From the NCBI GenBank assembly GCA_003138365.1, contig PLFY01000167.1, positions 46,952-97,001 on the forward strand: 50,050 nt of DNA, given 5' to 3'. A model generated the notes under the pieces. That model was not told where the DNA came from, ran no database searches, and saw only the letters and a list, made by a program, of their open reading frames with translations. The DNA comes from Acidobacteriaceae bacterium. Lineage in GTDB: Bacteria > Acidobacteriota > Terriglobia > Terriglobales > Acidobacteriaceae. The stretch's first letter is position 1; the number at the start of each line of letters is the position of its first letter. Position numbers and translations under genes: made by a program. Shown piece after piece: positions 1 through 50,050 of this stretch.

Positions 1-141
1 GAGACCGGCGCTACTTTCCGGCCGTTACACAATCATGCGGTCACAGTACTAGACGCATATATACCGAAAGTGGAGCGGCGTTTCTTGGCGACTTTAACCT
101 CTTATCTTGTTGATAGAATATGTGTTATCCATGCGATATTC

Positions 142-217
<76 letters not shown>

Positions 218-249
218 GATCTTGCTATATCTAATTGCATACAAGATGC

Positions 250-732
250 TTACCAGCCCGTGGTGAAAGTCGAAGATGCCGAAAAACCATCCCTCAGGGG
301 CTAAAGCCCATGTTTGTTTTGAATCACTTACGGCACGACTAAAGTCGTGCCCTTTCAAAACCTGACTTTTACCACAGGGTGTTACAGGTGAAGCCGTGTT
401 TGCCTTTGAACGTCCCTTCCGGCTGGCGCCGGTTCTGGCGCCGACTAAAGCCCATGTTTGTTTTGAATCACTTACGGCACGACTAAAGTCGTGCCCTTTC
501 AAAACCTGACTTTTACCACAGGGTGTTACCGGTGAAGCCGTGTTTGCCTTTGAACGTCCCTTCCGGCTGGCGCCGGTTCTGGCGCCGACTAAAGCCCATG
601 TTTGTTTTGAATCACTTACGGCACGACTAAAGTCGTGCCCTTTCAAAACCTGACTTTTACCACAGGGTGTTACCGGTGATGCCGTGTTTGCCTTTGAACG
701 TCCCTTCCGGCTGGCGCTGGTTCTGGCGCCGA
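250..732. repeat. Palindromic TIR element with 144-bp tandem triplication (copy A)
   Basis: A palindromic intergenic element starts with a left arm at 251-271 (TACCAGCCCGTGG...AAAGTC). This is matched by an inverted right arm at 364-384 (GACTTTTACCACAGGGTGTTA, about 17 of 21 positions). Inside are the palindrome GGGCTAAAGCCC at 298-309 and the hairpin GGCACGACTAAAGTCGTGCC. From 301 to 732 a 144-bp unit is repeated three times with almost no differences (starts 301, 445, 589). Because 144 is a multiple of 3, the minus strand stays open across it and gives a 48-aa repeat peptide containing GHDFSRA. That open frame runs through the tRNA and is not taken as a gene. Related elements lie at 14093-14240 and 41845-41978. 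Confidence 0.9.
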
Positions 733-944
733 CTACTTTTTCAGTGTGACACAGGCGCTCGGCAACCGTCACGTTTGAGGGGCATGAGGAGGGAGCGAGC
801 GATCTTTCCTCGTTGGGGCGGAGCGCAAGGCCTTCGTCGCTGGGATGGAAGTAAAAGACGCCCTGAGGGATCTCCCCGCGGCACATGCACCATGAAATCG
901 CTCATGGACCGCAACCTGGATTGGCGTTGCGGACCTATTGCTGA

Positions 945-972
945 GCGGGGAGCCAGGATCTTGGCTCCCCGC
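945..972 (-). terminator. Strong hairpin after the TonB-family gene
   Basis: An 11-bp perfect stem (GCGGGGAGCCA with TGGCTCCCCGC) closes a 6-nt loop, 18 bases beyond the stop codon of the TonB-family gene on the minus strand. No clear U-run follows, so it may act as a transcript-end stabiliser or a weak intrinsic terminator. Confidence 0.55.
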
Positions 973-990
973 CAGTCTGTGAATTATTCG

Positions 991-2076
991 TCATCCGCCC
1001 AGGGAGAAGATCACGTTCACAGTGGTCTCCACGGCAATCGGCTCGTTGTTGAGCATGTAGGGCTTGTATCGCCAGTTGCGCACCGCATCCAACGCAGCCT
1101 GCCTCAACATGTCCGGTCCGCTTACAACATGCAAACCGTCGATCGATCCGGTCTTTGAAATGGTGGCTTGCAGCACCACGGTGCCGGAGACGTGCGCAGT
1201 CTTGGCGATCGGCGGATAAATCGGCTCCGTCTTCCGAACCAGCAAACCGACCGCGACGCCGGCTGAGACCTTCACGATCCTTGGTAGTTCAACCTTCACC
1301 TGGGGCCGAGCCTGTCCATTGAAGAGGCCGCCCATCGTGCCGCTGCCGCTGCTGTTCAGGCCTTCCACACCGGCCACGCCAAAGCCCGAAGGGGGCGGCG
1401 CTTCCTTCCCGGGCGCCATCTTCATGTCGTTCGGAATCCGCGCAGGGGCGGTCAACTGTCTGTCCATCATCTCCGACTGCACGTGAGGCGGGGGCACGAT
1501 CTCGGTGGCCGCCGCCGGTTGCGGCGGCGCGGGCACTGCCTCATGGGTCGCCGTCAGCGGTGGCGACTGCGGCACGGCCATTTTCTGCGTGACCGGCGTT
1601 GGCTGCGTGACCGGCGTTGCATGCGGCGCAACGGATTGCTTCACCGCGCCTGTCCTGGCCATCAACCTGGGATAGACCACCGGGATGAGGGTGAGCAGAA
1701 GCACGATCGGGAGGATACTGAAAACCGCCAGCCTCATCTTTTTCGTGTTTATACGCTTGCGTTTTCCCCTGGGCTCCAGGTCTTCCATATTGAAGTTACT
1801 GGGCCGAAACGTCTGGAAAAAATCTTCGGCTTCCGCGAAGGCCGCCGCGGGCGTAAGCGAGGGCGCGGCACGCAGCCTGTCTACCACGGGCGAAACGGTG
1901 AGGCGCGCGTTTGAAACTTGCGCAGGCGGCTTTGGTACAGCACCGGAACCAGGAACAGCTTTGAAGCCGTTGGGGTCGACAGGGCGCGTCGCTGGGGAAT
2001 CTTCGCTATCCCATCCGCTGAAATCCGAGGGAAGCGTCTCAGGGGTCGTCGGTACTATTTCTGCTGGAGATGCCAT
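991..2076 (-). CDS. TonB family protein (energy transducer-like)
   Basis: This 361-aa protein has the TonB layout. It has a cytoplasmic N-terminus of about 110 residues ending in a basic patch (RGKRKR), one membrane segment at about 115-136, a proline-rich periplasmic spacer at about 150-260, and a C-terminal TonB domain at about 275-361. The C-terminal domain carries the family pattern YPPIAKTAHVSGTVVLQATI followed by AVRNWRYKPYMLN. TonB proteins couple the inner-membrane proton gradient to outer-membrane receptors, although many acidobacterial paralogues have unknown partners. The ATG at 2076 has GAGAGG about 7 nt upstream and overlaps the end of the upstream ATPase gene by 22 bp, so the two are probably translationally coupled. 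The N-terminal cytoplasmic part is longer than in classical TonB. Confidence 0.85.
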   Translation of the reverse strand: MASPAEIVPTTPETLPSDFSGWDSEDSPATRPVDPNGFKAVPGSGAVPKPPAQVSNARLTVSPVVDRLRAAPSLTPAAAFAEAEDFFQTFRPSNFNMEDLEPRGKRKRINTKKMRLAVFSILPIVLLLTLIPVVYPRLMARTGAVKQSVAPHATPVTQPTPVTQKMAVPQSPPLTATHEAVPAPPQPAAATEIVPPPHVQSEMMDRQLTAPARIPNDMKMAPGKEAPPPSGFGVAGVEGLNSSGSGTMGGLFNGQARPQVKVELPRIVKVSAGVAVGLLVRKTEPIYPPIAKTAHVSGTVVLQATISKTGSIDGLHVVSGPDMLRQAALDAVRNWRYKPYMLNNEPIAVETTVNVIFSLGG

Positions 2077-4991
2077 TGGCCATCCTCTCCCTTCTCATAG
2101 GTAGCACCTTTGTAAGTGCGTGTTTCAGGTTTGCCGGTGTGGCTGGGGGTGTTGCGGGTTTGGATTGCCACCCGCTCCGCGTCCGCGAGGTCGATGTAGT
2201 TCGCAGCGTCGGCAGGCGTGAGCGGCGTCTGCGTGGCTAGCGCAAACAGCGAATCGACGTTCGCCAGCCCGTCCACTACAAGCGCCACTGTGGCTTGCGC
2301 CGTTGCGTATCTCTCGGTGTCGGCTGGAATGAAGGTTACTGAAAGCCTGTGTTTCCCTGCCGTGAGCACGTCGCCCGCGGCGGGAACGTAAACGAATGTT
2401 CCCGGAACCGATGCCCTGGCATCGAGCTGAGCAGCGCTGAGCGGAGTGCCGTAGGAAATGACGGCAGGAGTAGGCCACGCAATGGTGGCGGGCGTTGTCT
2501 TGGTGATCGCAAGCGGCACGGAGGCCTGCGCCGTGGTGTAGTTCGCGGTGTCCATCGGGGTGAAGGTCACGTCGAGCGTATGCCGTCCTGGCGGCAAAAC
2601 TTCGCCAGCCGCGGGAGCGTAGACGAATGTTCCTGGAACCGATGCCGTGGCACAGAGTTGAGCGGCGTCGAGCGAGGAGCCTTCGGGTATCGAAGCGGGC
2701 GTTGGCCATGCGATGGCCGGCGCCGCCTGGGCCACAATGAGCGTAACGGCGGCTTGCACCGGAGTGTAGTTCGCGGTGTCAGCAGGCGTGAAGACTACCG
2801 AGGGAGTATGCGTTCCCGCCGCGAGCACGGAGCCTTCGGCGGGAATGTAGGCGAATGTTCCTGGAACCGATGCCGTGGCATTGAGCTGAGCGGCGCTCAG
2901 GACAGTGCCGTAGCTGATTGGAGCGGGCCTCGACCATGCAAGGGCCGGGGTCGCGGCGACAACAATGAGCGACACCTCGGCCTTCGCCGTGGTGTAGCCC
3001 GCGACATCAGTGGGTGTGAAGGTTGCCGACAGCGTGTGGCGCCCTGCCGTGAGAACCTCGCCCGCGGCAGGCGTGTAGACGAATGTTCCCGGAACCGATG
3101 CCGTGGCATTGAGCTGGGTTGTACTGAGCGCGACACCGCGTGTAATGGGAGCGGGTGTCGACCATGCAAGGGTCGGGGTTGCGATGGCCACAGTGACCTG
3201 CACTTCGGCCCGCGCCGGAGTGTATCCAGCGGTGTCCGTCGGCGTAAAGGCGACCGAGAGCATGTGCTTGCCCGCCGCGAGAACCTCGCCCGCGGCAGGC
3301 GTGTAGACGAATGTTCCCGGAACCGATGCCTGGGCATTGAGCTGGGAGCTGCTGAGCGCTGTGCCGCTGGCAATGACGCGAGGTATCGGCCAAGTGATGG
3401 TTGGCGTTGCCTTGGTGACGGTGATCGACACGGCGGCCTGTGCCGGGGCGTCGCCCGCGGCGGCCTCTGGAGTGAACGTTACCCACAGCGTGTGCGTTCC
3501 CACCGGCAGAACGTAGCCTGCGCTGGGCGTGTAGACGAAGGTTCCTGGAACCGACGCCTCGGCATCGAGCTGAGTAAAGCTGAGCGCTGTGCCGTGGGTG
3601 ATGGGAGCAGGCATCGCCCATGCAATGGCCGGCTTGACCCTGGCGATGGGCGCCGCCGGCTCGCTGGCAGAGGCATTCTCCGCGGCATTTCTACTGAGAT
3701 TCCTGAGACTGAAACCTGTCTTTTTTTCGGGGGTTCCGGGCAGGCCGCAGACGGATCGGGCCATCTGCCGAATCAGCCGTGAAGTGGGTGAATCCGCCAG
3801 CGTTGCCGGAGAGGCTGAATTCTGCATCTGGCGAGCAGCGGAGTAATCGTCGGGAATCTTCCACCGCGCCGGCTTGGTGAGAGCCTTGGTGATGTGTTCT
3901 TCAGTAACCCCAAGGGAGCGAGGGTCATATCGGTTGATCACGACTTCGAGGTTTTGGCTACCGTCGTTGAAGAACTGGCTGATCAGGCGATTTGAGTTGC
4001 GTAGTTCAGAGATGCCGGCCTGTGTGACCAGAAAGATCGTAAAGGCATCCCTGAAGAGAGTGGTCCCTATCAGGTCGAGTCTCGATCCCACATCGACGAC
4101 CACGTTTTCGAAGTTCTGCAGCGCGATGGCCATCAGCTTGTCAATGGCCTCATTGGAGGCCTGCACCTTGGGGACCTTGCTGGGCGCTGCGAGTACGGAT
4201 ACTCCCGAGCGATGCTTGACCAGAAGCTTGGAGAGGAAACTGGCATCCAGGCGGCCGGAATCCAGGAGAGCGTTGTCTGTGGAGTACTCAGCTACGATGC
4301 CGAGGTTCAGCGCGGCGTCTCCCATGGGGAGGCCGAGATCGATCAATAATGTGCTTTGGCCAGACTCCTGGGCCAGAGCTACCGCAAAATTGCAGGCAAC
4401 GGTGGTCACGCCGGAGCCGCCCTTGGCGCCGAGGAATACGAGCATCCTGCCGTGGGTTCTCTTTTCGGCTCGAGTTGGCGGATGGACGGTATCCGCGGCC
4501 CGATCAAGAGCCTCGCCCATGGTGCTTTGCTTGAAGGGCAGAGTGAGATACTCACGTGCGCCTGCGCGCATGCATCGGACCACCATATCCCGATCGGCCT
4601 TTTCCGAATAGACCATCACCGTCGCCGAGTCCTTGGCGCAGATGTTTTCCACCAGCTTGATGGCGTATTCCGGGCTACTGTCGAGGTCGATGACGATGAC
4701 GTCGTGATATTGCTCGAGCAGTCTCGGCACATCGTCGAGTGCGGGCGGATAGGAAGAAAACTCGCGGACCTCGCCGCGTCCGCATTCGGCAAGAGCGCCG
4801 GCCACTTCCTTGCGCCGCTTCTGGTCCGGGCCTATCAGCGCAATCGACAAGCGATCGGCTCCATGGGAGTCGGAATATTGGGAATCGTCATAACGGGAAG
4901 AAGATGATTGCACGGGCTCGCCGCTCCCTGCCGGTTCCGACTCGTCTCGAGGATTCACTTGAAATTGATAGGTCGTGCGTGAGTTGGGCAT
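2055..4991 (-). CDS. CpaE-like MinD/ParA-type ATPase with six C-terminal Ig-like repeats
   Basis: The product is 978 aa from the ATG at 4991, which has GGAG 9 nt upstream; a TTG ten codons earlier is in frame but has no comparable site. Residues about 46-165 look like a receiver or pseudoreceiver domain. Residues about 182-430 are a P-loop ATPase with the deviant Walker A GAKGGSGVTT (188-197) and a later NVVVDVGSRLD segment, as in CpaE, the localisation ATPase of Tad pili. Residues about 449-906 hold six repeats of about 76 aa, each with a core like ASVPGTFVYTPAAGEVL and FTPTDTANYT, an Ig-like type usual in secreted proteins. A 70-aa tail follows. No signal peptide or membrane segment is visible. 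No other pilus genes are in the window, so a pilus role is inference only. Confidence 0.8.
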   Translation of the reverse strand: MPNSRTTYQFQVNPRDESEPAGSGEPVQSSSSRYDDSQYSDSHGADRLSIALIGPDQKRRKEVAGALAECGRGEVREFSSYPPALDDVPRLLEQYHDVIVIDLDSSPEYAIKLVENICAKDSATVMVYSEKADRDMVVRCMRAGAREYLTLPFKQSTMGEALDRAADTVHPPTRAEKRTHGRMLVFLGAKGGSGVTTVACNFAVALAQESGQSTLLIDLGLPMGDAALNLGIVAEYSTDNALLDSGRLDASFLSKLLVKHRSGVSVLAAPSKVPKVQASNEAIDKLMAIALQNFENVVVDVGSRLDLIGTTLFRDAFTIFLVTQAGISELRNSNRLISQFFNDGSQNLEVVINRYDPRSLGVTEEHITKALTKPARWKIPDDYSAARQMQNSASPATLADSPTSRLIRQMARSVCGLPGTPEKKTGFSLRNLSRNAAENASASEPAAPIARVKPAIAWAMPAPITHGTALSFTQLDAEASVPGTFVYTPSAGYVLPVGTHTLWVTFTPEAAAGDAPAQAAVSITVTKATPTITWPIPRVIASGTALSSSQLNAQASVPGTFVYTPAAGEVLAAGKHMLSVAFTPTDTAGYTPARAEVQVTVAIATPTLAWSTPAPITRGVALSTTQLNATASVPGTFVYTPAAGEVLTAGRHTLSATFTPTDVAGYTTAKAEVSLIVVAATPALAWSRPAPISYGTVLSAAQLNATASVPGTFAYIPAEGSVLAAGTHTPSVVFTPADTANYTPVQAAVTLIVAQAAPAIAWPTPASIPEGSSLDAAQLCATASVPGTFVYAPAAGEVLPPGRHTLDVTFTPMDTANYTTAQASVPLAITKTTPATIAWPTPAVISYGTPLSAAQLDARASVPGTFVYVPAAGDVLTAGKHRLSVTFIPADTERYATAQATVALVVDGLANVDSLFALATQTPLTPADAANYIDLADAERVAIQTRNTPSHTGKPETRTYKGATYEKGEDGQWHLQQK
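2275..3645 (-). repeat. Six in-frame 228-bp coding repeats (Ig-like domains)
   Basis: Within the ATPase gene a unit of about 228 bp occurs six times. It is recognisable on the plus strand by the conserved stretch around GAATGTTCCTGGAACCGATGCC at roughly 2393, 2625, 2853, 3081, 3309 and 3537. Copies differ by substitutions but keep length and frame, which suggests expansion and contraction by recombination. Confidence 0.85.
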
Positions 4992-5450
4992 GGCGTTTAC
5001 TCCGATCCTTAACGGCAACAAGAGGGAATCAGTGTTTCAATGGCGATGGCCGGAGTGTTGTGAATCTTGCGTTTCAGTGGATTGGCGGGATCCGCGAATG
5101 TCGCCATGGCGAGATCGACAAGAGTTGGCCACCGTGCGGACAAGTGGAACTCTCAAGCTCCTTTCCCCCCTTTAATCTGGGGCGCTTATCTCTTGAAACA
5201 ACAGCCAAGCCAAACATTTATAAAAGCTTGCGCAACCTAACCTTCGTTGAAAGGGTGAGGCTTTGACCTTCACAAATCGCAGAAATGCATCACCCATGTC
5301 CATAACACATTTGTGCTATCACTTATCGGCCAGAGCAGAAACAGCGTGAATTCTGGCAGTTAAGCGGGGGCTGTCCAGTGGCCGAAGCCAGCGGAAGGAT
5401 CGGCACAGCGCAGTGAGCGCCCGTCTGTCTCTCTGCGAGAATAGAGAGAT
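4992..5450. other. Divergent intergenic region
   Basis: This stretch of about 460 bp separates the minus-strand ATPase operon from the plus-strand ABC-F gene and should hold both promoters. It is more A/T-rich around 5190-5290 (for example TTGAAACAACAG and TTTATAAAAGC). The TTGAAA at 5193 and TATAAA at 5219 are 20 nt apart, too far for a confident promoter. No gene or repeat is seen. Confidence 0.4.
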
Positions 5451-7418
5451 ATGCTCTCCCTGCAAAATGCCGGCAAGCGGTTCGGACCCCGCGTTCTGTT
5501 TCTTGAGGCCAATTGGCTGATTCGGGCGCGGGAGAAGACAGCGCTTGTGGGGGCCAACGGCACCGGCAAGTCCACGCTGATGAAGGTGCTGGCGGGGCTT
5601 GAGACGCTGGACTACGGCGGCTTGCAGCAGACCCGCGGCATGAGCATCGGCTACCTGCCCCAAGAAGGGCTTGCGCTGGCCGGACGCAGCGTCTTTGAAG
5701 AGTGCCTCACGGTCTTCGATGAACTGCGCGACATGGAAAAGGAGATCGAGCACCTGGCGGGACAACTGGCCGCCCTCGATCACGCGAGTCCCGAATATGA
5801 GTCCGCGGCGGAGCGCTTCTCCATGTTGCAGGAGCGCTTTCACGCGCTTGACGGTTACGCGCTGGACGCGCAGGTGGGCGGCGTGCTCACCGGGCTCGGC
5901 TTCGGCAAGGAGGATTGGGCGCGCCAGACCGATGAGTTCAGCGGCGGCTGGCAGATGCGGATCGCCCTGGCCAAGCTGCTGCTCGCCAAACCGAATCTGC
6001 TGCTGCTCGACGAGCCTACCAATCACCTGGACCTTGAAACCCGCAACTGGCTCGAAGACTATCTCAGGACTTATCCCTTCGGCTACATCCTCATCTCCCA
6101 CGACCGCTACTTTCTCGATGTAACGATCGATCGCACCGTGGAGATATGGAACAAACGGCTCAATATCTATCAGGGCAATTACACCAAATATCTGAGCCAG
6201 AAAGACGAACGGCGGACGCAGTTGGAGGCGGCTTACCGCAACCAGCGCATCCAGATCGAACATCTTGAAGCGTTCATCAACCGTTTTCGCGCCCAGGCCA
6301 CCAAGGCCAAGCAGGTGCAATCGCGCATCAAGGAACTGGAAAAGATCGAGCGCATCGAGATCCCCGAAGAGGAGCCAGTTATACACTTCAAGTTTCCCCA
6401 GCCGCCGCCCTCGGGACGGACGGTGGTGGAGGCTGAGGGGCTATCGAAGAGTTATGGCGCCAAGCAGGTGTTCAGCGGCGTCAAGTTCAATCTTTCGCGC
6501 GGCGACCGCGTGGCGCTGGTAGGCGTGAACGGCGCGGGAAAATCCACGCTCATCAAACTCCTTACCGGCGATGAAACGCCCACGGCGGGCTCGGTCCGCC
6601 TGGGCCACAACGTTCTCAGCGAATACTTTGCGCAGGACCAGTACAAGGTGCTCAACGGCGACGCGCGGATGCTGGACGACATCAGCCGCGCCGCGCTGAA
6701 GGTTCCGGAACAGGCGCTGCGGTCTCTGCTGGGATGCTTTCTGTTCAGCGGCGACGATGTCTTCAAGCCGCTCGGCGTGCTCTCCGGCGGGGAGCGGAAC
6801 CGCTACGCGCTGGCGCGCATTCTCGTCTCGCCGTCGAATTTCTTGTTGCTCGACGAACCCACCAACCATCTGGATATGCGCGCCAAGGACGTGCTGCTGG
6901 AGGCGCTGGCGGCTTTCAGTGGCACGGTGGTCTTTGTTTCGCACGACCGCTACTTCATTGACCGGCTGGCTACGCGGGTGCTGGAGGTGGAAGGCGGCAA
7001 CGTGACCAGCCATGAAGGCAACTACGAGGACTATCTGCGCTGGAAGGAGGCGCAGAGGGTTGCATCCAGCAGCCTTTCGGTTGAGGTGTCGCCAAAGGGA
7101 AGACAGCCGGAGACCGTTGCGCCTTCGAACGGCAATGGGAGCAACGGCGCCACGGATGCCGATGCCGAAACTGTGAAGGACCGCACGCGGCGGCTGAATC
7201 CTATCAAGCAGAAGCAGATGGAGGAGCGGTGCGCGTTTCTGGAAGAAGAGGTTCCGCGCATCGAGGGTGCGATTGCGCACACCGAGGAGCAGTTGGGCGT
7301 TTATGTCTCTGCTGCCGAGACGCATCGGTTGACGACCTTGGCCGAGGAGCTGCGCGCGGAGTTGGCCACGTTTACCGCCGAATGGGAAGAGCTGACGATG
7401 CAATTGGAAAACGCTTGA
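5451..7418 (+). CDS. ABC-F family ATPase
   Basis: The product is 655 aa with two ABC nucleotide-binding domains and no membrane segment, the ABC-F architecture. Domain 1 has Walker A GANGTGKST near residue 34, signature FSGGWQ near 163 and Walker B LLLLDEPTNHLD. Domain 2 has GVNGAGKST near 358, LSGGERNR near 444 and LLLDEPTNHLD. A charged linker of about 80 residues joins them, and the C-terminus (about 580-655) is a predicted coiled coil as in Uup-type proteins. ABC-F proteins bind the ribosomal E site or other nucleic-acid structures and act in translation or resistance; which subgroup this is cannot be decided by eye. The ATG at 5451 is preceded by GAGAATAGAGAG. The gene stands alone. Confidence 0.9.
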   Translation: MLSLQNAGKRFGPRVLFLEANWLIRAREKTALVGANGTGKSTLMKVLAGLETLDYGGLQQTRGMSIGYLPQEGLALAGRSVFEECLTVFDELRDMEKEIEHLAGQLAALDHASPEYESAAERFSMLQERFHALDGYALDAQVGGVLTGLGFGKEDWARQTDEFSGGWQMRIALAKLLLAKPNLLLLDEPTNHLDLETRNWLEDYLRTYPFGYILISHDRYFLDVTIDRTVEIWNKRLNIYQGNYTKYLSQKDERRTQLEAAYRNQRIQIEHLEAFINRFRAQATKAKQVQSRIKELEKIERIEIPEEEPVIHFKFPQPPPSGRTVVEAEGLSKSYGAKQVFSGVKFNLSRGDRVALVGVNGAGKSTLIKLLTGDETPTAGSVRLGHNVLSEYFAQDQYKVLNGDARMLDDISRAALKVPEQALRSLLGCFLFSGDDVFKPLGVLSGGERNRYALARILVSPSNFLLLDEPTNHLDMRAKDVLLEALAAFSGTVVFVSHDRYFIDRLATRVLEVEGGNVTSHEGNYEDYLRWKEAQRVASSSLSVEVSPKGRQPETVAPSNGNGSNGATDADAETVKDRTRRLNPIKQKQMEERCAFLEEEVPRIEGAIAHTEEQLGVYVSAAETHRLTTLAEELRAELATFTAEWEELTMQLENA

Positions 7419-7591
7419 TTTGGCCAAAAAGGGCTCGGAAATACGGCATTTTCGGCTCAAAAAGGGGCTAAATTTGCCGTGCTTGATTACTGATGAGTTA
7501 ACATGCATAATTTACAAACGATTGATTTGGCGTGAGTTATAAACAACTGAATCTCACAAAATGGGGCTCCAGAGGTGGGGGGGGGGTGGGG

Positions 7592-7969
7592 TCAGGCGGA
7601 TTTTCGCGATTTCGGCTCGTAACGGAGGGTGGCGAGCGCAACCTGCGCCGCGTACAGGAGCTGGTTGGCCCTCTTTTCGGGAATCGCGTCGATGAGAATG
7701 CCGTGGGCTGCGCAGGCGACGAAGTCGCGGATGCTTTCATAACCGGCAAGAGGAGGCATGGCTTTGCAGAAGGCAGGGCCGGCCTCGTGGGCGGCCGTGA
7801 TCGCGTCCGCGCCGCTGCCGCGGGTACCCTCCATGTAAGCATCGTAGACGCGCTGCCAGGCGGCGCAGCAACGCTTGATGGCGGCCCGGGCTTGTTTGGG
7901 GTTGGAGTCGAGCGCCGGCAGAGGAATGGCCTCGACCAAGCTGAGTTCCGATGCGGTTTTTGGGGTCAT
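7592..7969 (-). CDS. Small conserved hypothetical protein
   Basis: The product is 125 aa, soluble, mostly helical, with no signal peptide. From memory it resembles a small protein family seen often in acidobacterial genomes, with the central pattern AGPAFCKAMPPL followed by IRDFVACAAHGILIDAI and LLYAAQVAL. Its function is unknown to me and I assign none. The ATG at 7969 has GGGAG 8 nt upstream. The two conserved Cys-containing stretches (KRCCAAW, VACAAHG) could be structural. It is convergent with the ABC-F gene and divergent from the three-gene cluster to its right; a G-run lies just past its stop at 7577-7590. Confidence 0.7.
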   Translation of the reverse strand: MTPKTASELSLVEAIPLPALDSNPKQARAAIKRCCAAWQRVYDAYMEGTRGSGADAITAAHEAGPAFCKAMPPLAGYESIRDFVACAAHGILIDAIPEKRANQLLYAAQVALATLRYEPKSRKSA

Positions 7970-8351
7970 GGTGGATTCTCCCTATAGATATAGTGTTCGC
8001 CACCCGACCGTAATTATCTGCAAAATGCTTGGGGCGGAGCGGGCTTTTTTGGTAGAGCGGAGTGGGATGGGATCTCCGGCAGTGATGGAATCGAAGGCTC
8101 TGGCGCGTGGGTTCGTGGACTCCCAGGTCCGAAAACCCGGACCTGGGGCAGCCGTCGGTTGCTTCTGAGTTCCGAGTTTGGGACGCGGGCCCCCTGCCAA
8201 GCGGCGTTGTCAAACCAATGACCGCACGTCGGTTCAGTTGCTCCAGGCCTCAGGCTGATGCAGTATATTAACGTCAGATTCCGGGAGGAGCTTTGAACCT
8301 CCTGAAGTCTGCGAGATTGAGGAAGAGCAGGACGATGTCGACCATCCCAGT
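7970..8351. other. Intergenic region ahead of the unknown three-gene cluster
   Basis: No gene of normal size is seen in about 380 bp. At 8283-8288 a strong GGGAGG ribosome-binding sequence precedes a TTG at 8293. That TTG opens a 24-codon frame ending in TGA at 8365, so it overlaps the start of the next gene by 16 nt. It could be a coupling leader or chance. Confidence 0.3.
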
Positions 8352-9182
8352 ATGGAGCCCAAGGTGACCGCACGGCCGCTTGACTTACCAGACTTTAGCA
8401 ACCCGCCAGTGGTGGAAACGCTTATGTCTGCGCAGTTTGATCGACTATCGGGACTGCAAACCGCACATTTCGGTCTGTACTGGAGCGAAGTGCATGAGCG
8501 ATATCCAAAGACTGAAGAGCATGGGGAACTTCCGTCTCAGATAGAGCGGTTTCCCGAACAGGCTCAACCCGGAGTGGGCATTCAGTTTCAAGCGCTTGAG
8601 GCTCCTCCGACGCCGAGGTTTTGGTTTGTCGATGAAGGGGGCACTGAGCTAATCCAGGTCCAGAGAGACCGCTTTATCAAGAACTGGCGCAAGATAGGGG
8701 AGGGTGCTCTTTACCCACGCTATGAGCACGTGCGAGGTGGCTTCGATCAAGATTTCCTGAACTTCGATCAATTCGTGTCTCGCAACCAACTAGGAACCAT
8801 TCGCGTCAACCAGTGTGAAGTGACTTACATCAATCACATTGTGGCGGGTGCGGGTTGGGAGACCCACACTGACATTGACAAGGTTTTCACTGTGTGGCAG
8901 CAGCCTGTGTCCACCTATCCCGGACAAGCTCAGGACCTAACGTTTCGCGCCAGATTCCCGATATCTGATCAGAGCGGAGGATTTGTGGGACGCCTTCAAG
9001 TTACCCTTCAACCGGTAAGACGTCTCTCCGATGGCGTCCCCATGTTCTTATTGGACCTGACGGCGCGGGGACAGATCGGTGAGGGCACGGACTTCTTTGA
9101 TCTCGGTCGCGAATGGATCGTCCGCTCATTCGCGGAGTTGACCACACCTGCAATGCACAAGATTTGGGGTAGGAGGAACTAG
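8352..9182 (+). CDS. TIGR04255-like family protein
   Basis: The product is 276 aa, soluble. The N-terminal pattern LPDFSNPPVVETLMSAQF and the C-terminal region (FDLGREWIVRSFAEL followed by HKIWGRRN) match what I recall of the TIGR04255 family, which is sporadic across bacteria and of unknown function. It heads a tight cluster: the next gene begins 2 nt after its stop, with GGAGG inside its own last codons, so the two are translationally coupled. The ATG at 8352 has no clear ribosome-binding site, but an overlapping 24-codon frame with a strong site could couple to it. The stretch reads as less G+C-rich than the ppc gene to the right, which fits an acquired segment. Confidence 0.75.
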   Translation: MEPKVTARPLDLPDFSNPPVVETLMSAQFDRLSGLQTAHFGLYWSEVHERYPKTEEHGELPSQIERFPEQAQPGVGIQFQALEAPPTPRFWFVDEGGTELIQVQRDRFIKNWRKIGEGALYPRYEHVRGGFDQDFLNFDQFVSRNQLGTIRVNQCEVTYINHIVAGAGWETHTDIDKVFTVWQQPVSTYPGQAQDLTFRARFPISDQSGGFVGRLQVTLQPVRRLSDGVPMFLLDLTARGQIGEGTDFFDLGREWIVRSFAELTTPAMHKIWGRRN

Positions 9183-9184
9183 GC

Positions 9185-9709
9185 ATGGCAGCGCTTGCTC
9201 TACCAGCATTTCGACCGGCTACAGCATTGACCGATAATCAGTTTGAATCGCGGTCGGAGTTCCCAGCGGCAAGTCTAGCGGCCCTTACGAAGCCAAAGGA
9301 AAGGGCATTCGTGGTTTCATCTAGGGGGAACACCTACAGGATCGTTGTAACAACGGAACCAATCCCAGCGTGGGTTGAGCCGACTATTTCCGCCTTTATT
9401 GCGGTCCAAACGCTTCCTGATAACTGGGATTCCTACAGGGGCAAGAAGATCAATCGCGACCTCATGAATCAGTCGCTGTCCGTTCTGGGATCAATTATGG
9501 GAGCGACCTCTCCTGCCCCTTCGGTGGTTCCGCTCGGAGACGGAGGCCTTCAGCTAGAATGGCACAGGAACCAGCAGGACTTAGAAGTAGTGTTTGCGGC
9601 CGAGGACGCTCCACGGTTCTTTTACCAAAACAGGGCGACCGGGGTAGGGCAGGAAGGTTTCGCTAGCGACTTTATGAACTTGGTTCAGCTATTGCGCGGT
9701 ATCGCTTAA
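9185..9709 (+). CDS. Hypothetical protein partnered with the TIGR04255-like gene
   Basis: The product is 174 aa, without signal peptide or membrane segment. Conserved-looking features are LPDNWDSYRGKKI near residue 79 and VVPLGDGGLQLEWHRNQQDL near 115. I recall these as hallmarks of an uncharacterised small protein family found in scattered, often mobile contexts. I know no function. Start ATG 9185 has GGAGG at 9173-9177 within the end of the preceding gene, and the next reading frame begins 3 nt after its stop, so the three form one transcription unit. Confidence 0.7.
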   Translation: MAALALPAFRPATALTDNQFESRSEFPAASLAALTKPKERAFVVSSRGNTYRIVVTTEPIPAWVEPTISAFIAVQTLPDNWDSYRGKKINRDLMNQSLSVLGSIMGATSPAPSVVPLGDGGLQLEWHRNQQDLEVVFAAEDAPRFFYQNRATGVGQEGFASDFMNLVQLLRGIA

Positions 9710-9712
9710 CGA

Positions 9713-10147
9713 ATGTCGCCGCCAGTCTATCAAGATAACGAGTCAATCAGCGACGAAGAGAGATGATTTCGTCGCGTACATATCACGCAGTTTTTGCGAG
9801 ACGACGATACGGGCTTGGCACGTGTCTCATCAGGTGTGTTCAAGGACAAAGATCTGTCGGTAAATATTGAATCGACCTTAACAAATACCGGGGGGTCTGC
9901 CGAGACGTGCCTACATAATTACAAAGCCCACAAGCTCATATCCATTACCGCGGAAAATGCCAGACAACTCAACCAGGCAGTCTGTCGTGATCCCCTCCCC
10001 GGCGACCTGTCGCATGGACTCGTATACGGTTCAAAAAACGCGCGAAATGTTCACGATGGCCTCCGTGCAATGGCAGCTTGGGTAATACCTGCGAGTGCTC
10101 CTCGGCATGAGGATATTTTGGCGGAGAAACGAATCTTAGGTATTTAG
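9713..10147 (+). pseudogene. Third cluster gene, interrupted by an in-frame TGA
   Basis: From the ATG at 9713 the frame reads MSPPVYQDNESISDEER, then a TGA stop at 9764-9766. It continues in the same frame as FRRVHITQFLRDDD and onward for 117 further residues to a stop at 10145. The downstream part has patterns I recall from an uncharacterised family: an RR-x-H near the start, VFKDKDLSVN, an AR-x-x-NQAV stretch, PLPGDLSHGLVYG and a C-terminal AAWVIPA. In that family the conserved region includes the RR-x-H part, which here lies just after the stop. The gene is therefore either broken by one base change (for example TGG to TGA), read through, or restarted at the weak TTG 9794, which has no ribosome-binding site. 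Function unknown. Confidence 0.6.
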
Positions 10148-10190
10148 GAATAGTGATCGGCCTCCTTTTGAGACCATCCTTAGAGCCCAT

Positions 10191-10306
10191 CGTGGATAAT
10201 CGAAATACGATGTCTCTTTTGTGGAATCCCGAGAGTTGGTCGCAGCGGCTGGCGGAGTTGGAGGCGCAATCCGGCGACCTGAAGGAAGCGCCGCTGCGGC
10301 GCGATG
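10191..10306 (+). repeat. 116-bp direct repeat, copy 1 (duplicate of ppc 5' end)
   Basis: This segment matches 11071-11186 at 113 of 116 positions, offset exactly 880 bp. It contains 19 bp upstream of the ppc start and the first 97 bases of the ppc reading frame. Differences are at 10195, 10284 and 10293. Flanking bases differ abruptly on both sides. The two copies bracket the MntA/HepT-type pair. Confidence 0.95.
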
Positions 10307-10347
10307 AATTTGACGTCGCCCCGCGCCTGCGCAAGGCGTACTCTTAG
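10210..10347 (+). pseudogene. Truncated 5' fragment of ppc
   Basis: The frame starts at the same ATG as ppc in the duplicated copy and encodes the first 32 residues of phosphoenolpyruvate carboxylase (MSLLWNPESWSQRLAELEAQ and onward to LRRD). It then runs into 13 unrelated codons (EFDVAPRLRKAYS) and a stop. It keeps no catalytic part. The short tail may be the end of a lost gene or chance sequence. Confidence 0.8.
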
Positions 10348-10364
10348 GGAGAAGAGGTGACCCG

Positions 10365-10661
10365 ATGAATCGCGATGAGATTCTGGCTCGGCTGCGTGAA
10401 CACGAGGCGGCGCTACGCTCGCGAGGCGTGGCTCACGTTGCCTTATTTGGATCGCGAGCGCGGGGCGATCAACGGGCGGGCAGCGACACTGACATCCTCG
10501 TCGAATTCGATCCCGTGGCCCGGGTTACCGTCTTCGATTATGCCGCGCTGAAGAACGATATCGCCGCCTTGTTCGACAGTCCAGTCGATGTGGTGAACCG
10601 CGACGGACTCAAGCCACATCTCAAGCCCGTCGCTGTTGCCGATTCAGTCTATGCCTTCTGA
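10365..10661 (+). CDS. mntA: MntA-type nucleotidyltransferase domain protein (antitoxin)
   Basis: The product is 98 aa and carries the minimal nucleotidyltransferase signature: LFGSRARGDQRAGSDTDILV at about residues 27-46, with the GS motif, the DxD acid pair and a later Asp (SPVDVVNRD). In MNT/HEPN modules this enzyme neutralises the HEPN RNase by attaching AMP groups near its active site. The ATG at 10365 has GAGGTG 5-6 nt upstream. It overlaps the start of the HEPN gene by 11 bp, the usual antitoxin-first order. The pair lies inside the 880-bp segment bounded by the two ppc 5'-end repeats. Confidence 0.88.
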   Translation: MNRDEILARLREHEAALRSRGVAHVALFGSRARGDQRAGSDTDILVEFDPVARVTVFDYAALKNDIAALFDSPVDVVNRDGLKPHLKPVAVADSVYAF

Positions 10662-11022
10662 TGCATTGGCGGCGCTCTCCGACATTGAGCGTCATATCGA
10701 TTTTGCGAGCCAGTTTGTCGAGGGTCTCGATTATGAGCGCTTCCGCGACGATACATGCACTGTTTTTGCCGTAACGCGGTGCCTGGAGATCATCTCGGAG
10801 GCCTCCCGGCGGCTCCCCGACAGCTCGAAGGCGCTTTATCCGTGGATTCCCTGGAAGGAGATTGCAGGCGCGGGGAACGTGTACCGGCACGACTATGAGG
10901 ATGTTGCCGCGAAAATGGTATGGGATACTGTGCAGCTTGCCTTGCCACCGCTGCAGGTTGTAGTTGCGCAGGAGATCGAGCGCCTTTGCTCTGGCCCGGA
11001 TGAAGCCGGCCCGAGGCCATGA
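10651..11022 (+). CDS. hepT: HepT-like (DUF86, HEPN-type) toxin
   Basis: The product is about 123 aa, all-helical, of the DUF86/HepT type: DIERHIDFASQFVEG near the N-terminus, AVTRCLEIISEASRRLP in the middle, then IPWKEIAGAGNVYRHDYEDV. HEPN toxins are RNases whose classical active site is R-x(4-6)-H. Here the position usually held by the Arg of RN-x-x-x-H-x-Y is Gly (GNVYRHDY), with an Arg next to the His; I recall a DUF86 subgroup of this form. The ATG at 10651 overlaps mntA by 11 bp; a TTG at 10636 is a possible earlier start. Confidence 0.8.
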   Translation: MPSDALAALSDIERHIDFASQFVEGLDYERFRDDTCTVFAVTRCLEIISEASRRLPDSSKALYPWIPWKEIAGAGNVYRHDYEDVAAKMVWDTVQLALPPLQVVVAQEIERLCSGPDEAGPRP

Positions 11023-11070
11023 GATTGCCTCTCACTCGGGCGCACGGTGAGACTATGATGCTCCTCCTCT

Positions 11071-11186
11071 CGTGCATAATCGAAATACGATGTCTCTTTT
11101 GTGGAATCCCGAGAGTTGGTCGCAGCGGCTGGCGGAGTTGGAGGCGCAATCCGGCGACCTGAAAGAAGCGCCCCTGCGGCGCGATG
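11071..11186 (+). repeat. 116-bp direct repeat, copy 2 (functional ppc 5' end)
   Basis: This copy matches 10191-10306 with three mismatches. It includes a CATAAT at 11075-11080, 9 nt ahead of the ppc ATG; copy 1 has GATAAT there. Either would fit a -10 box giving a nearly leaderless transcript, but no -35 box is clear. This copy continues into the intact gene. Confidence 0.95.
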
Positions 11187-13939
11187 TGCGTTCGCTGGGC
11201 ATGTTGCTGGGCGAAGTATTGCGCGAGCAGGCCGGCGAAGACTTGTTTGCCCACGTGGAGGCGCTGCGGCAAGGCACAATCCGCCGCCGTGACGCGGAGG
11301 CTCGCGGCAGCGACGAAGAGGCCGCACGCCACGCCGCCAGCGCGCTTGAACTTGTACACTCGCTCCCCGCTGAGCGCGCCATTCTGCTCACGCGTGCTTT
11401 CGCCTTTTACTTCGAACTCATCAACCTGGCCGAAACCAACCATCGCAAACGACGCCGCATCGCTCTGCGCCTCAGCGGCCGGGCCGGCCGTCAACGCGGA
11501 TCACTGGCTGGGACTTTGTCGGAAATGCGCCGCGTGGGCATCGGCGCGGACGAGGCTCTGGACTGGCTCAAGCGCGTCCTCATTGTCCCCGTATTTACCG
11601 CGCACCCCACTGAGATCGCCCGCCGCTCGGTGATGATCAAGCGCCGCCGCATCGGCGACTTTCTGGCCACGCTCGATCGCATCCCCGTGCCGGAGCAGGA
11701 CCTGGTGCGCCTGGAACAACAGGTGCTGGCCGAAATCACCAGCCTGTGGCAGACGGACGAGGTGCGCTCACGCCGCCCCACTGTTTACGACGAGATCAAG
11801 ATGGGGCTCGACTACTACGACGTCTCCATCTTTGAGACATTGCCCAGCCTTTACCGCGAAATTTCCGAAGCGCTGCGAGCCGCTTACGGCCTGGAAATTG
11901 AAGCCCTCGCGCTGCCCCAGGTGCTCTGCTTCGGATCATGGATCGGCGGCGACCGCGACGGCAATCCCTTTGTGACGCCGCAGGTGACGCGCGACGCCAT
12001 TCAGCTTGCGCGCGGCCACTTGCTGCTCTATTACCAGCGGCAATTGCAGGAGATCATCGACCTGCTCACCACCAGCGCTCAGCAGATAGCGGTCAGCGCT
12101 GCGTTGCTGGCGCGGCTCGAGGCCTACGTGGCGCAAGTGCATACGCCGGAGGCGCAGGTCTTCGGCGAGCAGTACGAGTTCGAGTACTATCGCCGCTTCG
12201 TCATCTGCCTGAAGGCACGCGTGCAGCGGACGCTGGAGACGGGAGGAGAGCACAAGGGTCCTACTGGAGCTTCGCTGCCGATCACGTCTTACACGCTGGC
12301 GCAGGGACAGGAAAAGCTGGCCCAAGTGCTGCCGGCCTACTGCTCCGTCGAAGAGTTTCTTGACGACCTGGAGGCGTTGCGCGCCTCATTGACCGCCAAT
12401 CGCGGGCTGCGCATCGCGCGAACCCTCATCGACCCGCTCATTCTGCAGGTGCGCACCTTCGGGCTCCATCTGCACACACTCGATATTCGCCAGCACGCGC
12501 GCGTTCATGCGATCGCGTTGCAGGAGGCCATCGCAGATACCATGGCGCAATCGCTGCCAAGCGGCCTCTCCGCTGAGACGGCCAGCGTGCTTGAAACCTT
12601 CCGCGTGGTGGCCGAAATCAAGAACGGCTGCTCGCCTGAAGCGATTCGCCAGTACGTCATCAGCGGCGCCGCGACGGCGGACGATGTGCTCGCCGTGGTC
12701 CGCCTTGCGCGGCTTGGCGGTGTGAAGGTCGAGGGCTGCGGTACCGACCCCGGCCTCATGCCGGTGCCCCTCTTCGAGTCCATCGACGACTTGCGCCGGG
12801 CCCCGGCCGTCTGCCGCGAGTTGTGGAGCCGGCCCGACTATCGCAAGCTGATAGCCACCTGGGACAACTGGCAGGAAGTCATGCTGGGCTATTCAGACTC
12901 AAATAAAGATGGCGGCATGTTGACCAGCACGTGGGAGATCTTCCGCGCCCATCGCGATCTGCACGTCGTGGCTCGCGAGGCCGGGGTCAAGCTGCGCCTC
13001 TTCCACGGACGCGGCGGCACCGTCGGCCGCGGCGGCGGTCCCACGCATCGCGCCATCTTTGCCCAACCCATGGACTCCTTCGATGGCCAGTTGCGCATCA
13101 CCGAACAGGGTGAGGTGCTCAACTTCAAATATGCAGACGAGGTGCTGGCCGAGCGCAACCTCGAACTGATGATCGCAGCTTCACTCGATGCACTGGCGCG
13201 TCCCAACGCCCGCGATCCCGAGGGCCACTTTACCGGCGTGCTGAAGCCGGAGTGGGAGGCAGCGCTCAACGAGCTCTCCGCTATTTCCTACGAGTTTTAT
13301 CGCAAGCACATTCTCGATGACCGCGACGTGCTCACCTACTTCGAGCAGTCCACGCCGATGGCCGAGTTGGAGAACGCCAAGATCGGATCACGCCCGTCGC
13401 GGCGAAAGGCTTCCCCCAGCCTGGCCGACCTGCGCGCCATTCCCTGGGTCTTCGGCTGGACGCAGTCACGCCTGCTGGTTCCCGCATGGTTCGGCGTGGG
13501 CTTTGCGTTTGAGCAATATCTCGCGCAACCTGGCGCACTGGAGCTATTGCAAACCATGGCCAGCGAGTTTCCGCTCTTCATCGATCTGTTGCGTAACGTG
13601 GAAATGGCGCTTGGCAAGGTGGATATGGCCACCGCGCGCCTCTACTCCTCGCTGGTCGAGGATGCGAAGCTCCGTGAGCGCATCTACGACCTCTTCGATG
13701 CCGAATTCCATCGGACTGTGCGCGCTGTGCTGGCAGTGACACGGCAGACCGAACTGCTTGAGACCAACCAGGTGCTGGCCCACTCCATCAAGCTGCGCAA
13801 TCCCTACGTCGATCCGATGCACTTGATCCAGGTGGACATGCTCCGCCGCAAGCGCGCCGGCGAAGACACCGCTGAAGTCAACCACGCCATCGCCGCGACG
13901 ATCAGCGGGATTTCGGCGGGGCTCAGAAATACGGGTTGA
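11090..13939 (+). CDS. ppc: Phosphoenolpyruvate carboxylase
   Basis: The product is 949 aa, normal for the bacterial enzyme, which adds bicarbonate to phosphoenolpyruvate to make oxaloacetate and refill the TCA cycle. Catalytic motifs are intact: FTAHPTE (active-site His about residue 172), GSWIGGDRDGNPFVTP, GYSDSNKDGG at about 600, FHGRGGTVGRGGGP at about 638, the RAIPWVFGWTQ segment, and the C-terminal SAGLRNTG that ends the protein in this family. I choose the ATG at 11090 over the GTG at 11072 because the family begins near this point and the upstream codons lie in the duplicated leader. There is no strong ribosome-binding site. The gene is immediately preceded by the toxin-antitoxin insertion. 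Confidence 0.96.
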   Translation: MSLLWNPESWSQRLAELEAQSGDLKEAPLRRDVRSLGMLLGEVLREQAGEDLFAHVEALRQGTIRRRDAEARGSDEEAARHAASALELVHSLPAERAILLTRAFAFYFELINLAETNHRKRRRIALRLSGRAGRQRGSLAGTLSEMRRVGIGADEALDWLKRVLIVPVFTAHPTEIARRSVMIKRRRIGDFLATLDRIPVPEQDLVRLEQQVLAEITSLWQTDEVRSRRPTVYDEIKMGLDYYDVSIFETLPSLYREISEALRAAYGLEIEALALPQVLCFGSWIGGDRDGNPFVTPQVTRDAIQLARGHLLLYYQRQLQEIIDLLTTSAQQIAVSAALLARLEAYVAQVHTPEAQVFGEQYEFEYYRRFVICLKARVQRTLETGGEHKGPTGASLPITSYTLAQGQEKLAQVLPAYCSVEEFLDDLEALRASLTANRGLRIARTLIDPLILQVRTFGLHLHTLDIRQHARVHAIALQEAIADTMAQSLPSGLSAETASVLETFRVVAEIKNGCSPEAIRQYVISGAATADDVLAVVRLARLGGVKVEGCGTDPGLMPVPLFESIDDLRRAPAVCRELWSRPDYRKLIATWDNWQEVMLGYSDSNKDGGMLTSTWEIFRAHRDLHVVAREAGVKLRLFHGRGGTVGRGGGPTHRAIFAQPMDSFDGQLRITEQGEVLNFKYADEVLAERNLELMIAASLDALARPNARDPEGHFTGVLKPEWEAALNELSAISYEFYRKHILDDRDVLTYFEQSTPMAELENAKIGSRPSRRKASPSLADLRAIPWVFGWTQSRLLVPAWFGVGFAFEQYLAQPGALELLQTMASEFPLFIDLLRNVEMALGKVDMATARLYSSLVEDAKLRERIYDLFDAEFHRTVRAVLAVTRQTELLETNQVLAHSIKLRNPYVDPMHLIQVDMLRRKRAGEDTAEVNHAIAATISGISAGLRNTG

Positions 13940-14042
13940 TGCAGACCCAGGAAAAGTTCACGGGAGGGTGAGATGACCGCAACAAGGCCCCGTCTCAGTC
14001 TTAGTCGCTGCGCATAAATAACAGCTTCACCTGATCGTGTGA

Positions 14043-14255
14043 GGGCACGACTTCAGTCGTGCCACACTCGCAGCAAAAGTGAATACTGGGGTTTACAGGC
14101 TGCGGAAAAAGGCCGATCTTCGAGCGACATGCCCGAAAGGCATGCCTCAGGGGCTAAAGCCCGACGTTTATTTTGTTGCATTTGCGGCACGACTGAAGTC
14201 GTGCCCTTTCAAAACAGCGAGTTTTTCCGCAGCCTGTTGATCCGCAGCCTGTTGA
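14043..14255. repeat. Palindromic TIR element (copy B) plus a solo hairpin
   Basis: A solo hairpin GGCACGACTTCAGTCGTGCC lies at 14044-14063. A full element follows. Its left arm is TTACAGGCTGCGGAAAAA (14093-14110), it has internal GGGCTAAAGCCC and the hairpin GGCACGACTGAAGTCGTGCC at 14185-14205, and its inverted right arm is TTTTTCCGCAGCCTGTTGA (14222-14240). The last 15 bases (TCCGCAGCCTGTTGA) are duplicated directly afterwards. The order of parts matches copies A and C. It fills most of the gap between ppc and the next gene. Confidence 0.8.
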
Positions 14256-14262
14256 GCTGTTC

Positions 14263-14628
14263 TCACTCGGTCTTCCTCACCGGCATCGGCGGCACGGGCC
14301 TCTTGCCATACTCGGCCAATCCCAGCCGGTAGTGCCAATAGTGCCAGGAACGGGCGTTCAGTTCTCCGGCCTCGGATCGCCGCAGAACGCCGCGCAGGTA
14401 TTCCTCGCCCGTGGCCTCGATCATCACCACCACGTCCTCGTAGTCGCCCAGGTTCATGACCTGCGCCGCAACTCGGTCGGGAAACTCCATCGCTTCGTCC
14501 GGCGTCTTCCACCAGACATAACGCGCTGCCAATCCGCACAGGCAGGCGAGGGCCTTGGCGGTCGGCTTCGGCCGGGCTTCAGGCGTTCTGCGGCGAGTTG
14601 GTTCGATGAGGACTTCCGGGGCATCCAT
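14263..14628 (-). CDS. Conserved hypothetical protein
   Basis: The product is 121 aa from the ATG at 14628, which has GGGAG 10 nt upstream. The N-terminal 30 residues are basic and proline-rich. The rest has the pattern AMEFPDRVAAQVMNLGDYED, then GEEYLRGVLRRSEAG and RSWHYWHYRLGLAEYG. From memory, similar small proteins often precede AbiEii-type nucleotidyltransferase genes, where they may act as antitoxin-like partners. No such partner is beside it here, so it would be an orphan. Function not assigned. Its 3' end abuts palindromic element B. Confidence 0.6.
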   Translation of the reverse strand: MDAPEVLIEPTRRRTPEARPKPTAKALACLCGLAARYVWWKTPDEAMEFPDRVAAQVMNLGDYEDVVVMIEATGEEYLRGVLRRSEAGELNARSWHYWHYRLGLAEYGKRPVPPMPVRKTE

Positions 14629-14875
14629 GGTGTCTGCTCCCTGCCTCCATTCTACCAAGAGCATGAGTTCGCTTGAGGTTCCACTTGCCATATACCGCGC
14701 TTCGGGTCTACGCTATTATCATGCGTCGATGTCGCTAACACCGTCCTGGTGACAGCTCCGATGCAGGCGTGCGCCCCCAAACGGTGCGCGCTTCTCACCG
14801 CTTGACAGCTCCGCCGTCACCCTAACCCCCTTGAAATCGAAGATATGGGCCTTTGGCCCCGAAAAAGGAGAACAT

Positions 14876-15850
14876 ATGGCGCGCATTGCCGCGGATGTAA
14901 CTGAACTCATTGGCCGCACCCCGCTGGTGCGGCTCAACCGCATGGCGGCTGGACTGCCCGCAACCGTCGTAGCCAAGCTGGAAAGCCAGAACCCGGTTTC
15001 AAGCGTCAAAGACCGCATCGGCTTCGCAATGATCGATGCCGCCGAAAAGGCGGGCAAGATCAAGCCCGGCGAGACTGTGCTGATTGAGCCAACCAGCGGC
15101 AACACCGGCATTGCGCTGGCCTTTGTGGCCGCCGTCAAGGGCTACCGGTTGATCCTCACCCTGCCGGAGACCATGAGCCTTGAGCGCCGCGTGCTGCTGC
15201 TGGCTTTCGGCGCCGAGATTGTGCTGACCCCGGGCCCCAACGGCATGAAGGGCGCCATCGCCAAGGCCGATGAAATCCTGGCCAAGACACCGAACGGATA
15301 TATCCTGCAGCAGTTCAACAACCCCGCCAACCCCGCCATCCACTATGCGACCACGGGTCCGGAGATCTGGGACGATACCGACGGCAAGGTGGACATCCTC
15401 ATCAGTGGCGTAGGCACCGGCGGCACCATCACCGGCGTGGCCAAATACATCAAGGAGCGCAAGCCCGAGTTCAAGGCGATCGCCGTCGAGCCAACAGACA
15501 GCCCTGTGCTCTCCGGCGGCAAGCCTGGACCGCACAAGATCCAGGGCATCGGCGCCGGGTTTGTGCCCGGCGTGCTCGATACCGGCCTGGTTGACGAGGT
15601 TGTCCAGGTGACCAACGAAGAGTCCATCTCGGCGGCTCGAAAGCTGCCGCTGGAGGAAGGCTTGTTTGTGGGCATCTCCTCGGGAGCGGCGGTTGCCGCC
15701 GCGCTGAAGGTGGCCGCACGGCCCGAAAACGCCGGCAAGCTGATCGTGGTGGTGCTGCCCGACTTTGGCGAGCGCTATCTGTCCAGCGTGCTGTTCGAGT
15801 CTCTGCGCCAGCAGGCCCTGGCTTTGCCGGTTGAAGCGATTGCGGTGTAA
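14876..15850 (+). CDS. cysK: Cysteine synthase A (O-acetylserine sulfhydrylase)
   Basis: The product is 324 aa, a fold-type II PLP enzyme that makes cysteine from O-acetylserine and sulfide. Visible motifs are [13 protein letters not shown], the PLP-binding lysine in [15 protein letters not shown], the substrate loop [12 protein letters not shown], the phosphate-binding GTGGTITG and a late [10 protein letters not shown]. The ATG at 14876 follows AAAAAGGAGAACAT, a clear ribosome-binding site; the TTG at 14831 is in frame but lies before this site. It is followed 87 bp later by cysE, the enzyme that makes its substrate. A TTGACA at 14802 has no good -10 partner, so the promoter is not fixed. 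Confidence 0.95.
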
Positions 15851-15857
15851 GCAGCCG

Positions 15858-15894
15858 AATTGCCGGCGGAGCAGAGTTTGTTCCGCCGGCAATT
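15858..15894 (+). other. Perfect 13-bp hairpin between cysK and cysE
   Basis: AATTGCCGGCGGA and TCCGCCGGCAATT form a perfect 13-bp stem around an 11-nt loop, starting 7 bases after the cysK stop. No U-run follows, so it is more likely an RNA-stability or partial-attenuation element that sets the cysK/cysE ratio than a full terminator. The role is inferred. Confidence 0.6.
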
Positions 15895-15937
15895 GCCCGC
15901 TTCGCTCTGCTACCGTTGTTGCAAGACCCACCCTTCA

Positions 15938-16672
15938 ATGTCTCTGTTTGCCCGCATTCGCGAAGACATCAACTCCGTGCTGGAGCGCGACCCCGCCGCG
16001 CGCTCGCGCCTTGAGGTTCTGCTCTGCTATCCCGGCCTCTGGGCGGTATGGATTCACCGCATCTCGCACGTCCTTTGGCGGGCCAAACTACGTCTGCCTG
16101 CACGGCTGCTCTCCCAGGTCGCGCGTTTTTTCACCTGCGTGGATATTCACCCCGGCGCGTTGCTGGGGCGGCGGCTCTTCATCGACCACGCGATGGGCGT
16201 GGTGATTGGCGAAACCGCCATTGTGGGCAGCGATGTGACTCTCTATCAGGGCGTCACTCTGGGCGGCACAGGCAAGGGACACGGCAAGCGCCACCCCACC
16301 GTTTGCGACGGCGTGTTCATCGGCAACAACGCCAACGTGCTGGGCAACATCACCGTCGGCGAGAACTCCCGGGTGGGCGCGGGGTCCGTGGTGCTCTCCG
16401 ACGTGCCCCCCAACTCGACCGTCGTGGGAGTTCCGGCCCACATCATCTATCGCAACGGGCAGCGCGTCCTGATTACCGATCCGCACGATGTGAAGGACCC
16501 GCTCTCCGACGCGCTGATTGCCCTCTCGGGCCGCGTGGAGGAGCTTGAAGGACGCCTCGGTGGCGAGCCGCAGGCCGCCGAGCCGTTTGCCGCCGAAGAG
16601 GCAGAACGTGAGGCCTATCGCCAGGAACTGGAGTACCTGCGCCAGTATGTTTCCATGGGCGAAGGCATCTGA
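15938..16672 (+). CDS. cysE: Serine O-acetyltransferase
   Basis: The product is 244 aa. It acetylates serine with acetyl-CoA, the first step of cysteine synthesis, and in other bacteria binds CysK in the cysteine synthase complex. The N-terminal half is helical (REDINSVLERDPAARSRLEV). The C-terminal half is a left-handed beta-helix of hexapeptide repeats with IDHAMGVVIGETAIVG, LGGTGKGHGKRHPTV, GNNANVLGN and GVPAHI. The C-terminal tail beyond residue 190 is longer than in short CysE forms and is acidic with predicted coiled coil; it lacks the usual Ile-ending peptide in the classic context but does end in GEGI. The ATG at 15938 is preferred over in-frame codons inside the hairpin; no strong ribosome-binding site is seen. 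Confidence 0.92.
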   Translation: MSLFARIREDINSVLERDPAARSRLEVLLCYPGLWAVWIHRISHVLWRAKLRLPARLLSQVARFFTCVDIHPGALLGRRLFIDHAMGVVIGETAIVGSDVTLYQGVTLGGTGKGHGKRHPTVCDGVFIGNNANVLGNITVGENSRVGAGSVVLSDVPPNSTVVGVPAHIIYRNGQRVLITDPHDVKDPLSDALIALSGRVEELEGRLGGEPQAAEPFAAEEAEREAYRQELEYLRQYVSMGEGI

Positions 16673-16717
16673 CGCTGGCCGCCCAACAGATCCGCTGAAA
16701 AAATCTGTAGAAATGTA

Positions 16718-16746
16718 TTGACAAGTATCATTCATAGCACTATACA
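16718..16746 (+). promoter_or_regulatory. Near-consensus sigma-70 promoter for the PadR operon
   Basis: TTGACA (16718-16723) and TATACA (16741-16746) are separated by exactly 17 bp, one base from the full consensus. Transcription would start near 16753, leaving a leader of about 16 nt before the PadR start. ATGTA at 16714 and TACAT at 16743 flank the spacer as inverted arms, a possible autoregulatory site, though their spacing is wider than classical PadR boxes. Confidence 0.75.
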
Positions 16747-16768
16747 TTGTTATGCGAGGTATATGGCA

Positions 16769-17158
16769 ATGGCGAATATGAGAGCAACGCCTGCTGACGA
16801 CGATCAGCCTGACCGCTGGGAGGCGCAATTGCGCAAGGGCGCACTGGAGATGGCGGCACTTGCCAGCCTTTGGAAGGGGCGCCTTTATGGCCTTGAGATC
16901 ATCCGCTTTCTGGAGAGACACTCGCGGCTGGTTCTGGCCGAAGGAACAATCTATCCCATCTTGAACAGGCTCAAGACGGAAGGCATGCTCACCTCCGAGT
17001 GGGTGGAGGCAGAGGCCGGCCATCCGCGCAAGTATTACTCGCTCACCGACGCAGGGCGAAAGCGCCTTCGCCTGATGGCCGAGGCCTGGGTCAGCTTCTC
17101 TCAAGGCCTGAGCCAGCTTCTTGAACCCGTAATGGACACGAAGGAGATCTCGCAATGA
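16769..17158 (+). CDS. PadR family transcriptional regulator
   Basis: The product is about 129 aa. The winged-helix core is visible in LRKGALEMAALASLWKGRLY, GLEIIRFLERHS, EGTIYPILNRLKTEGML and a beta-wing HPRKYYSLTDAGRKRL, followed by a dimerisation helix. PadR proteins repress membrane-stress or transport operons and release DNA on ligand binding. GAGG at 16756-16759 lies 9 nt before the ATG at 16769; an ATG at 16763 is in frame but only 3 nt from that site. The stop overlaps the next start as ATGA, giving a coupled two-gene operon behind a strong promoter. A PadR-HAAS pairing of this kind is common. Confidence 0.9.
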   Translation: MANMRATPADDDQPDRWEAQLRKGALEMAALASLWKGRLYGLEIIRFLERHSRLVLAEGTIYPILNRLKTEGMLTSEWVEAEAGHPRKYYSLTDAGRKRLRLMAEAWVSFSQGLSQLLEPVMDTKEISQ

Positions 17159-17772
17159 CGCAGGAAATGCAAATCGAAAGTTACCTGACCGCCCTCCGCT
17201 ACCACCTTGGCCCTCTCACCATCGGGGAGCGGGAAGAGATTGTGCTCGAGATCAGCGCGCATATCCGCGACTCCGCCGAGGAGCCCGGAGCAAGCATCGC
17301 ATCCGTGCTCGCAGGCCTTGGGCCTGCGGACAAGCTGGCTGCCCAGTATCGGGACGGGCTGCTCATCCGCCAAGCAAGTCGCAGCATCTCACCCCTATTG
17401 CTGCTCCGCGCCACCCTCCGGCTTGCCACCAAAGGCATATTTGGGATCTTCGTCTTCTGTTGCGCAATTCTCGGTTACTCCTCCGGAGTCGTGCTCGTTT
17501 TCGCCGCCTTGGCCAAGCCCTTCTTCCCCGCGAACACCGGCCTATGGCTTCAGGATGGGCGATTTGTCGATTCGGGAGTACTCCACTTCCCGCCGCCCGC
17601 ACCTCCCTCGCATGAAGTTCTCGGCATGTGGTTGATACCGCTGGCACTCACTCTGGGTAGTCTCACCCTCCTGCTCACAACTTGGGCGATCCGCGCATCG
17701 CTGCGCCTCTCCCAGCGGTTGCAGTCGAAGCTATGCATCTCTGCCGCCGCTTCAGTGAAAGCGGGAATTTAG
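17155..17772 (+). CDS. HAAS-type (DUF1700-like) membrane protein paired with PadR
   Basis: The product is 205 aa. The N-terminal 70 residues match the HAAS signalling helix pattern (IESYLTALRYHLGPLTIGER, then EEIVLEISAHIRDSAEE). Two hydrophobic membrane segments follow at about 93-120 and 155-180, separated by a proline-rich extracytoplasmic loop. Such proteins are typically encoded beside PadR regulators and are thought to work as their membrane partner or target. The start codon overlaps the PadR stop by 4 bp (ATGA). The gene ends just before a 111-bp palindromic repeat. Confidence 0.8.
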   Translation: MTQEMQIESYLTALRYHLGPLTIGEREEIVLEISAHIRDSAEEPGASIASVLAGLGPADKLAAQYRDGLLIRQASRSISPLLLLRATLRLATKGIFGIFVFCCAILGYSSGVVLVFAALAKPFFPANTGLWLQDGRFVDSGVLHFPPPAPPSHEVLGMWLIPLALTLGSLTLLLTTWAIRASLRLSQRLQSKLCISAAASVKAGI

Positions 17773-17805
17773 GAAGGGGCGGGGATCGCGGGCCGATTGA
17801 ATTCT

Positions 17806-17916
17806 CTAGGTCTCTGACCGCGTAGATTTGCACCCCCCACCCTAGCCGCAAAAACAAGTACGCGGCGAGGGTGGGGCACCCGAAGTTGGTACAACTTCAC
17901 TCGGTCAGAGACCTAG
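17806..17916. repeat. 111-bp nested inverted-repeat element
   Basis: The outer arms CTAGGTCTCTGACCG (17806-17820) and CGGTCAGAGACCTAG (17902-17916) are perfect inverted copies. The inner arms CCCCACCCTAGCCGC (17835-17849) and GCGGCGAGGGTGGGG (17862-17876) match at 14 of 15 positions. A small palindrome GAAGTTGGTACAACTTC lies at 17882-17898. It has no coding content and resembles a miniature palindromic element, of a sequence type different from copies A-C. Confidence 0.85.
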
Positions 17917-17951
17917 CAGCTCTCAGCTTGCAGTCGCCCCCCGCCGTCCCG

Positions 17952-20189
17952 GTGCTACAGTGGTTTCGTTGCCACTTTCAACCAGGGGCTCCCTTCTTGC
18001 CGGGTTTTCGTCCGCTCTTCGTGGCCATTCTCGCTTTTCCTGTCGCCGTCCATGCTGCCTCGCGCGTTGAGGCCGCACCCGTGCCGGCAGAGATGCGGTC
18101 TACAGCTTTTTCAGTGACCGTGAACGGCCAGCCCGTCGAGGTGGCGCACGCCGCATCGAGTTATGAATTTGTGAGCTTTGACGTAACCGGCCCCGTGGAC
18201 GTAGCCATCACCGCGGCTGAGCCGGGCTTTTGGGATCGCGGTGTCGATATTCAGCCCTGGCGGCTGGGTCTGCGCCCCACGCGGCAAGGCTCGACCATCC
18301 GCTTCAGGCTCGCAGGACCGGCCAAGCTCTCCATCTCCCGGCCCGGTGACTTCCTGAACTATGGCAGGATGCTGTTTCTCTTTGCCGGCTCGCCACCGCC
18401 GCCCCTGCCGCGCGACCCGAACATCCACGCCTGGCAGCCGGGGGTCTACCACCAGAGCCTGAATCCCAAGAGCGGTGAGACCCTTTACCTTGCGCCCGGC
18501 TCCTACTTCTTTGGCAGCCTGAACCTGTGGAAGGTACACGACGTCAAGATTCTGGGCCGCGGGGTCATCGTTTATGAAGGCTCGCAGGACCCCAACAGCG
18601 ACGAGGGCTGGATGCAGAAGCCCGACTGGCACTGCATTGGAGCGCTGGAAGCCCGGAATGTTCAGATCGACGGACTCACCTGCATTGTGCGGGCGCGGAC
18701 CTGGTCCATTCAGATGAAAGACTCGACTGGATTCACCTTCAACGACCTGCGCGTCATCGGGGGCAACCCCAGCAACGCCAATCAGGACGGAATGGACTGG
18801 CTGGGCGGCGGCGACGCGATCGTCCGCGACGCCTTCCTGCGCACCTCCGACGATGTTTTCGCGATGGAGGGCAACTGGGACGGCTACACCGACGAGCAAA
18901 TCACCCGCCCCGGCCACGACGTCCAGAACATCCTGATCGAGCACAGCGAACTCTCCACCAGCATCTCCAACATTGTGCGCGCCGGCTGGCCGCGGAAATC
19001 CTACAACTCGCGCAACTTTACTCTGCGGGACTCCGATATCCTCCATGGCGGCATCGGCGCGTGCGGCCAGACTTTTGGCCTCCTCGGCTTCTGGGGCGCA
19101 AACGGCGCCAAGGGCGACCACTCCAACTTCACATTTGAGAATCTCTTCCTCGATAACTGGTACTCGCTGGTGCAAATGGAGCTGGATCAGAATCCGGGCC
19201 AGCCGGGCCTGCATGGCTTCACCTTCCGCAACATCTGGGCGCTCGACCAGCCGCCGCTGGCCAATTCGTCAATGACGGGGGATGTTTCAGACGTGACGTT
19301 CGACAATGTGAAGTACGGCCAAACGCGCGCGGCAGCCGATGCGGACCTGCCGCTTGTGGTTTCCGGCGGCGCACAGCCAGCTCGCTTTATCCCCAGCCAT
19401 AACCCGGTGGCCGCGTTCACGTTCGATCCCCCGGTCTTTGCTCCCCGGCAAAAAGTTTCCTTCACCGCACAGCCGTCTCCCGGCGCCCACTATACCTGGC
19501 TGTTTGGCGACGGGACCCAAGCCAGTGGCCGCCGCGTGCGCCACAGCTTCCCCGACGCTGAAGGCACACAACTTGATGGGACGAGCGGAGCTGGCCGCTT
19601 CAGGGTCCTGCTCCATGTTGAAGGACAGCAAGGCGACGGGGATTCTGCCAGGCAGGACTGGGCCGGCCAGGGAGTCGTGGCTGTAGCCAGTTGGCACGAC
19701 GCCGTGAACGCAGCCAGCCCGACTCTCCCTGGTCTCACCTGGCAAATTTACCCCGGAGACTGGACCCAACTGCCAGATTTTAGAGCCGAACACGCCGTTT
19801 TCAACGGCGAGTCCCCCAATTTGCACGCCGATTCGCAAGGCTTTACGCGCTATGCCGCCGCCTGGGACGGGCTCATCGACATTCCGGCCGACGGCGGCTA
19901 CACCTTCCACCTGATCGACCGCGACGGAGCGCGCGTGGTCATCGACGGCATTGAAGTGGCCAAAACCGGGCCGCCCTTCGCGCAGGTCTGCGGCTCGCCG
20001 GGAAATGCAATGCGCTATGACCTCGGCTCGCTCGGCCTGCGCGCCGGCAAACATACCCTTCACATGGAAGGTTTGCACTCCGTCAGCCAGGGCTCACCCC
20101 GCTTGCTGTGGGAAGGCCCTGCCCTGCCCCTCACCGACGTACCTCCGTCGGCATATAGCCACTTGCGGCATGATTTGGTGACGAATTGA
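17952..20189 (+). CDS. Secreted GH28-like beta-helix protein with PKD and PA14 domains
   Basis: The product is about 745 aa from a GTG at 17952; the start is uncertain because the open frame begins inside the upstream palindrome and no ATG is near. A signal peptide follows (FRPLFVAILAFPVAVHAASR). Residues about 130-480 form a right-handed beta-helix with ETLYLAPGSYFFGSLNLW, NQDGMDWLGGGDAIVRDAF and RTSDDVFAMEG. The last contains the Asp pair typical of GH28 polygalacturonase-like enzymes. Then come a PKD-like domain (AHYTWLFGDGTQASGRRVRH) and a C-terminal PA14-like domain with IPADGGYTFHLIDRDGARVV and LRAGKHTLHMEGLH. It probably cleaves or binds a plant or microbial polysaccharide outside the cell; the substrate is not known. 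Confidence 0.75.
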   Translation: MLQWFRCHFQPGAPFLPGFRPLFVAILAFPVAVHAASRVEAAPVPAEMRSTAFSVTVNGQPVEVAHAASSYEFVSFDVTGPVDVAITAAEPGFWDRGVDIQPWRLGLRPTRQGSTIRFRLAGPAKLSISRPGDFLNYGRMLFLFAGSPPPPLPRDPNIHAWQPGVYHQSLNPKSGETLYLAPGSYFFGSLNLWKVHDVKILGRGVIVYEGSQDPNSDEGWMQKPDWHCIGALEARNVQIDGLTCIVRARTWSIQMKDSTGFTFNDLRVIGGNPSNANQDGMDWLGGGDAIVRDAFLRTSDDVFAMEGNWDGYTDEQITRPGHDVQNILIEHSELSTSISNIVRAGWPRKSYNSRNFTLRDSDILHGGIGACGQTFGLLGFWGANGAKGDHSNFTFENLFLDNWYSLVQMELDQNPGQPGLHGFTFRNIWALDQPPLANSSMTGDVSDVTFDNVKYGQTRAAADADLPLVVSGGAQPARFIPSHNPVAAFTFDPPVFAPRQKVSFTAQPSPGAHYTWLFGDGTQASGRRVRHSFPDAEGTQLDGTSGAGRFRVLLHVEGQQGDGDSARQDWAGQGVVAVASWHDAVNAASPTLPGLTWQIYPGDWTQLPDFRAEHAVFNGESPNLHADSQGFTRYAAAWDGLIDIPADGGYTFHLIDRDGARVVIDGIEVAKTGPPFAQVCGSPGNAMRYDLGSLGLRAGKHTLHMEGLHSVSQGSPRLLWEGPALPLTDVPPSAYSHLRHDLVTN

Positions 20190-20286
20190 GCCGTCCGTAC
20201 GCCTTCTTTTCTGGCTCGAAGCCAAACGTGAATGCTACTCTTGCAATCACCCAGATTCGAAATACCACTTGCAAGGAGCCTCGATC

Positions 20287-21141
20287 ATGCTCATGTTCCC
20301 CAGAAAGAGTTCATCCATGTTGGCAGCGGCGGCTTCTGTCATTGCCCTATCGCTCGCGGCCGGCTGCCAGGCGCCTCAACCCGCAGCCACCGCAGCCCCA
20401 GCCTCCGTCCAACTCCAGCCCTACACTGCCCCCGACCAAAGCGCCTCTGCCGGCGTTCCCTCCGGCTGGCAGGTCACCAGCGGCCAGCAAACCGTGATCG
20501 CGATGACCGGGCCCGGAGGTGCGGCCCTCACGCTAGGGAACACAATCGTTGCCCAGAACGCAGCTTTCCAGCCGGGCAAAAAAGGCGCCAACGGAGCCGA
20601 CTTATCCATGCCGTACACAGCCACGCTGGCGCAGAAGTTTACGATGATCATTCAGCAGGGTGCGGCTGTCTCAGGCAAGCCGACCCCGCAGGTCATCATC
20701 ACTTCCTCCACGCCCATCCAACTTCCCCCAGCCGTTGGCGAGTGTGCCCGCTTCGTCGCGAGCGTCTCTGGTGAGCAAGGTTCCATGAAGCTCCTGGCGG
20801 TTCTCTGCTCGCTTCGGCTCGACTCCGGCGGCGCTTATAAGAACATCTCGCTGATGGCACAGGCTCCGGTGGCGGTGGCCGATCAGGCCGCGCCGACCGC
20901 CCAGGCCGTCTTCCAGAGCTATCGGATCCCCGCCACATGGCTGCAGAAGAAGCTTGCCCCCTTCAACGCGCCTCCAGCCGCCTCGTCAGCCGCCGATATG
21001 AAGCAAGCCAATGCCATTATGCAATCGACAATGGCGGGCGAAGCAGCAGCAAACAACAGCGCCAACTGCTTTGACCTGTCGGTGCTGCGCGGAACCCCCA
21101 CTGCACTGCTCCCCAGGAGTTGCGGCGGCAACGCACCCTAA
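20287..21141 (+). CDS. Putative lipoprotein of unknown function
   Basis: The product is 284 aa. A basic, hydrophobic leader ends in the lipobox LAAGC, so the mature protein should be lipid-anchored. An Ala/Pro/Gln-rich linker follows. The body has a repeated-strand look (GWQVTSGQQTVIAMTGPGGA, then ALTLGNTIVAQ) and ends with a Cys-containing segment CFDLSVLRGTPTALLPRSCG. No family is recognised. The ATG at 20287 has AAGGAG 9 nt upstream. It is convergent with the efflux operon, separated by a terminator-like hairpin. Confidence 0.75.
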   Translation: MLMFPRKSSSMLAAAASVIALSLAAGCQAPQPAATAAPASVQLQPYTAPDQSASAGVPSGWQVTSGQQTVIAMTGPGGAALTLGNTIVAQNAAFQPGKKGANGADLSMPYTATLAQKFTMIIQQGAAVSGKPTPQVIITSSTPIQLPPAVGECARFVASVSGEQGSMKLLAVLCSLRLDSGGAYKNISLMAQAPVAVADQAAPTAQAVFQSYRIPATWLQKKLAPFNAPPAASSAADMKQANAIMQSTMAGEAAANNSANCFDLSVLRGTPTALLPRSCGGNAP

Positions 21142-21210
21142 CTAATGCATTCTCGCAGCTACCAATGGGCATTTCGAGCCCTGTGCTGGAATGGCGTTTG
21201 AGAAAGCAAA

Positions 21211-21246
21211 AGGGCGCCGGAGCTCAATTCAGAGCCCTGGCGCCCT
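21211..21246 (-). terminator. Intrinsic terminator of the RND efflux operon
   Basis: A hairpin with arms AGGGCGCCGGAGCTC and GAGCCCTGGCGCCCT (13 of 15 paired) and a 6-nt loop lies between two convergent genes. On the minus strand it is followed by TTTTGCTTTCTC, giving a U-rich tail, so it most likely ends the efflux operon transcript. Confidence 0.75.
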
Positions 21247-21261
21247 CATCCTCTCTGCACT

Positions 21262-22776
21262 CTATTTCGGCAACTGCGTCGCATCCCAGCCGCCGCCGAG
21301 TGAGCGAACCAGACCCACACTGTCTACGAACTGCCGAGTTTGCAGATCGATGGCCGTGCGCTGGTTCTGGAGAAGAGTGGCTTCGGCGGTGAGCACTTCG
21401 AGGTAGCTGGTCACGCCGCCCTTGTAGCGCTGGTTCGATATATCGAAGGAGTGCTGCGCCGAGTCAACCGCCTTCCGCTCGACGCCCGACTCCTGCTCAA
21501 GAATCCTGAGGCCGGAGAGCTGGTCTTCCACGTCGTTGAAGGCCAGGAAGACGGTATTCCTGTAGCCGGCGACCTGGGCCTCGTAAGTGTGGCGGGCCTG
21601 GTCGGTGAGTGCGTGGCGCTGGCCGGCGTCGAAGAGCAGTTGAGTGGCCTGCGCGCCCAAGGTCCACAGCGCGCTGGGGCCCTGAATCCAGGTGCCAAAA
21701 TGGACGCTTTCAAATCCGCCCTCCGCGTTCAGGTCGATGGTGGGGTAGAAGGCAGCCACGGCAATGCCGATCTGCGCGTTGGCTGCGGCGGCGCGGCGTT
21801 CGGCGGCGGCAATGTCCGGGCGTCGCTCAAGCAGTTGCGAAGGCACGCCAAGCGGAACCTTGGGCAGCGCCAGATTGAGCGGCGACGGCGGAATGCTGAA
21901 GTCGGCAAGCTTCAAGTTGGCAATGGCGCCCACGGCATGTTCGTACTGAGCACGAGCCACACCCACATCGATCAGTTGCGCGCGCACGGTTTCGAGCTGC
22001 GTCCGGGCCTGGGCCACGTCCACGTCGGTGCCGATCCCTCCGGCAAAGAGGCGCTGGGTCAGATCGAGCTGCTTTTCGAGGTCGGCGACTGTGGACTGAA
22101 GCAGCTTGATCTCGGAGTCCAGGCCGCGCAGTTGGAAGTAGTCCGCAGCCATCTCGGCGTGCAGGCTCAGGTCCACACTGGCCATGTCCGCGGCACTGGC
22201 CTGGGCGTTCTCGTGGGCTTGCTCGACGGTGCGGCGGATGCGGCCCCAGAAGTCCGGCTCCCAACTGGCTTGAGCGTCAACCACCAGGTCGTTATATCCG
22301 ACAGGCTTTGTGGATGAGTAATCAGGTCCGTTTTTCGAGATACGGTCGCGATCCACAGAAGGCCCGGCGGAGAGCGTCGGATACAAAGCAGACCGTGCCA
22401 CCTTCACCTGATCGCGTGCGGCCAGATACGTCTCCAGCGCCTGGCGCAGTCCCTGGTTATTGGCAGCAATGCGCTCTTCGAGTTGGTTGAGCTGCGGGTC
22501 CTGGTAGATCTCCCACCATTTGCCGCGCAGCATTCCGTCTGCCGGCGTGGCCGGCTGCCAGCCGCCGCCGTTGGCCGGATTGGGCGGCGGAGCTAGCGGG
22601 ACTACAACCGTGGAAGCACCAGCCTCCTTGTAGGCCGGGGGCGCGTCAAAGCCGGGTCGATGATAGTTGGGCCCGACGGGCTTGCAACCGGCCAACAGTC
22701 CGAGGGCCAGCAACGCGGCAAGCGATCCTCCGCGGCCGGCGCACCGGGGCACTGAACCGAGCAAATGCGCCGGCAT
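21262..22776 (-). CDS. Outer-membrane efflux lipoprotein (NodT/OprM family)
   Basis: The product is about 504 aa, the TolC-like exit duct of a tripartite pump. A leader with lipobox LLAGC is followed by the family start KPVGPNYHRPGFDAPPAY. Two outer-membrane-efflux repeats follow with long helices, including WEPDFWGRIRRTVEQAHENA and LLERRPDIAAAERRAAAANA, typical of NodT-type proteins. GGAGG lies 8 nt before the ATG at 22776; an ATG at 22782 overlaps the adaptor stop (ATGA) but is too close to that site. It is the third gene of the permease-adaptor-duct operon, and a terminator follows 15 bp after its stop. Confidence 0.92.
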   Translation of the reverse strand: MPAHLLGSVPRCAGRGGSLAALLALGLLAGCKPVGPNYHRPGFDAPPAYKEAGASTVVVPLAPPPNPANGGGWQPATPADGMLRGKWWEIYQDPQLNQLEERIAANNQGLRQALETYLAARDQVKVARSALYPTLSAGPSVDRDRISKNGPDYSSTKPVGYNDLVVDAQASWEPDFWGRIRRTVEQAHENAQASAADMASVDLSLHAEMAADYFQLRGLDSEIKLLQSTVADLEKQLDLTQRLFAGGIGTDVDVAQARTQLETVRAQLIDVGVARAQYEHAVGAIANLKLADFSIPPSPLNLALPKVPLGVPSQLLERRPDIAAAERRAAAANAQIGIAVAAFYPTIDLNAEGGFESVHFGTWIQGPSALWTLGAQATQLLFDAGQRHALTDQARHTYEAQVAGYRNTVFLAFNDVEDQLSGLRILEQESGVERKAVDSAQHSFDISNQRYKGGVTSYLEVLTAEATLLQNQRTAIDLQTRQFVDSVGLVRSLGGGWDATQLPK

Positions 22777-22778
22777 GA

Positions 22779-23996
22779 TCATTTGCCTCCCGCGTCGGTG
22801 GGTTGGCCGGGGCTCGCCACAAGAACCTTTTCGCCCTCTATCAACGAGTCAGGCGGGTCCTGGATCACCCTGTCGCCGGCGCTGAGGCCGGTGACGATTT
22901 GCACGTTGGCTCCATCGTCCTCTCCAATCACCACTGGAACCAGATGGGCCACATTGCCGTTGACCACAAGGCCCAGGCGCAGCCCTTCCCTGCGGAAGAT
23001 GAGCGCCGCGGCGGGCACGATAAAGGTTGGGCCGGCAGCGGGCGTCTTGAAGTGGACCTGCGCCAGTGAGCCGGGCAACAGCTCCCCGGCGCGGTTGTCC
23101 ACGTCAATCTCCACCAGAAGCGTGCGGCTGGCGGGATCGATCGCGTCGGCGGTTCGCGTCAGCGTGCCCTGGTAGATCTTCCCGGCATGCTCGGCAAAGG
23201 TCAAGTCGATCTTCGAGCCCCGCTTCACGTTCCGCGAGTAGATCTGCGGCAGGTTGGTATAAACGCGCAGGGTCTGGATGGCCTGAAGATGAAAGAGTTC
23301 CTTGGCGGCTCCCTGGTCGATCAACTGGCCGGTGTCGATATTGCGGGCCGTAACGACTCCGTCAAAGGGCGCATAGACTTTTTCAAACGATTGCAGTTCG
23401 CGGAGACGCTGCACGTTGGCCTGGGCGGACTTGACCGCCGCCGCGGTAGCGGCTGCCTGATTCACAAACGTGTCTGTGTCCTGGCGGGAGACGGCGTTGG
23501 ACTTCACGAGCCCCGTGTAGCGATCAGCCTGGATGTGGGCGTTGTTGGCGGTGGCCTTGGCGGTATTCAGGTCCGCTTCGCCCTGGGCCAGTTGCTGGTC
23601 CACCTCGGGAGTGGCGATCTCCGCCAGCAGCGCGCCCTGCTTCACCCTTGCGCCAATGTCGAAATACCACTTCGTTAAATATCCAGAGGTTCGCGCGTAG
23701 ATGGGCGAATCCGTCAGGGCGGTCACGTTGCCGGGCAGCACAAAGGTGTCCACAGGCGCGCCCTGCTTGGGGATCGCGGCGATCACCGACGGTGCGGCGA
23801 GGGAATTGGTCGACTCCGCCAGCACCTTATCGTCGTGCTTGCGGTGCAGAATTCCGAAGGCCGCCAGCAGCACGGCCACGACGAGCAGGACGGCCACGCC
23901 CAGCAGAGCCTTGCGCGGCGAGACCGGCTTCTGATCGGGCGCTGTGATGCCGTCATGCGTAGCCGGGTGCGGGTTCGGTTTGGATTCGTTGGTCAT
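22779..23996 (-). CDS. RND efflux periplasmic adaptor (membrane fusion protein)
   Basis: The product is 405 aa. A cytoplasmic N-terminus and one membrane segment (KALLGVAVLLVVAVLLAAFG, about 29-48) are followed by the adaptor fold. The lipoyl half-motif is in WYFDIGARVKQGALLAEIAT, then comes a helical hairpin, then a second half (YAPFDGVVTARNIDTGQLI), a beta-barrel, and the membrane-proximal domain ending in GLSAGDRVIQDPPDSLIEGE. It bridges the permease and the outer-membrane duct. The ATG at 23996 is 5 bp after the permease stop, and GGAG lies inside the permease's last codons, so the two are translationally coupled. Confidence 0.93.
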   Translation of the reverse strand: MTNESKPNPHPATHDGITAPDQKPVSPRKALLGVAVLLVVAVLLAAFGILHRKHDDKVLAESTNSLAAPSVIAAIPKQGAPVDTFVLPGNVTALTDSPIYARTSGYLTKWYFDIGARVKQGALLAEIATPEVDQQLAQGEADLNTAKATANNAHIQADRYTGLVKSNAVSRQDTDTFVNQAAATAAAVKSAQANVQRLRELQSFEKVYAPFDGVVTARNIDTGQLIDQGAAKELFHLQAIQTLRVYTNLPQIYSRNVKRGSKIDLTFAEHAGKIYQGTLTRTADAIDPASRTLLVEIDVDNRAGELLPGSLAQVHFKTPAAGPTFIVPAAALIFRREGLRLGLVVNGNVAHLVPVVIGEDDGANVQIVTGLSAGDRVIQDPPDSLIEGEKVLVASPGQPTDAGGK

Positions 23997-24001
23997 AAAA
24001 G

Positions 24002-27000
24002 CTACTCCGAAAGCTCGTCAAACTCGTCGATAGTTCCGGCCCGTGAAGCGCCATGCGCCATCCTGCGGCGGCCTTCCAGCCACCCGTGGACGACAGAGAA
24101 AGATGCGGGCACAAAGAACAGCGTGGCCACGGTGGCCAGCAGCAACCCACCGATCACGGCGCGGCCCAGCGGGGCATTCTGCTCGCCGCCGTCGCCCAGG
24201 CCCAACGACATGGGAACCATGCCGATAATCATGGCCAGGGCGGTCATAATCACCGGGCGCAGGCGGACAAAGCCAGCGTTCAGCGCGGCCTTTCGCGCAT
24301 CGCCCACCAGAACCTCCAACTGCTCGCGGGCAAAGGTCACCACCAGAATAGAGTTGGAGGTGGCCACGCCCATGCACATGATGGCGCCGGTGAGCGCGGG
24401 CACGCTGAGCCGGGTGTTGGTGAGGAACAGGAACCATGCGATGCCGGCCAGGGCGGTCGGAAGGGCCGCGACGATCAGGAACGGATCGAGCCAGGACTGG
24501 AAGTTGACCACGATGAGCAGGTAGACCAGCAGGATGGAAAACGCCAGGCCGCCCAGCAGGCCGACGTAGGACGCCTTCATGGTCTCGCTCTGGCCGCGCA
24601 GGATAAAATGCGAGCCGCGCGGCAGATCGCCGTTTTTCTCGTGGCGGGCAATGATCCCCTCCATGGCGCGGGTCACACTGCCCAGGTCGGTTCCATCCAC
24701 ATTCGCGTAAATATCCAGAACCGGCTGCACATCGTAGTGGCTCACGGTGCCGAGTTCCGTGCCGGGCGAGATGGACGCCAGGTTGCCCAGAACCTCAACC
24801 GTTGGCGGAACTCCCGGCACCGAGGACGGCGCGGCGGCAATGGCTTGCTGCGCCGAAGCAGAGCCGGTGACGGGCAGGCTCTGCAGCGACGCCAGCGAGT
24901 CGAGGCGATACTGCGGGGCCTGGATGGCCACGTTGTAGGTTACCCCGTTTTTGGGATCGAGATAGAAGTTGGGGGCGGTTTGGAAGCTTCCGCTCAAGGC
25001 CACCAGCAGGCTTTGCGCCACATTCTGCTGCGTCAGACCGATGGTCTGGGCGCGGGTGCGGTCCACGTTCACCGTCATATTGGGATAGTTGAAGGGCTGC
25101 TGAATGCGCGCATCGACTGCGCCGGGCACATAGCGGACCTCATCGAGCATGCGCTCTGCGACTGCGCGGTTGCCATACAGGTCCGGGCCGACGATCTGGA
25201 TATCGATGGGCGCGGAGAGGCCGAAGTTGAGAATCTGGGTCACGATGTCCACCGGCAGCACATAAAAAGTCACGCCGGGATATTGGCGATTCAGCTCCTT
25301 GCGCAAAGTCTCCACGTAGGCCGCGGTGGGATGGTGGTCCTGGGTCAACTGGACCTGAATATCCGCGTCGGCCGGCCCGATGGGAGCAGACGTCGAGTAG
25401 GAGAGGTTCAATCCCGAGTAGGGCAGGCCGATATTGTCGACAATGGTGACCACTTCCTTGGCCGGGATCAGCCCGCGGATCGTGCGATCGATGTGGTCGC
25501 AGAGCGCGGCCGTCTCCTCAATGCGCGTGCCGGTACGGGCGCGCACGTGAATCTTGAACTGACCGGCGTCCACCGCGGGAAAGAAATCCCGGCCGAGCGA
25601 AGGCGTTAGAAGCCCCACCGAAGCCAGGGAAAACACCATGAAGAGAATCAGAAAGACCGCAGGATGGTCCACGCACAACGTGAGCAGGCGCAGGTAGCCG
25701 TTGCGCATTTTCTCAAAGCGGGACTCGAAGGCCAGTTGAAACTGAATGAGGGGATTGCGGCTGGCGCGCTTCTTGGCGGTCTGCGCGTCGTCGTGCTCGA
25801 CCAGCAGATATTTGGCCATGGTGGGCACGACCGTGCGCGAGAGCAGGTAGCTGGCCAGCATGGCAAAGACGACGGCCTCAGCCATGGGCACAAACAGGTA
25901 GCGCGACACGCCGCTCAGGAAGAACATGGGCACGAAGACGATGCAGATGGCGAATGTGGAGACCAGTGCCGGCGTGGCAATCTGAGCGGCGCCGTCGAGG
26001 ATGGCTTGCTCGATCTCCTTGCCCGACTCCAGGTTGCGATTGATGTTTTCGATCTCGACGGTGGCGTCGTCCACGAGGATGCCGACGGCCAGCGCCAAGC
26101 CGCCCAGCGTCATGATGTTGATGGTCTCGTGCAGCATGGAGAGCATGATGAGCGAGCAGAGGATCGAGAGCGGAATGGAGACCGCGATGATGACGGTGGA
26201 GCGCCAACTGCCCAGGAAGACCAGGATCATGATGGCGGTGAGGCAAGCAGCAATAATGGCCTCGCGAACCACGCCGTCGATGGCGCCGCGCACAAAAATC
26301 GACTGGTCGGAGAGGGCCTTGATCTGCAACTGCGGCGGCAATTGGCCCTTGATGCTCGCCAGCCTTTCGTGAACGCCCTTGATGATGTCCAACGTTGAAG
26401 ACGAGCCGGTCTTCATGATGCTCATCAGGATGGCGCGATGGCCGTCCACGCGCACGATGTTGGTTTGCGGCGGACTGCCGTCGCGCACATGGGCCACGTC
26501 GCGGATGTAGATCACAGCGCCGTTCACGGATTTGATGGGCAGGTTGTTGAGGTCGTTGACCACCGATGGGGCGGAGTTGGTCTCGATCGCGTACTCAAAG
26601 CGGTCAATCTTCATGGTGCCCGAAGGCACGATCAGATTCTGCGCGGATACGGCGTTGACCACATCCACGGGCGAAAGACCCTTGGCCTGAAGCGCGTGCA
26701 GATCCAGGTCCACTTGAATCTGGCGCTGCTTGCCGCCGTAGGGAAACGGTGTCTGCGCACCCTCGACGGTGGCCAACTGGGTGCGGATGGAATTGGAGCC
26801 CAGGTCGAACAATTGCTGCTCGTTGAGACCCTGCCCAGTGACCCCCAACTGCAGCACGGGCACGCTGGAAGCGTTGTACTGAATGATGAACGGCGGCGTG
26901 GCGCCCGGCGGCAGGCTGCGCAACTGCACTTGGCAGATTGCCGTCACCTGGGCCACGGCGCTGCCGATGTTCACGTGCGGCTGGAAGAAGATCTTGATGA

Positions 27001-27274
27001 CCGAGATGCCGTTGAGCGACTGCGATTCGATGTGCTCAATGTCGCTCACTGCGATAGTCAATCCCCGCTCGCTGTTGAAGGCGATGCGGGTGGACATCTC
27101 CTGCGCAGAGAGGCCGCTGTACTGCCACACCACTGTCACGACAGGGATATCGATATTCGGGAAAATATCCGTGGGCATCGACAGGATGCTGTAGGCGCCA
27201 AGGATCAGAATTAAGAACGCAAATACGGCAAAGGTATAAGGCCGCCGCAGCGCAAGCCGGACAATCCACATCAT
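24002..27274 (-). CDS. RND family efflux permease
   Basis: The product is 1090 aa, the inner-membrane proton-driven pump subunit. It begins MMWIVRLALRRPYTFAVFAF, has the large periplasmic porter domains after the first membrane helix, and shows the helix-4 proton-relay motif GILVDDATVEIENINRNLE with the paired Asp. It ends with the second six-helix bundle (ALTGAIMCMGVATSNSILVV). The length and motifs fit the AcrB/HAE-1-like group; the substrate cannot be read from sequence. A C-terminal extension of about 40 residues after the last helix is charged. The gene leads the operon, so the order is permease, adaptor, duct, less common than adaptor first. No regulator is adjacent. Confidence 0.93.
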   Translation of the reverse strand: MMWIVRLALRRPYTFAVFAFLILILGAYSILSMPTDIFPNIDIPVVTVVWQYSGLSAQEMSTRIAFNSERGLTIAVSDIEHIESQSLNGISVIKIFFQPHVNIGSAVAQVTAICQVQLRSLPPGATPPFIIQYNASSVPVLQLGVTGQGLNEQQLFDLGSNSIRTQLATVEGAQTPFPYGGKQRQIQVDLDLHALQAKGLSPVDVVNAVSAQNLIVPSGTMKIDRFEYAIETNSAPSVVNDLNNLPIKSVNGAVIYIRDVAHVRDGSPPQTNIVRVDGHRAILMSIMKTGSSSTLDIIKGVHERLASIKGQLPPQLQIKALSDQSIFVRGAIDGVVREAIIAACLTAIMILVFLGSWRSTVIIAVSIPLSILCSLIMLSMLHETINIMTLGGLALAVGILVDDATVEIENINRNLESGKEIEQAILDGAAQIATPALVSTFAICIVFVPMFFLSGVSRYLFVPMAEAVVFAMLASYLLSRTVVPTMAKYLLVEHDDAQTAKKRASRNPLIQFQLAFESRFEKMRNGYLRLLTLCVDHPAVFLILFMVFSLASVGLLTPSLGRDFFPAVDAGQFKIHVRARTGTRIEETAALCDHIDRTIRGLIPAKEVVTIVDNIGLPYSGLNLSYSTSAPIGPADADIQVQLTQDHHPTAAYVETLRKELNRQYPGVTFYVLPVDIVTQILNFGLSAPIDIQIVGPDLYGNRAVAERMLDEVRYVPGAVDARIQQPFNYPNMTVNVDRTRAQTIGLTQQNVAQSLLVALSGSFQTAPNFYLDPKNGVTYNVAIQAPQYRLDSLASLQSLPVTGSASAQQAIAAAPSSVPGVPPTVEVLGNLASISPGTELGTVSHYDVQPVLDIYANVDGTDLGSVTRAMEGIIARHEKNGDLPRGSHFILRGQSETMKASYVGLLGGLAFSILLVYLLIVVNFQSWLDPFLIVAALPTALAGIAWFLFLTNTRLSVPALTGAIMCMGVATSNSILVVTFAREQLEVLVGDARKAALNAGFVRLRPVIMTALAMIIGMVPMSLGLGDGGEQNAPLGRAVIGGLLLATVATLFFVPASFSVVHGWLEGRRRMAHGASRAGTIDEFDELSE

Positions 27275-28257
27275 AGGGCAGGTACTCGCTCCTGAGCCGG
27301 GTCGCTCATCCCACTGCCGCGCGTGACCAGATTGCCATTGAACGGCTCAGCAAATGCCCTTCCGCGGCTTCGACCGGCTCATCGGGTTCCGGGGCCAGGC
27401 GGACTGGCCGCCAAACCCGATCCAACATGCAGTTGAAACTACAATGGTAATTGAAGTTGCCAGCCAAACGCGCAAGACCGAACAAAAGCCGCAGTCAGCA
27501 CAAGTTCAAGACGCTCAAGCCAGCGAAAAAGACTCAGTTTCGCGCCCTGTGCATGCCGCGCGATGCGGGTCGCTTCATGCCGCCGGGGCCCCGGTATTTT
27601 TTGGGATGCGAGAAGCTTTCCCGGGGTTTGCCGGCGCCTGAGCTTTTCGGAGATATTCCCAGAAGGACACCGATGCGATCCAATCGCCAGATTCCCGGCT
27701 GCAATGCGCGAAGGCTCGCCGCTTCCAGCGGCCCGGCTTCCGATCCCTACAGGAGCCGTTCAAGCAGCGAGCCACTGAGCCGACTGCGCCGTACCAAACA
27801 AATATCGGCGCTATGAAGACGGCCGCACACTGAGCCGCTCCAAGCGCCGATCGATTGCGATGCGAACCAATTCCCGGCCCGCACAGTTTTTTGTTTGCTG
27901 CTTCGCTATAAGCAACGAATCTCTATTGATCCCGCCTTCTTTTACTCAGTTTGCTCCTGACTCATCCTCACGAGCTACTTTCCAAAGACACTTTAGAAAA
28001 GTATGCCGAAATCATACCCCGGCCATGAGCCCATAGGCGCGAAGCTTTGCTACGATCGCCAAGAAGCATCCGCAGGGCAGCTCTTGTAAAGTCGAACGTT
28101 ACGAGCCCTGCAAAGAGATACGGGTTTGAATGCTTCCTCAGCACCCGGCCGAAGCCTCCGCCCTATCTCTCTGCCCTTTGAACGTCTACAAACCCATCCC
28201 TGCACGGGTGACCCACATGGAGGGCTGAGTAGAATCGTCCCCGGATTCCATAGCTCG
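27275..28257. other. Long intergenic region without a recognised gene
   Basis: About 980 bp separate the efflux operon start from the end of the polysaccharide export gene, both on the minus strand. Short open frames on the plus strand (27354-27816) have strongly basic, serine-rich translations unlike proteins and no ribosome-binding sites. The last 350 bp are more A/T-rich. The region must hold the efflux operon promoter, but no convincing -35/-10 pair was found. Confidence 0.4.
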
Positions 28258-30789
28258 TTAGAGAACATTGATGGCGGCCGCGCCGAGGGCGAGCTGCGAG
28301 AATATCTGCGACCAGTCCATGAATTGGCGCAGCGCGGTAGGACGCAGAGTCTTCTCCGGCACGACAATCGTGTCGCCTGGATTCAAACGCAGTTGGTCGA
28401 ATCCGTTGCCCCAGTATCCATTGGCCGCAGCGCGACTGACCACCGAGCCGTCGGCGCGAATCACAAAAGATCGGCGCCAGTCCGCGTTGCGATTCGTTCC
28501 GCCAGCCAATCGTAAATAGCGGCCGGTCGATCCTCCATGTTGGTAGAGAAACGAATTCTGATCGTTCACTGCCCCAACCACGTTGATGGTCGAGGGCGCA
28601 AAAGGCACGATGAACCGGTCCCCATTTTCCAAACTTATCTCCGGCACGTCATCGATGCTTGACCTGTCCGGCTGAAACTCTAGAACGATTCGGCCTGTCG
28701 CCCGAATCTGACTGAGACGAGCAACCAACTCCTGACCGGCTACACGGGAAGCAGATACGTCGGAGGAGTTATTTGCGGACGAGGATCCAGCGGCAGCCAG
28801 CGCCTGCGTCCCACGCTCGGCGTCCATACTGATAGTCCGCATGTACTCATCGAGGCGCTGCTGCTGGAGCACGCGCGTCGATTCGCGGGTGAATTCCGAG
28901 CCGTAAAGATATGCCTTCCCTGTGATTCCACCGGCACGGCGAACCAGATCGCGCAATGTTTCGCCCGGCTGCACGCTGTAGATGCCGGAGTGAGCAAACT
29001 CGCCTTCCAGCTCCACATACTTGGTCTGCCTGTCGAGAGGGACACGGATGTCGGCTTGGGAAAAGATCGTGATCGTGTCGCCCGCCCGCAGCGCAATATC
29101 CTGGCTGGCGTCATGGTTGAGCACCAGCTTGCCCAGATCGAACGGGATCAGCGACGTCTTCAATGTCTCCGGATCAAGACGTTCAATGACCGCGTAGTCC
29201 CAATTGATCTCTGGGGCCGACAAGCTCACGCGGTTCCGCTTCAACTGTCCCGCGCTTCCTGGCATGGTTATCTCGGCCTGTTGCGAACCAACCGACCCGT
29301 TGCTTCCAGTTTGGCCTGCCTTCACGGGTTCCGCTCTGGAGGTGTTCGTGTCTTCCCGATCGTTTGGTGTCAAAGCAGAGGTCAGCGTCTCTTGTGCTAC
29401 AGATGCAGTAAAGCCCTGAGAATTCGATTCAGGGTTTCGTTGATCTCTCCCCATTGTGGAGATCATGGGCTCAAATTCCGGTACGGGCAAACCAAGATGG
29501 CTGCGCTTCCACCAGTAATCCCGACTCATCAGGGAATCTCGATCGGGAATCAGATCGCTCAGATGCATGCCCGGCCGCAAGCTGAAGCGCCCGGGATTCG
29601 CAACATTCCCACGCAGCGTGACTGTCTTCTGGTACGCGGGAACTATGGGGTAGATGCGAAGAATATCGCCGTCCGCGAGCGGGGCGGCCAAGCCGCTTGC
29701 GTCGAGAGGGAACTCCATCGCCTGGCGAAGCTGGTCCTGCCCGACGCGCTCCAAGGAGATCCGCGAGCTGGAAGACATCGCGGTGGTCCTTCCCGCTGCG
29801 TTTATCAGGTCGCCGATGGTTTCGCTCCCGCTAAGCTCATAGATGCCTGGACTGCGCACGCTGCCCGTCAGGGCCACCTGAGATCCTGCCGCCGGAATGT
29901 ACAGCACATCTTCGGGCAGGAGCCGGGCGTCCTTTGATTTATCTCCGCGAATGAGGAGCGCATACAGATCGAAGTCGGCGATGGTTTTCCCGTCCCGCTT
30001 CAACTGAATGTCGCGAAGCGATCCCTGCGGAGATGGGCCGCCACTGGCAAACAATGCATCCACCAGCGAGCTAAGGGAACTGACTGTGTAAACCCCCGGG
30101 CGCCGTGCCTGTCCCGTGACATAGATCTGCATCGAGCGAATTCGCCCAATGTCGACTGAGAGGTCAAAATTACGATACATTCTGCCAACGGCCGCGCGCA
30201 GATGTTGATCCAAAGCAGAAAACTCCAGCCCCGCCACATGCACCGTGCCAGCCTGAGGAAGATAGATGTCCCCAGACCTGTCCACGCGGAGATTTCCGCT
30301 GTAGTTGATCTGCCCCCAAATGCGAACGCGGATCTCATCTTCCGGCCCAATCACATAGCCGGAACTGACTGGAGCCAGATCGCTGGGAGAAAATGTTGAT
30401 GGAACGTCATGAAAAAGATTCACGCCATAAATGGGAAGCAGTTGTCCGGTCGTGGCGGCTACGAATTTCTGGAACTCGGTTGGCGGATCCGGCGGCAGCG
30501 ACTGCCCTTGCAGTTGGCCCCTGTTCCTGCCGCCGAGACTAGCGCTCTCCGACGCAGCCGAGGTCGTCGTTGGCAGCGATCGGCCGTCATCCGCTTCGGC
30601 AGTTTCGCGGCGCGGCTGCAGGCTCTGGATGCATTCCCCGCTCGTGGGGGACAGCGCATCCGTGCAACTGCCGGAAGTGCTCTGTTGAGCATCGACGGAA
30701 TTGTTCCCAACCGAATTTTGAGGATAGAGCCCCAGGGGAGCCGCCAGGAGTACAAGCAGCATGAAAGAAACAACGAAACTTCTTCTCAT
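28258..30789 (-). CDS. SLBB-domain polysaccharide export protein (Wza-like)
   Basis: The product is 843 aa, much longer than classical Wza (about 380). A signal peptide (SFMLLVLLAAPLGLYPQ) without lipobox is followed by a low-complexity region. A Poly_export domain at about 150-240 contains YVIGPEDEIRVRIWGQIN and DRSGDIYLPQAGTVHVAG. Then several SLBB units are marked by QIYVTGQARRPGVYTV, VALTGSVRSPGIYEL, VTLRGNVANPGRFSL, VELEGEFAHSGIYSV and a final INVVGAVNDQNSFLY. Such proteins form the outer-membrane or periplasmic conduit for capsule or exopolysaccharide. The ATG at 30789 has AGGAAG about 14 nt upstream. Gene order with the sugar transferase upstream on the same strand supports an exopolysaccharide assembly locus. 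No membrane duct segment is obvious. Confidence 0.88.
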   Translation of the reverse strand: MRRSFVVSFMLLVLLAAPLGLYPQNSVGNNSVDAQQSTSGSCTDALSPTSGECIQSLQPRRETAEADDGRSLPTTTSAASESASLGGRNRGQLQGQSLPPDPPTEFQKFVAATTGQLLPIYGVNLFHDVPSTFSPSDLAPVSSGYVIGPEDEIRVRIWGQINYSGNLRVDRSGDIYLPQAGTVHVAGLEFSALDQHLRAAVGRMYRNFDLSVDIGRIRSMQIYVTGQARRPGVYTVSSLSSLVDALFASGGPSPQGSLRDIQLKRDGKTIADFDLYALLIRGDKSKDARLLPEDVLYIPAAGSQVALTGSVRSPGIYELSGSETIGDLINAAGRTTAMSSSSRISLERVGQDQLRQAMEFPLDASGLAAPLADGDILRIYPIVPAYQKTVTLRGNVANPGRFSLRPGMHLSDLIPDRDSLMSRDYWWKRSHLGLPVPEFEPMISTMGRDQRNPESNSQGFTASVAQETLTSALTPNDREDTNTSRAEPVKAGQTGSNGSVGSQQAEITMPGSAGQLKRNRVSLSAPEINWDYAVIERLDPETLKTSLIPFDLGKLVLNHDASQDIALRAGDTITIFSQADIRVPLDRQTKYVELEGEFAHSGIYSVQPGETLRDLVRRAGGITGKAYLYGSEFTRESTRVLQQQRLDEYMRTISMDAERGTQALAAAGSSSANNSSDVSASRVAGQELVARLSQIRATGRIVLEFQPDRSSIDDVPEISLENGDRFIVPFAPSTINVVGAVNDQNSFLYQHGGSTGRYLRLAGGTNRNADWRRSFVIRADGSVVSRAAANGYWGNGFDQLRLNPGDTIVVPEKTLRPTALRQFMDWSQIFSQLALGAAAINVL

Positions 30790-31043
30790 AGATGCACACT
30801 ATCTTCCTGGGTTCTACCCAGTCCGCAAGCACGCTCAGTGCTTTGCGTTATCTCAATCCAACCGGCGCAACGATTAGTCGGGTTTCCCTGTCCCTGCCAA
30901 TCCACATACATCCCGCCAATCAGCGCTCGACACTAACGACAACTACTTCCGCAAGAAACGGATGGCCAATGCTACCGTGCAGCCGCCACCCCAAGGAAGC
31001 CACACGCCAGCACTGGCCAGTCTAACATGCATCGAGGCGCCTC

Positions 31044-31781
31044 TTAGCGCGCGCCTATCCGGCGCAGCACCGCCGGAATGGTCCGAAGAAGAATTCCGAG
31101 GTCGGCGCCAAGGCACCATGACCGGACATACAAGGCGTCCAACTTTGCCCGCTCCGCATAACCGACATCGCTGCGCCCAGAGACTTGCCACAGCCCTGAC
31201 AGGCCCGGCGTCGCGGCTAGATAGAAGGTCAGAAGGTTTCCATAAAAACCCGCTTCGGCCTCAACGATTGGCCGCGGACCTATCAGCGACATCTCCCCGC
31301 GAATTACGTTGAACAACTGAGGAAGTTCATCTAAACTCCAGCGCCGCAGAACATTCCCGATCACGGTAATCCGCGGATCCCTCAGATTCTTGTTCATCCT
31401 CCAATGCAGGCCCGCTCCATCAGCGTGCCCACCTGCGCTGTGGCCTAGCTGCGCAGCGCTTCGGTACATGGAGCGAAACTTCCATATTTGGAAAGACCGG
31501 CCATCGCGCCCAACCCGCTCTTCCCGATAAAACACCGGACCTTCCGAGGTGAGAAGAATGGCCGCCGCAATCAGGAGCCCGGGAATGGCAAGCGCCGCTG
31601 TCATCGTCAGGGCGCAAAGAACATCGAACGATCGTTTGACATATTGATAGCGCCAGGAAGCCACAGGCTCCTCGGCGGATAACAAGTAATCCGCCGGATA
31701 TAAGCCATCTGACGCCATCGCATCTCCCTCAAACCTTACTTGGGAGCTTTCAAATACAGCTTGAGCCTGAACCCTTCTCAC
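31044..31781 (-). CDS. Undecaprenyl-phosphate sugar phosphotransferase family protein
   Basis: The product is about 245 aa, a bacterial sugar transferase (PglC/WcaJ C-terminal-like domain) that starts lipid-linked repeat-unit assembly by moving a sugar phosphate to undecaprenyl phosphate. The family pattern is complete: basic YVKRSFDVLCAL plus one membrane segment at about 50-80, REERVGRDGRSFQIWKFRSM, RDPRITVIGNVLRRWSLDEL, PQLFNVIRGEMSLIGPRP and TPGLSGLWQVSGRS. It is the short monotopic form without the N-terminal membrane helices of full WcaJ. The GTG at 31781 has GAGGAGG 4 nt upstream; the ATG at 31718 with GGGAG is an equally possible start. Confidence 0.9.
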   Translation of the reverse strand: MRRVQAQAVFESSQVRFEGDAMASDGLYPADYLLSAEEPVASWRYQYVKRSFDVLCALTMTAALAIPGLLIAAAILLTSEGPVFYREERVGRDGRSFQIWKFRSMYRSAAQLGHSAGGHADGAGLHWRMNKNLRDPRITVIGNVLRRWSLDELPQLFNVIRGEMSLIGPRPIVEAEAGFYGNLLTFYLAATPGLSGLWQVSGRSDVGYAERAKLDALYVRSWCLGADLGILLRTIPAVLRRIGAR

Positions 31782-31783
31782 AT

Positions 31784-32262
31784 TGCCTCCTCTGATGAAT
31801 AATTCCCCGCGATGTCACGCTCCGACCTGCCGATGAAAGTTGGGGACAGGGAATCGCTCTTCCGCAAGAATGCCAAGGTCAACGTTCTCGCGAATGAAGT
31901 TCCATAACACCAACTGCGCATCATTTGGAAATCGTATGGACAGCTTCTCTCTTGCACGAGCATAAGAAACCGGTTCAACGCAACAGGGAACTGAATTAAA
32001 AGTTAGGCCCGGAGAATTCGGGCAGGCAATTGATCATTTTGTGATTATGTGGAGTGCGTTCCGAAAAGAAATAGCATTTCAGTTTTGGACCACTGTAGTG
32101 CAGCGCCGACTGCCGCGGCCATCGCAAATGCAGCAGCGCCAACCTTCGCTTCAGAGTGAATTACCTGAGGCTGCTGCGAGTCACTCTCTGGATCGTGTGC
32201 ATGCCAACCATGATCCAGTTCACACTACTCATAACTCGGTCGGATTGACCACGGAGTGAAGG
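31784..32262. other. Intergenic region with a possible coding remnant
   Basis: No intact gene is seen in about 480 bp. On the minus strand a frame open from 32033 to 31815 lacks any start codon. Its translation has a natural composition (for example RFPNDAQLVLWNFIRENVDL and LAEERFPVPNFHRQVGA), so it may be the end of a decayed gene. A second frame from 31963 or 31978 to 31778 overlaps the sugar transferase start but reads poorly. Confidence 0.3.
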
Positions 32263-32910
32263 TTACTCCTTCATCGTTGCAACCTCACGCGGAAAGTGCG
32301 CAGGCCTCGGGATGAGCACGTCCAGCCAGAACTTGGCGTAGGCTCGAGCCGGCTCCCGGCTATTCGCGCCAGACAGGTCATCTCCACCCAAGAGCTTGGA
32401 AAGCCCTGGATGCATCACCGCCGACATCATGAATGCCGCTGTCAGCATGGTTGGATCCAGATCGAGAATCTTGCCCCTCTTGATGTTCGCTGCCAGGTAT
32501 TGACGGATGGCCGCGGCCATATGTGAAAGATGCTCCTGGCAGTAGGCCTCGATCTTCGAATTCAGTTCAAGAAATGCAACGGCAATCAGCCGTAGCAGCT
32601 CTGGCTTGTACGTTGCAGTGTCCGCCAGCAACTCAAACAGCTTGGGCAAAACCACTTCAGGAGGGTCGCAGCGCCCTAGCCCATCTTGAAGATCGCGGCG
32701 AAACCTGAGTCCTTTGGTATGCCAGAGGAGAGCCGTCCAGAATAGGTCCTCCTTGTTGTTGAAGTGCCGGAAGAGCGTGTTCTCGCTCACGCCCGCGATA
32801 CGAGCTATCTCGCGAGTGCAGGTGCCGTGATATCCCTTGCGCGCAAACAGCGTGGCAGCCGCGAGCACAATCTTTTCCGCCGTTGCTGAAGTTTTGATAG
32901 GGGATGGCAT
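32263..32910 (-). CDS. TetR/AcrR family transcriptional regulator
   Basis: The product is 215 aa. The N-terminal helix-turn-helix is clear: EKIVLAAATLFARKGYHGTC, TREIARIAGVSENTLFRHFN, NKEDLFWTALL. The C-terminal ligand-binding region is helical and fits the TetR class. The ATG at 32910 has GGGAG 7 nt upstream. The target is unknown: the gene stands alone between the exopolysaccharide locus and the CHAT remnant, and the RND operon is 5 kb away, so control of the pump is only a guess. Confidence 0.9.
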   Translation of the reverse strand: MPSPIKTSATAEKIVLAAATLFARKGYHGTCTREIARIAGVSENTLFRHFNNKEDLFWTALLWHTKGLRFRRDLQDGLGRCDPPEVVLPKLFELLADTATYKPELLRLIAVAFLELNSKIEAYCQEHLSHMAAAIRQYLAANIKRGKILDLDPTMLTAAFMMSAVMHPGLSKLLGGDDLSGANSREPARAYAKFWLDVLIPRPAHFPREVATMKE

Positions 32911-33848
32911 TCATTACTCCCTGCCGGGTCCTCGCATAACAATGCAGACCTGGATGGAACCGCCTCGCAGAATTGTGGCCCACAGCGCCCTGCCCGGAGA
33001 GATACGTCAAGAGCAGCGGCAGAATGTTCTTGTACGCTGGCGGCGCTTCTATCCCTTTACAGTTGCGCAGGTGGAAAGAGGTAACTTGAGAGTCGGCAAG
33101 TAAAGTTAAATGAGGACTGACTCTGGGCTTTGCGGATCAGTGGCCGCCGCGTTTCCACTCCAGCAAGCGGCGTCGGCGACTTTCAGTCACTTGGCGCCGA
33201 AGGGCGCAAGGCTCCGCCATACTGACTTAGCAAGGTGGCTCTTTGCCAAGCCTTGCATCCTGTCATCACCGGACAAGGCGCTGAAGCACAAAGACCAAAG
33301 GCGCCAGGAATTCAGCCACTCGCTTTGCAAACGCCCTTGTACACCAACCCTCAAGCCGCCGCGACCTTGACAGAGCACAAAGCAGACGCCAAATCAATGA
33401 CTACCTTGATTGATGAGTTCAAGAGTAAGCCCGTGCTCCCATTTTGCAGAGCGTCAAATCGCGCCAATAGGAGTCAATTAGAGCCGCGCTTCCGGGAAGC
33501 CACCGAATTCGGTGCAATCGTGGTGGCCATGATGACCTTCTTCCTCATCCGCTTGACGCCTCGCGCGCTTTCTCTTCAACACAGGGGATGAAAGCGTGGG
33601 GGAAACCCCTGCGCTGGATGCGATTCAGGTGCCGGGGACCGCCGCCGGCTGTTGGAGAGGTCTTTGGCGCGACGGGTGGAAGGTTCGGTCCTAGCAGGGC
33701 AATCGCATTTGAAATCTAGGAAGAAACAGGATTCCGATTGTGCTGCAAGTTACACAATCCAAACGGAGACAGCGTGTTCGGGTAAAGGCAGCGAGTTAGC
33801 CCCCGCTGAAGCGGGGATAGCGAGTTAGCATGTTAGCGGCGGCATCGC
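32911..33848. other. Gene-poor region ending in short repeats
   Basis: About 940 bp hold no recognisable gene. Near the right end a 10-bp direct repeat GCGAGTTAGC (33791 and 33820) flanks the palindrome CCCCGCTGAAGCGGGG (33801-33816). AGGGCAATCGCATTTGAAAT at 33696-33715 recurs almost unchanged at the window end (50030-50049). The sequence upstream of the CHAT remnant probably replaced the 5' part of that gene. Confidence 0.5.
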
Positions 33849-34379
33849 TAGCAACCCGTGGTGCATATTGCCAGTCATTTCGTTTTTCGTCCAGGCGATG
33901 GCCAGAAATCCTACCTGTTGCTGGCGGGTAAGGAAAGCGCCGGAACGGGCTACGCTCTCACACAGGCAGACTTTAGCTCGAATCCCAATCTAGACATGTC
34001 GGACACGGAGCTCCTGACGCTCTCCGCCTGCGAAACTGGCCTCACCGGGAGCGCCCGCAACGGCATCGAAGTGGACGGCCTGGGAACCACTGCGCAACTC
34101 AAGGGCGCCAAGGCGGTGAAATCCTCGCTTTGGGAAGTCAACGATAGCAGTACGGGCGAGCTGATGGCCGGCTTCTACCACCGCTGGGCCAGCGGCGAGG
34201 GCAAGGTGTCGAAGGCGGCAGCTCTGCGTGAGGCGCAGTTGGACCTCTTGCTCGGCAAGGTCAAACCGCGGGCCGACTCGAGTGCCGGGGGCCTCGGCTT
34301 CTCAAACCCTGACGCTCCAGCCGGCTTCGCGCATCCATATTATTGGGCTCCCTTCATCCTGATGGGAAACTGGCAGTAG
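33849..34379 (+). pseudogene. 5'-truncated CHAT-domain protease gene
   Basis: The open frame after a TAG at 33849 encodes only the C-terminal part of a CHAT (caspase-like, HetF/TPR-associated) domain, about 173 aa from the GTG at 33858. It starts PVVHIASHFVFRPGDG with the catalytic His, continues TLSACETGLTG with the catalytic Cys, then GLGTTAQLKGAKAVKSSLWE and ends HPYYWAPFILMGNWQ, the usual end of the family. Full proteins normally have several hundred N-terminal residues, often TPR repeats; here homology stops at the proline before VVHIASHF, next to short repeats. No ribosome-binding site precedes the GTG. Loss of the 5' part by rearrangement is the simplest reading, though both catalytic residues remain. 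Confidence 0.75.
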
Positions 34380-34505
34380 GATGGGTGAGGCATTTTGCGC
34401 TCTTTTCGCGCCACCTCCAATGAGTTCCCATTTGGCTCCGGAAAAATAAAACGCCAGAACCACCAAGCTTGCTTCATCATCTATAAAAAGGGTGAGAACG
34501 AATTC

Positions 34506-37500
34506 ATGAACGAACCCCTTGCCATCATAGGCATTGCCTGCCGCCTTCCGGGCGGAGCGGATTCGCCCGAACAACTTTGGCAGATGCTCTGCGAGGGCAC
34601 GGATGCGATTCGAGAAATCCCGCCAGACCGCTGGAGCGTGGCGGCACACTACGATCCAGTCCCAGGCCGCGCCGGGAAGTCCATTTCCAAATGGGGCGGC
34701 TTCATAGAGGATATCGACCAGTTTGACTCTGCGTTCTTTCAAATTTCAGCGCGCGAGGCTGCCGCCATTGACCCGCAACAACGCCTGTTGCTTGAAGCAA
34801 GCTGGGAGGCGCTTGAAGACGGCGGACAGACCTTGGAGACCATCCGCGGCTCATCAACCGGTGTCTTTGTCGGCATTTCAACGTCTGACTATGCCGGGCT
34901 GCAAAATGATATCGACGGACGAGGCGTGGCGAATGTCTATTCCGCCACAGGGACTGCTTTCAGTATCGCGGCCAACCGCATCTCGTACTCCTTCGACTTG
35001 CGCGGACCGAGCATGGCGATGGACACAGCCTGTTCATCCGCGCTGACTGCCTGCCACGTCGCCTGCCAAAGTCTTTGGCGCGGCGATTGCACGATGGCCA
35101 TCGTTGCCGGCGTCAATGCTCTGCTGAATCAAAACACGTTCGTTGCGTTCAGCCGGATGTCGATGCTTTCGCCGGACGGGCGTTGCAAGGCATTTGATGC
35201 GAGCGCAAACGGCTTTGTTCGCGCCGAGGGGGTCGGCGCCATCGTCTTGAAACCTCTGTTTGCCGCGCAGGCCGATCATGATCGAATCTACGCCGTGATC
35301 CGCGGCACGGCAGCTAACCAGGATGGCCGCACCAACGGCATCACAGTTCCCAGCCGGCAGGCCCAGGAAGCGCTCATACGCCAGGCGTGCGTGAGTGCGG
35401 GAGTTTCGCCCGCCCATATCGGCTATGTGGAGGCGCATGGCACGGGAACGCCCATCGGCGACCCGATTGAAGCCGCGGCACTCAGTTCGGCTTTGTGCCA
35501 GGGCCGGAAGCATTCATGCCCGATCGGTTCGGTCAAAACCAACATTGGCCATCTCGAAGCGGCGTCCGGCATCGCAAGCCTCATTAAGGTAGCGCTTGTG
35601 CTCAAACATAAAGCGATCCCGCCCAGCCTCCACTTCAACACTCCCAACCCAAACATCGATTTTGAAAAGCTCAAACTGCGCGTCGTCAAAACCCTCGAAA
35701 GCTTTCCCGAACATTCAGGATCGCTGCTCGCCGGGATCAACTCATTCGGTTTCGGCGGAGCCAACGCGCATGTGATCCTTGAAGCCGCGCCGCCACTGTT
35801 GCAAAAAAGGAATTCCTCGAAGGACAAACACACTCGCAAACAATTCATACTGCCGATTTCCGCGCATAGCCAGGAGGCGCTTGGGACTGCCGCTAGAAAT
35901 TATCGCGCGCTGCTTTCTGAAAGCACAGTCAATGCCTCCGCACTTTGCGCCGCCGCTGCTACGCGGCGTTCACATTTTGCACATCGCCTCTGCTTGGTGG
36001 GGAGTTCGCGCAGAGAGATGCTCAAGCGTCTCGACACTTTTGTTGCCGGCGGATCAGACCCGGCGATGGTCGCAGGCGAGGTCTTCACCAACGCGGCTCC
36101 CGTCTTTGTCTTTTCCGGGCAAGGCCCGCAATGGTGGGGCATGGGCCGCGAACTCTTGCAGCGGGAATCGATCTTTCGCAAAACGATAGAAGAGTGCGAT
36201 GAACTCCTTCGCGAATTCGGAAGCTGGTCCCTGATAGAAGAGTTGTCTCGCGACGAGAGATCGTCCCGGCTGCAGCAGACAGAGATTGCGCAGCCCGCAA
36301 TATTCGCCCTGCAAGTCGCGTTGGCCGCTCTGTGGAAGTCGTGGGGCGTCAAGCCTGCGGCCGTCGTGGGCCATAGCGTCGGCGAAGTGGCGGCGGCGCA
36401 CCTGGCCGGAGCGTTGACCTTGCGCGAGGCCGCGCGCGTGATCTTTCATCGTGGCCGCTGCATGAGCTCCGCGCCGGACATCGGGCGAATGCTTGCTGCC
36501 AATCTCGACGCAGGACAGGCCGAGGAGATCGCCGCATCTTTTTCCGGCGAGGTTGCTATCGCCGCGTTCAACAGCCCGAAGTCGGTAACCTTCTCCGGCG
36601 CGGCAGGCCCACTTGAAAAGATCGCAAGCACACTGGAATCGGCCGGAGTCTTCCATCGCTTCCTGCACGTCCACTACGCATTTCACAGTCAGCAGATGGA
36701 TGCGACGAAGAGTGAATTGTTCCGTGCCCTGGGCAACGTGGAAACATCGCCGGTGAAGCTCCCATTGTTTTCCACGGTCACCGGGCAACGAGCAGACGGC
36801 TGCGACTTGACGGCCGATTACTGGTGGCGCAATGTTCGCCAGCCGGTGCGCTTCAGCGCGGCCATCTCGAATTTGATTGACGAAGGTCACAGATTGTTTC
36901 TGGAGTTAAGCGCACATCCTGCGCTGACAATCGCAGTCTCCGAAACACTCGCCGACCGTGCCGTTCCAGGAAAAGCTCTCTTCTCCCTGCGCCGCAAAGA
37001 GCCGGAAGTGGCCACGATGCTCACTAGTCTCAGCGCGCTGCATGTTGCCGGCGCGCCCGTTGATTGGAAGAGCATCTTCCCAGACGCCAGTGCGGATATT
37101 TCCCTGCCTGTCTATCCCTGGCAGCGTGAACGGCACTGGAGCGAAACAAGCATGATGCGCGCCGCTCGGCTTGCTTCTCCCACACATCCATTCCTGACCT
37201 CGAAGGTCAGCGCCGCCGAACCGGCTTGGAATACCTGGCTCGATCTGACCGCAAACTCATGGCTCAAAGATCATCGCGTGCAGGAGCATGTCGTTTTTCC
37301 CGGTGCGGGTTACGTTGAAGCGGCGTTGGGCATCGGCACCGCTCTGTTCAAGTCCTTGCCGCTCGAAGTCGAGGACATCGAGTTTCAGAAGGCGCTTTTT
37401 TTGCCGGAAGGGAAAGAGCCAATTCAGATGCAGTCCGCATTTTCGCACGCGGATGCAACCGTCAGATTTTCGAGCCATGGGAGCGAAGCCGGCAGCGATT

Positions 37501-40500
37501 GGACTTTGAACGCGGCGGCAAAGGTCAGAGCGCACGCTGGCATTTCTCCGCCGCCGATCAATCTAAAACGGCTGCAAGTCAATCTCCGCAAGCGACTGGC
37601 AAAGGATGAAGTCTACCTGGCCTGCGAGCAACACGGCTTCTTTTATGGCCCGATGTTCCGCTCAGTTGAATCGGTTTGGAGGAGCGATGGAGAAGCTCTG
37701 GGAAGGATTGGGCTGCCAGAACAACTCGCTGAAGGGGCGAGCCAATTTCAGATCCATCCCGCGCTTCTTGACGCCTGCTTTCAGGTGGCCCAGTTTGCCG
37801 CGTCCGAATCCTCCGACAGAACCACCTTCTTGCCGGCGCGCATTGACCGCATGACATTGTTTGCGCGCCCAGGCAAAAGCGTTTTCTGCCACGCCAAACT
37901 CATTCAAGCCAGTGCGCACTCCCTGATCTTGGACTTTCAAGTCTCCGACGAGACGGGGCGCGTCCTCTTTGATGTCGAAGGCTACCGGGCTCAGGCAGTG
38001 CGTGGCATGAGCGCATCGCGCGTGGATGACCCGGAAAACTGGCTCTATGAAACAAGGTGGGTTGACAAGCCACTGCGCGAGCCTCTTGAATCCGTTGCAC
38101 AAGCGATTCCAGGCACATGGCTCATATTCGCCGACCGTTCGGGTGTCGGGGAAAAGCTGGCGTCGTTGTTGAAGGAACGCGGTGGATCGCCGAAGCTTCT
38201 CTTCCAAGACAAGTGTTCTTCCGGTCCCGCCGCAACCGGCGTTGAGGTTGCAGCTTCGCTTCAGCCTGATCTGCAGCCTGATCCCCAGACTGTCCTGCGG
38301 CGTCTCCTTGCCGCGGGAAGCGGCAACAAGCTCGCGGGCGTTCTTCATCTCTGGAGTCTGGATGCGCCCGATGCGGCAAAACTGGATCCACGCACACTCT
38401 TGCAAACGGAAGCGGCGGGATGTCATAGCGTTTTGCACCTTGTTCAATCGATGGCGTTGCAGCAATCCACTGCCCACGTGTGGCTTGTCACGCGCGGCGC
38501 ACAGGCTGCGAATGGAGCTGGCCTCGTATCCGTTGCGCAAGCGCCGATGCTCGGAATCGGCCGCACCATCATGACCGAGTTCCCGCAGCTTTCCTGCCGC
38601 CTGGTCGATCTGAATGTTGGCGACATTGAAAGCGCAGCGCGACTTCTATTGCAGGAAGTTGTTTCGGGAGATGGCGAAACAGAAGTAGCATGGCGAGGTA
38701 AATCGCGGCTTGCGAGCCGGCTTGTGCGGACTACGTTGGCTTCGTATCCGACGCGCGCTTCCTTGTCTCGCAAGTCCGGCTATCAGTTGCTGCTTCCGGC
38801 GTCCGGCGTGATGGACGACCTGGCTTTGCACGAGAATCCGCGACGCAAGCCCGGTCGGGACGAAGTGGAAATCGAGATCTGTGCGGCAGCGTTGAATTTT
38901 CGCGACGTGATGAAGCTGCTCGGCATTTATCCCATGGAGAGCGATCTTGACATGCTCCTTGGCGACGAGTGTTCCGGGCGCATTGTGGGCGTCGGCAATA
39001 AGGTGAAGAACCTGAAGATCGGGGACGAAGTGATGGCCAATGGCTGCGGCTGCTTCTCGTCGCACCTCACGGTTCCCGCGCCGTTTGTAGTGCGTAAGCC
39101 GTCGCGCCTCACCTTTGAAGAGGCGGCGGCGACCCCGGTTGCGTTCATGACAGCGTGGTATGCGCTTCATCATCTGGGCAGAATCCAACGCGGTGAAAAG
39201 ATACTCATTCACTCAGCGACGGGCGGCGTTGGATTGGCCGCAATCCAGATTGCCAGGCTGGCGGGGGCTGAAGTTTTCGCAACAGCGGGCAATGAAGAGA
39301 AGCGCAGCTATCTGCGCAAGATAGGAATCCGGCACGTGATGGATTCGCGTACAACGGCGTTTGCAGGCGAGGTGCGCAGCCTGACAAATGGCGCGGGCGT
39401 TGATCTGGTTTTGAATTCACTGGCCGGCGACGCAATCGAAAAAGGCCTATCCGTGCTCGGAGCAGGCGGAAGATTCCTGGAGATTGGCAAGCGCGACATT
39501 TATGCCAACACGGCCATCGGGCTTCGCCCGTTTCGCAATAATCTTTCCATGTTCGTCATCGATATGGGGCGCGTGATGGCGGATCAGCCTGACACCGTTC
39601 AAACCTTGCTTCAAACCATTGGCAAACTTTTCAGCGCAGGGAAGCTAAAACCATTGCCGCACCGGACGCTGCCGGTTTCACAGGCTTCAAGCGCATTCCG
39701 CCTCATGGCGCAGGCAAAGCACATTGGCAAAATTGTTTTGACAATGCAAGATGGGACCGTTGTGTCCAGGCAAGCACCGGCTGAGAAGACCATTGCCTTT
39801 TCACCAAAGGCGTCCTATCTCATCACGGGCGGACTTGGCGGCTTCGGCCTTGCGGTGGCGAAATGGCTGGTCGAGAATGGCGCGAAGAATCTCGCCTTGA
39901 CCGGGAGAAGCGGCGCAAGTACACCTGAAGCAAAGCGAGCCGTGGCAGCATTGAGGCGGCTCGGCGCAAAGGTGTTAGTCGTCAAGGCGGACATAGCGGA
40001 TGAACATCGGGTTGCGCGGGTCCTTGCACAAGTGAAGCTTAAGCTGGGGCCTTTGCGCGGGGTGTTTCACGCGGCCATGGTGCTCGACGACGGACTCCTG
40101 ACGCAACTCACCGGGGAACGATTTGCGCGCGTCATGTCACCCAAGGTCACGGGTGGGTGGAATCTGCATCGAGCGACGGCCAAGCTTCCGCTGGATCATT
40201 TTGTGATGTTCTCATCGGTCAGCGCGCTGATTGGGACAGCAGGGCAGGCGAATTACGCCGCGGCCAATTGTTTCCTTGACGCCTTGGCGCATCATCGGCG
40301 CGTCTCAGGGCTGCCTGCGCTCACGGTCAATTGGGGCGCGCTCGGCGAAGTCGGCGTCCTGGCGCGCAATACAAAGGTGGCTGAACAGCTTGCGTTGCAT
40401 GGAGTTCACGCCATTGCCCCGGCGCAAGCGACAGAGATGTTGGGCAGGCTGCTGCAGAGCGACATAGCGCAGATTGGCTTCATGCACATCGACTGGGAGA

Positions 40501-41819
40501 GAGTTTTTGGCACGGGAGCAAGTTCATCGCCGTCGCCAAGGTTTTCTGAACTCTTGGTGACTCCAGCCATAGAAAGGGCGGGCGATGGCCGGGACCTTCG
40601 CAGCACGATTCTCTCCGCACCAGCCGCGGAGAAGCTGGCGATGGCCGCCGCCATGGTTGGTGATTCGGTTGCAAGAGTGCTGCGAACGAATGCCGTGAGA
40701 CTTGAAACCAATCGGCCGCTGAAAGAAATGGGATTGGATTCGCTTATGGCATTCGAGTTGTTGAACAGGCTTGAAGGACAATTCGGAGTCTCACTGCCGG
40801 CAAGCAAGATTTCAGCCTCCTCGACCATCAACAGTCTGGCCGCGATTGTGCTGGAGAGTTACGGCTTGGATACAGCGAAGGCGCCGGCTGTCGAAGGCGG
40901 CGCGCAGGCCATCGAGCGCAAAGGCCATTTGATGACCGAAACTGCGATTGGGATCAGACAATTGCTGACGTTGCGCACCGGCGGAACTGGCGCCCCATTG
41001 TTCTTCATCCATCCCGCGGGAGGTGGAACCAACATCTATGACCAATTGGCGGCTCAGTTGCCTGAAGGGTTCCCGGTCTACGGAATCCAGTCTCGAATGC
41101 TGGCCGGCGCCGAAGACGAGTTGCCTTCGGTTGAGGAGATGGCGCGCAGCTATGCCGATCTTATCGCAACCCGTCAGCCGAACGGCGCAGTGCAAATAGC
41201 CGGGTTTTCCGCCGGTGGACTTTTTGCGTTGGCGACGGCGCGCAGTTTGGAGCAGCGCGGCAAACGAGTTTCGTTCGTTGCCATGATTGAGACTCCCGTT
41301 GCAATGCTCCATCCGGACTATCCGCGCGAACTGATCCTGCAAAGCCTGATTGCGGAAGTGTATGACCATCTCGCCGGCGAAGGGTCGTCGTCTCAGCGCG
41401 AAGCCGGCGATCTCTCCGGCGCCATGATGGAACTTGCGAAAAACACAGCGACGGCGAAGGACGAGGCGACCCGGTTACATCTGCTGATGGAGTGGCTCGC
41501 CAGACAGGGAGTGGATGCCGGCAACGGCGCGGACTCCGGAATGAGAAAGTTTTTCGCAATCTTCATTCGCCACCTGCATCTGGTCGGAGCCGCAAAACTT
41601 GAAGCTGTGCTCGCGCCTGTGTTTCTGTGGCGGGCCGGCGCATCGGGACTCACAAGTGCGCCGATTGTCCCGGACATTCTTGAACGAATCACAAACGGAG
41701 AGTTTACCGAAGAAATTCTCGAGGGCAGGCATTTTGAGTTGATGCATCCGCCTCGCGTAAAGGAGCTGGCCGCACGACTGGCAGACGTCCTGGCAAAGAC
41801 AGAAGGAACTCGTACCTGA
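34506..41819 (+). CDS. Single-module, fully reducing type I polyketide synthase
   Basis: The product is about 2437 aa, from the ATG at 34506 (GGTGAG about 10 nt upstream). Domains in order: ketosynthase 1-425 (DTACSS Cys about 176, EAHGTGTPIGDP, KTNIGHLEAA); acyltransferase about 530-840 (FSGQGPQWWGMG, GHSVGE, and YAFHS, closest to the malonyl-type HAFH); dehydratase about 890-1180 (His about 923, DACFQ Asp about 1088); a nonmotif linker about 1185-1420 resembling a structural KR; enoylreductase about 1425-1740 (HSATGGVGLAAIQ); ketoreductase about 1765-1990 (TGGLGGFG, VLDDG B-type LDD, NYAAAN); acyl carrier protein with GLDSL Ser about 2079; thioesterase about 2165-2430 with GFSAGG. It probably works iteratively to make and release a saturated fatty-acid-like chain. 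No tailoring or phosphopantetheinyl transferase gene is near. Confidence 0.93.
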   Translation: MNEPLAIIGIACRLPGGADSPEQLWQMLCEGTDAIREIPPDRWSVAAHYDPVPGRAGKSISKWGGFIEDIDQFDSAFFQISAREAAAIDPQQRLLLEASWEALEDGGQTLETIRGSSTGVFVGISTSDYAGLQNDIDGRGVANVYSATGTAFSIAANRISYSFDLRGPSMAMDTACSSALTACHVACQSLWRGDCTMAIVAGVNALLNQNTFVAFSRMSMLSPDGRCKAFDASANGFVRAEGVGAIVLKPLFAAQADHDRIYAVIRGTAANQDGRTNGITVPSRQAQEALIRQACVSAGVSPAHIGYVEAHGTGTPIGDPIEAAALSSALCQGRKHSCPIGSVKTNIGHLEAASGIASLIKVALVLKHKAIPPSLHFNTPNPNIDFEKLKLRVVKTLESFPEHSGSLLAGINSFGFGGANAHVILEAAPPLLQKRNSSKDKHTRKQFILPISAHSQEALGTAARNYRALLSESTVNASALCAAAATRRSHFAHRLCLVGSSRREMLKRLDTFVAGGSDPAMVAGEVFTNAAPVFVFSGQGPQWWGMGRELLQRESIFRKTIEECDELLREFGSWSLIEELSRDERSSRLQQTEIAQPAIFALQVALAALWKSWGVKPAAVVGHSVGEVAAAHLAGALTLREAARVIFHRGRCMSSAPDIGRMLAANLDAGQAEEIAASFSGEVAIAAFNSPKSVTFSGAAGPLEKIASTLESAGVFHRFLHVHYAFHSQQMDATKSELFRALGNVETSPVKLPLFSTVTGQRADGCDLTADYWWRNVRQPVRFSAAISNLIDEGHRLFLELSAHPALTIAVSETLADRAVPGKALFSLRRKEPEVATMLTSLSALHVAGAPVDWKSIFPDASADISLPVYPWQRERHWSETSMMRAARLASPTHPFLTSKVSAAEPAWNTWLDLTANSWLKDHRVQEHVVFPGAGYVEAALGIGTALFKSLPLEVEDIEFQKALFLPEGKEPIQMQSAFSHADATVRFSSHGSEAGSDWTLNAAAKVRAHAGISPPPINLKRLQVNLRKRLAKDEVYLACEQHGFFYGPMFRSVESVWRSDGEALGRIGLPEQLAEGASQFQIHPALLDACFQVAQFAASESSDRTTFLPARIDRMTLFARPGKSVFCHAKLIQASAHSLILDFQVSDETGRVLFDVEGYRAQAVRGMSASRVDDPENWLYETRWVDKPLREPLESVAQAIPGTWLIFADRSGVGEKLASLLKERGGSPKLLFQDKCSSGPAATGVEVAASLQPDLQPDPQTVLRRLLAAGSGNKLAGVLHLWSLDAPDAAKLDPRTLLQTEAAGCHSVLHLVQSMALQQSTAHVWLVTRGAQAANGAGLVSVAQAPMLGIGRTIMTEFPQLSCRLVDLNVGDIESAARLLLQEVVSGDGETEVAWRGKSRLASRLVRTTLASYPTRASLSRKSGYQLLLPASGVMDDLALHENPRRKPGRDEVEIEICAAALNFRDVMKLLGIYPMESDLDMLLGDECSGRIVGVGNKVKNLKIGDEVMANGCGCFSSHLTVPAPFVVRKPSRLTFEEAAATPVAFMTAWYALHHLGRIQRGEKILIHSATGGVGLAAIQIARLAGAEVFATAGNEEKRSYLRKIGIRHVMDSRTTAFAGEVRSLTNGAGVDLVLNSLAGDAIEKGLSVLGAGGRFLEIGKRDIYANTAIGLRPFRNNLSMFVIDMGRVMADQPDTVQTLLQTIGKLFSAGKLKPLPHRTLPVSQASSAFRLMAQAKHIGKIVLTMQDGTVVSRQAPAEKTIAFSPKASYLITGGLGGFGLAVAKWLVENGAKNLALTGRSGASTPEAKRAVAALRRLGAKVLVVKADIADEHRVARVLAQVKLKLGPLRGVFHAAMVLDDGLLTQLTGERFARVMSPKVTGGWNLHRATAKLPLDHFVMFSSVSALIGTAGQANYAAANCFLDALAHHRRVSGLPALTVNWGALGEVGVLARNTKVAEQLALHGVHAIAPAQATEMLGRLLQSDIAQIGFMHIDWERVFGTGASSSPSPRFSELLVTPAIERAGDGRDLRSTILSAPAAEKLAMAAAMVGDSVARVLRTNAVRLETNRPLKEMGLDSLMAFELLNRLEGQFGVSLPASKISASSTINSLAAIVLESYGLDTAKAPAVEGGAQAIERKGHLMTETAIGIRQLLTLRTGGTGAPLFFIHPAGGGTNIYDQLAAQLPEGFPVYGIQSRMLAGAEDELPSVEEMARSYADLIATRQPNGAVQIAGFSAGGLFALATARSLEQRGKRVSFVAMIETPVAMLHPDYPRELILQSLIAEVYDHLAGEGSSSQREAGDLSGAMMELAKNTATAKDEATRLHLLMEWLARQGVDAGNGADSGMRKFFAIFIRHLHLVGAAKLEAVLAPVFLWRAGASGLTSAPIVPDILERITNGEFTEEILEGRHFELMHPPRVKELAARLADVLAKTEGTRT

Positions 41820-41844
41820 CATCCTCGTTGCCAGATTCTTGCCT

Positions 41845-41978
41845 TAACAGCCTGTGGCAGAAGTCGCAGTCTGGCGGGAAGCATCCCTCAGCGGCTAAAG
41901 CCCCATTGATTCCTGAGGCTTTATGGCACGACTAAAGTCGTGCCCTTTCAAAACCAGACTTCCACCACAGGCTGTTAA
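41845..41978. repeat. Palindromic TIR element (copy C)
   Basis: This is the cleanest copy, 134 bp. Arms TTAACAGCCTGTGG plus CAGAAGTC (41845-41866) and GACTTCCACCACAGGCTGTTAA (41957-41978) match as inverted repeats at 20 of 22 positions. Inside are CCCTCAGCGGCTAAAGCCCC and the hairpin GGCACGACTAAAGTCGTGCC. It sits between the convergent polyketide synthase and GH79-like genes and may also end their transcripts. Confidence 0.88.
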
Positions 41979-41990
41979 GATGTGCCGGTC

Positions 41991-43454
41991 TCAGCCCAGC
42001 CGGATCAGCGCAGCGGAGTAAGCTGGAACGCGCACACTTAGTTTGCCGCTCTGAACCTTGAGCGGCTCACCGGCGCGAGGATGGAATTGTCCATCGCCCG
42101 CGACCGCGGCTCCCTCAAACGTGACACCGGCCTTGCTGTCGATCGCCGGCGCCTCAAGGCGCTCCACCACCGCCGGCTTGAAACCGCCGGCAGGCTGAGC
42201 AAGGGTAACTTCGAGGTCGCGTGCATCCTTGTTGAAGACGACTACCAGCCCCTTGGCGCCATCCCCGCCGGCCGCATACGCCGTCACATTCGCACCCTGT
42301 GCCTGAAGCGTTGTCCGATTCAATGTGCGTCCCGCAAATTGTTGCGCCAGCATCAAACCGTAGTACTCCGGCCGCGCAGTAAAGCCGCTTCCGATGGCGC
42401 CCACGATGGGCGAATAATAACCGTTCGCGCCCGCATGAAGGTTGACTCCCACGCAGCCCAGGGACGCCATTTGCAGGCAGAAGTCTCCCGCCCATAGCGC
42501 AGACGCAAACGTATCGCTGACCCCCGGCTTGCCTGCGTTGTAGCAGGAATTTCCTTCTGCCATGCGAAACGGCAGGCCGGCGGCTTTGGCCGAGTCCAGT
42601 GCCTCCCGGCAGGAGCTATCGAAGCGGGCGCCGGGATGCAAAAGCAGGTCGATTGTCATCCGCGGATCGGCAGGCGGACCCTCGGGGTAGTAGTGGCTGG
42701 TCACCAGCACAATCTCTTTGGGAACGTCCTCGGTGAACTGCTTGACCCACTTCGGATTCGAGGCCGTGTCCGGGCCGGCCACCGCAACCTCCGGCAGCTT
42801 TTCATGAAACGCGGAGCGGAACGTCTTCCACTTGGCAAGGTACTCGTCGAAGGTCCAGGGCTTGTTTCCCTGATCGTGGTGCCTGAAGAGGTCGGGCTCG
42901 TTGCCGAACTGCACACAGATGAGTTGAGGTCCAAGCGCTTTGGCCACAAAGCTGCCCTCGGCGAGCGCCTGCTCCACCGTGCCTCCACCAAGGTTCAAAC
43001 CATAGATGCAGCGCCAGCCGGCCGCGCCCAGAAAGCCCTGCAGGTTGCGGATGGAGCGCGGCGTGATGGTGAACGTGCGTGGCTCACGATGGCCCGGATC
43101 GGGCCCCACCAATCCACCGGCCTCCGGTGGGGTCGCTGGTTCCGTCTCAGACCAAACGGTGAACTCGCTCAGGTTGCCGCCAAGGCGCAGCACGCCCGTT
43201 GGGCTCAGCGCGCGGAACATCTCGATCAGGGCCGTGTTTTGAGGCGAAAAGAAATCCGGGTAGGCAAGCTGCCCGCTTTCGTAGCTGAGCCCCATAAAGT
43301 CCGCCGGGACTTTGGCGAGGCGGGTCGCTGGGTCGACGGCCAGCGAAACCTGAAGAGCGGCCTGCTGCGCCATCAGGCGATGCGGTGCGCTCAATGCGGT
43401 TGCCCCCAAGGCTGCGGTCATGGAACAAAACTCTCTTCTCGACAGTTGTTTCAT
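41991..43454 (-). CDS. GH79-like glycoside hydrolase (beta-glucuronidase/heparanase type)
   Basis: The product is 487 aa. The N-terminus is a Tat signal (LSRREFCSMTAALGATALSA), so the folded enzyme is exported. The catalytic barrel fits family GH79: VPADFMGLSYESGQLAYPDF near the start, the acid/base Glu in QFGNEPDLF about residue 186, and a probable nucleophile Glu in FRMAEGNSCYNAG about residue 299. A C-terminal beta domain ends VRVPAYSAALIRLG. GH79 enzymes remove glucuronic acid (or 4-O-methyl-glucuronic acid) from glycans; the substrate here is inferred. The ATG at 43454 follows the TonB-receptor gene on the same strand after 241 bp, which fits a shared uptake and cleavage role. Confidence 0.82.
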   Translation of the reverse strand: MKQLSRREFCSMTAALGATALSAPHRLMAQQAALQVSLAVDPATRLAKVPADFMGLSYESGQLAYPDFFSPQNTALIEMFRALSPTGVLRLGGNLSEFTVWSETEPATPPEAGGLVGPDPGHREPRTFTITPRSIRNLQGFLGAAGWRCIYGLNLGGGTVEQALAEGSFVAKALGPQLICVQFGNEPDLFRHHDQGNKPWTFDEYLAKWKTFRSAFHEKLPEVAVAGPDTASNPKWVKQFTEDVPKEIVLVTSHYYPEGPPADPRMTIDLLLHPGARFDSSCREALDSAKAAGLPFRMAEGNSCYNAGKPGVSDTFASALWAGDFCLQMASLGCVGVNLHAGANGYYSPIVGAIGSGFTARPEYYGLMLAQQFAGRTLNRTTLQAQGANVTAYAAGGDGAKGLVVVFNKDARDLEVTLAQPAGGFKPAVVERLEAPAIDSKAGVTFEGAAVAGDGQFHPRAGEPLKVQSGKLSVRVPAYSAALIRLG

Positions 43455-43695
43455 ATTGCTTTCCGTCTTTCATTTTACGTTGACATTGGCGCAGCAGGCT
43501 GAAATGAAGGTTGCGCCTGCCCACGAGGAGCAGGCGCAAAGGAGGCTACTACATGACTTGGAACTTTCCAATCGTTCCAAGTTCACACCTTCATATGAAT
43601 TTCGGGCAGACAGAATATCTCCGATACCAGTCGCGATTTCGCTCCCCTCGGTGGCCGCTCCTTCGCAGAGAAAGAGCGGCCCGTTCGAGGAATGA

Positions 43696-46600
43696 TCAGA
43701 AGGTCAGCCGGCCGCCCAACTGAATAACGCGCTGGGTGGCGGTGGCCCCTGTGATGTTGCCCTGAGAGCCCGACGTGATGTTCCCGGAGGACGGGCCGCT
43801 GAGATTCACCCAGTTCATGACGTTGGTCATTTCGGCGCGGAACTGGAACACCATTCCCCGCTCGAAGGTAATGTTGCGGAGCAGGCTCGCATCCATATCC
43901 TTGAGGCCCGGTCCGTTCAGGGTGTCGCGGCCCACGTTGCCGTCTGCGCCGCCAGGGCCGATGCCCCCTGGCAGGCCAGGCCCGTTTGTCGTGTACGCTG
44001 CGTTGTTGAACCATGCCGTCAATACGCTGTTTTGGCTCTGGCCAGTGGCGCCGCATACACGGCAGCGGTGCGGATCGAGCTTGGGGCTAACGCCAGCAAC
44101 TGCGTTGGGGCGGCTAGAGCCCTGACTGTCAAAGTTCTTGTTGGATCCCGTGGACACGGTAAACGGCCCGCCGCTGGTCAAATAGAGGACCGGTGAGATC
44201 TGCCAGCCGTTGACCACTTCCTTCACGATCTTGTTCGATCCGTGGAAGTAGTCGATGTTCCACATGCCGTAGATGGCCGCATTGTTGTCATGGTTTTGAT
44301 CCATGGGGCCTCTTTCTTCCGGTAGGCCGCCGCCGATGGCGCCCAAGGAGTTATTGGCGGCGGTAAAGGGCTTGCCAGCGACGCCGAAATCCTGCGCGCC
44401 CTGCCCTCCATTCTCCACGAAGTTTGCGCTTTCCAGCGAGCGGCTCCAGACATAGTAACCGCTGAGTGTGAAACCGCCTGACATCGTCTTGGTCGCCGAG
44501 ACTTGAAGCCCGTTATAACTGGAGGTCCCGCCTGGGATCAGGTAGGTAATCCCGCTCAGGGTGCCAGCCGCACCGGGGACGCCGGGATCGTATTGACGCC
44601 GGGCGTCGATGCTGGCCGCAGCAGTGCTGGGCGTGCCGAAAGCGGTTGAGTAAGGCGCGTAGTTGTCGTCGACGAAGGTTCCCAGGTTACGGCCCATGGT
44701 GCCTACATAAGCTGCCGTCACGCTTATCCTGGCAGGCAATTGCCGCTGCACGCTGAAGTTGAACTGGTAGACCGACGAATCTTTCATATACGTTGCGATG
44801 GCCTCGGGGCCGGCGAACGGGATGAAGATCGGAGCGGACGGCTTATAGGTGTACGGGAAGATACCTCCGCCGGGAGTGGTGTTGAGGAAACCGTAAGAGA
44901 CGCCCCCGTACATATTTGTGAGGGATGGAGTGGGGCCAAAGCTTTCGCGTAAGGCGAACGGCGCGGCGTTGCCGGGCTGGTTCCATTCATTGCCGCCGAA
45001 AGAGCCGTAGAAGATGCCCGCCGCGGCGCGAACCGCGGTCTTGCCATCCCCAAACGGGTCCCATGCAAAACCGAGACGAGGCGCAATGTGGCTGAACGGC
45101 GTGCTGATGATGCCGCGACCGACGCCGGCGTCCCCTGGGTATAGCAAGCCCTTCGGCGCGGCCGGAGTGACAGTGGATTGCTGGCCGGGCTTAAACGACG
45201 CCGTCCGGTCATGGGAGTCGACGGGAGGCGTATCGATGTCCCACCGGAGCCCAATGTTGGCCGTGAAACGGGGCGTGATGCGGTAGTTATCCTGCGCAAA
45301 CAACGCGGTGTGCCACGTGCTCAGGTGCGTCGTATAAGGCGTGTCCTGCTCAAATGCGCTGGTTTGGCCGGCGATAAAGTCCGCAATCGCATTACTCGTG
45401 CTGGTAGGCGCGGAGGTCGCGAAGGAAACGTCGCCATAATTATTCAGATTGGCTTCGAACATGGTCTTGTCGAGAGCGAACTCACCGCCAAGGGAAAGGT
45501 TGTGCTTGCCCTTGGTCATGCTGACTACGTCGCGTAACTCATAGTTGTCGGACCCCGTGACCGGGCCGGCGTTCGGGTTCCCCGTGTTAAAGCCAGCACC
45601 GATGTTTAGATAGGGCAGTCCGGCCGGTCCCTGGATTTGGAAGTTCGAGCCGAAACTGCCGAGGGTTTGCGTGCCTGGGCCGGTCACAGGGATGAGGACG
45701 CGTCCGCCCATGGCCCGCGTGAATGTTAGCCAGGCCTGATTGGCCGTGTTGGGGGTGAAGGTGTGAACGTCGCTGATGTTGGCATTCGTCTGAACCGATT
45801 TGGACTGATCTCCGGTCCAATTGACGTTACCGCCTCCGCTGGGAGTTGACGCGGTCGGGGAATAAAAGTAGGTCACTCCCACATGGTCCTTGTCGCCGAG
45901 GTTCTCGTCAAACTTTCCCAGGTATTCGTCTGAGTCTGTCGGAGTGACGTATACGCCGAGGTATTTCCCGCCGCCGCTCGATGGCACGGCTACGCCGGTG
46001 GGCAACGGGACGGAAACACCGATTTTGTTGTTTACGTTCAAGAAATTTGCAGCGGTCGGGTCCAGGTAAGCGTAATCGAAGCCTGGGTTAGCGGGGTTTG
46101 CGATTGCGGTGGTGTACATGCAATTCAAAGTGGCCACCACGCAATTGGGGCTACTGTTTGTTCCTTTTACCTGATTCGCGGGGACGTCCCAGACGGCCGC
46201 GGTCGTGCCGGACGGTTTCGGGTTGTAAACCTTGAACGTGTCCGCGGTAAAGTCGCCCAAGCGCTCGGCAGCCGTGGGCACCACACCGCCTGAGATCGTA
46301 GCTCCTTGTACCTGGCGCAGACCGGCATAGCTGAAGAAGAAGAAGGCCTTGTCGTGCTTGATGGGGCCGCCGAAGGTTCCGCCAAAGTTGTTGCGGTGGT
46401 AGGGGTTTTTCACCAATGTCCCCGTAATGGCGTTGGGGGACGGATTCCAACCAAAAGCGTTGAAATCGGTATTGCGGTTGAACTCGAACAATCCGCCATG
46501 AAATTTGTTGCTTCCCGACTTTGTGATCACCGTGACCACGGCGCCGGAGAATTGGCCGTATTGCGCCGCGAATGCGTTGGTCTCTACGCGGAACTCTTCA

Positions 46601-47316
46601 AGTGCATCGGGGTTGGGCGCCGGGTTGCCGTAGTTGCGCATACCGGTAATGTTGTTGCCGCCATCCAGATAAAATGCGACGGTTCCGTTTCCGGAGTCGA
46701 GCGAGCCGTTGACCTGGACATCCTCGGACGCTATTCCAACGGTCATATTGGGGGTGCCGGCGGGGTTCGTGGTGGGGCTGGCGCTATTGGCCATCACGCC
46801 CGGTGTGAGCGAGAGTTCGGCGTAGACGTTGCGGTTGACCAGGGGCAGGCCGATGAGTTCGGCCGACTCAATGGTTTTGCCCAATACCGCGTCAGACGTA
46901 TTGACCAGCGGGGGAGCCTCAGTGACCGTGACGGTTTGAGTCTGCGCGCCCACGACTAGTTTGATTTCAACCGTCAGCGTCTGGTCCACGTCGAGGGCGA
47001 TATTCGTTTGCACAAAGCGTTGAAAGCTGGGAGCCTTCGCCTCGACGATGTACTTTCCCACGGGAAGGTTATCGATGCGGTACTCCCCATAGGCGTTTGC
47101 CGGCGCCGAACGCGAGTATCCGGTATCGACGTTTGTTGCCTTCACGGTGGCCGTGTTGACCACCGCGCCTTGTTGATCCTTCACCGTACCGACGATGGAC
47201 CCGGTAATCTGCTGTGCAGACGCGATGATGCAGCCGGTGAAAATGAAGACGAGCGCCGCGACGATTCGGGCACTCGCACACAGCCGCGCGTATCTTGCCA
47301 AATTGCGTGTGTTCAT
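43696..47316 (-). CDS. Oar-like TonB-dependent receptor with carboxypeptidase-regulatory-like domain
   Basis: The product is 1206 aa from the ATG at 47316, chosen because GGAGG lies 4 nt upstream and a signal peptide follows (IVAALVFIFTGCIIASAQQ). The open frame extends 188 codons further upstream but that part is noncoding. Residues about 37-120 form a carboxypeptidase-regulatory-like Ig domain (ITGSIVGTVKDQQGAVVNTA). A plug domain follows (AELIGLPLVNRNVYAELSLTPG, then RVETNAFAAQYGQFSGAVV), and then a long outer-membrane beta-barrel ending in aromatic-rich strands and IQLGGRLTF. This type is strongly expanded in Acidobacteriota and is thought to import large glycans or peptides. Its neighbours are a GH79-like enzyme and a malectin-domain regulator. 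Confidence 0.92.
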   Translation of the reverse strand: MNTRNLARYARLCASARIVAALVFIFTGCIIASAQQITGSIVGTVKDQQGAVVNTATVKATNVDTGYSRSAPANAYGEYRIDNLPVGKYIVEAKAPSFQRFVQTNIALDVDQTLTVEIKLVVGAQTQTVTVTEAPPLVNTSDAVLGKTIESAELIGLPLVNRNVYAELSLTPGVMANSASPTTNPAGTPNMTVGIASEDVQVNGSLDSGNGTVAFYLDGGNNITGMRNYGNPAPNPDALEEFRVETNAFAAQYGQFSGAVVTVITKSGSNKFHGGLFEFNRNTDFNAFGWNPSPNAITGTLVKNPYHRNNFGGTFGGPIKHDKAFFFFSYAGLRQVQGATISGGVVPTAAERLGDFTADTFKVYNPKPSGTTAAVWDVPANQVKGTNSSPNCVVATLNCMYTTAIANPANPGFDYAYLDPTAANFLNVNNKIGVSVPLPTGVAVPSSGGGKYLGVYVTPTDSDEYLGKFDENLGDKDHVGVTYFYSPTASTPSGGGNVNWTGDQSKSVQTNANISDVHTFTPNTANQAWLTFTRAMGGRVLIPVTGPGTQTLGSFGSNFQIQGPAGLPYLNIGAGFNTGNPNAGPVTGSDNYELRDVVSMTKGKHNLSLGGEFALDKTMFEANLNNYGDVSFATSAPTSTSNAIADFIAGQTSAFEQDTPYTTHLSTWHTALFAQDNYRITPRFTANIGLRWDIDTPPVDSHDRTASFKPGQQSTVTPAAPKGLLYPGDAGVGRGIISTPFSHIAPRLGFAWDPFGDGKTAVRAAAGIFYGSFGGNEWNQPGNAAPFALRESFGPTPSLTNMYGGVSYGFLNTTPGGGIFPYTYKPSAPIFIPFAGPEAIATYMKDSSVYQFNFSVQRQLPARISVTAAYVGTMGRNLGTFVDDNYAPYSTAFGTPSTAAASIDARRQYDPGVPGAAGTLSGITYLIPGGTSSYNGLQVSATKTMSGGFTLSGYYVWSRSLESANFVENGGQGAQDFGVAGKPFTAANNSLGAIGGGLPEERGPMDQNHDNNAAIYGMWNIDYFHGSNKIVKEVVNGWQISPVLYLTSGGPFTVSTGSNKNFDSQGSSRPNAVAGVSPKLDPHRCRVCGATGQSQNSVLTAWFNNAAYTTNGPGLPGGIGPGGADGNVGRDTLNGPGLKDMDASLLRNITFERGMVFQFRAEMTNVMNWVNLSGPSSGNITSGSQGNITGATATQRVIQLGGRLTF

Positions 47317-47889
47317 GTTGCCTCCAAAAATTGTTTGCTGTTGCCGTATCGCTATCGAACTTCCCTGAACAACAGGGATGCTCACTTTGTTGTTTGGAAA
47401 ACCCCGCCAAATGCGGTTAGCCTTTCCGAAAGAAGTCCAAGAGCGTCCTGAATACGAGCCGAGAGAGCGAAGGTGAACACTGGCAGCGAGACCAACACAC
47501 CAGCCAGTCTTGCTGTGTTTCTCAACCAGGAATTCACTTTCGATGCCTCCAGAGTGCTTCTGCTTTCTGGGCGATTTGCCGCCCGCAGCCCTCAGGTGCG
47601 TTCTCATGCTCCGTTCAAAATTCATCCACTGCGATGCGGAGCACTGAGCTTTTGGGTCTTGGATCGTCGAGAGCGAACATAGCAACCAATTTCCGGATCT
47701 GTCATGTAAATCTGAGGTGAAAAATGCGAAGGGAAAACGTGAATACCTCATGCAGCCCAGAAGGCACTGACCCATATGGAGTTTGCGCCAGTCTGGAGGC
47801 AGCGCTCCCGGGCTTTTAACATTGTTAAACTTCCGGTAAGTATATTGTGAATGAGGAGTTAAGCGGATCCACGGGGTCACCTGCAGCCT
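47317..47889 (-). promoter_or_regulatory. Leader/regulatory region of the TonB receptor with a TTTAACA palindrome
   Basis: About 570 bp precede the receptor. At 47815-47829 the sequence TTTAACATTGTTAAA is a 7+1+7 perfect palindrome, the form of a dimeric repressor operator, in an A/T-rich stretch (47815-47860) that is the best promoter candidate. A small hairpin CCCTGAACAACAGGG lies near the receptor start. No -35/-10 pair is certain. Confidence 0.45.
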
Positions 47890-48041
47890 AGGGCCGGCGC
47901 ATGTCAGATTCCGAGCGATTTGAGCAGGCAGGGTGGTTCGAGGCGGCTTTGAGGCCTTTGCTTCGATTCCTCGGGGGAGAAATTCATCCTGTTTGAGCAG
48001 GTTGAGGGCGATGCGGTTGAGGATCGAGAAATCCTGCGCCG
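47890..48041 (-). mobile_element. Relic of an ISAs1-like transposase 3' end
   Basis: Starting directly after the stop of the malectin regulator, the minus strand reads AQDFSILNRIALNLLKQDEF, then LPRGIEAK. This strongly resembles the C-terminal segment of ISAs1-family transposases (pattern F-x-x-LRRIALNLLK followed by a basic K-R-x-x-A region). After the last Lys the frame is shifted: LKAASNHPACSNRSESDMRRP appears in the next frame and ends at TAG. No start, catalytic DDE part or terminal repeats remain, so it is a decayed remnant of about 150 bp. Confidence 0.7.
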
Positions 48042-49562
48042 CTATCGGCGCGAAGGCTCAGCGAGGACTTCGATTGCATTGACGACGGGGTAATTGACAA
48101 CCGGGATGAATGAGAGCTCGATCCTGCCTTGTGCGGTCGCCTCAATATTGTCAAACGTCTTCACCACGGGGGCGGATCCGCCTTCCGCCATGATGTCGAA
48201 GTTCTTCAAGATCACGGTCCCGTTGCAGGCGACATTGAAGATGCGGCTGCCAGGTCCCCCGGGCACCAAATCGTGTGCGCCGAACCATGGTTCAGAGAAA
48301 TACAGCACAACACGATATTTCCCCGGTGAAACGACTGGAATGTTATAGCGAGAGCTCCCAACTCGAGCGTAACCGGTAATGCCGTGGCTCGACGTCTTTG
48401 TTGAATCGGGAGGCAGGCCCCGTCGGCCTCCAACAAAGTAACGATCCGAGAGCCAAATCTGATTGGCGGAATCTACGATTGCAAAGGGGCTCGCAGTGAT
48501 GCGAACGGGCAGCAAATCATCTGAGGGCTCAGGCAGAATCTCCACTGCATCCAGCAACGAAACCTCGCTGGTGAAGTCCAGATGGATCGCGCCATCCTTT
48601 TCAGGTCGAATTCCGGCAGCAACGTAGGATGTGGCAATGCCGTCCCCACCCGCACTGTCAACCACATCGAAGCTGATACCTGACTCCGCATTGATGGAGA
48701 GAATGACGGGGCGGGTTGCCGCTTGCAGATCGGAGCTCTCTGCAAAGTAAAGATGAACCTCATACTGTCCCGGTTTCATTGGGAAGGCGCAGTGGGCGAT
48801 TCCACGAATGCCGCCCAGATAGAGGTAGGGATCCTCCGTTCCGACGATTTTCTGTGCGGCGACGGTAATGCTGTCGCCTCCAGAGCAGTACTTGTCCGGC
48901 TCCCAGGAATATCCTGAGTGATCGACATACGCCTTGCGGCCGGTTCCCATGAGGGCACGGATTGTGTCTTTCGGCTGCGGCAGAGCCACCGGGGAAACCT
49001 GGGGCGCGGCCACCGCCGCCTTCGTTGCATTTCGGTGCGTGAAGATGAAGAAGCCGCTCAACAGGGCGACCGCGGCAAAGAATGCGGCAGCCACAAGCCA
49101 TCGTGAAAGCTGCTTCGGCAGAGGCGTGACGGCAACAAGATCGCCGGGAAGCGCCTGGTCCAACTCCGAGGAAATCGGCACTGGCGCGTCATGGGCGTCC
49201 AGGGCGCGGTCCGTTCCCCCATGAACAAAGGACGGCACATAACGGCCGAGCGGAATCAGGATATGCACCGGCCGATTTACGCCGTCCGTCTGGTAGATCT
49301 CCTGCAGGCGCTTGCGCAGGGAATGCGCGGTTACCCGGACGATGGTGTCGGCCTGCGGGTCGAAATTGCTGCGCCTCCCCAGCGCTTCGACCGCGATCAT
49401 GGATTCCTTGACCTGGTCATCCTGATCCAGGAAATGCTTCTCACAGATAAAGGTGAGCATTCTGGTGAGATTGCTGGATTGGCCCAGTGCCCCGGAGGTC
49501 AGGAGCCAATTCAACTCTTCTTTTTCAGCTTGAAGCCTGCTGGAGGCCTCCGGCGTCAGCAC
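48042..49562 (-). CDS. Membrane-spanning regulator-like protein with two malectin-like domains
   Basis: The product is 506 aa. Residues about 15-115 match a cytoplasmic domain common in Acidobacteriota, with LTRMLTFICEKHFL, QVKESMIAVEALGRRSNFDP, DTIVRVTAHSLRKRLQEIY and a wing-like VHILIPLGRYVPSF. I read it as a likely DNA-binding winged-helix-type domain. One membrane segment follows at 155-174. Residues about 203-345 and 360-502 are two malectin-like carbohydrate-binding domains; each has a pattern such as YCSGGDSITVAAQKI or DRYFVGGR, then GQYEVHLYFAES or GKYRVVLYFSEP, then FDVVDSAGG or FNVACNGTVILKNFD. The layout suggests a ToxR/CadC-like one-component sensor for an extracytoplasmic sugar. 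The GTG at 49562 has GGAG 7 nt upstream. It sits upstream of the TonB receptor on the same strand. Confidence 0.75.
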   Translation of the reverse strand: MLTPEASSRLQAEKEELNWLLTSGALGQSSNLTRMLTFICEKHFLDQDDQVKESMIAVEALGRRSNFDPQADTIVRVTAHSLRKRLQEIYQTDGVNRPVHILIPLGRYVPSFVHGGTDRALDAHDAPVPISSELDQALPGDLVAVTPLPKQLSRWLVAAAFFAAVALLSGFFIFTHRNATKAAVAAPQVSPVALPQPKDTIRALMGTGRKAYVDHSGYSWEPDKYCSGGDSITVAAQKIVGTEDPYLYLGGIRGIAHCAFPMKPGQYEVHLYFAESSDLQAATRPVILSINAESGISFDVVDSAGGDGIATSYVAAGIRPEKDGAIHLDFTSEVSLLDAVEILPEPSDDLLPVRITASPFAIVDSANQIWLSDRYFVGGRRGLPPDSTKTSSHGITGYARVGSSRYNIPVVSPGKYRVVLYFSEPWFGAHDLVPGGPGSRIFNVACNGTVILKNFDIMAEGGSAPVVKTFDNIEATAQGRIELSFIPVVNYPVVNAIEVLAEPSRR

Positions 49563-50050
49563 ACCAAATCTCCAATTTGACCGGGATTCTCATTTTGCCT
49601 TCCCGGCTATGAGGCACTATACCACCAGTTGCCTCCACTCGCGACTGCTCCTTTGGGTATCGCTCAAGTATCGCAAAGCGATCGGGGCCGATGGAAAAGC
49701 CCTCATCAACGAAGGCTTTCTCGCGCCTGTGAAACTTGCCCGCATTCAGGATCGACCCTTCTCGCGGTGTGGCTGCGGGGCCCAAACAGGCGAATCAAGG
49801 GCGAATATGAAAGCGGCAGGATGCCGCGACACGCGACACGATCAAGATCGAGCGGCAGGCGTCCGATTTGCCGGCCTTTGAGCCGCCGATCCGGTCAGTG
49901 TACTCGTGGGCCTGCCCGGCTTCATCTTGCGCTCGACATACAACGCGGCCTACCCGACACAGGGAACCAGGCAGGGGCACAGAGCGAACCCACCTATCGA
50001 GGTGCAGTTCCCACACTTCCCTCACCGCCAGGGCAATTGCATTTGAAATT
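49563..50050. other. Window end, no recognised gene
   Basis: About 490 bp with no convincing gene. A minus-strand frame (49795-50025) has no known pattern and no ribosome-binding site. The last 21 bases (AGGGCAATTGCATTTGAAAT and one more) repeat a sequence at 33696, suggesting that another repeat element begins or ends here. Confidence 0.35.

What the first reader, a model, noticed from the sequence alone, without database searches (positions are those of the whole stretch)
8352..10147. Compact three-gene cluster of unknown function (TIGR04255-like, LPDNWDSY protein, FKDKDLSVN protein)
The three frames are spaced 2 and 3 nt apart and none has a known function. I recall all three families as sporadically distributed. 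The cluster sits beside a toxin-antitoxin module in an accessory stretch that reads less G+C-rich than the flanking housekeeping genes. A conserved trio of this type could be an undescribed defence, stress or mobile-element-associated system.
Basis: partly seen in the sequence, partly recalled or inferred. Interest (0 to 1): 0.62.

Follow-up and report, generated by a model that had tools for sequence, protein, structure and literature searches.

The report
Three-part toxin-antitoxin operon, toxin gene interrupted
Three small unexplained genes look like a member of a widespread class of three-part bacterial toxin-antitoxin systems, in which one shared protein teams up with interchangeable toxin and antitoxin pairs, and in this genome the toxin gene carries a stop codon and is probably dead.

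Summary
The trio is real and conserved, but its third frame is not open: a TGA at 9764-9766 interrupts it. Gene 1 is a TIGR04255 protein (57.5 bits, cut-off 30). In 80 TIGR04255 loci from many phyla it is nearly always gene A of an A-B-C operon with variable B and C. B and C are matched: a model of gene 2's family hits B in 33 of 33 loci whose C is of gene 3's family, and in 0 of 32 and 0 of 10 loci of two other classes. Elsewhere C is PIN, PemK/MazF-like or HNH, and weakly HEPN or HicA. A gene 3 relative is predicted (pLDDT 94.8) with the ADP-ribosyltransferase fold (KptA Z 8.4). The B-C pair also occurs with other first components. I read this as a tripartite toxin-antitoxin module working like TAC/CmdTAC: gene 3 toxin, gene 2 antitoxin, gene 1 exchangeable third component (its sensor or chaperone-like role is inferred). 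The window copy is a probable remnant in a variable spot between ABC-F and ppc. Nothing was tested at the bench.

The parts
8352..9182 (+). Gene A: TIGR04255 protein, 276 aa, the shared third component of the tripartite module
   Evidence: NCBIfam TIGR04255 57.5 bits against cut-off 30; its subgroup aligns with canonical A proteins by profile (97.0%, E 1e-10); A-B-C operons in 80 loci
9185..9709 (+). Gene B: 'LPDNWDSY' protein, 174 aa, proposed cognate antitoxin
   Evidence: Its subgroup aligns with canonical B proteins (98.2%, E 3.9e-14); PADLOC PDC-M32A C-terminal part, E 3.6e-10; B class follows C class
9713..10147 (+). Gene C, interrupted: ADP-ribosyltransferase-fold family, proposed toxin, probable pseudogene here
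   Evidence: In-frame TGA; homologue behind B in G258 (E 1.5e-9); subgroup against canonical family 96.3%, E 1.7e-9; fold of the family
9764..9766 (+). In-frame TGA stop in gene C, just before the codons of the conserved Arg
   Evidence: Translation of 9713-10147; alignment of the family
9794..10147 (+). Longest open part of gene C (TTG start, 117 aa): keeps the Ser and His of the proposed triad, lacks the strand with the Arg
   Evidence: ORF list; alignments

Best explanation
The trio is a tripartite toxin-antitoxin module. Gene C encodes a small protein with the ADP-ribosyltransferase (ART) fold that, when intact, would transfer ADP-ribose from NAD+ to a cell target and stop growth. Gene B encodes its dedicated antitoxin. 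Gene A (TIGR04255) is an exchangeable third component that acts on B, as a sensor or chaperone-like partner, so that loss of A, or its capture by a trigger such as a phage protein, would free the toxin. Shown by computation: the operon order and its recurrence, the matching of B with C, partner swapping of A, the presence of the B-C pair with other first components, and a confident model of a relative of C whose best structural neighbours are ARTs. Inferred: toxicity, neutralisation by B, the role of A, and defence. In this genome gene C is interrupted by a stop codon, so the copy is probably an inactive remnant in a variable spot between an ABC-F gene and ppc.
For: A-B-C operons: in 80 loci a mechanical picker found a closed B in 79 and a closed C in 76, many with 4-nt overlaps; three picks (L107, L113, L115) were wrong and read by eye. 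By C: ART family 33, 'YNCIAWA' (DUF7689 type) 32 of which L151 by its B alone, 'QGD..CDL' type 10, HEPN-like 1, unsure 3, contig end 1. B models, seeds included: 33 of 33 and 32 of 32 in their own class, 0 in the other classes, apart from the 3 unsure loci, whose B is of the gene 2 type. C genes of other modules: PIN 1.7e-11, PemK 5.8e-19, HNH 1.8e-6 and DUF7689 1.2e-38 pass Pfam cut-offs; HEPN, HicA and a second PemK are below them. ART fold: L111 C, pLDDT 94.8; VIA-align Z 8.4 (2.4 A over 89) to KptA, 7.9 to Tpt1, 6.4 to AvrPphF ORF2, then entries with Rhs toxins (4.8, 4.1), RES (4.2), LT and NarE, unrelated rows from 2.5 down. Arg15, Ser45 and His102 are invariant in 21 of 21 canonical sequences. 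The window subgroups are tied to the canonical families for all three genes. The ART label needs 12 changes on the A tree, at least 4 forced by starred branches. A-B fusion followed by C in L107. The B-C pair with a different first domain in L177/L208 and with another first protein in L180/L209; in L208 and L071 the modules sit in matching slots. Many B proteins share an N-terminal motif across two unrelated B classes (16 of 37 at p < 0.05).
Against: No toxicity, binding or defence was measured. Foldseek alone gave no significant match for C (best E 0.25), and the tool's note puts typical chance-level best Z at 7 to 8, so the case rests on the consistency of the top 23 VIA rows; which chain of the toxin complexes was matched was not checked. 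The fold was predicted for a relative, not for the window protein, and iterated HMMER did not reach the window C; the link is profile-profile and through L039. His stands where classical ARTs have Glu, so activity may differ or be absent. The A model has no clear relative and SecB is not in the lists. The motif test: 0 of 8 QGD-class B, 1 of 17 further B proteins (L059), and not the window B (p 0.82). Some TIGR04255 genes show no B or C (L054), and G108 has B without TIGR04255 beside it. The class frequencies are biased because the scan was seeded with A proteins of ART and HEPN modules.
Confidence: 0.66

Rival explanations
1. A two-component toxin-antitoxin pair (B and C) with TIGR04255 as an independent regulator, for example a DNA-binding repressor of the operon, since the A model has some likeness to TBP.
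For: TBP chains appear in the Foldseek list (from E 8e-4, TM-scores 0.24-0.29 by query) and the VIA list (Z about 7) for the A model; the B-C pair exists with other first components.
Against: Guanidino kinase domains score higher (Z 9.0), so no single fold stands out; an A-B fusion (L107) and the overlapping genes favour direct A-B contact.
Confidence: 0.18
2. C has the ART fold but is an RNA-repair type enzyme (Tpt1/KptA-like 2'-phosphotransferase), and the operon is a stress or repair unit, not a toxin-antitoxin module.
For: The closest folds are KptA/Tpt1.
Against: Patchy distribution; exchange of C with PIN, PemK, HNH and HEPN-like genes behind the same A family; C is only about 130 aa and aligns to residues about 85-180 of KptA.
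Confidence: 0.08
3. The trio is the PADLOC candidate system PDC-M32 as such, a two-gene anti-phage system to which TIGR04255 has been added.
For: Window B matches the C-terminal part of PDC-M32A (3.6e-10); L039 C matches PDC-M32B (0.0013).
Against: The N-terminal 250 residues of PDC-M32A are absent here and did not match a TIGR04255 profile; that domain also stands before genes that I read as PIN-like in L178 and L179.
Confidence: 0.08

Closest known systems
CmdTAC (Vassallo et al. 2024, PMC11618068; abstract and found passages seen)
   Same: Three genes: ART toxin, antitoxin, third component; there the third component stabilises the antitoxin and senses phage capsid protein.
   Different: CmdC is SecB-like; here the third component is TIGR04255 and no SecB match was seen. 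The proposed triad here is Arg-Ser-His; [quoted passage not shown] No defence test here.
SecB-type TAC systems with chaperone addiction (Bordes et al. 2016, PMC5105189; passages seen)
   Same: One third-component family serves unrelated toxin-antitoxin families (HigBA, HicAB, MqsRA).
   Different: There the antitoxin docks by a C-terminal extension to a SecB homologue; here a shared N-terminal motif is seen in part of the B proteins and A is TIGR04255.
PADLOC PDC-M32 (candidate; PADLOC models; passages of PMC12429752)
   Same: Same B domain and same C family.
   Different: A different first domain, fused to B.
Hyperpromiscuous antitoxin networks (Panacea, NetFlax; PMC10440598, passages seen)
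   Same: One component combines with many unrelated toxins.
   Different: There the shared part is the antitoxin itself; here it is a third gene and each toxin class keeps its own B.

Membership tests
TIGR04255 (NCBIfam) | Score above the curated cut-off of 30 bits | tested here: met
   57.5 bits over 2-252 of 252
[quoted passage not shown]
   Order and spacing in the window and in 80 loci; the toxin frame is broken in the window and the roles are inferred
[quoted passage not shown]
   Profile search of solved structures gave only one chance-like hit; SecB is not in the listed Foldseek or VIA rows for the A model, which does not exclude it
[quoted passage not shown]
   Shared N-terminal motif in 16 of 37 B proteins at p < 0.05, 0 of 8 QGD-class, 1 of 17 others, not in the window B
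[quoted passage not shown]
   Needs expression tests
ADP-ribosyltransferase fold superfamily (gene C) | ART fold | tested here: met
   For the relative L111 C: pLDDT 94.8, best VIA rows KptA, Tpt1, AvrPphF, then entries with Rhs toxins and RES; Foldseek not significant; window tied by profile only
Classical ART toxins with an Arg-Ser-Glu or His-Tyr-Glu triad (recalled) | Catalytic Glu | tested here: not met
   Invariant Arg, Ser and His instead in 21 of 21; Ser and His in 34 of 34
PADLOC PDC-M32 | M32A with its N-terminal domain (1-251) fused to the B domain | tested here: not met
   Window B matches only 265-335 of 375; the N-domain does not match a TIGR04255 profile
PADLOC PDC-M32 | M32B protein | tested here: inconclusive
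   Window fragment: no M32B match at E up to 1; L039 orthologue 0.0013 over 2-106 of 123

The most novel reading that the evidence does not exclude
TIGR04255 is the common third component of a large, undescribed combinatorial class of tripartite toxin-antitoxin systems: a non-SecB protein that docks on many unrelated antitoxins, partly through a shared N-terminal motif, and thereby controls ART, PIN, MazF, HicA, HEPN, DUF7689 and other effectors, probably as a phage or stress sensor; its ART toxins use an unusual Arg-Ser-His triad.
Probability: 0.42. Interest if true: 0.82.

Novelty: new variant of a known kind. Interest (0 to 1): 0.66.

Why it matters
It gives a testable role to a protein family known only as sporadic, predicts toxin and antitoxin partners that can be read off from the next two genes, and offers a second kind of third component beside SecB. 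How one component can serve many unrelated toxin-antitoxin pairs, and what triggers such systems, become directly testable with the intact relatives listed here.

Tried and rejected
Rejected: that the third frame is one open gene. Rejected: that PDC-M32A is a TIGR04255-B fusion; its N-domain did not match a TIGR04255 profile, although a real A-B fusion exists in L107. Not kept: a SecB relation of TIGR04255 (no SecB row in the PDB lists, which does not exclude it) and a viral counterpart (BFVD best E 4.6e-7, TM 0.45, unnamed protein). Led nowhere: viral contig scans with genes A and C, plasmid search with the C of L039, sequence searches of solved structures (one weak hit each), promoter and terminator scan (2 promoter-like sites against a shuffled mean of 1.7, 7 terminator-like sites against 3.7).

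Defence neighbourhood: 121 proteins flanking 28 TIGR04255 loci matched 182 PADLOC families at E up to 1e-10 (among the 25 shown: mad2 in 4 proteins, type I methylase in 3, type I REase, specificity subunit, DUF499 and HmaC in 2), 117 proteins of 20 control stretches of the same genomes matched 66 (all 25 shown in 1 protein each, among them PD-T4-6, AbiEi, AbiEii, mad6). The tool counts families and shows 25, so I take this as weak support only. 121 of 125 flank proteins were drawn at random; of 121 control proteins 4 long ones were dropped to stay under the size limit.

Rows dropped or treated apart: L117 from the large A alignments (stops in frame); L107, L115 and L139 from the motif test. 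L167, L169 and L172 have a gene 2 type B, but the iterated profile did not recover their C, so they count as unsure; on the A tree they and L044 and L061 were nevertheless labelled ART.

Full report
What is in the sequence. Frames 8352-9182 and 9185-9709 are open and lie 2 nt apart; the next frame starts at 9713, 3 nt on. That third frame is not open: after 17 codons it meets a TGA at 9764-9766 and is then open to 10147. The codons of the conserved Arg of the family come just after the stop (alignment), and the listed start of the remaining part (TTG 9794) lies behind them, so a product from there would lack the first strand. The assembly is a draft of 230 contigs, so a sequencing error cannot be excluded.

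Surroundings. Upstream is an ABC-F ATPase gene (5451-7418), downstream an MNT/HEPN pair and then ppc. A 117-bp direct repeat, 97% alike, flanks the MNT/HEPN pair at 10190-10306 and 11070-11186; the second copy is the start of ppc. Of 21 genus genomes searched, 17 had a match to ppc; I fetched 13 of these loci. ABC-F and ppc are neighbours in 10 of the 13; the gap is about 40 bp in 3 of them (L224, L225, L229) and 0.65 to 3.6 kb in 7. In none of the 13 was a match to gene A, B, C, MNT or HEPN found (tblastn, E up to 1e-5). The trio thus sits in a variable spot between two conserved genes. The other cargo there is mixed and not plainly defence.

Conservation of the trio. In a sample of 297 genomes of the phylum, TIGR04255 occurs in 29, gene B in 6, gene C in 2 by single sequence and in 5 at E below 1e-12 by profile, with 12 further genomes at E 0.009 to 0.1 that I regard as chance. 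Of the 6 B hits, 5 lie beside a TIGR04255 gene (own, G073, G257, G258 where A is cut by the contig start, and G184 with a frame-broken A); G108 has B beside a gene that I read as AbiEi-like and no TIGR04255 match. Of the 5 C hits, 4 follow B; the fifth (G131) starts near a contig end. A Mycobacterium paragordonae plasmid has TIGR04255 and two following genes that weakly match PDC-M32A and PDC-M32B, beside a MobF relaxase. In G258 the next genes downstream include one that matches a PADLOC Argonaute-associated nuclease family (7.6e-18) and one whose start I read as TIR-like (not tested).

The wider class. A scan of one genome per species with an alignment of five TIGR04255 proteins confirmed 266 loci and kept 80; their titles name more than 20 phylum-level groups, counted by eye, and some titles of metagenome bins may be wrong. 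The scan was seeded with A proteins of ART and HEPN modules, so class frequencies are biased. A mechanical picker found a closed B in 79 and a closed C in 76 of the 80, many with the 4-nt overlap; three picks were wrong and read by eye (L107, L113, L115). By C: ART family 33 (32 by profile, L113 by eye), 'YNCIAWA' family 32 (L151, at a contig end, by its B alone), 'QGD..CDL' family 10 (L130 a variant), HEPN-like 1, unsure 3, contig end 1. The name DUF7689 for the second class comes from one member scanned (L063, 1.2e-38). In the phylum sample further C genes are PIN (L058), PemK (L070) and HNH (L047) at Pfam cut-off, and below it PemK (L066), HicA (L067), HEPN (L062, L125) and YafO (L077). These are usual effectors of toxin-antitoxin and defence systems.

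B and C belong together, A is shared. A profile of 12 B proteins of the ART class hits 33 of 33 B proteins of that class (seeds included), 0 of 32 of the second class and 0 of 10 of the QGD class; a profile of 12 B proteins of the second class hits 32 of 32 and none of the rest. On the A tree (98 rows, 42 labelled ART including five unsure ones) the ART label needs 12 changes, of which starred branches force at least 4; labels are nevertheless clustered (shuffled mean 32). The window's A groups with L040, L041 and L044-L046 (starred), apart from the main ART clade. In L107 A and B are one protein followed by C.

The B-C pair with other partners. A full-length PDC-M32A (L177, E 1.3e-120) consists of a different N-terminal domain fused to a B domain, followed by C; that N-domain without the B domain stands before genes that I read as PIN-like in L178 and L179, and L180 has yet another first protein before B and C. 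A TIGR04255 profile did not match the N-domain. In L208 (G115) this M32 pair lies between a large DNA methylase and another large gene; in L071 (G286) TIGR04255, B and C lie between what look like the same two genes. The names methylase, helicase and PIN-like here, and the likeness of the two flanks, are read by eye, not from a family search.

Structure. The C of L111, with 34 aligned relatives, is predicted at pLDDT 94.8. Foldseek's best match is KptA with E 0.25, not significant. VIA-align on Foldseek's candidates puts KptA/Tpt1 (Z 8.4 down to 4.6), AvrPphF ORF2 (6.4), entries with two Rhs toxins (4.8, 4.1), RES (4.2), LT, NarE and a cholera holotoxin variant in the top 23 rows, then unrelated rows from 2.5; which chain of the complexes was matched was not checked. 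Arg15, Ser45 and His102 are invariant in 21 of 21 canonical sequences and lie at the first strand, the LSV strand and a late strand, where I recall Arg, Ser and Glu in classical ARTs. The window C keeps the Ser and the His. The window's subgroups align with the canonical families by profile: C 96.3%, E 1.7e-9; B 98.2%, 3.9e-14; A 97.0%, 1e-10. Iterated HMMER reached L041, L083 and L040 at E below 1e-3 but not the window C. The A model, of L060 with 76 aligned rows (pLDDT 95.7), is rich in strands with an apparent repeat; its best rows are guanidino kinase domains (Z 9.0) and TBP (about 7), no clear relative. Gene B was not modelled.

A possible docking motif. A 13-column matrix made only from 20 B proteins of the second class finds matches at p < 0.05 in 16 of 37 B proteins of the remaining non-QGD set, and the best match starts at residues 18-28 in 24 of 37; the median score is 2.7 against -1.4 in C-terminal controls. 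Against it: 0 of 8 QGD-class B proteins, 1 of 17 further B proteins, and not the window B (p 0.82). Related sequences are not independent. I treat this as suggestive.

Mechanism. A shared third gene with matched, swappable toxin-antitoxin pairs is the pattern of TAC systems, in which a SecB-like chaperone protects the antitoxin (PMC5105189, passages) and in CmdTAC senses phage capsid protein and so frees an ART toxin (PMC11618068, abstract and passages). I propose the same logic with TIGR04255 in place of SecB. The searches of the paper library found no paper with the word TIGR04255 or DUF7689 and one with PDC-M32; that library lacks most subscription journals, so I do not claim that nothing is in print.

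Noticed in passing
window 10190-10306 and 11070-11186: A 117-bp direct repeat (97%) holding the start of ppc flanks the MNT/HEPN toxin-antitoxin pair, as if that pair had inserted at ppc and rebuilt the gene start.
   Followed up: partly
L049:5980-7285 (Acetobacter persici plasmid): A protein with two copies of the B domain is followed by an SspB-family protein (PF04386 2.5e-11), the ClpXP adaptor family.
   Followed up: no
L051:2965-5348 and L052:2931-5342 (Hymenobacter plasmids): B-domain proteins follow DUF4209 proteins (in L051 PADLOC PDC-S39, 4.2e-18, near a BrxE gene): another partner of the B domain.
   Followed up: no
L178:920-2262 and L179:1489-2834: The PDC-M32A N-terminal domain stands directly before a gene that I read as PIN-like, so it may be a second shared component of such modules.
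   Followed up: partly
window 7592-7969 (-): A 125-aa reading frame upstream of the trio has no family match above a cut-off; it may or may not be a gene.
   Followed up: no
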